Below are positions 1 through 64,000 of a stretch of DNA of 64,000 nucleotides, piece after piece (the first letter of the stretch is position 1; each line of letters begins with the position of its first letter). A program made the position numbers and the translations under genes. A model generated the notes under the pieces. It was not told the DNA's origin. It worked only from the letters and a program-made list of their open reading frames with translations, and ran no database searches. This DNA is from Mytilus galloprovincialis (lineage: Eukaryota; Mollusca; Bivalvia; Mytilida; Mytilidae), in assembly GCF_965363235.1 (NCBI RefSeq), contig NC_134847.1, positions 61,908,439 through 61,972,438 on the forward strand, given 5' to 3'.

Positions 1-726
1 CGCTTGAAGAAAAGGGGCTACAAACACAGAAATATCAAAAAAAGCTTTCAGAAAGCGGAATCAATTCCCAGGAGTGAACTATTGGAATACAAAGTTAAAA
101 AGAAAAATAAAAGGACTCCATGTGTTCTTACTTACCACCCATCTCTCAAAAACAGCTTTGGTGTCATTCGTGAGCATTGGAAATCAGTTGAAAAGAATTC
201 CAAGATTTTTCCCGAGCCTCCAATAATAGCTTTTAGGCAACCTAGTAGTCTGCGGAACCTGCTGGTGCGGGCTGAAGTGTCTGATAATAGAAGTACTTCT
301 GGAGAATGTCGTTCGTGTGAAGAAAAACGCTGAAAATGCTGCCTACAGATGCAGCATTCATCAACATTTCACAGTAAGGCAACCGAAAACAACTATAAGA
401 TATTTTGCAATGTTACCTGCAAAAGTATGAATGTTATTTACATACTAGAATGTTCGGTTTGTGGCCTCCAATATGTTGGCGAGTCAAAGCAGCCTTTCCA
501 CAAACGCCTCAATGGCCATAGGAGTGATATCTCTAAGAAGCCACTTCTCCCAGTTTCTCAGCACTTCAGACAGTCGGGTTACAAACCTGATGACTTTAAC
601 CGCATGAAAATTCTAGTGATTGAACAGAATATTCACTGGAGTGATGCCCAGCGACAGGTTCGGGAAAGCTTTTGGATAAAGGAACTTAATGTACATCATC
701 CAAACGGCATCAATAAGAAATACTAG
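1..726 (+). mobile_element. 3' end of a Penelope-like element (C-terminal GIY-YIG endonuclease)
   Basis: The frame is open from base 1 to the TAA at 724-726 except for one UGA at 331-333. The first ~110 codons resemble the linker after a PLE reverse transcriptase (SSLRNLLVRAE, then a Cys-rich ECRSC segment). The following ~125 codons form a GIY-YIG endonuclease: NVIYILECSVCGLQYVGE, HKRLNGHRSD, and a C-terminal RESFWIKELN. This order (RT, then EN at the C-terminus) is that of canonical EN+ PLEs and opposite to the element at 2,940-7,227. The RT lies left of the window. The single UGA sits before KCC, where relatives as I recall them have Cys (KRCxxC), so it may be a mutation or a recoded codon. 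Confidence 0.85.
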
Positions 727-1137
727 CGTTTTTGTTTTTTCACTCGTTTTTATTGTTAATATACACAGTCACGTATATTGATTTATAGTGTTTTGTTTAT
801 ATTATGATATTCAGGCTTTTGGATTAAAATCAATCGACCAAAACTTACCTGTATTATTACTGATCTATTTTTACACCTTATACATTATGTATCAGTATTG
901 TTAAAACTTGTGACACTTGAAGAAAGCCATTTGTTGAGCCGAAATATTTGTCAGCACGATTTAATAACAACATTTTCGTATCATAACATCTTATATCAGT
1001 ACCGTTGTGCAAATCTTTAGACTGATATAATTTTTTCCTTATCTGCATAGTATCGCCTATTCTAGACGATCCGGCACATAGTAAATTTGCTGGTTGGTCG
1101 TTTTTTATAGACTTTTATATATACAACTACCGCATGA

Positions 1138-1199
1138 CGTTACTATAACGTAACGTCACAAGTCGTTACTATAACGTAACGTCACAAGTCGTTACTATT
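1138..1199 (+). repeat. 26-bp tandem repeat, about 2.4 copies
   Basis: The unit begins cgttactataacgtaacgt. Copies lie at 1138-1163 and 1164-1189, with a partial third to 1199, immediately upstream of the hammerhead at 1211. Confidence 0.85.
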
Positions 1200-1210
1200 A
1201 ACGATAACAA

Positions 1211-1256
1211 TTCTGTCTGATGAACCGCTGGAGATGCGGTGAAAGCGCTAACAGAA
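1211..1256 (+). ncRNA. Hammerhead ribozyme, minimal type I
   Basis: Stem I is TTCTGT (1211-1216) with ACAGAA (1251-1256). The core is CTGATGA (1217-1223). Stem II is ACCGC/GCGGT (1224-1228, 1236-1240) closing a 7-nt loop, followed by GAAA (1241-1244). Stem III is only GCGC (1245-1248) with no loop, then the UA cleavage position (1249-1250). Every core position matches the consensus. PLE-linked hammerheads with tiny stem III are reported to cleave mainly as dimers. Function here is inferred from structure. Confidence 0.85.
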
Positions 1257-1300
1257 ACAATGTTCGATTTATGATGTGATTTTTTGTGTTTTTTACTCTT

Positions 1301-1304
<4 letters not shown>

Positions 1305-1359
<55 letters not shown>
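1305..1359. repeat. (TA)n microsatellite
   Basis: About 27 TA units between the PLE tail and a ribozyme-bearing repeat. PLEs are known to favour simple repeats as targets. Confidence 0.95.
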
Positions 1360-1366
<7 letters not shown>

Positions 1367-1394
1367 AAATATAATGTCAACCATAAGGGATTCA

Positions 1395-1780
1395 TTTTTT
1401 ATTCTGTTTTTTTCGGAATTTTTTGTTCCCAATGCTCTTTAACTTTATACTTGTTTGACTTTCTAACTATTTTGATCTGAGCGTCACTGATTAGTCTTAT
1501 GTAGACGAAACGCGCGTCTGGCGTATCAACATTACAAGCCTGTTCCTTTCATAACTATTTAGAACACTGCTGGTGGACGTTTAGTCTCCGAGGGTATCAC
1601 CAGCCCAGTAGTCAGTACTTCGGAACTAGCATGAAAAACTGGTTTTGTGTTATTAAATTTTTGTGTTACAAAATTTCTTAAATTGTTTTAAACTAAGGAA
1701 TGTATCTCCCTCGTGTGAAGCTCTGTTTCCTTGCCTGGCTTTGGCTATAATTTTTTTTCTTTTTGGTTTCTAATTCTCTA
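1395..1780 (+). mobile_element. Hammerhead-bearing dispersed repeat (retrozyme/PLE-derived)
   Basis: Non-coding repeat of a family also present at 27.7-28.1 and 34.4-34.8 kb. It contains the hammerhead at 1481-1524, followed by a hairpin-rich stretch (GCTGGTGGACGTTT ... CACCAGC) that I know from bivalve copies. Boundaries are approximate. Confidence 0.6.
1481..1524 (+). ncRNA. Hammerhead ribozyme, one core substitution
   Basis: Stem I GCGTCA/TGGCGT (with two G-U pairs), core CTGATTA (consensus CTGATGA), stem II GTC/GAC with a 7-nt loop, GAAA, self-complementary CGCGCG as stem III, then UC and the 3' strand of stem I. The G-to-T change in the core should weaken or abolish cleavage. Confidence 0.75.
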
Positions 1781-2939
1781 TCTTTTGAATAAGCTTTGAA
1801 TTTTCATTTTTTTTTTTTTTTTGGCCTCGAGAATCACCGAAAAGACATTAATTGTCGAAATCTGCATCTGATGCAGAACAATTGATATCGTTTATGTTAT
1901 TACCTATCAATATGAATAGTTGATAGCTTTCTAAACTGGAACCTAACATATATTTAAAAATACATGCTTATTGGCGGGTCCTCAAGCATACTGGCATTAT
2001 TGGCGCCATTAGATGTCGGATTATTGCGAGCATCAAGGACTTCATAGAAAGTATCCAATTCAGAAAATTTCAAAATATTAAACTTCTTCCAGTACATGGG
2101 AAATAAGCAGCGATTAAACAAATTAAGAAAACACATCATGATATTAATATCAAACCAACACAACGTGAGCCAGGTAATAGACTAGTTTTTTTGTTTTAGC
2201 AGAAAAAGGTATGAAGTCTGCGTTATCTATATTCATGCACAACAAACAATAGTAAAATATTTCTAAAAGAAAACAAGACATTCTTCAACCTAATATTGTG
2301 AACGTTTTTTTTTTCTTTCTTTCAAATTGACATTTTGGACACCAATTGTATCACAATGTTATCTTAAGTGCCTTTTCACAAAGGAATATTTTCAAATATT
2401 TGTACTTTCTTCGGATGTAATATCAATGCACACGTACAGGAAAAAAATGTTTGCGGATGAATATCTCGAAAACGTATTCCAACAACAGCGGGGTGTACAT
2501 ATCTGTCAGACATGTATCATATTACCGCCTGTCATTAATTCATCATCCAACATAACTTGGGGGCATCCGATGTACAGTACTTCAGTACTTTTATAAAAAC
2601 AAGTTGTTCGATTGCATCAATACAAAGTATTCGTAAATATTGTACTTTTATTTAACAAGTTGTTCGTTTGCAATATATTGTACCAGACCGCAAACACATC
2701 ACCCATATTAAAACCTATGCATTTGATTCAAAGCGCAAAATCCGCCCAAAAATGTCAATGAATTAAATATATAGCACTATGAACGTTTGTATTAAAATAA
2801 ACTGACTAAAAAGTATCATCAAAATATTTACTTCAATTAATAATTCAAAATTATCAAACAAGGAAAAAAATAGGTATCATGTAAAAAAGAAAGCGGATGT
2901 TACTGTGTACTTATAAACAGTTTAAAGTAAATCAATATT
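1781..2939. other. No gene seen
   Basis: AT-rich DNA with short homopolymers; only spurious short frames. Confidence 0.6.
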
Positions 2940-3349
2940 TAAAATTGAGAATGGAAATGGGGAATGTGTCAAAGAGACAACAACCCGCCCAAATAAAAAA
3001 CAACAGCAGAGGGTCACCAACAGGTCTTCAATGTAGCGAGAAATTCCCGCACCCGGAGGCGTCCTTCAGCTGGCCCCTAAACAAATATATACTAGTCCAG
3101 TGATAATGAACGCCATACTAATTTCCAAATTGTACACAAGAAACTAAAATTAAAATAATACAAGACTAACAAAGGTCACAGGCTCCTGACTTGGGACAGG
3201 CGCAAAAATGCGGCGGGGTTAAACATGTTTGTGAGATCTCAACCCTCCCCCTATACCTCTAACCAATGTAGTAAAGTAAACGCATAACAATACGCACATT
3301 AAAATTCAGTTCAAGAGAAATCCGAGTCTGATGTCAGAAGATGTAACCA
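2940..3349 (-). repeat. Pseudo-LTR, 3' copy of the Naiad
   Basis: 410 bp, identical to 6818-7227 except for one base (position 3273). The matching interior-side edge is at 3349. Near-identity suggests a recent insertion. Confidence 0.93.
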
Positions 3350-3495
3350 AAGAAAATAAACAAAATGACAATAATACATAAATAACAACAGACTACTAGC
3401 AGTTAACTGACATGCCAGCTCCAGACTTCAACTAAACTGACTGAAAGATTATGTAACCCGTGTCATGCCAACAACTGTTTTTAGATTAAATGTGT

Positions 3496-6400
3496 TTAGT
3501 TCCGATGCAAAGACCTTATCAGTGACTCAATATTAACGCCAAAATATGCAATCTTTAATGACTTGACAACAGTATCGTAATTATATCCCTTCTTAATAAG
3601 TCTATTCAAAGGTTTTGTAAGTTTCTGAGGTGAATACTGACACCTTTGTGCTTTATAAAGAATATTACCATAAAAAATTGGATGTGAAATACCTGAACGT
3701 ATTAGAAGTCTGTATGTCTATATTTACGAATGATGTCTTTATACCGATGATAAAATTTAGTAAATGTTTTGACTAGTTTGTGATATCGAAAACCCTGGTG
3801 TAATAATTTTTCAGTAATACATAAATTTCTCTCGTTAAAATCTAAAACATTGTTACATACACGAGCGAATCGTACAAGTTGAGATATATAAACACCGTAA
3901 GATGGTGACAAGGGAACGTCACCATCTAAAAACGGATAATTAACGATAGGAAATGAAAAATCATCCCTTTTATCATAAATTTTAGTATTCAGCTTTCCAT
4001 TAGTGATATAGATATCAAGATCGAGAAAAGGGCAGTGGTCATTGTTAGTATTAGCTTTATTTAAAGTAAGTTCAACAGGATAAATTTCATTAATATACAT
4101 ACTGAAGTCGTCATTATTGAGAGCCAAAATATCATCCAAATATCTAAAAGTATTATTAAATTTGTTTATCAGATATTGTTTCGATGGGTCTTTGCTTATT
4201 TTTGTCATAAATTGTAACTCATAACAATACAAAAACAGGTCCGCAATAAGTGGTGCACAGTTAGTCCCCATTGGAATTCCGATAATCTGACGATATACGG
4301 AATCCCCAAAGCGAACAAAAATGTTATCTAGTAAAAATTCAAGGGCATATATAGTATCAAAGCATGTCCAATTAACATAGTTTTTTTGTTTATTGCTACT
4401 AAAAAATGACCTAAAAGAGTTTGAACATATATATTCACATTCTGATTTTTGAATGCCCATTTAATTAGGTGTGTGAATTTTTTCTTAATGAAAATGTGAG
4501 GCAATGTGTTATACAGGGTAGAAAAATCAAAACTCTGAACAGATTCAAAATCACCAATATAAGCATGCAATTTATCAAGTACTTCCAACGAGTTCTTGAC
4601 ACTCCAAAAGTAATTTATTCCACTATTTTCGAAGGCCTTATTTGAACAATTTATTATCAGGTTTTTAATTGTACCAAGTGTGCTGGTAAGAAGAATAGAC
4701 AATTTAGTAGTTGAACAATGGCTTGAAGACGAAATAAATCTATATTTGTAAGGGGTTTTGTGTAGCTTCGGAAGCCAATACATAGTTGGGACTTTCATTG
4801 TATTTGGCTCTGCTTGTAAAGCGGTGCCTAAAAGATTATGTTTGTTACAGATTTCGTTTTCTGAAAATGGAGTAAGTTGGAATGTTGGTGAATTGGTGAT
4901 TTCCTTTTTCAGAACCTCAATGTAAAATTTACGTCAAACAATAATAATATTATTAGCAGCTTTATCTGCCGGGACAAAAACAAATTCCATGGCTAGTTCT
5001 TTTAGTTTATGTTTGATACGAGAAATAGGTTTATTGTTGTTATTGTTTATAGTAAAATGTTCTTTAAAATGTTGAATACGTATATCAACTATCTTCATTA
5101 CTGAATTAAAAAAAGAGTCCAAAGATTTTTTGTCAGCTTTTTCCCGTTTTATCCATTTCATACAGTAAGTATGGAGTGAGTCGTGGATGATATTACGACA
5201 CTCATTCCAATTAATAATTGACGGGGGACGATATTTAGGTCCTTTACTGAGGAATGATTTTAACTCTCGGTCTTGAACGATGTTAAGATCTCCTGTTATA
5301 ACATGGGAAATGGGTCCATAAATATATTCGGAATTACTGCAATTACATGAAGTAGGTGTATTTTCACTGATATTAACATCTTTACACAATTGACTATAGT
5401 TAAACACAAATTTCCGGGTAGATTTCTTGTAAATATAACAAATAAGAGGTAGCTAAGTATTGTCAAAATATCCAGGAATTTGTTCTTTAACAGAATGGTC
5501 GTTAAATATACCGGCAATATTTACAAAATCAAAGCCTTTATTGATATACTTAATTTTAATAAAATGTTTTTTATGATCTTCAGGGCGATCAATTTTGGGA
5601 AATAATTTAGAATAACAATATGCCATAATAATTTGAACAATTTCATACTTAGGACTGCTATATGAAATTGTGTTGCAATCCTCCAAAATTTTATTTAACT
5701 TATTAACCGGTAACGAACAGAGTTTTGTTAACAGATAATGTCTGCCGTTGTTTTTTGAAATAGAAATTAGGTCCGAAATATTGGTATGATTGGCCCGAAA
5801 TTGTCTTTGATTGCGATTTGTTCTACGACCGTGAGAACGTTTTTTACGAACAGTTTTAGAAACTATATCCAAAATGTTAACGGAATTGGTTCTAGATATA
5901 TTACCAATTCCCATGATATTATCATTTAGACCGAGAGGGTAAACTGTCTGTAATTTTTTAATCCAATTTAATTCAATTATTTTCCGTGATCGTACAAACT
6001 TTGAATGCGATTCACCAGGCTGCTTATTTACTACTTCTAAAGGTTGAACTGCTAAATATTTAAAAGGATGGTTGTGCTTCTTAAGGTGTTGGTAAATGAT
6101 ACTTTTGAATTTATTGGGTCTTTTAAAACGATACAGATGTTCTTGAGTGCGTTTAGATAAATATCGTCCAGTTTCGCCTACGTACTGAATACCACACCCC
6201 GGTTTGTTTCATGTGAGTAAATAAATAATACTGTTTGTTCTTCAAGTTATATCAGTTTCAAAATTTAAAGAAAATGTGCGACCATTAAACGTGGACCTTA
6301 CCGTATTGTTGGTGGAAAGACGGGGACATGTAAGTCATTTTTTGGCATGACACTTATCGATAGAAGGGTAACCACGATTTTTATTGTTAAAAATGTTAGC

Positions 6401-6499
6401 GATGGTAGTATTTTTAGATAACCGATTCTGAAGATTGAGACGTGTGGATACCCTTTGAACAAGTTTAGTATTTAGTAATTTTCCATTTCTAAGCTTCAT
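3496..6499 (-). CDS. Naiad polyprotein: GIY-YIG endonuclease + reverse transcriptase with in-frame UGAs
   Basis: Retroelement protein that would nick target DNA (GIY-YIG) and copy element RNA (RT). From 6499 down to about 4450 one frame is kept across four UGA codons: 6335-6337 (CHAKK-UGA-LTCPRL), 6242-6244 (DIT-UGA-RTNSIIYLLT), 6209-6211 (LLT-UGA-NKPGCGIQYVG) and 4934-4936 (IIIV-UGA-RKFYIEVL). In Naiad relatives as I recall them these are Cys. Selenocysteine recoding is known for clam Naiads, so UGA = Sec is the favoured reading. The RT holds RYLDD, with a C-terminal part related to the copy at 26.7 kb. About three further disruptions make this copy unlikely to yield full protein. Confidence 0.75.
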
Positions 6500-6817
6500 A
6501 ATTGTTTTGTTAGTGAATGATATAATAAAGGAGCAAAGATTGGCGTCCAGAATATGAACCAGCATACAATAATTGAAGTATATAAAATGGATAAATTTGT
6601 TCGGCTAAAAATGTCAAACGCTATCAGTATTAAATAGTAGAATGGGGCTGAATATTGAAATACTACTTTTTGATAAATATTCTTAAAGTAATGAATTAGA
6701 GCAGTTCTCGCTCGGACACACACTCCATAATCTAGTATATTATAAGAGCATAAACCTGAAGCACGGGGAGGCACTCTACTGCCTCCACACGGCACTAAAG
6801 ACAAACTCTGTAAAAAA

Positions 6818-7227
6818 TAAAATTGAGAATGGAAATGGGGAATGTGTCAAAGAGACAACAACCCGCCCAAATAAAAAACAACAGCAGAGGGTCACCAACA
6901 GGTCTTCAATGTAGCGAGAAATTCCCGCACCCGGAGGCGTCCTTCAGCTGGCCCCTAAACAAATATATACTAGTCCAGTGATAATGAACGCCATACTAAT
7001 TTCCAAATTGTACACAAGAAACTAAAATTAAAATAATACAAGACTAACAAAGGTCACAGGCTCCTGACTTGGGACAGGCGCAAAAATGCGGCGGGGTTAA
7101 ACATGTTTGTGAGATCTCAACCCTCCCCCTATACCTCTAACCAATGTAGTTAAGTAAACGCATAACAATACGCACATTAAAATTCAGTTCAAGAGAAATC
7201 CGAGTCTGATGTCAGAAGATGTAACCA
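6818..7227 (-). repeat. Pseudo-LTR, 5' copy of the Naiad
   Basis: Same length and direction as 2940-3349, with a single mismatch at 7151. Its outer edge (7227/7228) abuts the coding sequence of a host exon. Confidence 0.93.
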
Positions 7228-7672
7228 TTACTTCATTTCCCATAAAACTTATGCAAGTTTTAAGACCAATTGAAAATCCTATTCCGATGAATTTTGCTTC
7301 TAGGCCATCAACACCTACATATGCACCAGTATCTTGTTGCAATCCTACTTTTATACCTATAGGACCTGCTTTTCCTGATGCAGTTCCGACCCCATCAGTT
7401 GCCATTGCAGAAACTCCTGTAAAAGTTGCACCCGCATATGCTCCTGCATTTGGACCTTTTGCTTTTGCTTCGAACATTCTCCATTTTGCGTTGGCATCAC
7501 CAACACCAGCTTCAGTATACGCCCCTGCTTTAGGAATTCTTTCACTTGGTTTATTTTCCAATCCATAGGCATAAGTCCCGGATCTTGCATATGTAGAATT
7601 AGCATTCTCAGTTCCCGGTTGGTCAAAAGTGTCAACCATATCTATGAATCCACTTGGTCCTGATAATCCACA
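7228..7672 (-). pseudogene. Host exon interrupted by the Naiad: Ala/Gly-rich uncharacterised bivalve protein
   Basis: A 3' exon that starts after a splice acceptor (ttttacag, AG at 7673-7674). It reads CGLSGPSGFIDMVDTFDQPG, then an Ala/Gly-rich middle and the ending KFIGIGFSIGLKTCISFMGNEV. I recognise the composition and the FSIG..T.ISF.GNEV ending from a family of uncharacterised molluscan proteins of unknown function. The frame runs straight into the pseudo-LTR at 7227, which would add a foreign tail ending at 7184. No convincing upstream exon was found. I see no transmembrane segment. It is either a disrupted gene or a fragment that was already dead when the PLE landed. Confidence 0.55.
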
Positions 7673-7892
7673 CTGTAAAAGCTGCAATTTCAAATTCTTT
7701 GCTACATTCGGTTTTAAAACTTTTCTTTTCCAATTTTTTTATTTTATCCTAGGTATATCACTTATCACTGCAATTACCTTTTCTTATTTCGAACCAAACG
7801 CCATTATCAACTCCTAAAATTCAAAAGGAATTTTACCAAAGAGTTATTTCAAGTCATATTACTTAGTAAAAATTTACATCATGTGAACAACC

Positions 7893-8000
7893 TTGAATAA
7901 ATAAAGGCAACAGTAGTATACCGCTGTTCAAAACTCGTAAATCTATGGACAGAAAAAACAATTGGGGTAACAAACTAAAACTGAGGGAAACGCATGAAAT
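7893..8000 (+). repeat. Repeat X fragment (abundant mussel dispersed repeat)
   Basis: Contains aataaaggcaacagtagtat, matching the terminus of repeat X seen in reverse at 18,225-18,300 and again at 23,398. Class unknown. The rest of 7,673-8,712 shows no gene. Confidence 0.6.
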
Positions 8001-8712
8001 TCAATTGAAACAGTAATAAGTAAACACTGTGTTCCGTTGAATCTGTTATCTCTAATGGTATTTATCGTAGTCAGATAATAGATATTGTTTACATTTTTAG
8101 AGTGATATAATGTATTCTAAAACAGTTTAAATCATTGAAGATGAAATACATTTTTGAACTTCATGTGAAAAATTTTAGTCTGATAGAGATGATCTCTTTG
8201 ACTTTATTTGCCATAAAATACCTAACTTTACTTTGCTAAACAATCAGCAAAAAAATATTTATTTATTAAGCTGTGAAGACAATCAGGTTCTTAATGCTGT
8301 TGGAAAATGTATTCAAGTCAATATGAGTTATATGTATTAATTTCTAATATAAATATATTATATATTACAAAACCAAGGGTGCTATTATTTACATTCTAAT
8401 TGTATCGTGATTGTGCATGTAAATTCGATGTATCTATGCTAATCAATGTTCTTTTTCCTTATACTTGTATTCTCTATATGCCCTTAATTGGAAATAAGAT
8501 AAAATATATCTTATCATATCTTATCTTAGTAAAGATCGTTTAACTACATACCAAATATCAATCAAATGTTCAGTGTGAACTTGTTTATAGAAGTTTTCTT
8601 TAACTATGTTTGTTTACATTGATTTTACTATGTTATTTTCTGTTTTTAACATATGTTTAATTAGTGTGCAATTTTGATTATCATTAGATACAAGTCACGT
8701 TCTAATTTCAGG

Positions 8713-8888
8713 CTATACTTTGTTCATTAATTTATAATTTAATATACTTTGTTCAGTAATTTATAATTTAACATACTTTGTTCATTAATTTATAATTTAA
8801 TATACTTTGTTCATTAATTTATCATTTAACATACTTTGTTCATTAATTTATAATTTAATATACTTTGTTCAATAATTTATAATTTAAC
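8713..8888. repeat. 29-bp tandem repeat, six copies
   Basis: Unit atactttgttcattaattta plus nine more bases. Units differ by one or two changes. Very AT-rich. Confidence 0.95.
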
Positions 8889-10854
8889 GTGAGAAGAAGT
8901 AAATCAAATGTTGAAATGAAGATTAAGCTCATTGCTGGTCATTTTTGTGCCAACCTTTTAAAAATAATACACAGTCACGTGCACTTTATGTAAATGACAT
9001 ATGACTACTTTTAAGGTAAGGAATGTGTTATCCTTTTCAAATATTATTCTGCAAGTATACCTTATTGAAACCTTTCACCGTAAAATAACTTGAGGATGTT
9101 CAATTGTGATTTGTAAGGCTTTCCATGCAATCTTAACTTATTGTTTGTCACAAAAGGCATCCAATAAAAATATCGATGGTCAGATTCTAAGGCAAATAAA
9201 TTTTAATATTTGGCACGTATTTCAATGACTTGTCATGTTTAACATTGGATTAAATTAGTGGTTGAAATATAGAAGTATTGAACACATGATCAAAACAATT
9301 TGGGACAACTAAAGTGCTTGCAAAACAATGATCAGATATAACGCCGAACTCCAAAGTATATTCAAAAAGGGTGAAGTTCATAGAACTTGACATGCAACAT
9401 CCGATGCTCGACTGTATAGTACAAGGAAAAAAAAAAAACAACGGACATCTTCCTGACATGGAACAATTATGTGTTGAAAAATGGTTGACTAAACCTGAAT
9501 GTATAGCTAGTTTAAAAACCTCCCACTTATATGACAACTGTTTATGGGACCGTTATTAAGACAAAATTGGTGAGCAACCCAAAAGACTTTATTGGTTAAC
9601 AACACATTTATCCAGTAGCCAAAACTGTGTAACAATTATTTACAAACAAACAAACAAACACAAGAATGCATTATACAGACGTCAATATCAAAAAGTGTAG
9701 TTGGTAGTTCATACAATATTGTAAAAACATAGTTTCATATACACTTTCCCAATAAAGTAGAAATTAGATAAAATATAAATACAAGGATATACAAAATGAA
9801 TAAAGCGCTATAAAAGCATCATGCGTAAATGGGCAAAACATAGCTAAATACATACTGATGTGTTATCTACAAGGCTAAGAAGGATCATGAAAGATTCAAT
9901 ATCCAGAATTCGAAAGTTCAAAGTTCAAAATTCGAGATTCAATGCATTTATTCAGAGATTCGAAATTCTATATCAAGCGTATTCAATCAGAAGAAATTTT
10001 CTGCGTTTATAATCTATTAGTTCAATGAAATATCTTATCACAAAAAAAGCCAATGTTCAAAATGCAGCAATCGCATATATATCCTGCGTATATCAATATT
10101 TACCACACAAGACTAAAAGAACTAACGATATTTCGCCGCTCACTGTTACGGATATTTATATATAAAAAAAATAGTTTTAAAATGCGGATTTAAGCAATAA
10201 ATTTCAAGCCGTTTTAATTGAAAAACACCCATGCAACCATGTCTCCATATTGCATGATAGGACCGGTAGCATTTGAGTGTAAAAGTCAGTTAAAGCTTGG
10301 GATGTAGCGTATTTACCTGACGATATCGAAACAAAATCTGAATAATGGTATTGAGTCAAATCTTAACAGGAATTTATGATAATATAAAAAAAAACGACAC
10401 GGATAAAAGATCAAAGTGTTTACGCTTTAATTAAATCTTTATTTGGGTAACTTGATGCAAGCATAATATATGTAGTGTGTCTTATAATGTAAGAGGCATA
10501 TAATGATTAACAACTGTATTGTTTTAATGTGTAAACACGTTAATTATGAGCTATGAAAGTCAAAAAATTCGTGCATTTTCTCCGAGCAGGTTTAACAAGA
10601 TTTCAAACAAATACAATTACTGTTGGGTTAGCATTCATTAGCTGTCACTATCCTATATATTAACAACTGTTTGTTATATCGATAATTTAGAATCTTCATT
10701 AAAGCTGGAGCACGAATGTCGTGATAACTAATTCTTTAAATGTGTCATTTGTATGCAAAAGTGACATCCCTATGTACTATGTTTCAATTCCAAAAGTCTA
10801 TCGAATCGATGCATGTATTGTCTTCCTTGAAGAGGTTCACAAAAGTTAAACAAC
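8889..10854. other. No gene seen
   Basis: AT-rich, with short spurious frames and a short direct repeat (gttcaaaattcgagattcaa) near 9,920-9,965. Nothing else recognised. Confidence 0.55.
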
Positions 10855-11700
10855 AAAAATACAAAACTCCGAGGAAATTCAAAACGGTGAGTTTCTAATA
10901 AATGGCAAAATCAAAAGCTCAAACATACCAAACGAATGGATAACAACGGTCATATTCCTGTGCCTGACTTGGTACCATCTTCGCTAGCCAAGGGTTACGA
11001 TCAACTCCCGTTCTCTTCACCCTTGGCGGATTAAGCCAACATTTGTGATGACAATGTTGCGCCATCTATCTGAAGATTAAAGTCACGCCCATTCCGAATA
11101 CATTATTCTTGACCAATGGTATCACTTTAACTCTTCAATTTGGAGGTAAAAACACGGTAGCGTCTAGATTCTACACACTTGGTAAAGCCGGAAATGAAAA
11201 TATACTTCAACATTCATGCATTTGTGCATGGAACATACACAGGAACTTCTTTAAGTTGATTAAAAACATTCAAGTTGTCACTTAATGTAGTCGTATGTTT
11301 AGGGATGTAAAGACTTGGTGCACAATAAACACGGGGCAATTGTTTACAAACTCTTTCTACATTTACACGTGATCTCGTTATAGGCGCTTTTTGATTAGAT
11401 CCAGCGAGTTTCGACTGCAACCAATAAAAATCCTTACCTTGTGTCTCCGAAATTTTAACTCCGCCAAGGGTGAAGAGAACGGGAATGGATCGTAACCCTT
11501 GGCTGGCGAAGTTGACTTGGTACATGTAATATCTATAGTTTTATAGCTAGCTAAATTTCTCACTAGTATGACAGTCGCATAAAATTCCATTTCATTGATA
11601 ACGATGTGTGAACAAAACAAACAGACATAATAGGTAAAAATATCAAAAATAGGGCACAGCATGCAACGTTGTGTTATATTCTAAATCACCGTAAAACAAT
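10855..11700 (+). repeat. Repeat Y, split by a MITE
   Basis: Abundant mussel repeat (actccgaggaaattcaaaac ... tagctagctaaa ... aacaaacagacataa), also at 14,835 (reverse), 21,320, 24,535 and 35,345. Here it is interrupted at its TTGGTAC motif by the element at 10,979-11,511. Confidence 0.65.
10979..11511. mobile_element. 533-bp MITE with ~52-bp inverted ends, MULE-like
   Basis: The ends are near-perfect inverted repeats (cttcgctagccaagggttac at the left; its complement with one change at 11,492-11,511), extending ~52 bp to ...cttggcgga. An 11-bp direct repeat TGACTTGGTAC flanks it (10,965-10,975; 11,513-11,523), a target duplication of Mutator-like length. No transposase. Confidence 0.75.
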
Positions 11701-12018
11701 TACATATGTCAACAAAAAGGCATATTTACCAATACACTTGCCCTGATTGACCTTTCCCTTGAAAACCGATAAGGCGAAAGTTTGTTTTGTGAACATGATC
11801 CTATGGTAATGCTTATGTTTTTCTACTGTTGTCTCATGCTCATCAACCCAAAATGCATACATGTAATACCAATATTAAAATACAAATGTATAAATATAAA
11901 AACATGTCCACATTTGGTACTTATGGGTGGGAGAGGGGGGAACTTATCAAGAACCTCATCAACCCAAACAACAGGCAATATGTATTGCCTGACCAAACAT
12001 AGCCCTTAAACCAACCAC

Positions 12019-12085
12019 CACTTGGCTATTGAAAGAATGAGGATGTATCACATGTACTTCCGCCAAAGATATCAATCAATGAGGT
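12019..12085 (+). repeat. Direct repeat, copy 1
   Basis: About 65 bp (ggctattgaaagaatgagga ...) repeated with few changes at 12,668-12,737. The two copies bracket ~600 bp including a minisatellite. Confidence 0.8.
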
Positions 12086-12439
12086 TATAAACATATCCTC
12101 AGTGATTGATATAATTTTGCATCCAGTTCATGTTAAGTTATGGGCATATAAAACTCCATAGTTCATACAGCATATTTGCAGGCCAATCTCAAATTACACC
12201 ACTAGTAAGGCTTTCCCTTAAGGAATAGTATTCCCAATATTCAAAACAAAAATATCTTCAACACTTTTATTAAATATTATTCCTTAATTACTTTAAAACA
12301 CTACTAAACATTTAAAGATACATGTACACAGTTCTTGTTAAAGAGTTCATATAAATTGAATAAATTCTCATGAATTTAACCACATACAGACTTTTAAAAC
12401 TCTAGAGGAAAGAACCGACGCTCCCAAGGCTAGTATTTT

Positions 12440-12607
12440 TAATTCAATGTTGCCAAGGCAAATGTAAAATTCATAAAAATGACCACCTAGGTCTATTGCC
12501 ACCAAGGCATATATAAATGACCACCTAGGTATATTGCCACCAAGGCATGTATAAATCACCACCAAGGTCTTAAAGCCACCAAGGCTATATTGCCACCAAG
12601 GCAAATG
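12440..12607. repeat. Minisatellite around a gccaccaaggc core
   Basis: Five to six degenerate units of ~30 bp (ttgccaccaaggca, atgaccacctaggt). Open in one minus frame but with no protein character. Confidence 0.8.
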
Positions 12608-12667
12608 TAAGTAAAAGTTACAGAATATAGTTACTTTGCCGACAACACGTGGAGCACGACCTTCCCA

Positions 12668-12737
12668 CAGCTTGGATATTGAAAGAATGAAGATGTATCA
12701 CATGTACTTCCGCCAAAGATATCAACCAATGAGGTTA
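12668..12737 (+). repeat. Direct repeat, copy 2
   Basis: Partner of 12,019-12,085. From here to 14,830 I see only AT-rich DNA without a recognisable gene. Confidence 0.8.
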
Positions 12738-14834
12738 TGCTACCTAATGTCTTTATATGGTAAATATGAAACAAAAACCGTACATATGATACAAAAAACA
12801 GATGTAACAAAATATATTATGAACCCTAATATTACAATTTTCGGCTGGACCTGTGGGCCTCAGTTGGTGACCCCAAACCACCGCTTCGTCTGTCTCCGAG
12901 ATCTATTAACGACCCGGAAATGATATCGATTTCATACAACGTTAAATTCCTGTCAAAATCAAATCTACTTCCACTGTCTGTTTCAAGACTTCAAGTTAAC
13001 CAAATCATTAGCATACAGTCGTGTCTGGTTAATCCGCCCCTTTACTAAGTACGTCCCTTCCGTAAATATTTCATCTGCTATGAAGAAAACATGCAATTTA
13101 AAAAAAATTGGAAAGCCAAAATAACAAATATAAAAGGGTTTGATTTCTTTAACTTCCTGTATCTTAAACAAATATCTATGGGAATTTGACACACGCTTTC
13201 TGTATCTGTGTGGGTTTTTTTTTCGATTTGAATTAAAAGAAGAAATAAAATGAATTGACTATGAAATAAAATTGTGGGTTGTTTTAAAACAAACACATGA
13301 TTTGCCAACCTATTTTGACAAAACATGTGACCCAATCTCATCAATATAAGAAAATGAGGTCGGGCATACCAAATCTATTTGTTTTTCCATTTCGTTGTAT
13401 TAAAGTAGTGAGCGTTAATCAACTCTTTACTCCATCCCAAATAGCACTGGATATTTGGGGCGAACACATGTCAATCGTGAGTTGAGAAACCGACCCACCG
13501 TATCGGTCAACCAAATTCATGATGCTGACGGTAAATTATGTAGTGTCAATTTCAATCGTTCTTCCTTATAACCTTGTCGGAGCAGTTTTTTTGTCCAAGG
13601 AGGCACACCCTATTAATGAAGTTCGTATAGATGGAGCATTACATTTTAATTGATCTACTAGTATGTAGATCAGAGGATATGTTTAAGGGGTTCATGCGAT
13701 TCTATCAGTTTTCGTTTGTTATCTTCATCTGTTTTTTTAATAACTCTATGAAATTTGAATATCAGTAATCTACTGTTGCTTTGATATGAGACACTTATGC
13801 AAATACCACTAGTCAGAAAACACAAGATAAGTTAATGCAGACAGAAAAAACAATGTCAAATGGGTACCTGGTTCACACAAATAAAAGCAATACTGGCGAA
13901 CACTTTATCATATAAATATAACTGATAAATATTCTTGCAGTAAGGATGCATTTTATAGGTACTAGACGAATCATTTTAATTGAATGCCTACATATGTACT
14001 TATGAAAACTATAATTTGCAAGTCATGACAAAAATGTAACACTAGGTGAGAAATGTAATGTTTTGTTTTATTTAAAAAAAAAAGCACATTGGTGTCAAAA
14101 CAATCTGAAATTTAAAAAGATGTCGGCTTTCCTTAGATGCAGAAAGGTAGATTGAGAATCTTAAGCTGGTTGTCATCCAACCGAAACTATTGATACACAT
14201 ACTTGCATTGTAAAGCTTAAAAGGCGATATCAAATGATGAGATTTAAAAACTGACTTATTTAAACTTTCAACAGTTTCGAAAATTCCTTGTTAGAAATAC
14301 ATTATGCTAACCATATGACCAAATAACAGGATTCAATTGGCAAACAAGATAAACAATAACGCATGGATCGCTATCTTACAGATATATAAATGATAAACAT
14401 GCAGTACTTGGAATAGCCGAAACTGAGTAGGAAAGCAACCGCTAAATTTTTAAAAAGAATTGACAATTGTAAGTTTCAAAACAACATTTAAAATCAAAAT
14501 TAAAAAAGAAAACAATGTAAAGATTTACTAAAACAACAACAACAACAAAAATTACAAAAGCGTTACAACTTATTTCATTCTAATCATGTCAATATCAAAG
14601 AACTGGTAAACGGACGTTTGATACCTGTTATTGTGTTTACCTGACTTACATATATCACTAGTAAGTGTTTACAATCCTAACGAGAGTAGTAGTATCTTCT
14701 TTTATGAAGCACGAATACACATAAAAAATAAATGATCAGTTGGCGTTACATGTATAATGTATTATACGACTGTCATACCAGTGAGAGCTAGCTTAAAGCC
14801 AGGTTAAATCAACAATATTTTACATATGAAATAG

Positions 14835-14960
14835 CCTGTACCAAGTTCGGACTATGACAGTTGTTATCCAATCTTTTGATGTGTTTGAACTTTTGGTTTT
14901 GCCATTTGATTCGGGACTTTCCGTTTAGAATTTACCACGGAGTTCGGTATTTTTGACATT
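14835..14960 (-). repeat. Repeat Y fragment, reverse
   Basis: Complement of the Y start: gttatccaat, ttttggttttgccatttgat, and gagttcggtatttttgac. Confidence 0.65.
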
Positions 14961-15547
14961 TTAATTTTTATTATTTAGAATATGTAGAAGAGAGGTTACG
15001 CACTCTGTTGCTAACATTATACACAAAAATCGGAAGATGTAATGTGATTGCCTATGGGGAGGCTACCGTCGTGTTTAAATTGAAATTATGTTTTTATATT
15101 TTTAATTTAACAGTATGAATAATGATACATACTAGAGTCTACATTTCAAAAACAGCACTATATCAATGTATTGCTAATTCTTATGTAAGATAATGGAACA
15201 AATTCATTTCACATACCGTTTAAAACTAACGTGTTAAGGACAGCACTTGCATTGCTGTTTTTTGTTTTAGAGATATGACTAAGCTAGTAGATTGCAGTAA
15301 ATTCCCATATCTCAAATAAAAATTCAGGACAATCCCTAGCAACGGATTGAGCGGAAAGATTGTTAATACAGCAGTAAAAAGTAAGTTTTAATTTTAGCAA
15401 ATTTTACAACAATGTTTTTCTTTTTACTATTAGTTTAGTATAGAAAATATTAAGGTTAGAATTAATAAAAGATTCATTTACAGAACAGGAACGTATGTCT
15501 GGCGTACAAAATGGTAATATTGGTATTTATGATAAGTCTATCTTTAT

Positions 15548-16041
15548 TTATTTTGAACAGACTACACATGTGAGTACTCTTCCATCTATGAAGGGTGGAC
15601 AAGGCATGGCTTCATTACATTTGGAATGTACCGGATTTAAAATAGGTTTTTCCGACCAGCTCGTAGCTTTCTTTCGTCGCTCAGGAACTTCATCAATGCA
15701 GATATATTCGGATCCTGATTTGAATTTAGGATTTCCACCAAGTAGATATCCATTGTATTCCTTTTCCCAGTCACTTGTGCATTCTTTTCGTCCCGGAATC
15801 ATGATAACAGACGTTTTATATCTAGCCCTACAAACAGTACATGGAATACCATATAGCGTATATTTTGAATGATCTAGTGCGGTATTAGGTGTATCCATTT
15901 GATGTATACTGTATATGGTTCCACTAAGCCACGGGTGATTATCTACTTTCTTGTTGTTAATGGCATACTGGGGCTGTGTTGGTACGCATAGCATGTTCAC
16001 TTGAGAACCACTGTCAGTATGAGACGCACCACCAACAAAAC
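15548..16041 (-). CDS. C4-like gene, exon 3
   Basis: Acceptor taaacag precedes 16041. The exon carries the bulk of the domain and ends at the stop at 15548. Confidence 0.88.
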
Positions 16042-17047
16042 CTGTTTAAATAATATTTATGTATAGTTATAACACACAGACCTTCTATTTCATATCAAGT
16101 CATTGTTTCAAATTTTATACATTGTGATAAGGGACATTAATCCCAAAAATATGGCCTCATCGAACATATTCTTTTTTTACGAGGTGATAAATAATATATG
16201 TTAAAATTCCAGAATTCATTCATTGAAAAAAATGCGTAGTAACGACTTATAGAGTGATAACTGTACGGAGAAAATATGCCAGTTAACCAAGTAGCACAAA
16301 TAAATTGTCTCATTTATGTCTACCCCAAATCTCTCATTTTCTTTATTTGCATCAGATAATTATAATAATTCATTTAACTCCTTTGATAAAACACAATAAC
16401 GAACCACTATATACGATTTCTGTTTTGTCTCCAGAACACTTCGTTCTCCCCCATCTAGTATATGTTGTGCCTGTTTCTGAAATGTAGACAGTATTCTATT
16501 AATTAAAAGAAAGTAAAAAATAGTCCACCAAAGACTTATTAGGAACAAATAGGAGGAAACGTCATGTAGGAAAATACCTATACTCCCTTCAATTGATTTA
16601 TATATTCATCGGCCACCAACTGACCAACTAATAAAATATTAAAGTTTATTGCTTCAGTGATAGGTTGTTAGTATGAAGTGAGTGCAGGGAAATTACAAAC
16701 AAATGTCTACCATACAACTACAGTTATTTGATGTCTGTGTAAAGAAATTAAATAAGATAGTCACCTATTATGATATAATGCACTGGTTTAAAAAGGTCTG
16801 ATCCCTTTCACATGAAAAAACTTCTATCCTAATGACATTATAACTGACTAGTTCTTATAACTGTTTGGTTATTCAATAATTTCTAAAATAGTTTTTAAAT
16901 TTTACCTTCGCTTTTAGTTCTTGTTTGTTTAACTCCTGAACAAATAGCATCAAACAGTTTGGCTTTAACAGCATGATTCTCACATTGTTCCTTGTTTCCA
17001 TATACTTCTTGCCCGAGAACCACCAAAAACACAAACACAATAACCAT
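15548..17047 (-). CDS. Secreted 'short-chain collagen C4-like' protein, three exons
   Basis: Join of 16906-17047, 16405-16476 and 15548-16041 gives 235 residues with matching phases. Residues 1-17 (MVIVFVFLVVLGQEVYG) are a signal peptide. A short Cys-containing segment follows, then GTTYTRWGRTKC, EIVYSGFVGGASHTDSGSQV, NMLCVP, PCTVCRARYKTSVIMIPGR, ECTSDWEKEYNGYLLGG, SEYICIDE and PCPPFIDGRVLTCVVCSK. These are hallmarks of an expanded bivalve family annotated, by similarity to sponge sequences, as short-chain collagen C4-like, although it lacks Gly-X-Y repeats. Probably extracellular and disulphide-rich; its role is unknown. All introns are GT-AG and the frame has no defects. Confidence 0.85.
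16405..16476 (-). CDS. C4-like gene, exon 2
   Basis: 72-nt exon between acceptor tttcag and donor GTTCGT, encoding the family motif TYTRWGRTKC...EIVYS. Too short for a simple ORF scan; recognised by motif. Confidence 0.8.
16906..17047 (-). CDS. C4-like gene, exon 1 (signal peptide)
   Basis: The ATG at 17045-17047 opens a hydrophobic leader. Donor GTAAAA follows 16906. Ends one base into a codon. Confidence 0.8.
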
Positions 17048-17502
17048 CTCTCTTGCAGTAACTTTGCCAATTTGACACTTTGATTTCGTGCATTGTATAT
17101 ACTAACTGATATTTAATACATTTTTTAACATGAGTATCATATTACTGAAGTACCTACAGCTGTTCACGCTTTCATCACTGTACATATTTTTTTTAATTTG
17201 ATGTTTATTTAATCTATTATTGTCTATGTTCTCAGTTTATCAAATAAAAACATTCTTTAATGGAATGAAAGGCAAATACTAGTAAATAAGATTAGATGAA
17301 ACGTTTGATGTTGAACTTTTCCTATGTTTTTGCTTTTGGTAATGCATGGATCAATTGTGTTTGAAGATGCAAAGCAAATTTTAATTGAAAATGGTTAAAG
17401 TGCATAAACAATTAACCATTTATAGATATTTACATGTTGAATTTGAATTTTGTTTCACTACTGTAAATTCAGAAAATATTGCAATGATTGGCGAATTGAA
17501 TT

Positions 17503-18300
17503 TTAAACCTGATGCCTTTTGTTATCTACTAATAGAGCATTTGCATTATTCACGTATCAGGATACGTGCATGGATCGACGTAAACGTATCCACCAGATTT
17601 GTTTACAATAATGTTTTAACCCCGATCTCAAAAAAAAATTAAATCCATTAAATAATATTTTCATCGGGACCAACTTGACTTAATTTGTCCTTTCCTCATA
17701 TTCGTGTTATACGATACGTCGATACGGATACGCCAGCAAATACTTGATTAATGCAAATGCTCTAATAGTGTGTTTCTTTGTCTAATACGTTCTCCTATTT
17801 ATTTGTATTGTAGTCCTGTAATATAATGTTGTCATTTCAATGTTATATTTAACATTGCCATTAAGGTGCGAGATTTGGCATGCCACAAAAGCAGGTTCAA
17901 CCCACCATTTTTATCTTTAAAAATGTCCTGTACCAAGTCAGGAAAATGGCCATTGTTATATTATAGTTCGTTTCTGTGTGTTTAACATTTTAACGTTGTG
18001 TTTCTGTTGTGTCGTTTGCTTTCTCTTATATTTGAGTGTGAATTCACATTACTATAAGACGTGTCATGGTACTTTTCTATCCCAAATTCATGTATTTGGT
18101 TTTGATGTTATATTTGTTATTCTCATCGGATTTTGTCTAATGCATAGTCCGTTTCTGTGTATGTTACATTTTAATGTTGTGTCGTTGTTCTCCTCTTTTA
18201 TTTAATGCGGTACCCTCAGTTTGTTACCCTAATTTTGTTTTTTGTCCATAGATTTACGAGTTTTGAACAGCGGTTTACTAATGTTGCCTTTATTTATTAT
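17503..18300 (-). repeat. Repeat X, reverse, near full length
   Basis: Reads in reverse from aataaataaaggcaacagta to ggcatcaggttt, with the internal toggtaccaggacattttt-like block near 17,925. Itself interrupted by the MITE at 17,534-17,763. No coding capacity seen. Confidence 0.6.
17534..17763. mobile_element. 230-bp MITE inside repeat X
   Basis: 15-bp perfect inverted ends AGAGCATTTGCATTA / TAATGCAAATGCTCT, flanked by AAT on both sides (3-bp target duplication, PIF/Harbinger-like). Confidence 0.8.
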
Positions 18301-18904
18301 TGCGAAAAATGCAACAGGGTTATAATTGCAATAATTTAAACTCGCATTTGGAATTTTTAATATGAACTAAACAGGAATATCTCAATATTGCAAAAACTTA
18401 AATCGCATGTAAGCCTAAAATTACAACATCGCAATAATAAATGCAAGCAAAAATTTCTGAATTTACTGTATTTTAAAGTGATGCATGAATATTTCTTGTA
18501 CACCTATGTCTCTGAGGTTTAATAATAAAGTATTGTCTATTGAAAAAGATAGGAATGTTTTAATGTCTGTTGGTAATTAATCTGTGCATTCTTTTATTTA
18601 AAAGTGATTATTTTTAAGATTTTAGTTGATCACACTCTTTAATTAAAATTTTAATAACTCTGAAAATTGGGTCGTTTACAAAATTTTTTATAATGCAACA
18701 TTCTTAGTAGGATTCATATTAGGATTGGTTTCAACAAAATGACGTAGGTTTTCTTGTAATCTTGGTATGATAATATATATAAAGTATAACTGTTCTATAT
18801 CCCATCTTATCTGGTGTATGGAATCCATTTGGAATTTTAAAATCTCAAGTCTACCTAGGTTATAACATATTTCAATAAAAATGAACAGAAAAAGTTTTTA
18901 TTAA

Positions 18905-20740
18905 TGCCCGCGTCACACTGTCCCGATTTTTATATACGATTGACAACCGAATGCGAAAATTGTTCGTACGAAGTTGGTCCCGATCTCGTTTAAATACTTA
19001 AAAGTGACCGAAGCAAGTACGATGAATAACGAAGTCTATACGATGGTGCTGAAAATATATACGATAGCAAAAGATGGACACACGAAGGTTAACCGAAGAC
19101 CGGTATTTAAGCTTCATATCTCAGCCGAAGCCTATACGATTGATCACGAAGGCTACACGATGGATTACGAAGGCTACACGGTGGATTACGATGATGGCGG
19201 GATGACCATACGATGTCTAAACGACGTCGTGTACAGCTTACGATGCAAGGTCACAGTGGCAGTTGTAATACAAGGCAATGTCACCCGTGTGGACACTCTA
19301 AAACCAATATGCTTCAAAAGATTTTAACCACGTTTGGTATATTGTTCCTCCTTGTAATGATCTGAAATTTTTTACGTTCAAGGCCAAAGGTCAAGGTCAT
19401 GCAGATGGACTTGTTTTTTCTCCTTGAAATAGCTAATACACAGGCAATTGGTTGCTCTTTTTAACCTGCTGGTTCTTAAGACAATATTAAAGGTATTTCC
19501 AGTTACTGAATGTTTTGGTTGATTTCTAAAAAAAAAGTTTATGTATCAAATATGCATATTCAATTTACCATTTTCTGCATGTGTCATATACAAATATAGT
19601 GTCCATATTTGTCCCCAATATGTTACATACGAGGGGATGCCACGCTCGGCATTGCCTAGTTTGAACTGTAAAATGTGTGCACTAGTCTGAATAATCACCC
19701 ATAATTATGCCCATGTTTACTGATCTATCTTAAAGGTAAGGTAATGGGTTCGTTGATCCCTTTTATTCAAAAAGAGCTCTTTCCAGAAGAATATCATAAT
19801 AATATAGACAAAAGGAAGGATGTGGGGAAAGCAACAAATGCAGCAAAATATGACATATAGAAAACGAAATGGTTATGGATACATTCGTGTGACAACAACT
19901 CAGACAATACATAAAAAATCAGAATAATGAAGAAAAAGTTGGTTTCCCTATATACGTGTACCTGCAGTGTTGGTGTACAATGCGCGTTTATGATTTCATT
20001 ATGTTACTTGATATAAAAAATTGACAAAAAATAATATTTTACTTGTAAAAGTAAATCCTGAGCCTGTAATAGCTACTCTTTGTGTTCCATTTGAATTAAT
20101 AGAAACAACGCGCTGTCGCCTTTCTTGTTCTCATAGAATCATATGATATGAGCTCCATGTTTTGTGAACGGGATTCTTAATTGTCATATTAGACTGACCA
20201 GTGCATATCGCGCATGGCACTTTAAATGTATTTTAGCGCAAAAATTAACTTTACATTTAGCTGGATTTATTGCCGTCGTACTTCCATCTTGTCGCCTTCG
20301 TACTTTTATTCGATGGCAACACGACGGGATTACGAAGTCTTCACGAAGTCGTGTTGCCATCGTAAGACCTTCGGGTAGCTTCGTGATTCATTCGTGTAGA
20401 CATCGTAATGTCAAAACTGCCCGATGGAAACGATGGAAACACGAATGCAATACGATGTTCAAAGATGCATTCCCGGTGACATTACGATGGTGAGGATGGT
20501 GATACGAACTCAATACGAACCCTCAACATCGGACGCACCTTCGGGGATTTTTTAACATGTTAAAAAATTTAGAACCCTTCCCGAAGTTGTCCCCGAAGGC
20601 TAGAAAATGTGACCGATGGTTAAAGATGGTTAAAGATGGCACTACGAATAGCCCGATCTGAATACGATCAGTCCCGATTTTGAAAATTTCCATAATCATG
20701 TTGCCATCGGCGTAAAAATCGGGACAGTGTGACGCGGGCA
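18905..20740. mobile_element. 1.84-kb non-autonomous TIR element
   Basis: Perfect inverted ends of 28 bp starting TGCCCGCGTCACACTGTCCC, flanked by TAA duplications (18,902-18,904; 20,741-20,743). A 3-bp TAA target duplication suggests the PIF/Harbinger superfamily. Both subterminal regions (to ~19,250 and from ~20,280) are unusually rich in TACGA/TCGTA and CGATGG words. No transposase; 19,380-20,150 looks like unrelated filler. Confidence 0.85.
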
Positions 20741-20913
20741 TAAAGAAAAATGTTTTAAGCAACTTGATTTTTATGCAAATACTGTTTTAATACTATTTAA
20801 CAAGACCTATGTATACACAGAACAATAACTGTTCTACCATGCATAAATTGATTTATTGTCAGCTCATATCCAAAACCCATTACAGAATGTTTTGTTTTCC
20901 ATGACCCTAGCAA

Positions 20914-21052
20914 GTACTGTAAATTCAGAAATTTTTGCAATGTTACAACTGGAAAGGTTTTTCAAAAAAAAAAAATTGCATTTAAAATTTTGAAGCATCA
21001 TTTGTCTGCAGCATTCTATGTAATTGTAATTACTTTCTGAATTAGCAGTAAT
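20914..21052. mobile_element. Small foldback MITE
   Basis: Starts tactgtaaattcagaaattt and ends with a diverged complement (tttctgaattagcagta). Same family as the split MITE at 17,456. Confidence 0.55.
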
Positions 21053-21319
21053 TTTATGCATTCCATTTGATTTTTTAATTAACTTTCCCCTATTATTCCT
21101 TTAACCTAACATTCCATAATTGCTGTATTATTGCTTGTTATGACCTTATTGATGAATATTGTTTCTTTGTATTTTTACAATGATCTCATTTGAATTATGT
21201 ACAACATATCATGATAATAAACAGAGAACATTAAACATTTCATTCAGTTATCTCCTCTTGTTTTATTTCACTGTATGTATTATAGCAATTGCTCAAACAG
21301 ATTACCAAAAAGTAAAATA

Positions 21320-21790
21320 ACAAACATATGGAACTCGAAGGAAAATTCAAAACGGAAATTCCCTTATCAAAAGACAAAATCAAAAGCTTAAACACATTAA
21401 ACCAATGGATAACAACTGTCAAATTCCTGCCTTGTTATAGGCTTTTTCTTATACAGAAAATGAAGGTTTTATAGCTAGCTAAACAATTCACTTATATGAC
21501 AGTTGCATCACATTCCATTATATTGACAACGATGTGTGAATAAAACATACGACATAATACATAATTGGCAAAAAAGTCAAAAATATGGGCACATCAGTGA
21601 ACATTGTGTTCTAATATTATTCACTATAAAAACAAATATGTCAACAAAGAAAAACAAAAAGACATAAAGACAAAGCAAATTACATAAATGAAAGACTGCA
21701 AAACCTTACCATAGCACAATAATACAATGACAGGATTTTTTAGTAACGAGCCATGTCAAATGGATATCTGAAAACAGACTAAACAGTAAA
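21320..21790 (+). repeat. Repeat Y copy
   Basis: Shares ggaaaattcaaaacggaaat, atggataacaactgtc, tagctagctaaa and caacgatgtgtgaa with the copies at 10,855 and 24,535. Confidence 0.65.
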
Positions 21791-22016
21791 AGTAATAATT
21801 AACCAATAAAAATAAAGGAACACTTTACCACATTATTAAGGTTCATGTGGACCATTTGGCTTAAATGTCACCTCCGAATATACTCCTAGTACAGAAAAAC
21901 CTGTACATCTGGAAAAGTTTTAAGGCATAGCACGCCCTAGATAAATAAATTTTAGATATGTTTTATATTTTAGAAAAATTAAAACTTAACAGGATTTTGT
22001 TGTGCACTTTTTTTTT

Positions 22017-22176
22017 TTAGTCGGCAATGTATAGTAGTTTGTTCGGAATTTTGTGAAGCTTAGGTATCCAATACAAACAAGGTAATTTGAAGACCTGTTG
22101 GTGACCTTCTGCTGTTGTCTGTTCTATGGTCTGGTTGTTGTCTTTTTGACACTTTCCCCATTTCCATTCTCAATTT
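22017..22176 (-). mobile_element. Rearranged Naiad fragment
   Basis: 22,017-22,086 (minus) encodes a PLE RT motif CLYWIPKLHKIPNK. 22,090-22,176 matches the outer 85 bp of the Naiad pseudo-LTR (ggtgaccttctgctgttgtc) in the opposite relative orientation to that seen at 2,940. Such inverted partial insertions are typical of PLEs. Confidence 0.65.
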
Positions 22177-22739
22177 TAAGGTAAGTCTTCCGATTTTCTT
22201 TAAATATAATGTTCATTGAAGCCTTGAAGGACATATGATTCGCCCAAATCTCATCCTTGTATTGATTAACCGTTTGGCGATTTTCTCTAGTATTATTTCC
22301 TCTGCTAAGATTGCCTATAGAGTCTTGAAAAGTGTCTGCATTAATTGGATTTTTGTACATTATTTTATAATTATTTCTTTTTTGCATAAAAACTCTTCAC
22401 AAGGTAACCGGTAATACAATTTTTTTTTAATAGTCTCTTTGCATCGTCCGTCTGTCAGTAAGTTGCTTAAGAGACTATTGCATAACAACTTTTACACTAT
22501 TTTTTTTCTTTTTTGTTAGCGTTTTACTTAGAAAATACAAAAATATGTGTAAAATATGTTTTAATATTAATTCACAAGACCTATACGGAACGATTATTTC
22601 TCTAATTTATTTAAGTGTCAACTCATTTTCTTAGCCTTTCACAGAACTATCTGTTTATCATAGCCAAAGCATGAACTGTTACTTCAGATTTTGACACCCA
22701 ATTTATGAGTTTGACTGTCCCTCTGGTATCTTTCGTTCC

Positions 22740-23030
22740 TCTTTTATGGGCATTATGTTTTCTTGTCTGTGCGTCCGTTCGCCTGTTCGTCATTTCGTTC
22801 GTTCGACCGTCGTCTGTCCCACTTCAGGTTAAAATTTTCTGTCAAGGTAGTTTTTGATGAAGTTGAAGTCCTATCAACTAGAAACTTCGTACACATGTTT
22901 GTTATGATATAATCTTTCTCATTTTAAAGCCAAATTAGAGTTTTGACCTCATTTTCACGGTCCAGTGAATACAGAAAATAATAGTGCGATTAGGGCATCC
23001 GTGTACTATGGACATATTCTTGTTTTTAAT
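22740..23030 (+). repeat. Repeat Z ('gggcatt ... gggcatccgtg')
   Basis: Begins gggcattatgttttcttgtc, has a tccgttcg-rich stretch, ttttgatgaagttgaagtcc, and ends ggcatccgtgtactatggac. Other copies: 29,681, 56,285 (reverse), 63,041. Confidence 0.65.
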
Positions 23031-23397
23031 GTTTTCATTTTATAAAAAAATTTGACGGGATAAATTTCTCAAAAATAAAAATTCACATTTAATATATCCA
23101 AGGATTCCTTTGGAAAGATTGGAACCTTTCTGAGATACTATAATGATATTTGTTTTATAAATTGATTTCCTTCTGTTAAAAAAATAAATAATATTGTCTA
23201 AATAAATTTGCATAACTTCTTTAAATTACACATAATTGGCGAAATTTTACACCCGCGAAAATAATCCACTATACGGTATCAGAAGCTAGTTCAAACACGC
23301 TATATGTTCATATGTGTGGTCGAAGTCAAAAACCTCCTTAGTGATGGACTTTTACTTAAGTGTATGAGACTTAATACTTTCTTTTGCAGATAGTATG

Positions 23398-23650
23398 TAT
23401 AAATAAAGGCAACAGTAGTATACCGGTGTAAAACAGTCATAAATCGTTAGAGAAAAAACAAATCCGTGTGCGAACAAAACAAATGAACATAATGAGTAAA
23501 CATATCAAAAATAGGGGTACAGCAGTCAACATTGTGTTATAATCTTAATTACTATATACAATGTACAAATATGTCAACAACGGAAAACAAAACTACATAT
23601 AGGCACAGCACATTAGCAAAAACGAAAGACAAGAATAAAAAAGAATTTGA
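23398..23650 (+). repeat. Repeat X/Y mosaic
   Basis: Starts like X (aaataaaggcaacagtagta) and continues like the distal part of Y (aaacatatcaaaaatagggg, cacattagcaaaaacgaaag). Confidence 0.55.
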
Positions 23651-23689
23651 CATTAAAAAAACTGATAACAATTATATATGTATATAAAT

Positions 23690-23930
23690 TTGGTGTCACG
23701 ATATCTCAGTGACATGGGTTCGAATCCCGGCGAGGGAGGAACAAAAAAATTACGAAAGCAAATTTACAGATTTGTCATTGTTAGGTTGATGTTTAGACGA
23801 TATGTATATACAGAATGTACACAGCCATGTATCACCATCACTGCTGGTGATCCGATGGATAAATCTGTTGTAGAGTTATCACTGGTTCAGACGTACTTAT
23901 ATATATGTATACATATATATATAAAGTGCA
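23690..23930 (+). mobile_element. tRNA-derived SINE
   Basis: tRNA-like head with a B box (GGGTTCGAATCCCGG at 23,715-23,730), then a body I know from mussel SINEs (gcaaatttacagatttgtca, ggttgatgtttagacga, tggttcagacgtact) and a TA-rich tail. The left part of the tRNA region is damaged. Confidence 0.7.
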
Positions 23931-24534
23931 TAGAAAATCAACCTAACGATATATATAGTCTGTTCGAAGGAAACTTTAAAGCTGAATGATATACATTGTA
24001 TTTGTCAATGGATAATAATTCAATACCGTAATGTATTTGCATGATTTAAACTAATCGACTATTCATAGATGAAAAACGTCTGCTACGATAGAATGTGAAT
24101 AAATTGAACTATCGTTGATGCATGTCGATCTGTTTCAATTTTCTGTTTAAACATCAGGTCAGGTAATGTGTGGAAAAAGTTGCAGTAATATTTATATTTA
24201 GAATTAATGATTTAGTAGGCAAGGAGACTATACTATACAACAAATACTACTAGGTGGAATTGTCATCACTGGAGTCTCATCGCCGGAAAAAGTAAGAACT
24301 GGCAACATTTTCATATATTAGTTATACAATCAATACTTTCTTTGTTTTTATACGAAGTGTTATCAATAATCACCAGTAAATGCCAGTTTGGACATGTCCT
24401 GATATTAGGTGATTTCTCCATAAAGTTTGCATTTTATTATGATGTGTACGCATTATTTTTTTAAAACCTAAATCATTCCTTTTTAAACCGAACATTTATA
24501 CCATAAATATTCAATATGAGTAAAAAGGTCAAAT

Positions 24535-25000
24535 AACAAAAATTACCGAACTCTGAGGAAAATTCTAAATGGAAAGTCCCTAAAAAAATTGCAAAATTAA
24601 AAGCTCAAAACGATCAAACGAGTGGATAACAACTGTCGTATTCGTGACTTGGCACCGGCGTTTTCTTATGAAGAAAATGGTGGGTAAAACCTGATTTATA
24701 GCTAGCGAAAACTCTCACTTGGAGGACATTTGCATAAGATTCCATTATATTGACCACGAAATGTGAACAAAACAAACAGACATAACGAGTGAGAAAGCCA
24801 AAAATTGGGGTACAGCTGTTAACATTGTGTTATAATCTTAGCCACAATAAAAAAAAAACAACAGTGTCAACAAAGAAAACAAAAAAGGCTTATAGACAAA
24901 GCACATTAGCAAAATCGAAAGACAAACTTACAAACAAATTACCATTACACAATTACACAATGACGGGATGTATAAGTACTGAGTCAAGTCAAATGGATAT
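24535..25000 (+). repeat. Repeat Y copy
   Basis: From accgaactctgaggaaaatt through gatttatagctagcgaaaac and gacataacgagtgag to tgacgggatg. 25,000-26,000 shows no gene. Confidence 0.65.
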
Positions 25001-26025
25001 TAAAGTTAGCTGAGTCATAACTATAGAAAAAAAAACATTATCCATCAATACATTGGAATGACATTAACGGGAATATTTTAACTGCATTGGATGCGCATTT
25101 TGCCCATAAATGACTGTCCATCGATGGTTAACTCCAAAATATTTGAAAATCCCAAGCGTGTTTAAAAGATACCCCCAAACACGTATACCAAAAGCTGTGA
25201 CAAGTATCAGAGATTTGTACGAGAGTGATATTATCCTTAATTTTAAAATATTTACATTTATATTTATATAAACAAGTTTGAACTCAGTTCTCATTCTTTT
25301 ATATTTGTCCCTCGTATAATTTGATAACAATTCCATACTAAGTATTATTCAATGCCATATCAAGAACAGACAGAATTGTTGCTATAACTCATTATAGTCC
25401 ACCACAACTGTGATATTTTTTTTTAACTTAAACTGGAAATAGAGAAAAAAAATTAAGAAAACATAGTGTGTTTTCATGCGTTCGAAAAAATGCATTTTTA
25501 TTTCCTGTAATATAACTGAAAAAAATGATTCTAAATAAACTCATATTCGTATTCAAAGCTTAAAGTTGTTGAAGACATTCCTACATTTGTTTTACAATCG
25601 TCATGGTTTCAATTAGCAATACATATATTGTCAGGAAAATGACATGTTGCTGATAAAAGAAATTTTATTTTGATTGATATAAAGCTAATAGGATCACCGA
25701 CATACTTTTTCGATTATTAATCAAAATGTTACTTAGTTGGTAGTGAATAAAAATCGCCTGACATTGTTGATACGTTTATTTAAATTATAAGGCAAATTAA
25801 ACCTCATATACAACCAGATTGTCTCTATATTTATAGTTTTAAAGATGGTAGACGATTTTTGTATATTGTTTTGCTATATACTTGGAGACTCTGAGTGTTG
25901 ATTCACTCAAAACTTCAAATCACTTTTCTATATTCTAAAAATCATAAAAAGTATCAACAAAGTTAAGTTAAGTTTAAGCTATTAAAGTAGATTTTCGGGA
26001 GGCGACCGTTTGTAAAATTAAAAGA

Positions 26026-27423
26026 GTGAATATAGATTTATTTCGTCTTCAAGCCATTGATCCCGTGACTACTCAACTGTTTATTCTACTTTATAATACA
26101 CTTGGTACAATCAATGGCCAGGGACCGTATGCATAAAACATCTTAACTTAAGTATTCCTTAAACTTAGATTTCACCAAGAATTTCCTTAGTTAAGTAAAA
26201 AATGGTATGCCTAAACTTACTTAAGTATTCACTTAACTAATATTCACTTAACTAAGTAATACTTAAATCGGAACCTTTCTCTAGTTACCCGTTACTGCCC
26301 TTGAACATTTACCAGATACATTTCTGTTTGCTATAGAGATTCCGTATGTCGTCAATTTATCTTTATTCCAATGGAAAATACCTGTGCACTGCTTACTGCA
26401 GACATGGTTTTGTATTAATATGAGTTACAATTTATGATTAAAATCAGAAAGGACCCATCGAACCAAGAAAACAATTTAAAAACGCTTTTAGATTTTCAAT
26501 TGATATGTTGGCTCTCAATAAAGACGACTTCAATATATATCCTGCTAAGCTGAGTTTGAAAAAAAGTGATATTGACAATAAACACTGCCCTTTTCTGGAT
26601 CTTGATATCTATATCTGTAACGGAAAGCTTAATGCCTACTGTTCAGGCATTTCACATCTAATCTTCTATGGTAATATTCTTTACAGTACACAAAATTGTC
26701 GGCATAACTTTCTGAAGCTAACTAAACCTTTAAACCTTATCAGAAGGAAAATAGTTAAGATACTGTTGTCAGGTCACAAAAGATGGAATATGTTGGTATT
26801 AATATTGATTCACTCATAGGGTCTTTGCATCAGAAATAACCACATTTATTCTAAAACAAATTGTTAGTAAGATACGGGTTATGTTTTTCTCAAATATGTT
26901 ATGATGATATGATGCTAAACCCTTAACAAGATTGACAAGGCTTGATTTTCATAAGATGAAAACATAATCTTGCAATAAGTTTAATTGAGGCCTGGATCTG
27001 GCACGACAGTAACTGCTAGTAGTCCTTTAATTGTTAATTAATGTATCATTGTCATTTTGTTTAGTTTCTTTTGTTACCTCTTCTGGCATCGAACTCGGAC
27101 TCCTTTTAATCTGACATTGACAATGTGTGTTTGTTTATTCTATATTTGCTAGAGAGGTATTGATTAATTTGATCATAAAACAGACCTGTTTTATACCCGT
27201 CGAATTGTTGCGCTTGTCCTAATTCAAGAGCCTCTAGCCTTTGTAAGTCGTGTATGTTTTTTAATTTTAGTTCACTGATATGTTTTTAGTTTTAGTGTGA
27301 AACTAGTACAGATATTTGTTTAGGGGCCAGTTAAAGCCCACCTCTGGATGCTGCATTTTCTCGCTGTAATGAAGATCCATAGGTGGACTTTTGGCTATTG
27401 TCTGCTTTCATCGGGTTTCATCT
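26026..27423 (+). mobile_element. Naiad relic B
   Basis: 26,026-26,115 matches the RT block YRFISSSSH of the 2,940-7,227 element. After an unrelated insert (~26,120-26,320), 26,324-26,860 matches the region from FGDSVYRQ through GISHPIFYGNILY to the stop. 26,861-27,423 matches the 3' non-coding part and pseudo-LTR (tggatctggca, gttaggggcca-like and cttttggctattgtctgct blocks). Internally deleted and frame-broken, but it keeps an 81-nt 3' segment (26,882-26,962) that the 2,940 copy lacks. Confidence 0.8.
26899..26954 (+). promoter_or_regulatory. SECIS-like stem-loop in Naiad relic B
   Basis: Helix I TTATGA/TCATAA (26,899-26,904; 26,949-26,954); internal loop TGAT / TT; quartet strands ATGA (26,909-26,912) and TGAT (26,943-26,946); then 12 nt ending CCTT, AA at the apical loop (26,925-26,926), and AAGG closing helix II. 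The AUGA, the AA about 12 nt later and the UGAU match the layout of eukaryotic SECIS elements, which direct UGA-to-selenocysteine decoding. Helix II is short and mismatched, so this is a decayed or tentative example. Confidence 0.5.
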
Positions 27424-27499
27424 GTCCAGCTTAAGTTAGTGTTAATTTTAAAAGGAAATCTTTAACCGTAACAACAAAGGTTATTGTCACTTATTTAAA

Positions 27500-27690
27500 G
27501 GATAGGATAGTGATAATGATTATTGCCTATTTATCTTTGGATTGATTGTTCATTGCTTCGTACCTTATTTGTTTTGTTTGTTTTTGTTTTTAAACTTTTT
27601 CGGTTTGGGCATCAATGATGACTCATTTGTAGCCCAAACGCACGTCTGACGTACAACATTTAAATCTTGGGTAACTATGATAAGTATATT
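27500..27690 (+). mobile_element. Hammerhead-bearing repeat, degenerate
   Basis: Shares atagtgataatgattatt and tttatctttgg with 33,150-33,308. The ribozyme region (27,607-27,655; gatgactcatttgtagccca, aaacgcacgtctgacgt) is decayed. Confidence 0.6.
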
Positions 27691-27734
27691 TAAATGACAG
27701 ACAACAAACCCAATTCATTAACTAGAATTCAAAG

Positions 27735-28210
27735 AATAAAAGGGGAAAAAATGTCATTTAACTAGTTGTTTCTGTGTTGTCATGAATTATTATTGATATG
27801 GTTTAAATTATAAATTAACTTTTACAAAACTTTGAATTTTCGATATATTATTTCTTTTCTTTTCTTCCCCAGGAATGGATTATCTTTTTTTCAGGTGTTT
27901 GGCAAATTCTTTAGTTAGGAAATATATCCTAATAATTCTTAGACTTCGTACTTTATATGAATACATTTTTCTATCGAGCGTCAATAATGTTTTTCAGAAG
28001 ACAAAACGCACGTCGGACTTACAAAAATTTAAGCTTGGTATCTATGGTGGGTTTATCTTCGGTGTTCATATTGATTTTAAGCAACAGCAAACAAAAATGA
28101 TTTAGAAATTAAAAGGTACACGGAATCTAAAGTAATGTGAATATCTTCCTCTCATATTTTAGAAATTGAGATTTCTTTATATACCTTTAGATGTTTTGCG
28201 GAAACATATA
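27735..28210 (+). mobile_element. Hammerhead-bearing repeat, degenerate second unit
   Basis: Aligned end to end with 34,405-34,880 (catttaactagttgtttctg, gaattttcgatatatt, aaagtaatgtgaat). The ribozyme core near 27,978-28,025 is broken. Confidence 0.65.
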
Positions 28211-28229
28211 AATTATCATACTCTGAAAT

Positions 28230-28799
28230 TTAAGGGGGCTTGCGAGTACAAAAATTTCAGCAAAAAATAAAAAAATTGTTTTTTCATTACAAATTTTATT
28301 TATTACACTTTAAGTTATTACTTTATGATATGGTACAAAAAAATACCTAAACAAATCGATTCGGTTTGGCCATATATGACTTTTAATATGTTTATATCAT
28401 TGAAAAAGCTCCAAACTATCTCCCTTTGGTGAAAAAAATGCCATTTTTGGGCATAGAATTAAAATATAATTTTTAACTCATCGGTGATCTAATTGTTTTC
28501 AAATAAGCTGTACGTAAACTAAATAATTGTAAAACTAAAGCGATTTCTGTAATTTAGTTCTTATTTTATTTTGCTATTACCTCTATTTCTCCTATTAGTT
28601 CAATAGAAAAAAATGGACATTAACAAAAATGTATGCTTCTTTCGGAGACAGATTGTGAGCTTAAATGAACGGTAACTCCATATTTTTTATTTCATTTTTC
28701 CATTAAGTATATGATAAAGTTCATTTATATAAAAATATAGCGAAATCCTATATTTGAAAAGAAATGATTTATACCCGCGAGACCCCTTATCAGAGTATT
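28230..28799 (+). mobile_element. 570-bp MITE (family A), intact outline
   Basis: Inverted ends (TTAAGGGGGCTTGCGAGTAC; complement of ATACCCGCGAGACCCCTTA at the right). Homologous over its length to the inverted copy at 48,864-50,399. Non-coding. Confidence 0.8.
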
Positions 28800-28919
28800 T
28801 ATTGTGAAAATATCAAAGTTTTCCTGATAAAGGATGAACAATAAAAAAATAAGGAGATCTGGTATTATACCCAGTGTAAGCAATTATATTAACAATGAGA
28901 AAGTATCCTCATACCGTTA

Positions 28920-29560
28920 AGTTGCTGTAAAAGGCAACGACATGAGACAATTCACTTCAATTTATTTACAACAAATCAATTTACGAAAAAAAAATATGTC
29001 AGACATAAACAAACATCAACCAAAGAACAATATGCTCCTGACTTGGAGCATACACATACAGAATGAGGCGGTTTTACACTGTTTTGCTGAGTACAAGAGA
29101 ACAAAAATTTCTTTTTAACAAAACTTGTTACCATAGTAACATATCCGTCGTCATCAATGAAACAGATATTCCATATATCACAAACTTAATACTGACGTAT
29201 TTTTTTAATTTAAGAAATTTACCTGTGACGTCACTTTTTGTGGTGTTGAAACATTCGTGTGACACACAGTGTCATTCATAATTCTTTCGTGTTGTACTTG
29301 CTAACCGTCGTATATTAATTTTAGGTGTTCATTATAATTCCGAGATTTACATACTTTAATGTACTAATAATATTATCTATTTATGTATTTCTCTGTATTG
29401 AGTGTTCTTGCATTTATTTTTCCTGTATTATTGTTGCGTAATGATGTCATTTTAACGGTATATTTAACATTGCCATATAGTTCCAGGTTCTACTAGTCAT
29501 AAAACAAACACAATCCACCATTTTTTTTTTTGACATTATTTTGATCTCAAAGCAAAATGT
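28920..29560. repeat. Dispersed repeat related to 36,480-36,830
   Basis: Shares tttacctgtgacgtcacttt / tttacctgtgacttcatttt, tatgtatttctctgt and the ending aacattgccat. Class unknown. Confidence 0.5.
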
Positions 29561-29680
29561 ATAGATTCAGTGTAAGACTTAAGTGTCTTGGCAAAATGCT
29601 TGGGACAACATCAAAAGATCAATATGCATGATAAAGCAAAAATGTAATTCACATAGTTTAGTCTGTGGCTACTGTTTTAT

Positions 29681-30305
29681 GCCCCACCTACGATAGTAGA
29701 GGGGCATTATGTTTTCTGGTCTGTGCTTCCGTTCGTTCATCCGTCCGTTCGTTCGTCTGTGCGTCCGTTCAGGTTAAAGTTTTTGGTCAAGGTAGTTTTT
29801 GATGAAGCTGAAATCCAATCAACTTGAAACTTAGTACACTTGTTGCGTATGATATGATCTTTCTAATTTTAAAGCCAAATTAGACTTTTGACCCCAATTT
29901 CACGGTCCACTGAACATAGAAAATAAAAGGGGGAGTTTCAGGTTAAAGTTTTTGGTCAAGGTAGTTTTTGATGAAGCTGAAGTCCAATCAACTTGAAACT
30001 TAGTACACTTGTTGCTTATGATATGATCTTTCTAATTTTGAAGCCAAATTAGACTTTTAACCCCAATTTCACGGTTCACTAAACATAGTAAATGAAAGTG
30101 GGGGTTTCAGGTTAAAGTTTTTGGTCAAGGTAGTTTTTGATGAAATTGAAGTCCAATCAACTTGAAACTTAGTACATATGTTCCCTATAGTATAAACTTT
30201 CTAATTTTAATGCCAAATTATATTATAACACAAATTTTACAGTCCCTGGAACATGGAAAAGGATAGTGCGAGTGGGGCATCCGTGTTCTTTGGACACATT
30301 CTTGT
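29681..30305 (+). repeat. Repeat Z with a triplicated ~175-bp core
   Basis: Starts atgccccacctacgatagta and ends ggggcatccgtgttctttgg. Between, the unit ggttaaagtttttggtcaag ... catagaaaataaaa occurs three times (from about 29,773, 29,941 and 30,108). Confidence 0.8.
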
Positions 30306-30879
30306 TCTTTAAAATCATGATCAAGTTGATTAAAAAATTATTTAATTACAAAAGGAATGTAACACTAACAGAATACAGATAAATAAGAACCATTGATCCC
30401 GAAAAATCAAGGGCTGCGTCTAAGGGAGAACAGAACTTGATTCTTGCAAGGCACTCGCTGTGAACACTATATTTGATATGGAGACAAGCGTTTGGTTTTG
30501 AAATTTCCTACATGAGGCATTTGCCTTAATTTAGTTACGGCCTTGTTAAATGAAAGTGAGGTGGGAGTTCCTGAGAAAATTTAAATGAAACCAATTTTCA
30601 GACATTTCAAGTATATTTAAATAATATTTATACTTTTATTATTCAAAGATTTGGGAAGTGTTTCCCGATTATTTTTTGGAAAAAGATGAATTTATGAAGA
30701 ATCTGGTGCCATCTCATACTTTCGATTAGACCTGCTGAGTTATTTATTTTCAATATAGTACAAGTCAGGTAATTTATTTTCAAACTACCGTAGAACAAAC
30801 CATTTATTTTTGTGATTTTCAAGGCTGAGTTATTTACAAAATCCTCCTCCCCCCCCCCAGAATATTAAATGGTCGTCCC
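30306..30879. other. No gene seen
   Basis: AT-rich, one C-tract near 30,850. Nothing recognised. Confidence 0.55.
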
Positions 30880-31446
30880 CTTAACGCAGTACATAGGAAA
30901 AAACACATTTATTTTATAAAATCAGTTCTTGGTATGATATAGGTTATGTTTTTCATATATTTTATAATGGTATGATGCTTGATTTTCTAAAGATGAAGAC
31001 ATAATATTTCATCAGTTTAATTGAAGCCTGGATCTGGCATGTCTGTAATTGCTTGGAGTCCTTTATTGATTTTTATATTTTTGTCTTTTTTGCTACCTTT
31101 TCTAACATCGGACTCGAACATCTTTTTATCTGATTTTTACTGTGCGTAATGATGTGTGTTTGTTTATTCCATATTGGCTAGTGATATAGGGGAGGGTTGA
31201 GATCTGACAACACACATTTTAAAATCCGTTGCTTTGTTGCGTCTGCACCAATCCAAGTGCCTCTAGTCTTTGTCAATCTTGAAAGGTTTTTTTTAGTTTT
31301 AATTCACTTATTAGTATATGTTTTTGCTTTTGGTTTAGGATTTTCTCACTGTTATGAAGACCCATTGATGGCCTTCGGCTGTTGTCTGCTTTGATTGGGT
31401 TGTTGTCTCTTTTACACATTCCCCATCTTCCTTCTGGATCTTATTT
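30880..31446 (+). mobile_element. Naiad relic C (3' non-coding end)
   Basis: Matches relic B from ggttatgtttttcatatatt through gaagcctggatctggcatgt, gggagggttgagatctgaca and ggttgttgtctcttttacac. It keeps the SECIS-like flanks (tatgatgc / ttgattttc at 30,971-30,987) but has lost the 26-nt apical part. Confidence 0.75.
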
Positions 31447-31830
31447 TTAGTTAGATTTGCAGTCAATGAAAAGCGAAATCTAAAATAGTAGTTCATTGAT
31501 TTATGTCTTTACAGTCATATTTACAAGATTTTTTTTTCTTTTGATAAAGACCGTTCCCAGCATAAGGACAAGAATACTCATGGGAAAGTATAGAAGAAAA
31601 AACAAATGAATTATAAACCTATTGGAAAAACTATGGATGGTAAGTGTATATTTTTGAATTACTTGGTTCATGTGACTTTTTCATAATTAATCTATCGTTT
31701 CGTTCCGCATATTACGTTAAAGATGTCTCTTATCTTTAAAGCTTAAGTTTTAAGTGTTAAAATATGAACGGAGATCTTGATATCAACGGTCCAATATTTA
31801 CTGTCATCGTTATTCATTTAAATGTTTATA

Positions 31831-33147
31831 TCGGCGTCACACATTTGCGTATAGACTGACGTGCACCAGACGAGGAAAAAGTCCGTTTTCGTGTACACAC
31901 AAGTGAAACTGTAAGAAATCGTTTGACGCGCGTTGCATAAGTTTGAAGTACGTCGAAATGCAGAGGTATCCGCTTAGTGAACGCTATAACCCAAGGAAAT
32001 TGTTATGCAGCATAAAACATTTCATCTATAGCTGTAGCGTCGTCAAGCGTATGCCTGTTCGCTACACGCACGTACTATATACATTACAAGCGCGTTGCAA
32101 AACGGTACAGATACGCTTGAGACACGTCTAGGACACGTTGTATACGTATCAAGATCGTTCGACATTTTCTTAGACTTTACTTGGATGTATGCGGGGCGTC
32201 CTTGTAACATACGCTTGACGTAGTTTCAGCGCTCCGTGAACGTATAAAACGCACCCTTGATGTTTGAAAAACATATTTCCCCCCCTATTAAATTTTTTAT
32301 AAATTTGCACTTTTCAAAAAATTGTACAGAATTTGTCTTTCAAATTGTTCCAAATAAAGAAATACTTGCAATTGGCATGAGTAAAGTTTTATCCTGTCTT
32401 ATACTATAGAAAACAAATCACATAACATTACATTGCAGATCAGAAATTATCCATCACTGGAAGTTAACCAATTTAATTTCTACCTCTTTTTTTTATTTGT
32501 GTACAAGCTTTAGTAACCATGTAACCTAAAGTTTCAAAAATATTCTATAAAAACCACAAATGAAAAAAAATGGTGGTTTGAAATACCCAATTATATGTTT
32601 ATGACCAGGAAATATGTTACTACAATGAAATCGAGGATTACTTACCTACAACTGTCAAATTCAATGAAATATTTTTTTCGACCTATTTTCGGATTCAACT
32701 CAATGTGACGTACTATGAATTGGTAGTCATTTAACAAAAATTGCACTGACATTTAAAATGGCATATGTGCGTGAATTAACAAAACCAAGTGTATCCAGAA
32801 GTTGTTCAAGAAACCCATAATTGCATGTCCCAAACACGCCGAAAGCACGGATAACCGTCACTTGAACGACCGGAACGTGCCTCAAGAGCGTCCAAGATAC
32901 TTTTTTTTACCTTCATAGCGTGCATTTCATCTGCGATAGACAAACGATAGATATACGCCAATATACGTTACTTCAACGCCCGATAAACGCTTATGTGCGC
33001 TTTTCGTACGCCCTAAACCATTGTGCACACGATTTAGATATGATTGACAAGTTAATTGCGTCAAAAATCACTAGCGTATTGGAAGCGTACATCGTTTTTG
33101 GACACTCCCGGCGTACGTCGGTGCTATACGCTATTGTGTGACGCCGG
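31831..33147 (+). mobile_element. TIR element 1, 1.3 kb non-autonomous
   Basis: Ends are inverted repeats (tcggcgtcacacatttgcgt at left; complement of gctattgtgtgacgccg at right). The interior is dense in CGTATA/TACGC words, with no transposase frame. A second copy lies inverted at 33,311. Confidence 0.75.
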
Positions 33148-33149
33148 TG

Positions 33150-33308
33150 TAAGATAGTGATAATAATTATTACTCATTTATCTTTGGATAATTGTTAGTT
33201 GATTTGTTTCTTATTGTGTCTTTTTAACTTTGTCGATTTGAGCATCAACGATGAGTCGTTTGTAGAGTAAATGTCCGTCTGACGTATATAATTTCAATCT
33301 TGGTAAAT
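33150..33308 (+). mobile_element. Hammerhead-bearing repeat, degenerate, between the TIR elements
   Basis: Homologous to 27,500-27,690. The ribozyme region at 33,239-33,290 retains cgatgagtcgtttgtag, but the GAAA part is altered. Confidence 0.6.
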
Positions 33309-33310
33309 TA

Positions 33311-34401
33311 TGCCGGCGTCAAACATCAGCGTATAGCACCGACGAATGCCGGGCGTGGTCAAAATCCATGTACGCTGCCAATACGCTTGTAATTTTAGAC
33401 AATTTCAATTTCTCAATCATATCTGTATCGTGTGTACAACGAGCTTTAAGCGTGTTAAGAGCGTATATAAGCGTACATAATCGTGTATCGGGCGTTGCAT
33501 GTATTGTCTTTTTTGCTTTTGTCTGGCGATTGTCTAATGTAAATGGAATGTACGCTACAAAAAAAAAACTTCCCTTGTCCTGGTCGTACCTAGTGCAAAT
33601 ATCTGTGCTTTCGGTGTGTCTGGGACGTGTAGTCATGAGGTGTTTTTGTACTACTTTTGGATACTCGTGGTATATGTTCCCGACCTTTTAGAAGCGCCGC
33701 TCACCCGAAGAAAGAGGTAGAGGTAAATCAGTTCTCGGTCGTGGCCTGGGTCGTGGGACGATGAGAACGCCGGGAACAAGAAAGAGAGTGCGTGAAGATA
33801 ATAATTGGGACATGTTTTAAAGCCATGGCTAGAAGATATGTTCTTCTTATTCTCTCAAAGTAATCCATTATAACAAGTACCAAACTGAACACTGCCCAAT
33901 CTTTTTACAAATTATCCATGAACTTGGACATATTCCACTATAAATGTTGCGTTGAATGTCAGAATCCGTTTTTGAAACGACACTGGTGCTTTTTATACTT
34001 TCACGGAGCGCTGTGCGGATACGCCAAGCGTATGTTACAAACACACCTCGCATACGTAGAGTAAAAAGTCGAACGATCTTGAGGTAAATACAAACCACCC
34101 TAAACGAGTATCAAGCTTATCTTTAACGTTTTTCAACGCGATTGTGACATATGTAGTACGCACATGAAGTGAACAGGTATATGCTTGACAAACGCCAGGG
34201 CTAGATGAAAATTGTATGCTGCATTAACATTTCCTGGATTTTCATTTTTCACTAATCGTATACTTTTGCATTTTGACGCATTTCAAACTTATTTAACACA
34301 CGTCTAACGATTGCTTAACGTTCCTCTTGCGTGCGCCATATTTGCTCCGACTATGGACTTAGTCATTTTTCTCTGTAGGTCTGGTGCACCTCGGTCTATA
34401 C
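33311..34401 (-). mobile_element. TIR element 2, inverted copy of element 1
   Basis: Left end tgccggcgtcaaacatcagc corresponds to element 1's right end. The run from tttcacggagcgctgtg (~34,000) to tctggtgcacctcggtctat (~34,399) is the complement of element 1's left ~450 bp. The final ~18 bp of its right end are missing, and the unique middle differs (Arg-codon-rich patch at 33,690-33,790). Confidence 0.75.
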
Positions 34402-34404
34402 ACC

Positions 34405-34880
34405 AAGGAAAATAACACATTTCATTTAACTAGTTGTCTCTGTGTTGTCATGAATTATCATTGGTATTGTCTTAATTATAAATCAACAATTTACAAAAAT
34501 TTGAATTTTCGATATATTCATTTTTTCTGTACTTCTCAACGAATAACTTATCGTTTTCCGGCATGTATTGGGCAAATCCTTTTAAATATTTGGGTTTTCA
34601 ATACTCTTAAACTTGTCACTTTGTTAAAAACATTAAAAAATAATTAACGATCATCAAGGATGAGATTTTATTTAAAGACGAAACGCTTGCTGGCGTACAA
34701 AATTTTAAGCAATCATGTATCTATGGTGAGTTAGTTTCGTCTAGGTAGTAAATATTAAATTTTAGCAACAACAAAAATATATCATTTAGAAATTTAAAAG
34801 TTAACGGAATATAAAGTAATGTGAATGCTTTATATTTAGAAGTTGAGATTTCTTCATATACTTTAAGCTATTTCGAGGTA
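34405..34880 (+). mobile_element. Hammerhead-bearing repeat, degenerate
   Basis: Counterpart of 27,735-28,210. The ribozyme-like stretch at 34,652-34,697 (ggatgagattttatttaaag, acgaaacgcttgctggcgta) keeps GATGAG and GAAAC but has lost stem II pairing. Confidence 0.65.
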
Positions 34881-35344
34881 TTCGGATAGCAAGAATACTG
34901 AAAATTAGTTTATTCCTTAACTTTTATTTAGTTTCATTCTGTTGTATGTAGGTTCATATCGTCAAGGTGGTATATACATATAATGTACAAACTTATTTTG
35001 TTTACTAGGATATTAAGTGTTATATATAGATTGAACTCACACTTATCATTAGTTATAAAGAACAGGACAAGTTGTTAGGTAGAGTCGTATTCGAAAGAAA
35101 CCAGAAGGATATTAAAACTCATATGGCGAAAAAAAACAACAATGCCATGATAATAAACGAAAAAAAACACGAATAGCGGAACAACATTTTACAAAAATAA
35201 CATCGACAATTAAAGACTAAACAACATTTACCAAACCAAAAGCGAGAGCTATTTCATGTGCTCGTGATGCGTCAGCACATCTTTTCTTAAAAGATGATGG
35301 TAAGTTATATAGTGTGATTAGACAACACACAATAGCGGATTGAT

Positions 35345-35700
35345 CAAAAATAAAAACACAAAAATACTGAACTCCGAGGAAATTCAAAATGGAAAGTCCC
35401 TAATCAAATGGCAAAATCAAAGGATAAACACGTCAAACAAATGGAAAACATCTGTCATATTCCTGACTTGGTACAGGCATTTTCAAATGTCGAAAATTGT
35501 GGATTGAACCTGGTTTTATAGCGCTAAACCTCTCACTTTTATGAAAGTCGCATCAAATTCCGTTATTTTTACAACGATGCGTGAACAAAACAGACATAAC
35601 AGGTAAACTAGCCAAAATATGGTTACAACAGTCATCACTGTGTTACAATCTCAAGACAAACAAACATATACAAAAAAAACACAAAAAGCATCTATCAAAT
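35345..35700 (+). repeat. Repeat Y copy
   Basis: actccgaggaaattcaaaat, cctgacttggtacaggcatt and caacgatgcgtgaacaaaac match the Y family. Confidence 0.7.
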
Positions 35701-35879
35701 TAAAAAAACACATTCCTTGTTTCGCGTGTTGGGCGTCAGAAAATGCAACTGTCACAAAAAAAGAAATTTTGTCGTTCAATGTCTATTCAAAACAATTATT
35801 ATTTCACATGGAAAATGGTGGTATGCAGGGTTATTAAATCTAAAGTTATGTTAGAATTGATTACATAAACAGACCGAGA

Positions 35880-36161
35880 TTAAAAATTATCCAGAAGTTC
35901 TCTAGACTTTTTAAGAATCCACATATGGTTAATATTATTACGCGAATGAAACAATCCAAATTCAATAAATATGTTTTCGATAAGAAACTCCAGCAACCTG
36001 ATCACTTGTTCCTCTGTGTAGCATGGTTTACTCTTTTGTTCACTGTTAACAAAATATGCCTTATGATACCCCAAAGTAATTAATTCATAGCGTATGCGAT
36101 TTTTCAATTTCACATGGGGAATGGTTCGCAGTTTCACGGTATATCTGAAGACCCTCTTCAT
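35880..36161 (-). mobile_element. PLE reverse-transcriptase fragment
   Basis: Encodes KAYFVNSEQKS, VIRLLEFLIENIFIEFG (the stretch before the GIPMGTN motif in PLE RTs), then NINHMWILKKSRELLDN, which belongs upstream of it in PLE RTs. The order is therefore rearranged. A relic. Confidence 0.7.
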
Positions 36162-36182
36162 AATTGATTCTTTACTTTGAAA

Positions 36183-36480
36183 TTAAAACAACATATAAAA
36201 AAGAAGATGTGGTATGATTGCCAATGAGACAACTATCCACAAAAGACCAAAATGACACAAACATTAACAACTATAGGTCACCGTACGACCTTCAACAATG
36301 AGCAAAGCCAATACCGCATAGTCAGATATTAAAGGCCCCGATAAGACAATGTAAAACAATTCAAACGAGAAAACTAACGGCCTTATTTATGTAAAAATAA
36401 ATGAACGAAAAACAAATATGTAACACATAAACAAACGACAACCACTGAATTACAGGATCCTGAGTTTATACTAATTTTTA
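36183..36480 (+). repeat. Repeat W
   Basis: Abundant mussel repeat: agatgtggtatgattgccaa, tcaacaatgagcaaagccaa, ataaacaaacgacaaccact. Other pieces: 37,768 (reverse), 42,890, 44,300, 51,192, 52,478 and 63,335. Confidence 0.7.
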
Positions 36481-37767
36481 CAATTTACCTGTGACTTCAT
36501 TTTTTGGAGTGAATTTTAGAAATTTATATGTGACGCACAGGTTTCAATTATATTGTGCTATGTACTGTCGTATCAATTTGAAGTGATCCTTATCATTATG
36601 TGGTTTACATGTTGTAATGTTTTATTATATTATGTATTCATGTATTTCTCTGTCCTGACTGTCCTTGTGTTTATTTTAACTGTATTCCTGACACGTATTT
36701 TTATCACTTTAGCGGTATTTTAAACATTGTCATTTATGTGAGAGGTTTTGCTAGCCAAAAATTATAGTTCAATCCATCATTTTTTCTTAAATATCATGTA
36801 CCATGTATCAAGTCAGGAATATGGCTGTTATTATTAAATATATCCGGATTTGTTTCTTTTAAAGCTTTTCATAACTATTGAATAGCGCTCTACTACTGTT
36901 GCCTTAATGTATAACGGCCAAAGAACAATGTGATTGAGTTCGTAAAAATGATGCCTCCCACTTGATCACTTGGAAATCTTGGTTTAAAACCCTACTTATG
37001 ATAGAAAATTTATGCTCTGACATACTGTGTAAACTAGCAGATATATTCTCTATATGCTGGTACTGCTGAAATGTTTACACATTGAAGGTTCAATTGAGGC
37101 AGCTGAAATTATTTCTTCTTTCGCTATATTTGTTCTCAACTGAAAATCGTTTTCAATTGTTAGATGCTAGTTTAATTATCAAATGCAAGTACGTTACGCA
37201 CTTACTCGTCAAATTTACTACATGGATTCATTATTATTCGTTACATATCAATTTTCGTGAATTTTGTGGGTAAGGGTAAACCACAAAATTAAATGTTCAA
37301 CAATAGACAAATGTGTTATAGGCTTGTATGCAGACTTTCGCATAATCACGAAATTAGATATCAACGAAAATATAAGATTTCCTTAATTCACGAATATTGG
37401 TACCCACGAAAATAAATGAATCCTCAGTAACATTTTGTATTTCTATTATGTGCCGTACATATCCTTACACTGAGTTTCAACCCTCTTACTGCTTGAAGTT
37501 TTTTAAATTGTATTTCGTGTGCCAGAAAATATTAAAATATTTAATCTTCGGTCTTTTATTTCAAAGAGATACAGCAATGATCAGAAGCATGCATAAACAA
37601 ATCATGTGTCCCTCTTGTGCAGACGGTTAGATTAAACCGTCGGTGTGGACACATGTGTCCGTGTTGCATCAGAGTGTTACTAAGCTGGATCGTATGATCG
37701 TATGAATATCGGAACTTATACATTATTGACTTAGAGCGTTCCTGGTTACATTAGGAATGTTTGTTTA

Positions 37768-38038
37768 AATGACAAGCTTTATAAATTCAGTGGTTGTCGT
37801 TTGTTTATGTGTTACATATTTGGTTTTCATTTATTTTTTTACATAAATTAGGCCGTTAGTTTCTCGTTTGAATTGTTTAACATTGTCATTTCGGGGCCTT
37901 TTATAGCTGACTATACGGTATGATATTTGCCCATTGTTGAAGGTCGTACTGTGACCTATTGTTGTTAATTTCTGTGTCATGTTGGTCTCCTGAGGAGAGT
38001 TGTCTCATTGGCAATCATACCACATCTTCTTTTTTATT
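37768..38038 (-). repeat. Repeat W, reverse
   Basis: Complement of 36,183-36,480 with few differences; ends ggcaatcataccacatcttc. The ~1.3 kb between the two copies holds no gene. Confidence 0.75.
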
Positions 38039-38184
38039 TAATAATGACTATTATAAAATTGATAATATATGATTAAAGTACATAAAAGGCAGAAAACAAA
38101 TAATGGGTCTACTTGCTTGTTTTGAAGATATACATTGTAAGCCATTGAAAACTGTCGGGAAATAATTCCTTCTAGAAATTTCAT

Positions 38185-38767
38185 AAAGGAGTAGGTTCAG
38201 TAAGACCCCTTTTTGGCCCTAAAATATAGAAGTTTTACAAAATTGTTTGAATGTAAACTTTTAGTTATTTTTTGGAATGTATAATGCCTGTGCTACATAA
38301 ATATTGGTTGTTTTTGGCATTACAATGCACACATATCGGGTACTTGCATCATTAAGTCATGCTAAATTACTGAAATCTTCACAATTTCAGCATTTTGATT
38401 AAATTTTAGACGGTTTCCGTCTTAAATGACAGTGGCCGCATTCGTGTTCATTCTTGATATTGAAATGTAAGTTGTGTTTAATGATAATACATAACATATA
38501 TAAAGGTCGAGGATGAACACGGATGCGGCCACTTTCATTTTTGACAAAAACTATATAAAAAGTGACAGTTTTTGGCATATTTGATAGATTTTTCATATTT
38601 AAGCTAGAATCGGAGCGTTTTTAATGAGTGAATCAGTTAAAATCTTTCACAAAAAATAATTGAATCAATTGAAATAGACATTTAAGTGTTTAAAAAGTGT
38701 CCAAAATCTTTCGTCAGATGAACTTGAATTTGAGGCCAAAACCGGCCCTTACCAGACCTACTCCTTT
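38185..38767. mobile_element. 583-bp MITE
   Basis: Left AAAGGAGTAGGTTCAGTAAG and right complement of CTTACCAGACCTACTCCTTT are inverted repeats of ~34 bp. Inside is a second inverted pair (gtggccgcattcgtgttcat near 38,432; complement near 38,513-38,534). Confidence 0.75.
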
Positions 38768-40112
38768 TACATTAGCACCCTATGTGTTTAAAACATTAAA
38801 AAAAATTACCAAGGATTTTAAAGGATTTTCAAATATGGCTAATAAAACTATATGTAGTAAAATTATGAAAAGAAAAGTAGAGGTTATAAAAAATTGGTAA
38901 TAACATTTTTTTTAGGGAATTCGATGGTTGCTATTCTGCTGTCCATTTTAACTCACTTTATGACAATACCACTATACCAATCGGAATGATTATTTTGCAA
39001 GTTTTAAGAAATCATTCTACTTTGTATTCACGTTTTTTGTTTGAAACATTTAATGTTTTAAAAGGGCGAATATTGTTGTACAAAGTCAATAATTATGTAG
39101 ACTTTTGAAGCGCAACTTTCCCTTGCTTTACATTTACAAATGAAAGATCCAAAAACTATACCAAAACATAACGACATGATGACAAATTTTTATCCGTTAT
39201 TGCTATGAAATGAACTTATTTATCTTACATTTTCTCCCTACCTAGTTTACCCCTATTACTTATTTAGATGTGGACCGTACATTGTTATTGAATCGTACGC
39301 AATTTGATTGGATTGATTGTTATTATCAGTTGACCTTCAAACTGTTTATGTTTTTCATACATGACTATTGATTAAACCTGAACGTGCACAAATATGTACA
39401 GTAACTTAAAAAAACAGTGACCTACAAATTGGACACTATTATGGGTTATCACTGAAAGTAAAGGTATGAAAGGTAAAAAATGCCAATTCTTCTATTTTCA
39501 CAAATTTCCCTAGTACACAGTGGATAAAAAAAATAATAGCCAATTGTGGAGAAAAAAGAGAAAGTTTACAAATCAGACGTTTCATTCCATTAAACTAGTA
39601 TTTTGTCGAAGAGAAATGCCGAAATACATTTTACGTACATCTACGCCAGGTTAAATTATTATTCACATTATCTAGTCTCATTGGAATATATTAATTTTAA
39701 TCAATGCCAAACTTAAGTAGTAATGAAATAAAGTTAAAATTCGCCAATCCGCCTATTGTTTGACATCTAAAGTCAATACGATCGTTTAAGGTCAATTTCG
39801 GCTACCTCACATAATCCTGTTTGGCACTATAGGATATTGGGGAATTTTTTAATGGCACTACATGGATAAAATTAGAGGATTCCGAATATATGGGAAAAAA
39901 ATTTAAAAAGATAAGCGGACAACCTTATTTATATAAATGAATGTTTGGTGACTAAATAATACCGAATAACATTTCTACTCATTCAGTGTACCAATAATAA
40001 TTGTCACACATCTTCAAGAGTTTTGTTCAAACTAAATATTGTTCCGTTTATTCAATTTGAAAGGTCGTTTGCAGTTCTCAAATACAATAATAGTATGTCT
40101 TCTTTTTTGTAG
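38768..40112. other. No gene seen; upstream region of the Mab-21-like exon
   Basis: AT-rich. The first exon of the gene at 40,113 must lie here or further upstream, but no start exon could be identified. Confidence 0.5.
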
Positions 40113-42475
40113 AGTATTCGGTTAACGATTCTGAGAAAACAAAATCTCTTTTGTTGAAAAGGGTATTAGATGCTGCTGGATTTTCACCAACCGAAATAAA
40201 GTTTAAAAAGAATTGCCATGAATTTGATGATTTTGTAATAAAGCAACTATATTATGTTAATGATACCATATATGTTGGCAGTAGAGCAGAAGGTATAGAT
40301 GGTGGTGGGTTATATTACTCAGGGGAGAAAAGTGATATAGATGCAATTCTTACATTTTTTCATGAATTTAAAGTGTATGACAAAGATTCCTTGAACATGT
40401 TGAGTGAGAAAGAAGAAGAAGATTTCTGGAGAAATATACCCAACGAAATGCAAGAGCATAACATTTGTTTGGCATTTCATGACGAGAAATTTCCCGGTTA
40501 TATGATGATGGAGATGCATCAAAGCGTCCCTCTATATATTAATAGCGAAAAATTTGAATTGAAGACATGGTTTGACTGTCCCTATGGTATCTTTCGCCCC
40601 ACTTTTCTACCAAATGAATGTGGGTATAAACTTGTTCGACAACACTTTGCAGAAGATCTTAATATTACAAAAGACATAACTAATAAGTTTGAACAAAATG
40701 GACCTGCTTTAACAGAAAAATCTTTTGATAACGATTTCAACAAACAAACACTCGTCAGCGATAATGTGCCTTGTCTGGGGTATGATTACTGGCCATCGTG
40801 TGCAAACGATTGGATTAATCGTTCTAAGGACACTGGTTGGCCTACAGAACAAATAATAAAACAGGTCGTAGCTGAAAAATGCTTATTAGCCCCAGTTGGT
40901 CATGTTGATAGCAGTAATAAGACTATTCAGTGGCGTTTATCTATGAGAGGTGAAAATACTTTGTTTGGCGTTCTCAACAATGTCCAAAAATACTGTTACA
41001 TAATGTTAAAAATAGTAATGAAGGATCACATAAGACCACTGTTTCATAGAAATAATGAAAAGGACATTTTGTCTTCATATTGCTTGAAAAATTTAATATT
41101 TTGGTGTGCTGAAAAAGAAAAATTAAATTGGACTTATTCAAACTTGATTGGTTGCTTACAGAGTTGCATACAGAAACTTATCAAATTTCTAAAGGAAGGA
41201 TACATGCCGCATTACTTTATCGAAGAGAGAAATTTGTTTAATTCAAAATTAACGCCTACCCTTTCTACAAATTTACAAGTTGTCCTGCATGATTTTAAAG
41301 ACAATATCATGGATATTTTGTATCTGAAAAGCTTTGAAACATTGCAAGAATTTTCAGGGAACTTTCGTCCAGATTTATTGGAGAAAGCATTAGAAAGATC
41401 AGTAATACTTCAATGTTGGGATGACAAAATCAAAAGATTATATCTTGATTTTACAACGTTTCAATTATTTTGGTTAAAATATGACCGGTATCCATCACTT
41501 GAAAGCATACACAGATATAAAGATATCTTAAGTGAGATAGAAAATTACAAAGGTATTACTGTATTTAAGAATGAATATACGGGAATCATCAACAATATCA
41601 TTGGTATGTTATCATATTCTTTGTATAGGCAAATTCCGCAACAAAAAAAGATTTTGGATGAAGCGATCAAGTACCTCGATCTCACGAAAAAGTCGCCGAG
41701 GTCGTGTATACTTTTGCGCTTAGCCGGTTTTTTCTTTATGGAACATAAGTTTGAAAGTGCTATTGAAGTATGCTTAGATATACCTAAACAGATAATTGAT
41801 ATAACTCCACCTAAATGTATATGTTACAAAGTAAATGAAAGTCAGGTACATTTGCAAACCTTGTTACTATCTATGAAAACTGAGCCTTTAAGGAAACTTA
41901 AAGAAGCGATTTTAGCCGCGTGTTATTCAAAAGAATTACAGAACGGATTGCCTTCGGAGTATAACTATATTTTAGAAGAATTTAAGAACGGTATGTTTAT
42001 GCAACCCCATTTTAAAGTTACATATATGACGGCGGAAATGTGGGCTGTACCAGATGTTCTACAATATGAACTTTTATCAGTTCCAGAAAAATTGAAGACA
42101 TTCTACGATGACAAATTTCCATGTCCGAAGTTCGATGATGTTCCATCAATAAGAATACATCCTCTTCTGAATTGTTACCTATTACAATATCTCTGTTACG
42201 AGGCATTAGGAAAAACAAAATTATGCCATGAGGTTCTAAAAAAACTTAATTATTTAACGGCAAAGGAAGCAACTGTTGACGAAAACTACGTTCTGTTTTA
42301 CAACGTTGTGGCTTACTGCAACAAAAAATCAGGTCACTATAGAAAAGCAACAAAATACATACTGCGATCACTGAAAACAAGACCATCACGCCGCAATGCT
42401 GCATTTGGATATTTGAAATCTATAATAAATCAATCGTTGACCTTGGTTAGGGAATGGAACATTAGTTCTAACTGA
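40113..42475 (+). CDS. Mab-21-like / cGAS-like receptor protein, large 3' exon
   Basis: The exon starts after acceptor ttttttgtag (AG at 40,111-40,112), reads YSVNDSEKTKSLLLKRVLDA and runs 787 codons to the TGA ending at 42,475. There is no in-frame ATG at its start, so an upstream exon supplies it. The nucleotidyltransferase signature is GSRAEG (from ~40,277) followed by SDIDAI (~40,331), the GS...DxD pattern of Mab-21/cGAS folds. A third Mab-21 block, QWRLSMRGENTLF, lies near 40,930. The C-terminal third is helical and TPR-like (LLRLAGFFFMEHKFESAIEV). Bivalves have hugely expanded this family. Whether this member makes a cyclic dinucleotide is unknown, but both acidic residues are present. 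No frame damage. Confidence 0.8.
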
Positions 42476-42889
42476 TACGTTTGAGCATTAGACTTACACA
42501 ATACCTCATATATAAAATATGTTGTTGTCCAATAGAAAGCAATGTCAGTGTACTTATTAGAAGAACAAAAAGACATTCTTTTATTCCTTGACTTTTTGTC
42601 TGTTCTTGTTACAATATTTGATTTATCTGTTCACAACAAAACAACATAAAGCATATATAACACTTTGAACGTGGGTTTACTACTGAAACATTCTTTACCA
42701 AAACAGACATATTTCACCGTAAACAAACTAAGTACTTTTGTCATGATTTTATATTTTACTGCTTTATACACTTTGATTATAACACACTGTTCACTGCTGT
42801 GCTCCAACTTTTACTTATAATGTCCGTTTGGTTTTCTAACACATTGTTTTCATTGTAATTGAACTTTATGAAACTGTCATACAAGTGAG

Positions 42890-43150
42890 AGGTTTAATAC
42901 ATTGTAATGTTCAGTAGTTGCTGTTTGTTGATGCGAATGATACTCGGGTTTTTTTTACATAGATTAGACTGTTGGTTTTTCCATTTGAATGGTTTTGCAC
43001 TAGTATTCTATTGGAGACCTTTATAGCTTGCTGTTTATTGTGATCCAATACTCCTAGTTGAAGACCGTACTTTGACCTACAATGGTTTACTTTTACAAAT
43101 GATGACTGGGATGGAGAGTTTTCTCATTGACAATCATACCAAATCTTCTC
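42890..43150 (-). repeat. Repeat W, diverged
   Basis: tttttttacatagattagac, ttttatagcttgctg, ttctcattgacaatcatacc: an old reverse copy. Confidence 0.55.
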
Positions 43151-44052
43151 ATATCTATATACATATGTTTACATAAGTACTGCTCTGATAGGTAAATTTA
43201 AAATAAAAAGGACGGTAATAGTCACTGATAAACATTTTATTTTCATCAACGTCAACAAAAGATATTTGATTCATATTTACGTACTACATGTATCACTATG
43301 TCAATACCGCGCTGTTTAGACCGGCATTGGAGGATAGTTTTGCACTGGTTATGATTCTTAATAATGCACACTTAAAAAATACAGTAGTCCTACCTCGTAT
43401 GGAATTGTCTTATAGGAATTTGGATCTTCCTTTCATGTGTTTTTTGTCTGTTTGTTAAAAAGCTCTATTTTCTAACACAGAGGGATTCAAAATTTCCATA
43501 TGAAAGTTAATGTATCAAATCCTTCTAAACTGATTAACATATGATAGTTTTGACTTTTTAATTTAGACTACCATCAGGTAACTTTCATCTACATATACTT
43601 GCATATTATTGGTTGTCACAACTTTTGGCTCTATAAGAATTCCTGATGCAGGCAAATCAAGAAATGTGATTTGTGCAAAAATGGTGTATTTTATTTTAAT
43701 TTACAAAAACAATTCACTGGTCAAACCTGTACATACAAGTCAACCCTTGTGAACAGAGAAACTGACATGATAGGAGGTGCGCCCTTCGAATTGAGGTTTA
43801 AAATTCAAAGGTACAACTGCAGTTTGAACAAAAAGATAATTCAGATTTCCTTACAAACTGTTCTTAATGGCAAATTTGATAATTTGTTGTACTTCAAAAA
43901 GTACAATAGTGTTGCAACATGTTAAACACTGACAAAAACATTCAAACACAATGTTTTACAGCTTTTATTTAATAGCATTCAAAAATAAAACTTTGGTTGA
44001 CTTGCTTGTTATGTTTGATTGAATGTTTGCTAACAATAGGTAGGCAGATTTT
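43151..44052. other. No gene seen
   Basis: AT-rich spacer after the W relic. An 84-codon frame at 43,671 has no recognisable motif. Confidence 0.5.
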
Positions 44053-44171
44053 CAGTCTGTTTAATATATACTGGGATTTGATTGGACAATAAAAATTGAC
44101 AAACAATGTGGAACTTAACCTTGAAATGATTTTAATGTCCTATCAAATTCCAGTATAAAGTGAACAGACTG
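44053..44171. mobile_element. Foldback MITE core
   Basis: cagtctgtttaatatatact ... gatttgattgg pairs with cctatcaaattccagtataa ... gaacagactg. Weaker inverted flanks extend it to ~43,985-44,245. Confidence 0.65.
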
Positions 44172-44299
44172 AACCAGACTGTCTGTTTGATGTTTGCAAA
44201 CATAGTAAACATGTTTATCAAAGGTTTGCTTTGCATGCTTTTATAGAAAAGCATGCAAAGGTTAAAGTACTGTACAGCACAAATGTGTATTCATAAATA

Positions 44300-44395
44300 A
44301 GATGTGACATGATGACCAAATGGGACAATTCTTTGACCATGTATGGCCTTTAACAATGAGCAAAGCCCGAACTGCATAGTCAGCTTGTTGGTCAA
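44300..44395 (+). repeat. Repeat W fragment
   Basis: tttaacaatgagcaaagccc and tgcatagtcagc match W. Confidence 0.55.
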
Positions 44396-44970
44396 TCACT
44401 CATCACACACAATGAGAAAAAGATGGCTGTCATTTTCTTTATTTAAGTCGAGGTATCACAAAATGTCAAATGTGCAGCAATAAATGCCATAAGAATGAGT
44501 ATAACTGGTATCACCTTTTAAAGGAACTAACTGATAGTCAAAACTGGAATAAACTAATCCAATTTAGGGCATATTTCACTTAATGAGTTATACATGGAAT
44601 TGAGAGAGAAAAAAATTAAAAGCACCACCTATAAATTTATGGTTGCTTCAAGAAAGAACATCAGGTGTACAAAGACAAGCAGTAACAAACAACACATTGT
44701 CCTGTAAGCCTGATTTGGTACTGTGACTAAATATCAAAGGGATTGGAGTAGAGATACAGCACTTATTTATGAGTGTTACTTTTTAGCTGATCAAAAAGTT
44801 ACATTTATGTAAAATTCAAAATGAGGATTGAAAAGAAAAAAAACAGAAAAATTATTTTTCAGAAAAATACTTTTATTTGATTAAATAAATTACAAAATAG
44901 CACATTATATATATCAAGGTCACTTTGATCATTCATGGCCCAATAAATGAAAGTTTATCTTTAACTGATT

Positions 44971-45217
44971 AGAGCTAATTTCCTACTGCATGTAGAGCAA
45001 GACTTTGGTTAGCTTGCTTGCTTCGTTTGTATATTGTACATTTGTAATTGGGATAGCATCCAATCAAATCTAAATATAATATACACAGGTTTAAATATGC
45101 CTTTGTATATTAGTTGAAGATGTCAATCTTAATTACAAAGCTTGTGGTAATGTTTATACAAGCAAAGCAAGCAAGCCAACCAAATTGTTACTCTACAAAC
45201 ATAAGGAAATTAGCTCT
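44971..45217. mobile_element. 247-bp MITE with ~62-bp inverted ends
   Basis: agagctaatttcctactgca ... gcttgcttgcttcgtttgta at the left against its complement ending aaggaaattagctct. Non-coding. Confidence 0.75.
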
Positions 45218-48178
45218 GAAACTAGCAGATCTGTTTGAGAACTAAAGCTATGATAAAGCATAAGTAATTCTATATTGATGTTTTATAAGTTCTATAACTA
45301 TATTTGCAAGTCTCAAGTCTGTTAAAAATATAATTTCTCTTTTGATCATACTGTTGATCTTATATTTCAAACATGAAAGGGAAAAATATAACAGATAAAA
45401 CATAGAACATAAAGTAGGAAAAGTGTAATAAATAATCAACAACCAAAATAATTGCACATATCTGCACCATAAAAAAACACTAATATCCAGTTGATTATGC
45501 TCAACTGAATGCCTAAAGCTTCTTCGTACTTAAAAAACCTAATTGAATATTAGAACTACAAAATAGTGTATCAATGCCATTCAATCTATGTTCACAAATA
45601 GTTTTGTAAATTCATTCTCAACAATCCAAACCTTTTTCTTCTTGCTGAGAGTACAAATATTTGTAGCTGCACCATGAAAAGAATGGTTCAAAAATTAATT
45701 TTGTCAGATCATATGGTTTTATAAAAGTAAAGGCATAGAATCAATATTTAGACTAAATCTACTTCAATCAAGTCTCTACAAATATACTTAATGAATTATT
45801 CTAAAAACTAGCTGTGTTAGAATGACACCAATTCCTCCAACAATGATGGTACAAAATCAGGTATTACTATAGCAGAGCTTTTATTGAATAACTCATGTAT
45901 AAAAAAAACATCTTTTATCCTAAGGTGTCCTCTATACCCTAACAAATATAATGGATGGTCAAGTCCCGCTAGGATGATGGATAAATTTTCGGGACCAAAT
46001 GTTGTGAAAATATTTCACACAGCTGTTGTATAATGAAGTAGATATAATGTGTACAGTATATAATATACATGTGCAACCAGTTTATCCCAAAGTGTACCTA
46101 ATAAATATGTGTACAAATATCTATACTAAGTTATATTCCACTTTATAGTCTAATGATTAAAATTTAACCAAAAATGATGTGTATGTATGTTAGACTATAT
46201 GCCATATAGTGTAAATAAACAGATGAAGGTTACAGTATGACATTAATTTCATTAAAAGAAAATAACTTCACATCAAACAAAGATCTGTACTTTGAATTCT
46301 AGAAGATTCCATTTAGCACTTTGATGAACATAAGGCTACACATTACTTCTACGAAATGTTTAAAAAAAATCCTTTTTCTTCTTTATATCAAACAAAATAT
46401 TTTGATAAAATAAAATGTGTCAGCCTGGTATTTACAAAAAAAAGGAATTTAGCCATGAACAGAAATTTAGCTGTTTTGAAATATATGTATAAACAATTTC
46501 CAACAATAATAAATAGACATGCTTAACATTACACAATTACATTACACAAGACATATATTTGTAATGAGAAATGTATTTTACACATATGGTTACATTAAAT
46601 AGATAGACTAGAACACGAAAGTATGTACATAAAGATATAGTGTACAACCTTATAAAAAACATACATTATGCACCATCATAGTAAACCATGATATTTTTCC
46701 AAAGCACTATAACATGGTAAGATGTAAAATATCCTTCTCAACAATAAATAGTTTTTTATTCTGTCATATTACAACTGTATTTGATTATTATAAAACAGGT
46801 AGAAAAAAAAACATATTTTGAAAGTTTTTTGCATCTATGTTGAAATATTTAAACAATTCAAATTTTATAAATTACCCGTTTTACTAAGTGGAGAAAAAAA
46901 AATAAGAGAAAAAAATTAATAATTGACAAGAATAGACAATCACATCATTATAACACAAAAAGTTCTATTATACAGGTATATACATCTAACTACTGAACAT
47001 CTTATAAACTAACATATACATAGAAAAAAAAATGAAAACAAAACATGTCATTTCAAAAGAACTAGTGCCTAAGGGTTTATTTTTTAAATGTTATTTTCAT
47101 GATCTCTAACCCAAAAGCTGTTAGCAAGATTTAATTTCATGAAAATATCATAATCATGAAGTAATGAAAATCAAATCCTTTGCCAAATTTCCCTGCTTTT
47201 CCAGTATAATACAATAAATAAATGAAGAATGGAAGTAATGGGTGAAATTGAGCTTTATAGAAAAAGATGGCACAAAATGGTAAATGAATATATGAAGAAA
47301 CAAATTCCTGTATTTATTACTTATATAGCGGATCTCATAATATCAAATTTTTATTTTTCAAAATAAATTTTCTTCCTAATAATCTGGAAAACGTATCAAA
47401 TATAAGTTTCTCTTTCTGGATTTTACTCATTAAATAAATAATTCAGTGATTTGACTCAAAAATAGAAAAACACATGGTTCATCATTGACAAATATTTTTC
47501 CTTCTCTCAAAAAAAGAAAAAATAATCAGCACCATGTTTTCTCGCTGATTGGCTGTTATTTTATATTGTCATTAAAAATATCAACATTTTTTTGTTTTTT
47601 TTTTCCTTGTGCAATATATAAAATGTAAAAGAATGTGTATGTATTTACAAATATAGTTAATTTAACGCTAAGGGGGACTATATTGTGACCCTGTTTATTT
47701 TCTGGCGTAGTATTTCTCTGTGATCATTATAAGAAATAATAATTTAGCATTAATTATTAAGCATGTTTTAACTACTATAATACAATCATTTTAATGCACG
47801 ATTTTTAAATGTTTCAATGATTGAAATTTTTTTTTTAAATGAAAAATGTCCAGTGGCAAAATGTCAATGCTCAAAGTATTTTATCTACATCAGCTGGTGA
47901 ATGTAAAACAACTATAACAGTTTCTATCAAGATTTCAAGACAATTGCAAAATAAAGTCAGCTCTTAATTTAGAGGTAAGCTTATTATATAATATTACCCA
48001 TAGAATATTGTGCAAATGCTTAATATATTATCAAAAATTCAATTTTGGTTTGTTTCGATCATTTGAGAAAGACTCTTAATTACCAAAGATTTCAAATGAA
48101 TATAAAATCACTATGGTTTTTGTAAGCTGAAAGAAAGACTATATAATTTAGTTAACTGATGTAAATTCACAGAATTCA
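45218..48178. other. No gene seen; may include the anoctamin 3' UTR
   Basis: Very AT-rich DNA downstream of the anoctamin stop (minus strand). Homopolymers and several possible poly(A) signals, none decisive. Confidence 0.45.
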
Positions 48179-48376
48179 TTAGAAAATAGTTCTATCTGTA
48201 ACATTTGTATCATTGTCAGTCCCTCCTCCACCTCTCATTGGACTCAACTTGATTGACTCAGCACGATACAGAGCTTCTTTGGACAGGAAGTTCTCTCTCA
48301 ACATCTGCATTTTAACCTTATATGGTATGTCTGGCACAAGGTACATCACCAGCCATGTCAAAAACACCACCAAATT
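48179..48376 (-). CDS. Anoctamin terminal exon
   Basis: [20 protein letters not shown], then a cytosolic tail ending TDRTIF and TAA at 48,179-48,181. Confidence 0.9.
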   Translation of the reverse strand, partial: NLVVFLTWLVMYLVPDIPYKVKMQMLRENFLSKEALYRAESIKLSPMRGGGGTDNDTNVTDRTIF

Positions 48377-51300
48377 CTGGAGGACAAGAATAATATCGTC
48401 AAGAATAATATCGTAGGAATAATAAGCATAAATGGTACTAATTTTGCTGAACCAGATGCGTATTACAACTATAAATGTCTCTTCTTTGATGCTCAAGGCA
48501 ATAATATTTAACAATCTAAAATGTATTCATCAATTGAAAAGCTGATAAAACATGTAGGTAAAGAATCAGCCTGTTGCACAATGGAGATGTATACCTTAAC
48601 TTCAAATAATTTCTAGAATTTCCACAAAAGCATTATGTAAGAGAACAGCTTGTTACCCTAGTCAATATGTGCTTTTTAATAATTGATCATTTTACTCTCC
48701 CTCCTCTTTTCAGGACCATACACACGATTTGTACTAAAGATTGATGAATTACCAATGTGTTCTTATTCAATATGCCTAAATGAGTTTGCAATTTCAGAAT
48801 TTTTTTTGCATCAAATTAGATTACATGTTGCCAATCAAAAAAAAATCTCTAATCTGAGATGTGTTAAGGGGCTCCTGGGTATAAATCAAAATTTTTTTCT
48901 AATATAAGATTTCGCTATATTTTTTTTATAAATGAACTTTATCATATACTTAAAAGAAAAATGAAATAAAAAAATGGGGTCACCGTTCATTTAAGCTCAC
49001 AATCTGCCTCCAGAAGAAGCATACATTTTTGTTAATATCCTTTTTTTCTGTTGAACTAATAGGAGAAATAGAGGTAATAACGAAATAAAAAAATAACCTA
49101 ATTACAGAAATCGCTTAAATTTTACAATTATTTAGTTTATGTACAGCTTATATGAAAACAATAATAAAATATATACAGTCGACTCTCGTTATGTCGAAGT
49201 CAGCCGGACCAGAGAAATATTTCGAGATACACGTAGTTCGACTCAAACGAACACCGGAAGTTCGACAATCTAAGGGACACAACTCTTGCTTAGCTTGGTA
49301 AAGCTAAAAATAGATCTGGGTGAATATGGCAAGGGGATCGATATTCTAGTATCAGATCGATGTATTTGTATGTCACAGTCTTTTATTATTATGATGACAT
49401 TTTTTTTATTTATTCAATTCTTTCAATTAAAAAAAAAATCCTATGGCTTTTCCAAGAGAGTAATTTCCAATCGATAGTTTCATTATTCAGGTCGGTTATA
49501 GCTGACAAAATTGTTTATTTTCGGATACAAGAGATTTAAAAAAATTTAGATTTCTATTCATTTTGTTTTATCTCACTCTTTCTTTTCAAAAGAAAATATA
49601 ACAAGATTAAAGACGCTGATTGAGTAGTTTTTAGGTGATCATCAACGGAAGCCATAATCCTCACTTTATACACACCCAAGCTCATTAGTGTTAATCACAA
49701 ATTAATTGTTTTGTAAACATTTTAAATACTTTTTCATAAACATTAACAATGTATCACTAATTATTTGTCAAAATTCTTTAAGATAATCTTAGGTAAACAC
49801 TCATGGAAATTGCATGTCATAAATCAATACAGTGGTCAGTGACCGGAAATTTAATTACATGTGTATTGTCAGATTAGCTATTCAATCCATTTAAATCCCG
49901 GAGGTCATGTTTTGACATATGTGTATTAGTTCGAGATAAAAAATGAATTTGAATGCTTTTGTTAACCTTGGGACCGTTAATTTAGTTCGACTCAACCGAA
50001 ATTTCAACTCATCCAACTTCGACTCATCAGGAGTCGAATTACATACTTTTGTAAGGAATAAAGTTCGGGACCACGTGAAAACTTCGACTCATCCGAAATT
50101 TCGAGTCAACCGAGTTCGAGACAACGAGAGTTAACTGTAGGTCACCGATGAGCTAAAAAAGATATTTCAAATTTAATGCCAAAAAATGCAGTTTTTGCAC
50201 CAAAGGGAGATAATTTGGAGCTTTTTCAATGATATAAACATTTTAAAAGTCATCTGGGGCCAAACCGAATCGATTTTTTGGGTTGATTTTTTTTACCATA
50301 TTATAAAGTAATAACTAATAGTGTAATAAATACAATTTGTAATGAAAAAATAAAGGTTCAATTTTTTGCTGAAATTTTTGTACCCACGAGCCACCTTAAT
50401 AAGATTGCAAGATATTGCCTTGTACTCCTTTCTCTTTTATATTTGAAACAACTTCACTAGGTTATATTGTTTACATACCTCAAACACAACAATAAAAGCC
50501 AGTCTAGCTGCTAAAACTTCCCAGTAAGCCATGGTAAACTGGTATTCATGTGGTCCAGCAGGTTCATAAAATCCACGGAACCTAAAAACATAATCAATAT
50601 TTAATTGATATGTTTTTATTGGAAGCAAAATTCAAAAGTGTAATTGTAAAAAACAACATATCATCAGCACTCAGCAAAATTGACAGCCAAATAATCTTTA
50701 TTAAATATACCAAAGTGTATCATTATTAAATTATTAGCTTTTCTAAAAACCTGATTATGTTCATGGAAACAAAGTTTCTAATACATTGACATTTACTACT
50801 GATTTATTTTTGGTGTTAAATGCCACATTCAACACTATTGGCTATATAGTGGCAGTCAGTTTTTAAGCCAGAGTGTCCTCAGAGAACCATGATCCTTTTG
50901 AGGGGTTGAGTGCTTACATACATGTTTTACCTTAGGGACGACATCAAAAGTTCAATGTAGGATAAAAAAACTTAATTCACATAGTTTTTTCACTGACCCC
51001 CCACCTCCCTCCTAACTTAATTTGGGAAAAATTGATTTACCAATAGGGATATATGTAAAAATCGATTTTAGATATACAAAACTTGCAGAATTTTAACCCC
51101 CCACCCCCAAACTATTTGATTTAAGTTTTTTATCCTACATCGATCTTTTGATGTCCCTTACCACATTCATTATGTGACTGTCCCTAGTCAGGAGCCTGTA
51201 AATCATTGGTTATCATTGGTTGATGTCTGTCATATTTATTGTTTTGTTATATAGGCTTTCAGTTTTCTCAAATGAATTGTTTTGTTTTTTTCACGTTGGG

Positions 51301-54300
51301 CCTTTTATAGCTTATTAGTGGATAGTAATCTCATAAGCAATAATATCACATTTTCCCCCTAGTCAGTTAAGATAGGAGTTAAATGCAGCTGCCAAGCGTG
51401 GGTTTGAACCCACAACCTCAGTTTTGACAGGCTACCGATAGTCATTAAATAGTTGATCTACTAAGACCACATGGCCAATAAGGGTCCCATATACAGAGTG
51501 TAAAAGAATCTTCAATTTGCAAAAGTTTTTAAGTGCCAGGTTCTTTACAGAAAAGCAGCAAACTGCAATTTTAAAGTCTTTGGATTGACAGGGCTTGGGA
51601 TCCAAACTAAGACCCTCTATATGTAAGACTAGAGTTAAACCTATGAATTAGTTAAACTAATTATATTGACAAAAGAAAATATAACACTATACCTGCATTG
51701 TGTTACGTTTCCTAACTCTGGAGGAATTTCGCTTGGTATACTCTTCTTCTGGAAATCAGCAACATTGAACACAGACAAAGAATAGTTCATATATCCCTCT
51801 AATGATTCATTTTCACTGTGTGCATAACGGTATACCATCTTTGGAATAAATTCTGCAGTGAAAGCTATGATGGCTGCCTGTAAAATTACAAATCATTTCC
51901 TTTATACTCTTTTGAAACTTACTTAAAAAGTTCTTTTATTCTTTTTCAATTTTATGCATCCAATATTTTATGATTATTTGGTTTAACATAGAAATAATAA
52001 AGTAGATGTGATTTGTGAACATATAACTTGAGGAAAATATAAGATGATGATGGGTTGCTGTTTGATGTCCAGTCACAAATTAAATGCATGAGAACACATA
52101 ATGTAATATGAATATCAACCTTGCCCTGTACGACTGTCAAACGCTGCGCCTTTTTTTTTTTTTTAAACTTTGATTCGATCAGTCTTTGCTTTATTTTCTT
52201 ATTGCTGTGAGCTTAGCAAAGAAGCAGTAAATACCAATTTTAAAATCTTTGGTTTGGCTCAGCTTGAATAGAAACTCATGGCATACAAGCTACCACAAGA
52301 CCACAGAGACAGTTGTGTACAATAAAAAATTAATTGGCTACTTACATTTGTGATTACTGCAACTGCAGAAATACCTCTCAAGATACCAAACCAAATACCT
52401 ACAGGTGAAAAGAAAATTTGATTACATTTGTGTCACAGATATGGATACATCAATAATATAACAATGCAAGAAACATCAAAAAGATGTGGTATTATTGCTT
52501 GCCAATGAGACAACAATCCACCATTGAATAAAGGAAGTAGAGAGCAACAGGTTACTGTACAGTGATAAATGTTAACCAATGTTGCTTTAATTCATACTGG
52601 GGTTGGTTGGACCTTGTTATTATATGTGGCTCTTATACAATATGATATAACTCACCAATATCCTGAGCTCTGGCTGCCATTGGTCTCTTCCACTGAGTAA
52701 CAAATTTGTAGGCATCCAACCTGATTTCTATTATATTATTAAGTAAGGCAAATAATGGAGCCAATGGGAAGGCTGCTACAAATATGGTGACAAATCCATA
52801 CTGGATCACTGAAAATAAATAAATTAATGTTTTTAAAATGAAATTAAAAGAACTCAAAGGTAACTAAAACAAAAGTGCATATATAAGTGATGAATTAATT
52901 TTTGAAGTGGCATAAAAAAATTAACAGAAAAAATTATGATGCAATTTTCAAGATCTAAGCCATTATTTAAATGATAATTTGTGTACTCATACATAGAACA
53001 TCTTCTGTATCGCTTTTGAAAAAAATGTATAAATACAAAAATTTGGTTTGTAAGTGAAATGGAGCATCATGAATTCTGCTGAAAAGACATTAATGATGCA
53101 GACAATTTGCTTAACTTCACATTCACCTTACTCATTCAAATAAATTTCTGAAACCTGCAACTGTAATACAAATTTAATTCAATAAATCTGCAAAAAAATA
53201 TGTACAATAGAAAACAGCAAACAGCTGCAACAATAGGATTTTCGAAATTTTAAAATAGAATTGATTTTCATAAAATTTAGAAGCAATTACCCATTTCTAA
53301 ATATTCATCAAATAATCCCATCTTTGGTTGATCAGCTAAGTTATAATCCTGCTCCCATCGGGAATAAACAATGTCTTCTTTCTTCTCCTCGTTCTTTGCC
53401 TTCCTTGATTTAAACCACACCATTATTTTTCTGAAATAGTTGAAAGACTCTTGGTTAAAGAATTGTTAGATCCCTTTCAAAAAAAGGTTTATTGTTTTCA
53501 TACATGAAATTTTATAAAAAAGAAATCTGTTCATTGGTAGATATGTTGTTAAATGATAGTTTTAACAATTATTTTTACTGCAAATATTCCAAATCACAAT
53601 CAAGGGTCAAGCACATTAGTAATTCTATTACATTGTCTACTTTTTTATTCCATATAATAACCAATATTTGCAGAGATAAAAAAAGTTTCACTGAGAATTG
53701 CAAACTAAATACATCTGATATTTTCACATGAAACATAGTGTAAACAAAATTTCTATGAGAATTCTGGGCAAAACTCATGAATTTCAAACTATCTTCAGAT
53801 GCAATGTAATACAGCAAAAATTTCCAGACTTTTTTTAACTGGATTAACAAAGGAAATAAAATTAAAACATGTTTTCTATGACTTTTTCCATGGAAATAAA
53901 ATTTGTCAGATGAAACTTACGGTAAAAGAATTTCTTTGAAATTATTGAGAGCTTGCTTTCCCACCATGATAATACCAAGCTGTATACAGACTTCTATCAG
54001 ACAACCAGCAGGATCACACTACAAACATATAAATTATTAATACTGTCAGTATCCAATCACCTTTGTGGTATTTAAATACTTATTGCCTGACCAGTATAAA
54101 AAATTGTCAACACAATTTGTCCATTTAAATTGTACAATAGGTATTGTGAGAGCTCATCAACCAATTTTTTAAACTGGTCAGGCAATAGGTAATTCACTAC
54201 CACAAAGGTTATTGGATAAGCACAGTAACAGCTGCACAATGTATACAAATCCTTTTTTTTATTCTTATCTTAAGGTATTTTAAAGAAAAAAGAAAATCCT

Positions 54301-57300
54301 TAGAATCATTTCATACAACATCAAACTGTTGATTTTATCACGTTTTCTCCAAACTAAAAATGAATTTATAGAAAAATTATAAAATAGCCATGTTTAAAAG
54401 GCTACATGTGAGAATGTTTTAAGAATTACACAGAAGCATGGAAATTAGAGATGATCATTTTCCCACAAAGAGATCAAGGTCAGATCAGGTTGACATGGAA
54501 ACCTTTCAATCACACCATAGAACAAACACAGTTGACCAATTTCTCATAGTAAATGAGAAACTGACCTATGCCAAAATACTTAAAGGTCAGGTGACTCCCA
54601 TCACAATGCACATAATGTTTTATACACACCTCCTCTTGTCTTTTGTCCAGTAAACTGTAGTTATAATCTCCAGGTCGTCCAACAAACCTGTAATATTAAG
54701 GACAAAGTTATACACAAAGCAAGAAAATAGAACATTAGCCATAAGGAAGGTAAGTAAACTAATGATACTTAAAATATACTGCTTTGAGTTGGCATTATTA
54801 TGTTTGAATTTCTATGAAAAGAAATAGAACACTGCAATGATGATAGTTGAAATGAAATGAGCAGAAATTAAAAAAAAATAACTAAAACATTTACATAAAT
54901 ATGACATTTTACATAGTTCATATTTTTATAGCCTCCTCATTTTGATATCTTGATAATTTTATTTAACCTACAAAAGTAAACTGTGCACATTGTTTACCAA
55001 GAAGTCCCTATTAATTAAGGTCTCAGATACTAAATTTAAGAGTAAAATAATGTATTCCCATTAAACAATGATATTAACAGATAATTAATGATGTTAAGTT
55101 ATAATATTCCATACTTACTTCCCTTTGAAGAATGCAATATAAACAACAGTGGAGTAGTAATTGACAAACTGGAAGAGGAACATTTTAAATGTAAAGGCAT
55201 CTTCCCATTCTGTCTGTGTACGATGTTGTTCTAAAAATAAAACATTGACAATAAGAATATGTGTTTACAAGACAGATTCATAACCAAACAATTTTAACAC
55301 AAAACCTCTAGAAATGATATATTCTTTATAAAACAAATGTGTAAATTTAGGCAGTCTTAAAAAGTCATTAATTATTGCTATAGAAAAAATGTCCTGCAGT
55401 ATATTTAGCATTGAGGACGAGTATAATCCCCTTTTCTAAACCCTAGATTTTTCCCTGCAAAATAAACAAATTTATTTACCTAAATCAGTAAGGAATAAGG
55501 CTATTCTCCCATATACCTGGAAATAAAATAATATTGTAAATAACATGAGAACAAATTTGAGTAAAACACTATTCTATGTTGTCAATGGTCCATTAATGTT
55601 ATATACAATAAGACATGTCAACTAATACCAATATATTTCTACAAGAAAATTTACTTTCCATTTAATATTATTACCAGGGAGATATTGCAGACTAGATATG
55701 CATAAAATTTCATGCAGGAGTTAAATTGTCTATCAGCAATAAGTTTTCCCTTCACCTCAATGTTGCTGATTTGTTCAAATATTTTTCTTCCAGTTATAGC
55801 TTTCCATATTGTATGTGAATGCTATATACAATCAAATTACACCTGTTCAGTAGTTTGAATAGCATCAATGTATGAGTCTTTATAACTAATTTTCTTAAGG
55901 CAGCGAATAAGAAATTTTGAAATTGCTTATATAAAGAATTTACTATCTACTTATTTTGTTTGTGAGTATACATTTTCTATCTAAATTAGTGTACAAATAT
56001 ATATTTTCATACTTACAAAATTAAGAATTAAGATGATGACAAAATTAATACATGCTGCTGTTACTGATGCTATAATTGTTGCCCTTGATTTGATAACGCC
56101 ATCTGTACTGGCATAAAGAACTCCTGAGATCACTACACGGTAGAGAATAACACCAAATACTGCTGCCAATACAACACATAACTGCAACCAAAAAAATATA
56201 TGATACAAAATATTTTCATGTCAGCTAATGACATAGAATAAATGACATAACTCTAAACATATAGTAACAAGAATGTGAACCAAGTATATCATTTTCTATG
56301 TTCAGTGGACCATGAATATTGGACAAAATATCTAATTTGGCATTAAAATTAGAAAGATCATATCATAGGGATCATGTTTACCAAGTTTGAAGTTGATTGG
56401 ACTTCAACTTCATCAAAAACTACCTCAACCAAAAACTTTAACCTGAAGTGGGACAGATGGACGGACAAACAGATGGACGAAAACAGACGGACGCACAGAC
56501 CAGAAAACATAATGCCCATAAATTGGGCATAAAAATATAATACTATCTTATATAATGCTTAAACAACACAAAGTTGCACTTGGTAATTTTTCTTTGCCCA
56601 ACATCATTACAAGCATCAGTTGCATTTCAAACAAGTATATGTTGCATAAAACATGAATATTTTCAAGAAATTATGCACCAAAAAAACATTTTGAATTATA
56701 CTTTTTCTTCTTGCTCTCTTGAATGTGTATGGATAAATCTGTATTCATGGCTTCATCATAAATACTTAAATAAACTGATAATAACTGCCTCCAAATACAT
56801 AAAATAAGCAACATTTTACATACTTTAGTGTTGTTCTCCAACTAAGACTCCTATTACAGTTTATTCAAAATTCTGACCAAAGTTCAATTTGTTTATGGAC
56901 CCAAACTGTTCAACTGATCAGAAATTTTAACAAACCATTGAGTCACAAGAGTGCACACACTGAAATGTCTCGCCTTCTTTACTAATCATTGATATTATGT
57001 TGATACTCCTAAATATAAAGCTTTATTACAACTGTCACATAAACTTAACATTAACCAAGAAAACTAAACATTCATCAATGAACCATGAAAATGAGGTCAA
57101 GGTCAGATGAACCATATACCAGGCAGACATTAACAGCTAACAATGCTTCCATACAACAAATATAGTTGGCCTATTGCTTATAGTTAAGAAAATAGACCAA
57201 AACACAAAAACTCAACACTTAGCAATGAACCGTGAAAACCAGGTCAAGGTCAAATAAAACCTGCACGACTGACATATAGATCATAAAATATTTCCATACA

Positions 57301-60300
57301 CCAAATATAGTTGACCTATGACATATAGTATTAGATAAAAAGACCAAAACTCAAAAACTTAACTTTGACCACTGAACCATGAAAATGAGGTCAAGGTCAG
57401 ATGACACCTGCCAGTTGGACATGTACACCTTACAGTCCTTTCATACACCGAATATACTAGACCTATTGCTTATAGTATCTGAGATATGGACTTGACCACC
57501 AAAACTTAACCTTGTTCACTGATCCATGAAATGAGGTCGAGGTCAAGTGAAAACTGTCTGACGGGCATGAGGACCTTGCAAGGTACGCACATACTAAATA
57601 TAGTTATCCTATTACTTATAGTAAGAGAGAATTTAATATTACAAAAAATCTGAACTTTTTCTTCAAGTGGTCACTGAACCATGAAAATGAGGTCAAGGAC
57701 AATGGACATGTGACTGACGGAAACTTCGTAACATGAGGCATCTATATACAAAATATGAAGCACCCAGGTCTTCCACCTTCTAAAATATATAGCTTTTAAG
57801 AAGTGAGCTAACACCGCCGCTGCTGTAGCCGCCCCGGATCACTATCCCTATGTTGAGCTTTCTGCAACAAAAGTTGCAGGCTCGACAAAAATGTGAAAGT
57901 GCAAGGTAATAAAATAAAGCATATTTACAATCCTATTAGACAATAAAAAAGATTAAATACATTTATAGTTAGTTTGCTAAATTACTTACAAAGAACACTA
58001 TAATACCAAGAGTGGTCCCATATCTGATACATTTACTGTACGAAGGAACAAAAGGCTCTTCTCTCTGAAAAAAATAAATCATCCTTTAAAAAAACTGACT
58101 TTGGCAAAAAGCTTTAGCACTTATCTTACACTAATAAAAATATAGATCATGGAATTTGTTTTGAATATTTTGGTATCCTAAATATTTACTGTTATAAACA
58201 AAAGCAAAGAGTTGCACCCATTGTTGTACTAAACATACACCTACATCCACAAACAGGCAGTAGGTTTTTGACAGATCTCACATGTTTAACATTATCATAG
58301 TAAAGCTAAGGTGACAACCAAATAAATATGATGTCATTCTGTTCAGTAGTTATAAGAAAAGTGTAAAGAAAATATTTGCTGGACAAATGGATAGACGAAA
58401 CAGTTGAACAAAGGGACTGCAATATAGAGGGGGTTAATAAAAATAAAATAGTAAATAATTTATTCGATATCTGATATTACCTAAAAATGCAACTTCAAAT
58501 TCTTTTTTTTTTTGTGAAGATAAAAATAATTTGCAATAATAAGCATGCTACCTGTAAAACATCTTCAACAAACATTTGATATAATCTTACAATTTATAAT
58601 TGTACAAGCTTACTGGATAAAGTTGACCTGAACATCTACACATTAGAACATTAGACAGATTTTAATACCTTTGTGACGGGATGAGTTCTTCTGTTGCTTA
58701 TAGCAGCTTCAAACTCTGGTCGTAGTGTTTCCTGTAATTAAATATATAACAAATAAAATTCAGCACTAGAGAGTATTTATTCAAACTATGACATATTCTT
58801 AAAATAATTCTGGTAGGGTTATGCATTCTTAATGTCAAAGAACTTATTTCCAATATATTATCAGATGTCTCATAAACATACCATGTTGTACATATCTAGC
58901 CTTCTAAAATCTGAAGATGTTTACTATAATATAATACAATATTCCTACAATAGGAGCCTACAACATTAGCTAAAAAGAAAGGAAATTTGTGCAGCAATAT
59001 TTTTGTTTGTGATAGTAAATTTTGAATATTCAATGCAAAGATGAGAACAAATGAACAAGTTATAACTTGTATACCAGGTTCTAACATCAATGACTGTCAC
59101 AGAATTTTACTGTTCTTCAAAAATCTATTTTTTAATCAGATATGTGCATTTAATCCTTTTCAATAAACAAACAGATAAAATGCTTTGCTGAGCACAGCCT
59201 GATATGACAGCAGAGGTTGAACCCTGAACAGTTGGGGCAAATTTGGACACAATATTCAAGATTGATACCGTCTGAATTTGGAATGTGATCAACTGTTTGA
59301 CATAATACAGATTTTTGACACAAAACAAATGTCAAAATCTTACAAATCTATTGCGAAAAATACTGTGCTGAAACTTTTCAAAAATTTGAAATTTGAAGAA
59401 AAAAAATTTGAAAAAAAAATTGAACCCTTAAAAAATTTGGACAAACTTCCCCATCACTCCAACCTTTTTGAATCCCCCTTTGGAGCAATTACCCCCACAC
59501 TAAATCCCAGCCTTCCTTTTGTGATATGCAACCTTGTGATACACTGTCAGAGAGATCCATACACTTACACACAAGTTATTGTCCTGAAACTAAAAAAATG
59601 CTTGTTTTGGCCCCTTTATTCTAAAATGTTGGCACCATAACCCCTAAAAGGAATCCAAACCTTTTACTTGTGGTAGTAAACAGTGTGGTAAAATTTCAGA
59701 GCAATCGAAATACTTATACACAAGTTATTATCCTGAAAGTAGAGAAATGCTTGTTTTGGGGCCCTTTTGGGCCCCTAATTCCAAAACGGTTGGGACCATC
59801 ATCCCTGTAATCAATCCCAACCTTCCTTTTGTGGTATTGAACCTTCTTATTAAATTTCAAAGAGATCCATTCACGTTAACTATAGTTATTGTCTGGAAAC
59901 CAAATGTGTCTTTGGATGCCATGCAGACAATGATGCGGACGACATCATACTATTATACAATCCCAAATTTTTTTTTGCAGTCGTATAAAAAAGTAAACAG
60001 GAATATGACTTTGTTACCGGTATAGTCAATTCTACAAAAGCTCATAACAATTGACACCACACATATCACTCCAAATGTGATTTTACTGTAAGAATATGCC
60101 ATTTTATCAGATCACTAACCTCTTCTGACTCAAAGTCTGCACAATCCCAGTCATACTCTAACTCATGCTGCTTCCTCTTCCAGAACTCTTGGAAGAATGA
60201 TGCTGTAATCATATACAATGATAATACATCATACACACAAAATGTACATGAAAAATTATAAACAACAAAGGTTTAACTAAGATGTTCTATTAAATACTGA

Positions 60301-63300
60301 CTGTTCTATGTGAATATTTAGAGGGACACACATTTATAATCTTCATCTTACAGTAGGAATTGATTTTGTAAATGAAAATATCAACAAACACACCAATGAC
60401 CAAAATATAAATAGTTTCTTTAAATTTGAAGTCAGTTATAAATTTTTGTTGGATATGCAAGATACATTCAAATTTTATATGATGCAGTGAAAAATTCCTC
60501 CTAAACAGGTATATAATTATGATCTTTTCTGTATGAAGTCATTAGAACATATAAACAAAGCCAATAAACCTTTTAAACAAAATGTATTTAGCTACAGACT
60601 TACCCCACAAAGCCATAACTACAGCAAATATCATAGTGCCATAATTATCAAACAAGTATGTAGCTCTGGAGTATCTACAACTACTCTCAAGCTTCCAGTA
60701 TGTACACCGACCATCACACAGTGGACACATTGTAAAGTTTCCTGCACCATTGGGATCACAGATGTCATTACTAAACAGAAAAAATGCATTTATATTTCAA
60801 TTAATTGGCATTATTTTAAGATGTTAGCATACAAAAGGAAAATGAACTGTGATAATTGCATAAAGAACACAGTATTTTTTTGTGCAACCAGTTAAATTCA
60901 AATGATCATATGCTATCCTTCCAAGAAATTTGATCATAGATGGTGAAGTCTTTTCTATACATGTATCTATAAATCAATAAAAGCAATATTTCTATTTTCT
61001 CCCATTGTTTAAATCTTTAAATTGACACTTAGGCAGGTGCTTTCAAACAATCTAAACCCCTTGTGTGTTTAATTGTCACAAGCAATAAACAGATATTTTT
61101 TTTGTGCTGTGATTAGAAGGCATTCCTTATAACATCACTTTACTCAGAGCCTTCCCAATACAGAGTTGCTTACATCTATATAATATTTCTTTGTGTGATT
61201 TTTGTTGTTGTTGCTTTAAATTGACAAAAAGCTTATATTTTTCTATTTGATTATACCTTGGTTTGTCATCCATAAATGTAGCAAGGCCAAAAATAAACAC
61301 AGCTAATCCTAAAGCTGCTGCCGGAAACAAGGCTGATGTGTAATATCCCAACCAGGCAAAATATATAGCTATCTTCTCTCCAAAATAGGTCCTGAAATAT
61401 ATATACAGATACTTATTACACAAAAAAAAAGAGGAATATGTCCATGGGACACAGATGATGCCTCCACTTGCATATATTTAGATTCGATCACTGTGAGTGT
61501 GATATGAAATTTATCTAATTGAGACAGTTAAATTTTAAAATTTAAAACACACCCAGCGTTTTAATTTATTAAAAATTTAACTGTCAAGAGTTGATAAATA
61601 TCCTATTACACGAGATTTGATGATAATCTAATCTTGACCAATGAATAACTGAGATCAAACCAACTACACGTTGATTAAATAAAATAATCAACATGTCAGG
61701 AAAAGGATGAATAGTGTAAGAGTTAGAGAAAACATTATAAAGGGACATAACTCAAGAACTGTAAAAGTGATGATACACAATTTTGTTCTTGATCCAAGTT
61801 TTGTGGTAATGCATATATGTTTTATAACATCTAGTTGAGGAAAACTAAAGTTAGAGAAAGGAAACAAAAAATTCTGTAATTTTCCATTTGTAAAGGGGCA
61901 TAACTCTAGAACAGTTTAAGTGACGCCACCAAAATTCACTTGATCAGTGTTTTGTGTTTTTAAGCATATTGAGTAAAAGTTTCCTAACATTTGGTTTAGG
62001 CAAACTAAAGTTAAAGAACTGACACCAATTTTGTTTTTCCGTATATATGGGAAAGGGTAAAACTAAATGCCGCCTACCCTACAACAAGGGCATAACAGTT
62101 ATGTGTTCAACATGTCTTGCATAACTATGCTGTTCTCAGTGTAAATGTGAAATGATAATTGCCAAGAAACTAAGTTGATTTTTCAGTAAGATAAAAAACA
62201 AAATCATTTTTTTTCATTACCAGGAAACCTCTGTACAAGGTTAGTAAGATTCATTGAAAGGTTGAAAAAAAATTCCTGCTTTAAAATCTTTAAATAATAG
62301 GCTGCTCTAGGGCCATTTATTAAAAAACAATGTTATGGTACAAGGACACAGTTATCGTCCTTTGGTTTTCGTTGTCTACGAATATAGTCCCTAATGTAAA
62401 CAGTGTATAACTTGGATTTTTAATTTGATACACTTTATTTAATGCATGAAATATTAAGTAGGGGGATGAAATTACATGTTAAAATAATTTGGGTGCTGAA
62501 TCTTTATGTTAAGTAGTGATTTGATCCAGTTCAAAAAGGTCAAATTTTATTATGTCTGAAGCTGTCAAACCGAATTTTAGACCCCCTTAACACAGAATTG
62601 TCTATATTAAGAGCTGGTAGAAGTTTCTATAATTTTGATATTATTTGTCCCACTAGTAGTTCACTACACTGTAAAAATCTTTCTGAGATAGAGCAGGTGC
62701 GATTTTCTAATTTGAATTTATTGTTTAAAAGAAATGCACTACGAAATAACTGTGTTCTCGGGCCTTATAAGGTATTCATTACAGAATACTTATTTACTAT
62801 CAGGTTTTATGTACATATTCTTGGCTGCGATTTTAATCCTTTTAACATCTTACCCCTATCAAACTAATCAATATAATCCTTTTACTTCATAATAATTACC
62901 TGACATGATCTAGAGGCTGATATTTGTACCATACTCCTGGCTTGGCCCATGTTTCATACAGCAGCTGCAATGATAATTTATTTTGTACATATATGATAAC
63001 AGAATCGTATAACCATACATAATATTTGTTTTTCATTCATTTTTATGCCCCACCTACGATAGTAGAGGGGCATTATGTTTTCTGGTCTGTGGGTCCGTTC
63101 CTCCGTCTGTTAGTTCGTCCGCCTGTCTGTACCGCTTCAGGTTAAAGTTTTTGATCAAGGTAGTTTTTGATGAAGCTGAAGACCAAACAACATGAAACTT
63201 TGTACATATGTTCCTTATGATATGATCTTTCTAATTTTAATGCCAAATTAGAATTTTTACCCAATTTCACGGTCCATGGAAAATGATAGTGCAAGTGGGG

Positions 63301-63798
63301 CATCCGTGTACTTTGGATACATTCTTGTTGGTACATACATTAGGCTGTTAGTTTTTTCGTTTGAATTGTTTTACATTTGACATTTCAGGCTTTTTATAGC
63401 AGACTATTTTGGTATGGGTTTTGCTCATTGTTGAAGGCTGTACAGTGACCTTTAGTGGTTAATTTCTGTGTCATTTGTTCCCTTGTAGAGAGTTGTCTCA
63501 TTGGCAATCATACCACATTGTTTTTTTTCAAGATACAGGCGTATTCCATAAATGAAACAAGAAATCTTTAAACTTCTTACAACTCAACTAATAATTGCAC
63601 TTTAGTTTTTTTTTAACTCAGTGAAATTTATAATCATGTGACATAAATATGGCAAAACATTTACATTTATAGCATACAACATGTAGTTCATGAAATTAGA
63701 GAAGCTGTAACTAAAGTAAAGAGACTACAAAATATACATACATGTCTATCATTATCTTTACCACTGGCCAGGATAGAATGTTCACTAATGTATCTACC
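48179..63798 (-). CDS. Anoctamin (TMEM16 family), 18 exons, 5' end outside the window
   Basis: Exons with matching phases and GT-AG borders: 63742-63798, 62900-62964, 61257-61391, 60604-60770, 60120-60202, 58669-58731, 57990-58064, 56017-56181, 55480-55516, 55119-55230, 54630-54687, 53921-54018, 53291-53430, 52656-52808, 52346-52398, 51693-51877, 50479-50581, 48179-48376; together 648 residues and a stop. TMEM16 landmarks in order: [32 protein letters not shown], the helix-6 segment [84 protein letters not shown] and [10 protein letters not shown]. The family comprises ten-helix Ca2+-activated chloride channels or lipid scramblases, and the acidic residues of the Ca2+ site region are present. 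The paralogue cannot be assigned by eye. Confidence 0.93.
48864..50399 (-). mobile_element. MITE family A, inverted copy split by a pogo-like element
   Basis: Ends TTAAGGGGCTCCTGGGTA and the complement of TACCCACGAGCCACCTTAA. Without the insert it is ~574 bp and matches 28,230-28,799 in reverse. Lies in the last anoctamin intron. Confidence 0.8.
49176..50137. mobile_element. 962-bp non-autonomous pogo/Tigger-like element
   Basis: Inverted ends CAGTCGACTCTCGTTATGTC / complement of GACAACGAGAGTTAACTG, with TA on both sides (49,174-49,175; 50,138-50,139). Subterminal TTCGACTCA words recur. No transposase frame. Confidence 0.8.
50479..50581 (-). CDS. Anoctamin exon ([12 protein letters not shown])
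   Basis: [20 protein letters not shown], then [14 protein letters not shown]. Confidence 0.92.
50935..51157. mobile_element. 223-bp MITE
   Basis: Inverted ends (GGGACGACATCAAAAGTTCA; complement of GATCTTTTGATGTCCC) extending through tgtaggataaaaaa, flanked by TTA on both sides. Confidence 0.8.
51192..51357 (-). repeat. Repeat W with 9-bp target duplication
   Basis: W fragment (gtttttttcacgttgggcct, tagtaatctcataagcaata) flanked by CCTAGTCAG at 51,183-51,191 and 51,358-51,366. Confidence 0.65.
51693..51877 (-). CDS. Anoctamin exon (TM8 and extracellular loop)
   Basis: [21 protein letters not shown]-glycosylation candidates (NES, NYS, NVT), ending VTQC. Confidence 0.88.
52346..52398 (-). CDS. 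Anoctamin exon (GIWFGILRG)
   Basis: [17 protein letters not shown]; donor GTAAGT. Confidence 0.88.
52478..52575 (+). repeat. Repeat W fragment
   Basis: aagatgtggtattattgctt, gccaatgagacaacaatcca. Confidence 0.6.
52656..52808 (-). CDS. Anoctamin exon (TM7, [10 protein letters not shown])
   Basis: [20 protein letters not shown] and the strongly conserved [13 protein letters not shown], then [10 protein letters not shown]. Confidence 0.92.
53291..53430 (-). CDS. Anoctamin exon (cytosolic loop)
   Basis: Charged segment [20 protein letters not shown] then [20 protein letters not shown]. Confidence 0.87.
53921..54018 (-). CDS. Anoctamin exon (TM6)
   Basis: [20 protein letters not shown], then [13 protein letters not shown] with the N..E pair of the Ca2+ site. 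Confidence 0.88.
54041..54230. mobile_element. 190-bp palindromic MITE
   Basis: tactgtcagtatccaatcac ... tattgcctgaccagt pairs with the complement actggtcaggcaata ... ggataagcacagta. In an anoctamin intron. Confidence 0.75.
54630..54687 (-). CDS. Anoctamin exon (GRPGDY)
   Basis: [19 protein letters not shown], donor GTGTGT. Confidence 0.85.
55119..55230 (-). CDS. Anoctamin exon (TM5)
   Basis: [20 protein letters not shown], then [16 protein letters not shown]; donor GTAAGT. Confidence 0.88.
55480..55516 (-). CDS. Anoctamin micro-exon
   Basis: 37 nt: [12 protein letters not shown], matching the family's 'Y..ia..Lt..E' stretch. Confidence 0.8.
56017..56181 (-). CDS. Anoctamin exon (TM3-TM4)
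   Basis: [20 protein letters not shown], a polar loop, then a helix [18 protein letters not shown]; donor GTAAGT. Confidence 0.88.
56285..56535 (-). repeat. Repeat Z, reverse
   Basis: ttgaagttgattggacttca, tcaaccaaaaactttaacct and gaccagaaaacataatgccc are complements of the Z family. Confidence 0.65.
56940..57895 (+). mobile_element. Tandem-core element, Helitron/pearl-like
   Basis: About five diverged ~150-bp units, each with 'gaaccatgaaaatgaggtca agg' and 'aatatagttgacctat', between a unique left (aaatgtctcgccttctttac) and a right end with a short hairpin (gagctttctgcaac / gttgcaggctc, 57,855-57,882). A tandem core plus a 3' hairpin resembles non-autonomous molluscan Helitron-like 'pearl' elements. 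No coding sequence. Confidence 0.55.
57990..58064 (-). CDS. Anoctamin exon (TM3 start)
   Basis: [20 protein letters not shown] then IIVFF; donor GTAAGT. Confidence 0.85.
58669..58731 (-). CDS. Anoctamin exon (RPEFEA)
   Basis: [20 protein letters not shown] plus K; symmetric phase 0. Confidence 0.85.
59440..59990 (+). repeat. Tandem-core repeat, ~three 160-bp units
   Basis: Each unit holds 'aaccttccttttgtggta'-like, 'cacaagttattgtcctgaaa' and 'atgcttgttttggg' blocks. The right end reads tttttgcagtcgtataaaa. Contains chance open frames. Confidence 0.7.
60120..60202 (-). CDS. Anoctamin exon (EFWKRKQ)
   Basis: [20 protein letters not shown] then CADFESEE; donor GTTAGT. Confidence 0.85.
60604..60770 (-). 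CDS. Anoctamin exon (Cys-rich loop, TM2)
   Basis: [30 protein letters not shown], then a hydrophobic helix ending MALWG; donor GTAAGT. Extracellular cysteines conserved in the family. Confidence 0.88.
61257..61391 (-). CDS. Anoctamin exon (TM1)
   Basis: [20 protein letters not shown], then a hydrophobic helix to FMDDKP; donor GTATAA. Confidence 0.88.
61497..61613. mobile_element. Small foldback element
   Basis: gtgtgatatgaaatttatct and gacagttaaatttt pair with aaaaatttaactgtc and gataaatatcctattacac. Confidence 0.6.
61735..62030 (+). repeat. Two ~155-bp diverged tandem units
   Basis: aaagggacataactcaagaa / aaaggggcataactctagaa open the two units; gaggaaaactaaagttagag / taggcaaactaaagttaaag close them. 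Confidence 0.65.
62900..62964 (-). CDS. Anoctamin exon (YKYQPLDHV)
   Basis: [21 protein letters not shown]; acceptor attgcag, donor GTAATT. Just before the first membrane helix. Confidence 0.85.
63041..63331 (+). repeat. Repeat Z copy, single core unit
   Basis: atgccccacctacgatagta to ggggcatccgtgtactttgg. In the anoctamin intron upstream of exon 62,900-62,964. Confidence 0.75.
63335..63525 (-). repeat. Repeat W, reverse
   Basis: ttaggctgttagttttttcg, tgctcattgttgaaggctgt, gtctcattggcaatcatacc. Confidence 0.7.
63742..63798 (-). CDS. Anoctamin exon (first visible)
   Basis: [19 protein letters not shown]; acceptor ttttcag, donor GTATGT. Cytosolic N-terminal region. Confidence 0.8.
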
Positions 63799-64000
63799 CT
63801 GAAAACAAATATATACAATGGTTAGTTGGTACAGGAATCTCCCAAGTGTATTCTCTGGGAGGTATAATTTTGATAGGCCTTAGATACTTTTCAGACAGTT
63901 TGGTGAAAATGCAATGTGATAATTATGCCAAGTGTCTAGTGTTGACAAAAGGAGACCTGTGGTCTCCTTTTAGTCAATCCTTCAACTTTTGTTGAAAAAG

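What the first reader, a model, noticed from the sequence alone, without database searches (positions are those of the whole stretch)
4934..6337. Naiad retroelement with four in-frame UGAs, each at an expected cysteine position: candidate selenoprotein
The frame from about 6499 to 4450 is broken by UGA at 6335-6337, 6242-6244, 6209-6211 and 4934-4936. The contexts (KK-UGA-LTCP; T-UGA-RTNSIIYLLT-UGA-NKPGCG; IIIV-UGA-RKFY) place every one where Naiad/PLE proteins, as I recall them, carry Cys. Random decay would not put four UGAs at four Cys sites. Naiads of clams and spiders are known to have evolved several selenocysteines; this would extend the case to a mussel.
Basis: partly seen in the sequence, partly recalled or inferred. 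Interest (0 to 1): 0.9.

Follow-up and report, generated by a model that had tools for sequence, protein, structure and literature searches.

The report
Decayed retroelement with selenocysteine-site UGA codons
A dead copy of a jumping element, probably in a mussel genome, carries UGA codons where its relatives have conserved cysteines, which fits descent from an element that used selenocysteine; elements of that kind are, as far as I recall, already described in clams and spiders.

Summary
It looks like a Naiad-type Penelope-like element: GIY-YIG-like endonuclease before the reverse transcriptase, a CxC motif between them, and a 410-bp pseudo-LTR. At the three endonuclease UGA columns relatives have Cys in 2 of 3, 3 of 3 and 3 of 3; at the reverse-transcriptase column the one Naiad-like relative covering it has Cys. 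Four of four UGAs on conserved Cys columns is unlikely under simple decay (2e-5 to 6e-4, depending on how many columns count). A SECIS is not shown: this copy lacks an 81-nt 3' hairpin kept by one decayed relative in the window and partly by another; that hairpin has SECIS-like spacing, but the evidence is weak. Best reading: a dead copy from a selenocysteine-encoding Naiad family, a new member of a kind recalled as known. Unexpected: a second, distant element (1-726) has its only internal stop, a UGA, at the same cysteine column as UGA 6337. Copies elsewhere in the genome could not be examined.

The parts
4382..6499 (-). first coding frame: endonuclease (EN), linker with CxC motif, start of reverse transcriptase (RT)
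   Evidence: translation and stop list
6335..6337 (-). UGA 1 (KK-UGA-LTC), EN; Cys in 2 of 3 relatives, UGA in the third
6242..6244 (-). UGA 2 (DIT-UGA-RTN), EN; Cys in 3 of 3 relatives
6209..6211 (-). UGA 3 (YLLT-UGA-NKPGCG), EN; Cys in 3 of 3 relatives
4934..4936 (-). UGA 4 (IIIV-UGA-RKFY), RT; Cys (TGT) in L002, the one Naiad-like relative covering it
3705..4460 (-). second frame: RT core with GIPMGTNCAP and FRYLDD
3496..3708 (-). third frame: C-terminal tail, ends in TAA
3454..3455 (-). junction at which the 81-nt hairpin stretch kept by paralogue A (26881-26961) is missing
2940..3349 (-). 3' copy of the pseudo-LTR repeat
   Evidence: 1 mismatch in 410 to 6818-7227
6818..7227 (-). 5' copy of the pseudo-LTR repeat
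26029..27375 (+). paralogue A: decayed RT C-terminus and 3' end of a related element
   Evidence: 70-81% DNA identity in blocks; sequence
26879..26967 (+). hairpin of paralogue A: 10-bp outer stem around ATGA, 12 nt, AAA and TGA; inner helix decayed
   Evidence: no SECIS match in Rfam
30900..31448 (+). paralogue B: 3' end of a related element, hairpin with part of its apex missing
1..726 (+). second, distant Penelope-like element: end of its ORF with EN, open from the window edge to TAG 724-726 but for one UGA
   Evidence: GIY-YIG E=7.8e-8
331..333 (+). UGA of the second element, at the Cys column of UGA 1
   Evidence: Cys in L010 and L011

Best explanation
This is a dead genomic copy of a Naiad-type Penelope-like retroelement whose source lineage read four UGA codons as selenocysteine (Sec). 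In a live relative the host's Sec machinery would read the UGAs with the help of a SECIS hairpin in the 3' untranslated region, giving an EN-RT protein with Sec in place of Cys at three EN positions and one RT position. The EN positions lie in or beside Cys-rich, zinc-ligand-like motifs, so Sec may act as a metal ligand or redox-sensitive residue (inference). This copy then became, or already was, defective: TAG, two frame changes, and loss of the hairpin, perhaps by the reverse transcriptase skipping the stem (inference). Shown: UGA positions, Cys in relatives, domain order, flanking repeats, lesions, missing hairpin. Inferred: Sec decoding, a working SECIS in live copies, how the hairpin was lost, the host species.
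For: UGAs at Cys columns: 2 of 3, 3 of 3, 3 of 3 EN relatives and 1 of 1 Naiad-like RT relative; where Cys, the codons are TGT or TGC, so each would need a transversion to become UGA. P for 4 of 4 on conserved columns 2e-5 to 6e-4. The flanking repeats differ at 1 of 410 sites; decay since insertion then predicts about 0.1 new stops in 706 codons (0.58 at the upper 95% limit) against 5 seen, so most came with the template, if the two repeats were alike at insertion. Paralogue A keeps a 3' hairpin with ATGA-12 nt-AAA-TGA inside a 10-bp stem; 13 of 1000 shuffles do as well.
Against: No other copy of this element was seen with UGA at these columns. The TAG and frame changes cannot be explained by Sec and, by the repeat argument, may also predate insertion, so the template may itself have been decaying. 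No SECIS match in Rfam at E<=10 for the window or for 26800-27100. Whole hairpin regions of A and B fold no better than shuffles (127 of 200 each fold at least as well). My SECIS scan gives 72 plus-strand and 56 minus-strand hits in the window, and A's hairpin ranks low (6 of 9 inner pairs). The looser core-and-stem test also fires at 3466 in the focal 3' end, with 9 of 10 stem pairs. In L019, a distant element, the residue at the RT column is by eye Asp, so that Cys is not universal.
Confidence: 0.8

Rival explanations
1. Ordinary decay: the family used Cys, and four substitutions changed TGC or TGT to TGA in this copy or in a defective master copy.
For: The copy is a pseudogene with a TAG and two frame changes; relatives have Cys codons; no SECIS shown.
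Against: 4 of 4 UGAs on conserved Cys columns, P 2e-5 to 6e-4 under single-step decay; no TAA among five stops, P 0.03-0.04; nearly identical flanking repeats leave little time.
Confidence: 0.15
2. UGA is read in this element by another route, such as plain readthrough or insertion of Cys or Trp at UGA, with no selenium involved.
For: No SECIS has been shown.
Against: Relatives have Cys, not Trp, at the columns. I know of no animal nuclear gene set that reads UGA as Cys (recalled). A hairpin with SECIS-like spacing is kept in a paralogue.
Confidence: 0.05

Closest known systems
Naiad Penelope-like elements, including Sec-encoding Naiads of clams and spiders (Craig et al. 2021, Mol Biol Evol 38:5005; I saw only its reference-list entry in PMC11167929; its content is recalled)
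   Same: EN before RT, CxC motif between them, flanking pseudo-LTR, several UGAs at Cys positions
   Different: This copy is dead and lacks the 3' hairpin; host probably a mussel; no published Naiad sequence was compared here
Penelope-like elements with C-terminal EN (compare second element 1-726, L010, L011, L019)
   Same: Related EN with the same Cys columns
   Different: Order of EN and RT; the RT of L019 is only distantly similar (28% identity)
Selenoprotein genes of animals
   Same: In-frame UGA at Cys columns
   Different: No SECIS in this copy, extra TAG and frame changes

Membership tests
Naiad (defining features recalled) | GIY-YIG-type EN upstream of the RT | tested here: met
   EN similar to Penelope-like ENs (E=4e-14 to L010), RT downstream on the same strand; Pfam itself does not call the focal EN
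Naiad (defining features recalled) | CxC motif between EN and RT | tested here: met
   SCNCS at residues 384-388 of the frame from 6499
Naiad (defining features recalled) | C-C-H-H residues of the Penelope-like EN | tested here: met
   columns 97, 102, 121, 138 invariant among 4 sequences, with UGA at 97 read as Cys
Naiad (defining features recalled) | pseudo-LTR / tandem arrangement | tested here: met
   410-bp flanking repeat, also in the 3' ends of A and B; term as in passages of PMC11167929
Naiad (defining features recalled) | no hammerhead ribozyme | tested here: met
   no Rfam match at E<=5 in 2900-3560
Naiad (defining features recalled) | insertion-in-fingers domain of the RT; place in the RT tree with named Naiads | not tested
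   no named Naiad sequence was at hand
Selenoprotein gene | in-frame UGA at a Cys column of homologues | tested here: met
Selenoprotein gene | otherwise open reading frame | tested here: not met
   TAG and two frame changes
Selenoprotein gene | SECIS in the 3' UTR of this copy | tested here: not met
   hairpin stretch absent; no Rfam match; one loose own-test hit at 3466
Selenoprotein gene | SECIS in the family | tested here: inconclusive
   paralogue A
Selenoprotein gene | UGA conserved among copies | not testable with these tools
   no genome held; no second copy spanning the columns in the window

The most novel reading that the evidence does not exclude
Two Penelope-like elements from far-apart clades in one genome, a Naiad and a C-terminal-EN element, both use selenocysteine at the same Cys column of the endonuclease. 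That would mean convergent or shared adoption of Sec across Penelope-like elements, with one EN cysteine as a favoured site.
Probability: 0.18. Interest if true: 0.65.

Novelty: new member of a known kind. Interest (0 to 1): 0.42.

Why it matters
If right, it extends Sec-encoding retroelements to another bivalve lineage and gives a family in which UGA columns, Cys relatives and a 3' hairpin can be tabulated over many copies. If the second element's UGA is shared by other copies, Sec would not be confined to Naiads, and one EN cysteine would stand out as a favoured site.

Tried and rejected
SECIS: no Rfam match in the window, in 26800-27100 or in 2900-3560. Whole hairpin regions of A and B fold no better than shuffles. 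Own scan: 72 plus and 56 minus hits in the window, uninformative. Core-and-stem test: 13 of 1000 shuffles match A, but a loose hit also lies in the focal 3' end. In 727-1600 of the second element neither of two crude tests found a core.

Relatives: viral collection, five scans: 0 of 4 and 0 of 224 pattern matches confirmed, two scans empty, one match, L028, a chance one. Plasmids and phages, RT piece only: no match at E<=1e-3. PDB sequences, two pieces: none at E<=1. EN query in G001 alone: 0 of 1 at E<=0.001; in G001 and G058 at E<=10: 1 of 2. RT-side query: 5 of 83 family genomes at E<=0.01, of which G026-G028 (best E 0.001-0.008) were dropped as weak; 1 of 369 class genomes at E<=1e-5. Second-element query at E<=1e-5: 1 of 83 order, 0 of 398 phylum, 0 of 369 class genomes. 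AlphaFold model of the EN from 4 sequences: mean pLDDT 49.4, too poor to search with.

Papers: none held with Naiad, selenocysteine and Penelope-like together, nor with Penelope, in-frame stop and selenocysteine. Craig et al. is not held. In the listed titles and abstract starts I saw none on Sec in such elements; except for these lists were capped. Of PMC10294476, PMC11167929 and PMC10941475 I saw passages only.

Full report
Observation. On the minus strand the frame from ATG 6499 holds UGA at 6337, 6244, 6211 and 4936 (first base given), as reported. The same frame also holds a TAG at 5455. Similarity to relatives leaves this frame after about 4417 and resumes in a second frame at about 4358; a third frame takes over near 3705 and ends in TAA 3498. 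The copy cannot make the full protein, whatever UGA means.

What the element is. The order is EN, linker with CNC, RT with GIPMGTNCAP and FRYLDD. The EN matches Penelope-like ENs: E=4e-14 to L010 and 6e-5 to the second element of this window. Pfam does not recognise the focal EN and gives only a weak RVT_1 match for the RT (E=0.046). A 410-bp direct repeat with one mismatch lies at 7227-6818 and 3349-2940. Related sequence continues the 3' ends of two fragments at 26029-27375 and 30900-31448, so I read it as a pseudo-LTR, a term described for these elements in passages of PMC11167929. Calling the element a Naiad rests on recalled features; no named Naiad was compared.

Relatives. No genome is held for the window. 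A pattern scan of bacterial and archaeal genomes found one contig, in a Bathymodiolus septemdierum symbiont MAG, which I take to be host DNA. Its genome (G001) and an unnamed one of the same family (G058) hold further fragments. EN columns, three relatives (L010, L011, second element of the window): 6337 has Cys in 2 of 3 and UGA in 1 of 3; 6244 and 6211 have Cys in 3 of 3. These ENs are, to judge by their kin, from C-terminal-EN elements, not Naiads. RT column: L002 (Naiad-like, 42% identical) has Cys, codon TGT. In L019, a distant element, the residue is by eye Asp (sequence; BLAST puts a gap there), so that Cys is not universal. A motif search of the loci held found this RT motif in L002 only.

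Is it more than decay? If UGAs arise by one substitution from the codons of this frame, 4 of 4 on any Cys codon has P 0.001-0.004; on 7 conserved columns 2e-5 to 7e-5; if 10 or 12 columns are counted as conserved, up to 3e-4 or 6e-4. No TAA among the five stops has P 0.03-0.04. All this was set up after seeing the UGAs. The flanking repeats differ at 1 of 410 sites; if alike at insertion, about 0.1 stops should have arisen since, 0.58 at the upper 95% limit. Five are present, so most came with the template. That holds for the TAG too, so the template may itself have been defective. Gene conversion, or a separate origin of the 5' repeat, would weaken the argument.

The SECIS question. Rfam finds none in the window. 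Aligning three 3' ends shows that the focal copy lacks 81 nt that A keeps at 26881-26961 and B keeps in part. In A these form a hairpin with a perfect 10-bp outer stem, ATGA, AAA twelve bases on, and TGA. In 13 of 1000 shuffles a core and stem as good appear; the criterion was set after seeing A. Against it: the inner helix has 6 of 9 pairs and the general scan gives 128 hits in the window; the whole regions fold no better than shuffles; a similar loose hit lies at 3466 in the focal 3' end. I count the hairpin as a lead. The loss of nearly the whole hairpin in the focal copy would fit a reverse transcriptase skipping a stem (inference).

The second element. Window 1-726 (+) is the end of a distant Penelope-like element with a GIY-YIG domain at the C-terminus (E=7.8e-8), 49% and 62% identical to L010 and L011. 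Its 241 codons before TAG 724 hold one stop, UGA 331-333, in CEEKR-UGA-KCC, the column of UGA 6337. If a random stop arose, it would be UGA on a Cys with P 0.06-0.09 and on this one column with P 0.006-0.009. No SECIS core was found in 727-1600, and both relatives have Cys. One UGA in one copy proves nothing, but the coincidence deserves a look at other copies.

Verdict. The UGA pattern is real and best explained by descent from a Sec-encoding Naiad-type family (0.8). This copy is dead. The kind is, by recall, already published for clams and spiders, so this is a new member of a known kind, with one loose end that could be new.

Noticed in passing
331-333 (+), in 1-726: Single UGA in an otherwise open end of a distant Penelope-like element, at the same Cys column as focal UGA 6337.
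   Followed up: partly
1199-1250 and 1481-1524 (+): Hammerhead-ribozyme-like matches below Rfam's gathering scores (18.5 of 48.5 and 25.3 of 34 bits) downstream of the second element.
   Followed up: partly
7184-7738 (-): A 184-codon open frame without a Pfam match runs into the 5' pseudo-LTR, which supplies its last codons and stop; perhaps a host gene end.
   Followed up: partly
22026-22179: A short RT-like stretch on the minus strand (E=0.001) abuts or overlaps a pseudo-LTR end in the opposite orientation, as in inverted Penelope-like insertions.
   Followed up: no
L001, L002, L010-L012 and other loci of G001 and G058: Prokaryote genome records, one named as a Bathymodiolus symbiont MAG, hold animal-type retroelement contigs, probably host contamination.
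   Followed up: partly
38407-38559: Rfam reports a MIR161-like long inverted repeat on both strands (37.8 and 30.9 bits, gathering 90), more likely a hairpin-forming repeat than a microRNA gene.
   Followed up: no
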